This document shows positions 1 to 5,104 of a stretch of 5,104 nucleotides of DNA, in pieces. A model generated the notes under the pieces. That model had not been told where the DNA came from. It made no database searches and saw only the letters and a list, made by a program, of their open reading frames with translations. The position numbers were made by a program, and so were the translations under genes. The stretch comes from JBFMHD01 sp040752395 [NCBI: Candidatus Hydrogenedentota bacterium] (GTDB lineage: Bacteria; JBFMHD01), in contig JBFMHD010000202.1 of NCBI GenBank assembly GCA_040752395.1, positions 1 to 5,104 of the forward strand, in the 5' to 3' direction. Position 1 is the first letter of the stretch. Each line of letters starts with the position of its first letter.

Positions 1-32
1 TGGGTTCTTGGGTTATTGCGTTATTGCGTTCT
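1..32. repeat. Octamer tandem repeat, four units
   Basis: Four consecutive 8-bp units fill this stretch exactly: TGGGTTCT, TGGGTTAT, TGCGTTAT and TGCGTTCT, so the unit is TG(G/C)GTT(C/A)T. The array begins at the window edge and may extend further upstream. All frames through it are short and low-complexity, so I do not read it as the end of an upstream gene. It is the first block of a repeat mosaic that fills the 250 bp before hemC. Confidence 0.85.
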
Positions 33-93
33 AAATTCTGGCTGTTGACTACAGATTTCAGCATTTTGCATTCTGATTTTTTTAAACGATGTT
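33..93. other. Gene-free low-complexity linker within the repeat mosaic
   Basis: This stretch joins the octamer block to the heptamer blocks. It contains ATTCTG twice (35-40 and 70-75) and a run of seven or more T around 77-83. I see no open frame of useful length. A TTGACT at 45-50 resembles a -35 box, but no acceptable -10 lies 16-18 bp downstream, so I do not call a promoter here. Confidence 0.5.
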
Positions 94-121
94 GGCTTTC
101 GGCTCCGGGCTTCGGGCTCCA
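94..121. repeat. Heptamer tandem repeat GGCTYYN, four units
   Basis: Four exact 7-bp units follow one another: GGCTTTC, GGCTCCG, GGCTTCG and GGCTCCA. The block is much richer in G+C than the neighbouring genes. It is one of several blocks that share a 7-bp period but have different unit sequences, which is why the upstream region looks like a mosaic of related short arrays rather than one expanded microsatellite. Confidence 0.85.
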
Positions 122-127
122 GCCGGC

Positions 128-151
128 TGTAGTCCGTAGCCTGTAGCCTGT
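128..151. repeat. Heptamer tandem repeat TGTAGCC, about three units
   Basis: Three 7-bp units, TGTAGTC, CGTAGCC and TGTAGCC, are followed by a partial TGT. The period matches the neighbouring GGCTYYN block, but the unit sequence differs. No coding frame runs through it. Confidence 0.8.
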
Positions 152-169
152 CCTGATACCTCTCACTTC

Positions 170-247
170 TTCCGTTATCTTGCTTCTTGCCTCTTGCTTC
201 TTTCGTTATCTTTCTTTCCGTTATCTTGCTTCTTGCCTCTTGCTTCT
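170..247. repeat. 32-bp perfect direct repeat with internal CTTGCYT heptads
   Basis: Positions 170-201 and 216-247 are identical over 32 bp, offset by 46 bp. Inside each copy are three heptads, CTTGCTT, CTTGCCT and CTTGCTT (179-199 and 225-245). Between the copies lies a degenerate third partial copy with TTTCGTTATCT (201-211). The plus strand is strongly pyrimidine-rich, with G spaced at about 7 bp. The second copy ends only 3 bp before the hemC ATG, so the array occupies the place where a ribosome binding site would be expected. An open frame continues in phase from a TTG at 194 through the array into hemC, but the residues it encodes simply reflect the repeat. Confidence 0.92.
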
Positions 248-250
248 AAT

Positions 251-1147
251 ATGATAAATAAAAGAGTGATTAAAATCGGGACAAGAAAAAGTAGACTTGC
301 TGTAATACAAGCCCTGCTTGTTGCTGATGCGCTGAATAAAGGAGGTTATAATTGTGAATTAATAAAGATTACTACAAAAGGGGATAAATTTCTAAGAAAG
401 CCGCTACAAAAGGTTGGCGGTAAAGCCCTGTTTGTTAAAGAGATAGAACAAGCTCTTCTAAAAAAAGAGATCGATATTGCTGTACATAGTTTAAAAGACG
501 TCCCTTCAACGATACCAGAAGAACTCGCTCTCGTCTCTTTCTTGAAACGAGATGACCCACAGGATGCATTTATATCACCTCGATTTGATGATATTAAAAA
601 AATCTGTAAACCAATTACAATCGGTACCACCAGTCTGCGCAGACAAACCCAATTAAAAATTGTTAATGATAACTTCTCTTTTAAAATATTACGTGGTAAT
701 ATTGATACACGTTTAAAAAAACTCGATGATAAAGAGTTCGATGCCATAGTTATAGCTTATTGCGGTATAAAAAGACTGGGCATCAAACGAAACGATATAT
801 ATTCAATAAGTGTGGATGATGTAATTCCTGCCTGCGGACAGGGTGTTATAACAATTCAGAGTAGAAAAGATAACCCAATCAATGATGTGTTAGAAAAAAT
901 AAATGATTCTGAAACTGAGATTTGCGTGTGTTTAGAAAGAGAATTGCAGAAGTTTATAGGAATCAGCTGTTTTATCCCTTTCGGTGCCTATTTTGAAAAG
1001 AATAAAGATGAAATTATTGGTAGAATATTTCTTAAAATAGAAAATAAAAAAACGTATCTAAAAATCAAAAAACAAGATACCTGGGAAAATCGAAACAAAT
1101 TACTTGATAATATAAAGAAAGACATTAAAAGATATCTCGAGAGTTGA
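251..1147 (+). CDS. hemC: Hydroxymethylbilane synthase (porphobilinogen deaminase), HemC
   Basis: HemC condenses four porphobilinogen molecules into the linear tetrapyrrole hydroxymethylbilane in the cytoplasm, using a covalently bound dipyrromethane cofactor. From the ATG at 251 the product is 298 residues, close to the usual 300-310. Visible landmarks are the N-terminal IKIGTRKSRLAV strand and loop (7-18), KVGGKALFVKE (54-64), AVHSLKDVPS (77-86) with the catalytic Asp83, GTTSLRRQ (125-132) and LRGNIDTRL (147-155) with the substrate-binding arginines, and PACGQG (193-198). ISCFIPFGAY (238-247) contains Cys240, which should anchor the cofactor. An upstream TTG at 194 is in phase, but its extra 19 residues come from the repeat array, so I reject it. 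A GTG at 266 would give MIKIGTRKS, also a good HemC start; neither start has a clear Shine-Dalgarno site. The gene is followed after 3 bp by cobA-hemD, the next pathway step. hemA and hemB, frequent neighbours, are not in the window. Confidence 0.96.
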   Translation: MINKRVIKIGTRKSRLAVIQALLVADALNKGGYNCELIKITTKGDKFLRKPLQKVGGKALFVKEIEQALLKKEIDIAVHSLKDVPSTIPEELALVSFLKRDDPQDAFISPRFDDIKKICKPITIGTTSLRRQTQLKIVNDNFSFKILRGNIDTRLKKLDDKEFDAIVIAYCGIKRLGIKRNDIYSISVDDVIPACGQGVITIQSRKDNPINDVLEKINDSETEICVCLERELQKFIGISCFIPFGAYFEKNKDEIIGRIFLKIENKKTYLKIKKQDTWENRNKLLDNIKKDIKRYLES

Positions 1148-1150
1148 AAA

Positions 1151-2659
1151 ATGAAAGGTAAAGTTTATTTAATCGGTGCAGGACCCGGCGATAAAGGACT
1201 TATTACACAAAAAGCTGTAAAAATCTTAGAAAAAGCTGATGTAATTATTTATGACCGTCTTGTAAACCCGGACATTATTAAAGAGATACCTCAAAATATA
1301 GAAAAGATATATTCAGGTAAAAAAGGTTGGAAAAAACATACATCTCAAGAAAAGATAAATAAAATAATGGTAAATCTTGCAAAAAAAGGAAAAATCGTTG
1401 CAAGACTTAAAGGTGGAGACCCATTTGTCTTCGGTCGAGGTGCCGAAGAAACACTCTACCTAAAAAAATATAAAATACCGTTTGAGATAATACCAGGTAT
1501 AACAAGCGCTCTATCTTGCCCTGTATATGCAGGTATCCCCATCACACATCGCGGTATATCATCTTCTATTACTATAATCACAGGTAATGAAGACCCGAGT
1601 AAAAAAGAATCGTCAATAAACTGGAATGCTGTGGCACATACTCGTGGCACATTGATTATTTTGATGGGGATGATGAACCTGAATAAAATAACTGAGCGTT
1701 TGATAAAAGAGGGGATGGCGCAGGAGACACCGGTTTGTATTGTAATGGAAGGAACACATAATCATCAAAAAACATTGATAACTAATTTGAAAGATGCTTA
1801 TAGAGATTGCAAAAAACAGGGTTTTAAACAACCAGCTGTTATTGTTATCGGTTCTGTAGTTAATTTTAAAAAAGACCTTGAGTGGTTCGAAACAAGACCA
1901 CTACATCAAAAAAAAATCATTATTACCCGAGCTCTTCATCAATCAGAAGAGATAAAAGATAGCTTAACAGATTTAGGTGCAGTTGTTTATGAGATACCGA
2001 GTATAGAAATTATAGATTCGAATAAATCCCGAAAAAAGCTTTATAAGATTATAAAAAATTCTTCGAGTTATGATTTAATAATTTTTACAAGTGCTAATGG
2101 TATCGAAGTTTTTAAAAATCATTTAGATAGGATAGGATACGATTCTCGTTGGTTCGGCGATAAAAAGATTGCTGTAATCGGAGAAGCTACAAAAGATAAA
2201 CTTTTAAACGAGTTCAAAATAAAAGCAGATATAATACCAGAAGATTACATATCCGAATCGCTTGCAAAAGAGATTATTAAACATAAACACTCAGTAAGAA
2301 AAGCAATCTTATTTTGTGCTGAGAGAACAGGTGAGATACTGACCCGGTTATTAAAGAAGAAAGGTATCGATATTGAAATACTACCCTTATATAGAATTAG
2401 AAAACCAAAACAGACAAAAAAACTTTTTTACAGAATACGAAACGAAAAGATAGATTATATCATATTTACAAGTCCTTCTACGTTCATTAACTTTTTTAAT
2501 ATCAACGGCACCAGACAATTTCTTAAAAAATTAAAAATTATTTCAATAGGTCCAATAACATCAAAAACTATACGCAGATATGGTTACAAAGTATATCTCG
2601 AGTCTAAGAAGCACTCTATCTCAGGTATATTGCAGTTCCTATGCAGAGGGATCGTCTGA
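1151..2659 (+). CDS. cobA-hemD: Fused uroporphyrinogen III C-methyltransferase / uroporphyrinogen III synthase (CobA-HemD)
   Basis: This 502-residue protein joins two enzymes. Residues 1-245 are a SAM-dependent uroporphyrinogen III methyltransferase that makes precorrin-2 for siroheme or cobalamin. They show LIGAGPGD (7-14), GKKGWKKHTSQEKIN (56-70), RLKGGDPFVFGRGAEE (85-100), PVYAGIPITHRG (124-135), LIILMGMMNL (168-177) and PAVIVIGSVV (228-237). After a WFETRPL linker (245-251), typical of such fusions, residues 254-497 resemble HemD, which closes hydroxymethylbilane to uroporphyrinogen III. They show KIIITRALHQ (255-264), DLIIFTSANGIEVF (308-321), KIAVIGEAT (339-347), DYIIFTSPSTF (435-445) and KIISIGPITSKTIRRYGY (462-479). 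The start lies 3 bp after the hemC stop, with a weak GAGAG seven bases upstream, suggesting translational coupling. HemC product is the HemD substrate, and HemD product is the CobA substrate. The last residues (CRGIV) run into DNA that belongs to the decayed nucleotidyltransferase on the other strand, so the native C-terminus may have been altered slightly. Confidence 0.95.
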   Translation: MKGKVYLIGAGPGDKGLITQKAVKILEKADVIIYDRLVNPDIIKEIPQNIEKIYSGKKGWKKHTSQEKINKIMVNLAKKGKIVARLKGGDPFVFGRGAEETLYLKKYKIPFEIIPGITSALSCPVYAGIPITHRGISSSITIITGNEDPSKKESSINWNAVAHTRGTLIILMGMMNLNKITERLIKEGMAQETPVCIVMEGTHNHQKTLITNLKDAYRDCKKQGFKQPAVIVIGSVVNFKKDLEWFETRPLHQKKIIITRALHQSEEIKDSLTDLGAVVYEIPSIEIIDSNKSRKKLYKIIKNSSSYDLIIFTSANGIEVFKNHLDRIGYDSRWFGDKKIAVIGEATKDKLLNEFKIKADIIPEDYISESLAKEIIKHKHSVRKAILFCAERTGEILTRLLKKKGIDIEILPLYRIRKPKQTKKLFYRIRNEKIDYIIFTSPSTFINFFNINGTRQFLKKLKIISIGPITSKTIRRYGYKVYLESKKHSISGILQFLCRGIV

Positions 2660-2883
2660 TAGCTTCTCACTTATACTTTCTCCAAAAAATTCTTTTATTG
2701 CTGATGCAATATTTTTTGAGTTGCCCTTTTTCGTGATATATAAAAATCAATATCGTAAGTAAACCTCGGCTCTGCATGAAACGATACACCATAAGCTCCA
2801 GTAATACAGTACTCAACCTTATGTTTATTCAGTATTCTAATAAAGTCTTCAAAATCAGGATTAGTAAGAAATTTTTTACTCAT
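2639..2883 (-). pseudogene. Decayed minimal nucleotidyltransferase (MNT-type, unknown function), frameshifted and truncated
   Basis: The intact first frame (2883 down to 2695) encodes 62 residues. They include DFEDFIRILNKHKVEYCITG and GVSFHAEPRFTYDIDFYI, the N-terminal half of a small DNA-polymerase-beta-like nucleotidyltransferase with the DxD metal-binding pair (Asp45 and Asp47 in TYDID). The frame then degenerates into RATQKILHQQ and stops. Restoring one A to the five-base run at 2727-2731 moves reading to the frame that gives KKGNSKNIASAIKEFFGE and more, a natural continuation of the family, until a stop at 2639-2641. Even so, the product is only about 81 residues and lacks the C-terminal part, where relatives carry a third acidic residue. 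The family includes uncharacterised proteins and antitoxin-like members; no partner gene is present here. A -1 ribosomal frameshift on the A run is possible in principle, but the missing C-terminus makes a pseudogene more likely. The tail overlaps the last 21 bp of cobA-hemD in opposite orientation. Confidence 0.75.
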
Positions 2884-2892
2884 AGCAGATTA

Positions 2893-2921
2893 TATATACA
2901 GAATTTTTCGTTATACGTCAA
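2893..2921 (-). promoter_or_regulatory. Sigma70-like promoter for the nucleotidyltransferase remnant
   Basis: On the minus strand, TTGACG (2921-2916) is followed by a 17-bp spacer and TATATA (2898-2893). The ATG lies nine bases after the -10 box at 2883, so transcription would start within a few bases of the start codon. No Shine-Dalgarno sequence is present. This is a motif call by eye. Confidence 0.55.
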
Positions 2922-2953
2922 ATTTTTTAAGCTAATAAAGAAAAATGGTGTAG

Positions 2954-2981
2954 TTGACATACTTTAAGAAATTGTTATTAT
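2954..2981 (+). promoter_or_regulatory. Sigma70-like promoter for the pseudouridine synthase-panE unit
   Basis: A perfect TTGACA -35 box (2954-2959) is followed by a 16-bp spacer and TATTAT (2976-2981), five of six matches to TATAAT. The expected transcription start, about seven bases later, falls on or next to the ATG at 2989, so the mRNA would be leaderless or almost so. That agrees with the absence of a Shine-Dalgarno sequence upstream of this gene. The promoter is divergent from the minus-strand one at 2893-2921, with the two -35 boxes 32 bp apart. Confidence 0.6.
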
Positions 2982-2988
2982 TAAAAAT

Positions 2989-3873
2989 ATGAAATATATA
3001 AAAATCGATAAAGATTTTGATGATACTCGAATAGATAAATATCTACGAAAATTATTTCCCAACACCTCTTTGTCCATAATATATAAATTCATTAGAAAAG
3101 GATTGATTAAGGTTAATAATAAAAGAGTAGGACATTCATACAGATTGGCTTTAAATGACATTGTTTCCTGGCCTGATTGGCTTTATAGTTTCTCAGAGAT
3201 TAACAAGGAGAAGCTGTTTCGACAACGACTGGTTAAAAATAGTGATTACAAGCGGGATTTTCATTTCAAGGTATTATATGAGGATGAGAACCTTTGTATA
3301 ATAAGTAAGCCTAAAAATATAACTGTTCATCAGGGTAATGATAAAAACAAGCCATCTATATCCTCGCTTCTTAAAATACCTGGTTGTTTGTATTCGCCGT
3401 CGCCGGTTCATAGGCTTGATTATGATACAACAGGTTGCTTGCTAATAGCCCGGGATAGAAATACAGCAAAGATATTAAGTTTATATTTCAAAGAAAATAA
3501 AATAGATAAATATTATCTTGCAAAAGTAAGAGGTAGAATAACAGAAGAGAAAGAAATAGCTTATTCTCTTTCAAATAAATGTGCTATTACCCGGATCAAA
3601 CCTTTTTATACAAAAGATGATTATTCTGTACTATTTATCAAACTAATTACAGGTAGAAAGCATCAGATAAAATATCATCTAAATAAGATAGGCCATCCTG
3701 TTTTAGAACTGCATTGTTTTTCACTTGGTTTTATACATCCTGAAACAAAAAAATATTTGTATATGGTCGATAAAAATATTGACTGGTTAGATAAAAAATT
3801 GGTTAACGCTATGGTTGTAGCTGAGAAAAAAATGAGAAGAAAGAGGGATGTTTTATGCGAGTCTGTGTCTTAG
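2989..3873 (+). CDS. RluA-family (RluC/RluD-like) 23S rRNA pseudouridine synthase
   Basis: The enzyme should isomerise uridine to pseudouridine in RNA, most likely 23S rRNA. Residues 12-60 form an S4 RNA-binding domain (RIDKYLRKLFPNTSLSIIYK at 14-33, then IRKGLIKVNNKRV). The catalytic domain begins near 92, with VLYEDENLCIISKPKNITVH (95-114). HRLDYDTTGCLLIAR (141-155) carries the catalytic Asp144, KYYLAKVRG (174-182) follows, and TGRKHQIKYHLNKIGHPV (221-238) is the characteristic late motif. S4 plus this fold points to the RluC/RluD branch rather than RluA, but the exact rRNA target cannot be read from sequence. At 294 residues it is a little short, because the usual GDxxYG loop after GHP is absent: GHPVLE leads straight into LHCFSLGFIHPET. 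The ATG at 2989 fits the S4 start and sits just after a promoter, without a ribosome binding site. The 3' end overlaps panE by 19 bp. Confidence 0.92.
   Translation: MKYIKIDKDFDDTRIDKYLRKLFPNTSLSIIYKFIRKGLIKVNNKRVGHSYRLALNDIVSWPDWLYSFSEINKEKLFRQRLVKNSDYKRDFHFKVLYEDENLCIISKPKNITVHQGNDKNKPSISSLLKIPGCLYSPSPVHRLDYDTTGCLLIARDRNTAKILSLYFKENKIDKYYLAKVRGRITEEKEIAYSLSNKCAITRIKPFYTKDDYSVLFIKLITGRKHQIKYHLNKIGHPVLELHCFSLGFIHPETKKYLYMVDKNIDWLDKKLVNAMVVAEKKMRRKRDVLCESVS
3843..3847 (+). promoter_or_regulatory. Shine-Dalgarno site for panE inside the pseudouridine synthase gene
   Basis: GAGGG lies seven bases before the ATG at 3855, within the last codons of the upstream gene. It supports 3855 as the panE start and suggests coupled translation. 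It is the clearest ribosome binding site in the window; hemC and the two genes flanking 2884-2988 have none. Confidence 0.7.
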
Positions 3874-4766
3874 GCATAGGAGCTGTTGGCGGTTATTATG
3901 GGGGAAGACTTGCTTATCATTCAGCATGGGATGTAATATTTATTGCTCGCGGTCCAGCGTTTTCCTATCTAAAGAACAATCCTTTAGAGGTTAAAAGTGT
4001 TAATGGTAATTTCAGTGTAAAAGTTCCTGTATTTGAAGAAGTACCTCCTGATTTTCACCCTGACATTATAATAATCTGTACAAAATCATATGATACTTTA
4101 CAAGCAATAGAAACTCTTAAGAATTCTGATACTCCTTGTACTCGGATTCTGTGTATCCAGAATGGTATTGAGAACGAAAAAAAACTTGAGGATTATAAAT
4201 TTAAAGGTTGGGTGTTAGGAGGGGTTGCATTTATAGCTTCGCAGGCTGTAGAGCCTGGTAAAATTGTTCATCAATCTGTTGGCGGCCTTGGGATCGGTGC
4301 TATGGATGAGCATAATAAAGATTTTGCAAAATTATTAGTTGATGAGTTTAATAGATGTAAAGTTGAGACAAGATATCTTGAGAATGTGTTATTTCATAAA
4401 TGGAAAAAACTTATGTGGAATGCTGCGTTTAATTCTCTAACAACAATTACAGGTAAAACCGTTATACAGCTGCTTAATAATAAAAAAACATTAGATATAA
4501 TCAGGTCAACAATGGAAGAGGTAAAAATAGTTGCAAATAAAGAAGGGTATGATTTATGTGATAAAGATATAGAAGATATGATAAGCGCTTCTTATGATGT
4601 TGGAGATTATAAGACATCAATGTTACTTGACTTGGAACGTAAAAAACCAACTGAAAATGATGATATTTCAGGAGCTGTTGTAAGGTATGGTAAAAAACAT
4701 AATATATCTACACCTTTTAATCTTGCGTTTTATTCTATTATCTCTTTATTAGAGCAGTCTGCCTGA
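3855..4766 (+). CDS. panE: 2-dehydropantoate 2-reductase (ketopantoate reductase), PanE/ApbA family
   Basis: The family uses NADPH to reduce ketopantoate to pantoate, the committed pantothenate and coenzyme A precursor. The 303-residue product matches the usual length. An N-terminal Rossmann fold shows VLGIGAVGGYYGGRLA (5-20) with the GxGxxGxxxG dinucleotide loop, then IIIICTKSYDT (71-81), the CIQNG loop (100-104) and GGVAFIASQAVEPGKIVH (122-139). In the C-terminal helical domain, HKWKKLMWNAAFNSLTTITG (181-200) contains the likely catalytic Lys185 and substrate-binding Asn189 and Asn193. TSMLLDLERKKPTEND (254-269) supplies Ser255 and Glu267, the equivalents of active-site Ser and Glu in the E. 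coli enzyme. The gene begins inside the pseudouridine synthase gene (19-bp overlap), with GAGGG upstream. No panB, panC or ilvC is nearby, so the substrate rests on homology; some family members act on other 2-oxo acids. No obvious terminator hairpin with a T tract follows the TGA. Confidence 0.93.
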   Translation: MRVCVLGIGAVGGYYGGRLAYHSAWDVIFIARGPAFSYLKNNPLEVKSVNGNFSVKVPVFEEVPPDFHPDIIIICTKSYDTLQAIETLKNSDTPCTRILCIQNGIENEKKLEDYKFKGWVLGGVAFIASQAVEPGKIVHQSVGGLGIGAMDEHNKDFAKLLVDEFNRCKVETRYLENVLFHKWKKLMWNAAFNSLTTITGKTVIQLLNNKKTLDIIRSTMEEVKIVANKEGYDLCDKDIEDMISASYDVGDYKTSMLLDLERKKPTENDDISGAVVRYGKKHNISTPFNLAFYSIISLLEQSA

Positions 4767-4982
4767 CATTACTACGATATTTTTCTTGCACACCAATCTA
4801 TCCTTTACTATAGCCAGAGAAAAAATAAAGTAATCCTAGATGGTCGTTGAGAGCGTTAGAAAGTAAGAATAACAAACTCCACTCAAGACAGAGGAATTAC
4901 AATAAAATAAAAAATTATATTGCAAAGAACTAAAAAAACTATTAGACTTTCTAAAATAACATCTAATTTTTGCTGTGATAAG
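4767..4982. other. AT-rich intergenic stretch without recognisable gene
   Basis: About 216 bp follow the panE stop with many in-frame stops on the plus strand. Positions 4900-4980 are especially rich in A and T, mostly A runs on the plus strand. I found no tRNA-like fold, no strong terminator and no recognised protein. A 51-codon minus-strand frame (5038 down to 4883) crosses it, but I do not regard it as a supported gene. Confidence 0.6.
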
Positions 4983-4999
4983 TGAGGCACTGCCTCATC
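4983..4999. repeat. 17-bp palindromic repeat, copy 1
   Basis: The sequence TGAGGCACTGCCTCATC contains a perfect 15-bp palindrome, TGAGGCA-C-TGCCTCA (4983-4997). An identical copy starts 105 bp downstream at 5088. The single-base centre is too tight for a full hairpin, though a 5-bp stem with a 5-base loop could form. No T tract follows, so it is a poor terminator. It could be a binding site, a mobile-element end or part of a longer repeat; I cannot tell which. Confidence 0.85.
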
Positions 5000-5033
5000 C
5001 GTCTCTTTGTCAACAAAATTTATGCTTCTTACG

Positions 5034-5059
5034 GCCATAGTTCGCTGCCTCTATATGGC
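5034..5059. repeat. Imperfect inverted repeat between the two palindrome copies
   Basis: GCCATA (5034-5039) is complementary to TATGGC (5054-5059) with a 14-base loop. It lies roughly midway between the two copies of the 17-bp palindromic repeat. The stem is short, so chance is a real possibility. Confidence 0.35.
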
Positions 5060-5087
5060 ATAGCAGTTTCCAGATGGTAGAATGGCT

Positions 5088-5104
5088 TGAGGCACTGCCT
5101 CATC
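5088..5104. repeat. 17-bp palindromic repeat, copy 2, at window edge
   Basis: This is identical to the copy at 4983-4999 over all 17 bp, and includes the same 15-bp palindrome (5088-5102). The window ends at its last base, so the match could extend further. The 88 bp between copies are visibly richer in G and C than the stretch just upstream. Confidence 0.85.

What the first reader, a model, noticed from the sequence alone, without database searches (positions are those of the whole stretch)
1..250. Upstream region is a mosaic of different 7-8 bp tandem repeats
Four adjacent blocks have different unit sequences but nearly the same period: an octamer TGSGTTMT four times (1-32), GGCTYYN four times (94-121), TGTAGCC about three times (128-151) and CTTGCYT heptads (179-199, 225-245). 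Sharing a period without sharing a sequence suggests a common generating process rather than slippage of one microsatellite. Heptameric short tandem repeats are known from heterocystous cyanobacteria (STRR sequences); whether this is the same kind of thing is inference.
Basis: partly seen in the sequence, partly recalled or inferred. Interest (0 to 1): 0.6.

Follow-up and report, generated by a model that had tools for sequence, protein, structure and literature searches.

The report
Seven-base repeat mosaic before hemC
The 250 bases in front of a haem-synthesis gene are built largely in seven-base steps and include a hairpin; in some other bacteria such seven-base patches stay at the same spot while their sequence is replaced by a different seven-base unit, which points to a poorly understood process that writes DNA in steps of seven.

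Summary
The blocks are real. Bases 1-250 have one dominant period, 7 (lag-7 z 7.9), with an octamer block at 1-32. Blocks 2 and 3 are not independent: 94-151 is one 7-periodic run folding into an imperfect hairpin (101-122/127-148). The CTTGCYT array ends 3 bases before the hemC start codon.

The window's own genome is not held, so its genome-wide status is untested. In other bacteria the same kind of DNA is abundant: in two members of one family (G181, G307) 118 and 113 period-7 arrays per 608 kb, against at most 9 for any other period from 5 to 17 except 14. Arrays sit in palindromes, between co-directional genes, in protein loops and in export signals. Between G181 and G307 the register stays while the unit changes (22 of 29 spanned sites; controls 0 of 77), mostly on both hairpin arms. 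One intergenic site has five unlike heptad segments and one empty site in six species.

Heptamer excess and paired heptamers are in print; replacement of the unit on both arms I did not find described.

The parts
1..32 (.). octamer array TGSGTTMT, four copies (period 8)
   Evidence: lag 8 match 0.88, 0 of 1000 shuffles; 4-30 period 8; lag-8 segment 1-30
33..93 (.). degenerate 7-periodic stretch (strongest 47-75)
   Evidence: lag 7 0.44, 11 of 1000 shuffles; lag-7 segment 47-75
94..151 (.). continuous 7-periodic run: GGCTYYN heptads then TGTAGCC heptads
   Evidence: lag-7 segment 94-151, score 19
101..122 (+). left arm of imperfect heptad hairpin
   Evidence: palindrome 101-122/127-148, 0 of 200 Markov sequences as good; fold; I1
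127..148 (+). right arm of imperfect heptad hairpin (loop 123-126)
152..178 (.). transitional heptads between the hairpin and the CTTGCYT arrays
   Evidence: lag 7 0.55, 15 of 1000 shuffles
170..201 (+). first copy of 32-base repeat holding CTTGCTT-CTTGCCT-CTTGCTT (179-199)
   Evidence: D1; 179-199 lag 7, 2 of 1000 shuffles
216..247 (+). second, identical copy of the 32-base repeat (heptads 225-245), ending 3 bases before the hemC ATG
   Evidence: D1 100%; 225-245 lag 7, 1 of 1000 shuffles
251..1147 (+). hemC, hydroxymethylbilane synthase, directly downstream (start at ATG 251 is my choice)
   Evidence: PF01379 3e-72; TIGR00212 1e-89
1151..2659 (+). cobA-hemD fusion (uroporphyrinogen-III methyltransferase/synthase), next gene
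   Evidence: PF00590 and PF02602; TIGR01469

Best explanation
The stretch 1-250 is an accumulation of heptad segments in the leader of hemC (probably an intercistronic gap; no upstream gene is in the window). It belongs to a class of DNA, common in some bacterial lineages, in which short non-coding gaps and tolerant spots in genes are repeatedly rewritten in a fixed 7-base register. Proposed steps: (1) slipped-strand or template-switch copying with a preferred step of 7 bases (8 now and then) multiplies and homogenises whatever unit is present (inferred; the 7-base preference is shown by counts); (2) the fold-back hairpin lets one arm template the other, so both arms carry the same unit (architecture shown, process inferred); (3) the unit at a site is replaced by another from the genome's own limited set, so the site and register outlive the sequence (shown between relatives, mechanism unknown); (4) arrays persist where they do little harm: co-directional gene gaps, protein loops, N-terminal export signals (places shown, harmlessness inferred). 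In the window the segment is most likely neutral leader DNA and not a conserved signal (inferred). Steps 2-4 are shown only in other genomes.
For: Window: period 7 at z 7.9 across unlike units; heptad hairpin with phased mismatches. Elsewhere: of 297 genomes drawn from the phylum of G001, CTTGCYT x3 is in 5 and its reversal in 0; 15 places in G181. G181 607,841 b and its family member G307 608,069 b: period 7, 118 and 113 arrays; other periods from 5 to 17 at most 9, except 14 with 77 and 60. 35 of 52 arrays in the first G181 sample lie in palindromes above the 95th percentile of 141 control places. In 36 genomes not chosen by pattern (482 kb) period 7 has 8 arrays in 5 genomes, other periods from 5 to 13 have 0-3 (one of the five, G019, is in G093's family). 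Orthologous sites: of 29 G181 elements spanned by one alignment 22 have a lag-7 array in G307 (controls 0 of 77), element identity 0.68 against flank 0.79; of 15 hairpins 12 are hairpins in G307 too, and of these 12 the arms match within species better than across in 11. Site A: five unlike heptad segments and one empty site in six species; site B inside CbiD: heptads in all eight species, units differing (heptads read by eye from the alignments). Three members of another family carry inverted heptad arrays just after hemC, of at least two unlike unit types. Unit reuse within a genome: top 20 units 131 places in G181 and 102 in G307, their reversals 0 in both.
Against: None of the comparative evidence comes from the window's own genome or kin. 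The window's unit TGTAGCC was found in 0 of 148 genomes of that phylum and in 3 IMG/VR stretches against 0 for its reversal. Apart from CTTGCYT, by which G181 was chosen, sharing of units between window and G181 is weak (33-178: 6 of 500 shuffles reach it at k = 7 and at k = 8, 40 of 500 at k = 9). Folding of the whole 1-250 is ordinary (z -0.12). Of the 29 spanned sites 7 had no lag-7 array in G307. Of sites anchored by two separate alignments, 4 of 9 (G181 to G307) and 8 of 14 (G307 to G181) had no heptad in the other genome. Only 39 of 167 G181 and 41 of 99 G307 elements could be anchored at all. 80 loci of mostly Bacillota and Aquificaceae, 0.98 Mb, hold only 2 period-7 arrays, so the process is far from universal. 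Strong unit reuse fits dispersal better than plain slippage.
Confidence: 0.55

Rival explanations
1. Mobile palindromic cassettes: about 65-base heptad hairpins are copied around the genome like MITEs, REPINs or Rickettsia palindromic elements, and the window holds one or more of them.
For: In G181 the second element inside CbiD (query about 534-597) matches dozens of other listed places, mostly at 80-95% (palindromes can match on both strands), likewise the element of site A; an empty site exists in G098, and 8 of 14 two-anchor sites of G307 have no heptad in G181; a few units make up many arrays; the strand of a unit on the left arm is nearly constant, 440 of 465 counts. In G305 one Y1 transposase match lies about 190 bases from a heptad element (C20:8545-8745, C20:8933-8995).
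Against: The families share the 7-base register although sequences differ; replacement occurs at the very same place with similar length (19 of 29 within 7 bases). At site A no target duplication is evident by eye against the empty site (not searched systematically). Y1 transposase genes occur in 8 of 8 genomes of the family, and of six such places in the sampled G181 DNA none lay within 900 bases of an array.
Confidence: 0.22
2. Independent microsatellite slippage and chance: each block is a separate short repeat, and the shared period is the known general excess of heptamers.
For: Heptameric excess in many bacteria is in print, with the idea that 7 bases is the stretch held by the polymerase (Mrazek 2007, as cited in PMC4692102 and PMC4679880).
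Against: Unlike units adjoin in one register in the window; hairpin arms change together; units are reused at many loci while the reversals of the top 20 are absent.
Confidence: 0.12
3. Regulatory sites: repeats bind a protein or RNA-binding factor in the hemC leader (IHF/HU or post-transcriptional regulator).
For: The array ends 3 bases before the ATG with no AGGAGG in 1-262, as described for TAACTGA repeats in BOGUAY (PMC4679880, section 13); paired heptamers of Geobacter metallireducens were labelled possible IHF/HU sites (PMC2700814).
Against: In G181/G307 the unit is often not conserved at orthologous sites; 81 of 167 G181 and 63 of 99 G307 elements lie inside ORFs; divergent, promoter-bearing gaps are avoided in G181 (1 of 86 intergenic elements against 0.11 of random intergenic points; G307 3 of 36 against 0.14).
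Confidence: 0.06
4. Transcription terminator or attenuator hairpin ahead of hemC.
For: Stable hairpin at 101-148.
Against: No T run follows it; the three terminator-like sites of the scan lie elsewhere; Rfam finds nothing in the window.
Confidence: 0.03
5. Assembly artefact at a contig end.
For: The window begins inside the octamer array and ends in a second copy of a 17-base repeat, as short-read contigs often do.
Against: Period-7 arrays also occur in genomes not chosen by pattern, on contigs of 3.4-4.5 Mb (G029, G039, G169).
Confidence: 0.02

Closest known systems
Long simple sequence repeats with 7-base units (Mrazek 2007, not read; as cited in PMC4692102 and PMC4679880)
   Same: excess of heptamer arrays in some bacterial genomes, patchy between lineages
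   Different: here unlike units share one register at a site, form hairpins, and the unit at a site is replaced between relatives
Paired hepta- and octanucleotide repeat elements of Geobacter metallireducens (classes 1 and 3, and the GGGACCG element; PMC2700814, passages and legends)
   Same: tandem 7- and 8-base units, inverted pairs (classes 1 and 3), elements between and within genes
   Different: catalogued there as separate families and read as possible IHF/HU sites or RNA elements; the window's units differ (one MTYCTGA match at 70, no GTTGCTYN, no GGACCGG)
TAACTGA heptamer repeats of Beggiatoaceae, Cyanobacteria and Bacteroidetes (PMC4679880)
   Same: heptamers directly ahead of start codons, few Shine-Dalgarno sequences; TAACTGA itself is one of the G181/G307 units (3 places)
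   Different: single favoured unit there; not present in the window's 1-262
GGGAATC / GGGGAYT repeats of Xanthomonas and Nostoc (PMC4692102); STRRs of heterocystous cyanobacteria
   Same: heptamers near genes; for the first, divergent gaps under-represented and sequence variation at shared sites
   Different: G-rich G4-forming unit; absent from 1-262
Rickettsia palindromic elements (as described in passages of PMC10969869)
   Same: palindromic repeats tolerated in frame inside genes
   Different: about 150 bases, sequence families; here a 7-base register with changing units

Membership tests
STRR of heterocystous cyanobacteria | tandem heptamers | tested here: met
STRR of heterocystous cyanobacteria | the family's unit (CCCCAGT, CCCCATT, CCCCAAT recalled; GGGGAYT from PMC4692102) | tested here: not met
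   none on either strand of 1-262
STRR of heterocystous cyanobacteria | same unit at many places in the genome | not testable with these tools
   no genome held
STRR of heterocystous cyanobacteria | cyanobacterial host | tested here: inconclusive
Long heptamer SSR (LSSR) | 7-base tandem repetition beyond chance | tested here: met
Paired heptamer elements of G. metallireducens | inverted pair of tandem 7- or 8-mers | tested here: met
   101-122 with 127-148
Paired heptamer elements of G. metallireducens | published unit consensus (MTYCTGA, GTTGCTYN, GGACCGG) in tandem | tested here: not met
   one MTYCTGA at 70, others none
Paired heptamer elements of G. metallireducens | multicopy in its genome | not testable with these tools
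   no genome held
TAACTGA repeats | unit TAACTGA | tested here: not met
TAACTGA repeats | array within a few bases of a start codon, without Shine-Dalgarno | tested here: met
   array ends at 247, ATG at 251; no AGGAGG in 1-262
REPIN / RAYT elements | cognate Y1 transposase gene close by | tested here: inconclusive
   none among the five window proteins scanned; in sampled G181 DNA none of six Y1_Tnp places lies within 900 b of an array; in G305 one lies about 190 b from a heptad element
Intrinsic terminator | hairpin followed by T run | tested here: not met
   no site at 101-148
Known structured RNA | match to an Rfam family | tested here: not met
   0 matches at gathering threshold

The most novel reading that the evidence does not exclude
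A dedicated writing process lays down a template-given heptad on both 3' ends of a break or stalled fork, as telomere synthesis does, and the ends are then joined. That would give, at one stroke, the 7-base register, two arms with the same unit, a fixed strand of the unit on the left arm, a limited set of units per genome, and replacement of the whole unit at the same fragile site. The strand rule is observed: in G181 and G307 the left arm of heptad palindromes has G over C in 94 against 18 (of 116) and 58 against 4 (of 65) cases, other palindromes 125:114 (of 249) and 74:53 (of 135) (cases are not independent, since related units recur; a dispersed palindromic family would also keep its strand). 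The window's hairpin was not tested for this rule. A reverse transcriptase of the RVT_1 family is unlikely to be the writer: 8 of 11 heptad-bearing genomes searched show none, among them G307 and G093 (draft genomes).
Probability: 0.08. Interest if true: 0.92.

Novelty: new variant of a known kind. Interest (0 to 1): 0.66.

Why it matters
Excess of heptamer repeats in bacteria has been noted since 2007; the papers I saw offer only a hypothesis for the cause. Sites that keep a 7-base register while the unit, and both hairpin arms, are swapped turn that into a testable question: related genomes can be lined up to see how the swap happens. The arrays also reach into proteins: cobalamin enzymes of G181 (CbiD, a CobQ-like enzyme and a tetrapyrrole methylase) and export signals: in G181, 23 of 31 ORFs with an array in the first 60 codons pass a crude hydropathy rule for exported proteins against 220 of 821 others. 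A 7-base repeat without stops gives the same cyclic heptapeptide in all three frames, so it could supply export signals whatever the frame.

Tried and rejected
Universal unit vocabulary across phyla: not established. Tandem units fell in the G181/G307 unit list against the reversed list 3 to 0 (IMG/VR loci found by CTTGCYT), 7 to 12 (found by ATTTACG), 0 to 0 (found by CTGTAGC), 1 to 1 and 2 to 0 (two control sets), 6 to 7 (L001-L080), 0 to 1 (five loci of G175, G225, G057, G093). The window's TGTAGCC unit is in 0 of 148 genomes. Direct IMG/VR counts of stretches, unit x3 against reversal: CTTGCYT 20 against 12, CTGTAGC 3 against 0, ATTTACG 33 against 5.

RAYT/Y1 transposase as mover: present in 8 of 8 genomes of the family; not near arrays in the G181 sample, one close case in G305; left open. 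RVT_1 as writer: in 3 of 11 genomes. Terminator, Rfam RNA: nothing at the hairpin. Plasmid collection: three records (7 places) with 30-base matches to the octamer block, E 0.8. Finding the window's kin by HemC: none close; the window's phylum stays unknown. Whole-region folding is not unusual.

Papers: PMC4692102 passages and Discussion; PMC4679880 abstract, introduction and sections 8, 13, 15, 24; PMC2700814 passages and the supplementary legends; PMC10969869 and PMC12699852 passages. Mrazek 2007 was not read. The statement that replacement of the unit on both arms at a kept site was not found described rests on searches (open-access library only, top rows seen); PMC4692102 does report length and sequence variation at shared sites.

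Full report
WHAT IS THERE. The window is a 5104-base stretch with hemC (251-1147), a cobA-hemD fusion (1151-2659), a small unassigned ORF on the minus strand (2695-2883), an RluA-type pseudouridine synthase (2989-3873) and a ketopantoate reductase (3855-4766). Its self-match at lag 7 is 0.523 against 0.303 in 1000 dinucleotide shuffles (z 7.9), with harmonics at 14 and 21 and no other lag from 2 to 30 above z 2.3. The first 32 bases have period 8. Bases 94-151 form one 7-periodic run whose halves are imperfect reverse complements with a mismatch about every seventh base: a hairpin 101-122/127-148. The CTTGCYT heptads sit in a 32-base segment present twice, 170-201 and 216-247. The second copy ends three bases before the hemC ATG; no AGGAGG is in 1-262.

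LIMITS. No genome is held for the window. I ran them on other genomes that carry the same kind of DNA. They were found by one window pattern, CTTGCYT three times, present in 5 of 297 genomes of one phylum draw while the reversed pattern was in none.

GENOME-WIDE SIGNAL. In 607,841 bases of G181 there are 118 period-7 arrays and in 608,069 bases of its family member G307 113; other periods from 5 to 17 have 0 to 9, except the harmonic 14 with 77 and 60. One first-order Markov sequence of the first G181 sample gave none. To avoid selection by pattern I took up to 20 kb from each of 36 other genomes of that draw: 8 period-7 arrays in 5 genomes, 0 to 3 for the other periods from 5 to 13; one of the five, G019, proved to belong to G093's family. 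In 0.98 Mb of the HemC loci, mostly Bacillota and Aquificaceae, there were 2. So the feature is strong in some lineages and nearly absent in others. G093, of another family, has 11 arrays in 20 kb, with unlike heptads side by side as in the window.

ARCHITECTURE AND PLACE. 35 of 52 arrays in the first G181 sample lie in imperfect palindromes beyond the 95th percentile of 141 control places. Of 86 intergenic elements in G181, 77 lie between co-directional genes and one between divergent genes; 0.56 and 0.11 of random intergenic points do. In G307 it is 32 and 3 of 36, against 0.53 and 0.14 (simple ORF calls). A further 81 elements in G181 and 63 in G307 lie inside ORFs, most often in the first tenth (20 and 24). 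There they can make charged then hydrophobic stretches: in G181 23 of 31 ORFs with an array in the first 60 codons pass a crude export-signal rule against 220 of 821 others, in G307 21 of 30 against 161 of 491.

TURNOVER. G181 and G307 share about 79% identity over aligned DNA. Of 167 G181 elements in the sample, 29 are spanned by one alignment with 100 bases to spare. In 22 of these the G307 site also holds a lag-7 array, against 0 of 77 control places, yet median identity in the element is 0.68 against 0.79 in the flanks (lower in 21 of 28). Lengths differ by at most 7 bases in 19 of 29. Where the G181 element is a hairpin (15), 12 of the G307 sites are hairpins too, and of these the arms fit each other within a species better than across species in 11. 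Against this, of sites anchored by two separate alignments 4 of 9 (G181 to G307) and 8 of 14 (G307 to G181) show no heptad in the other genome, so gain and loss are also frequent. At site A, an intergenic gap with flanks 83-94% identical to G181, five species carry unlike heptad segments and G098 has an empty site; G308 aligned only on the left and G309 had no flank match, so the count is six of eight family genomes (heptads read by eye). At site B, inside CbiD (Pfam PF01888), all eight species keep 7-periodic segments at the same places, mostly with changed units (by eye). In G093's family (three genomes) inverted heptad arrays follow hemC in all three; G093 and G057 share one arm type, G019 has another.

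UNITS. Each genome reuses a limited set: the top 20 units of G181 account for 131 places and those of G307 for 102, their reversals for none; shuffling letters within units gives about 238 different units in G181 where 136 are seen. In palindromes a unit nearly always has the same strand on the left arm (440 of 465 counts over units seen at least three times, both arms counted) and the left arm has more G than C in 94 against 18 (G181) and 58 against 4 (G307), while other palindromes are 125:114 and 74:53. These counts are not independent, because related units recur. TAACTGA, the repeat described in Beggiatoaceae, is one of the G181/G307 units (3 places). Whether units are shared across phyla remains open.

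READING. The shared period in the window is best seen as one instance of a 7-base writing and rewriting process acting on tolerant sites. Slippage with a 7-base step has been proposed in print for heptamer excess (cited in PMC4692102, PMC4679880). It does not by itself explain two-armed hairpins, reuse of units or whole-unit replacement. Dispersal of palindromic cassettes explains reuse and empty sites but not the common register or replacement in place. A writer acting on both ends of a break would explain all of these but has no candidate enzyme: RVT_1 proteins were not found in 8 of 11 such genomes (drafts). For the window I judge the segment neutral leader DNA, which is inference; the hairpin has no terminator features.

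PRIOR ART. Heptamer excess, heptamers ahead of start codons, and inverted pairs of tandem 7- and 8-mers, as well as heptamer elements within genes, have been described (PMC4692102, PMC4679880, PMC2700814). The unification by register, and replacement of the unit on both arms at a kept site, I did not find in the searches made.

Noticed in passing
window 4983-4999 and 5088-5104: An identical 17-base palindromic repeat TGAGGCACTGCCTCATC occurs twice, the second copy ending at the last base; with the octamer array at base 1 both window ends lie in repeats, as at short-read contig ends.
   Followed up: no
window 194-250: The heptad array is open in frame with hemC; read through it would add a hydrophobic N-terminus to what should be a cytoplasmic enzyme, so the start is more likely ATG 251.
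   Followed up: partly
L121 983-2546, L119 384-1454, L127 3915-4467: In G181, heptad arrays at gene starts seem to encode export signals: the purine-rich arm a charged stretch, the CTTGCYT arm a hydrophobic stretch, at times with a LASC lipobox (read by eye and by a crude rule).
   Followed up: partly
L205 8369-9622, 14578-15450, 15440-17008: Cobalamin genes of G181 (CbiD, a tetrapyrrole methylase, a CobQ-like enzyme) carry in-frame heptad segments.
   Followed up: yes
L313 (G093 C1 1-20000): Eleven period-7 arrays in 20 kb, with mosaics of unlike heptads that resemble the window.
   Followed up: partly
G305 C20:8545-8745 and C20:8933-8995: A Y1 transposase match lies about 190 bases from a heptad element, the one close case seen.
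   Followed up: no
window 2695-2883: Short minus-strand ORF that looks like a nucleotidyltransferase fragment by eye; no Pfam or NCBIfam match.
   Followed up: no
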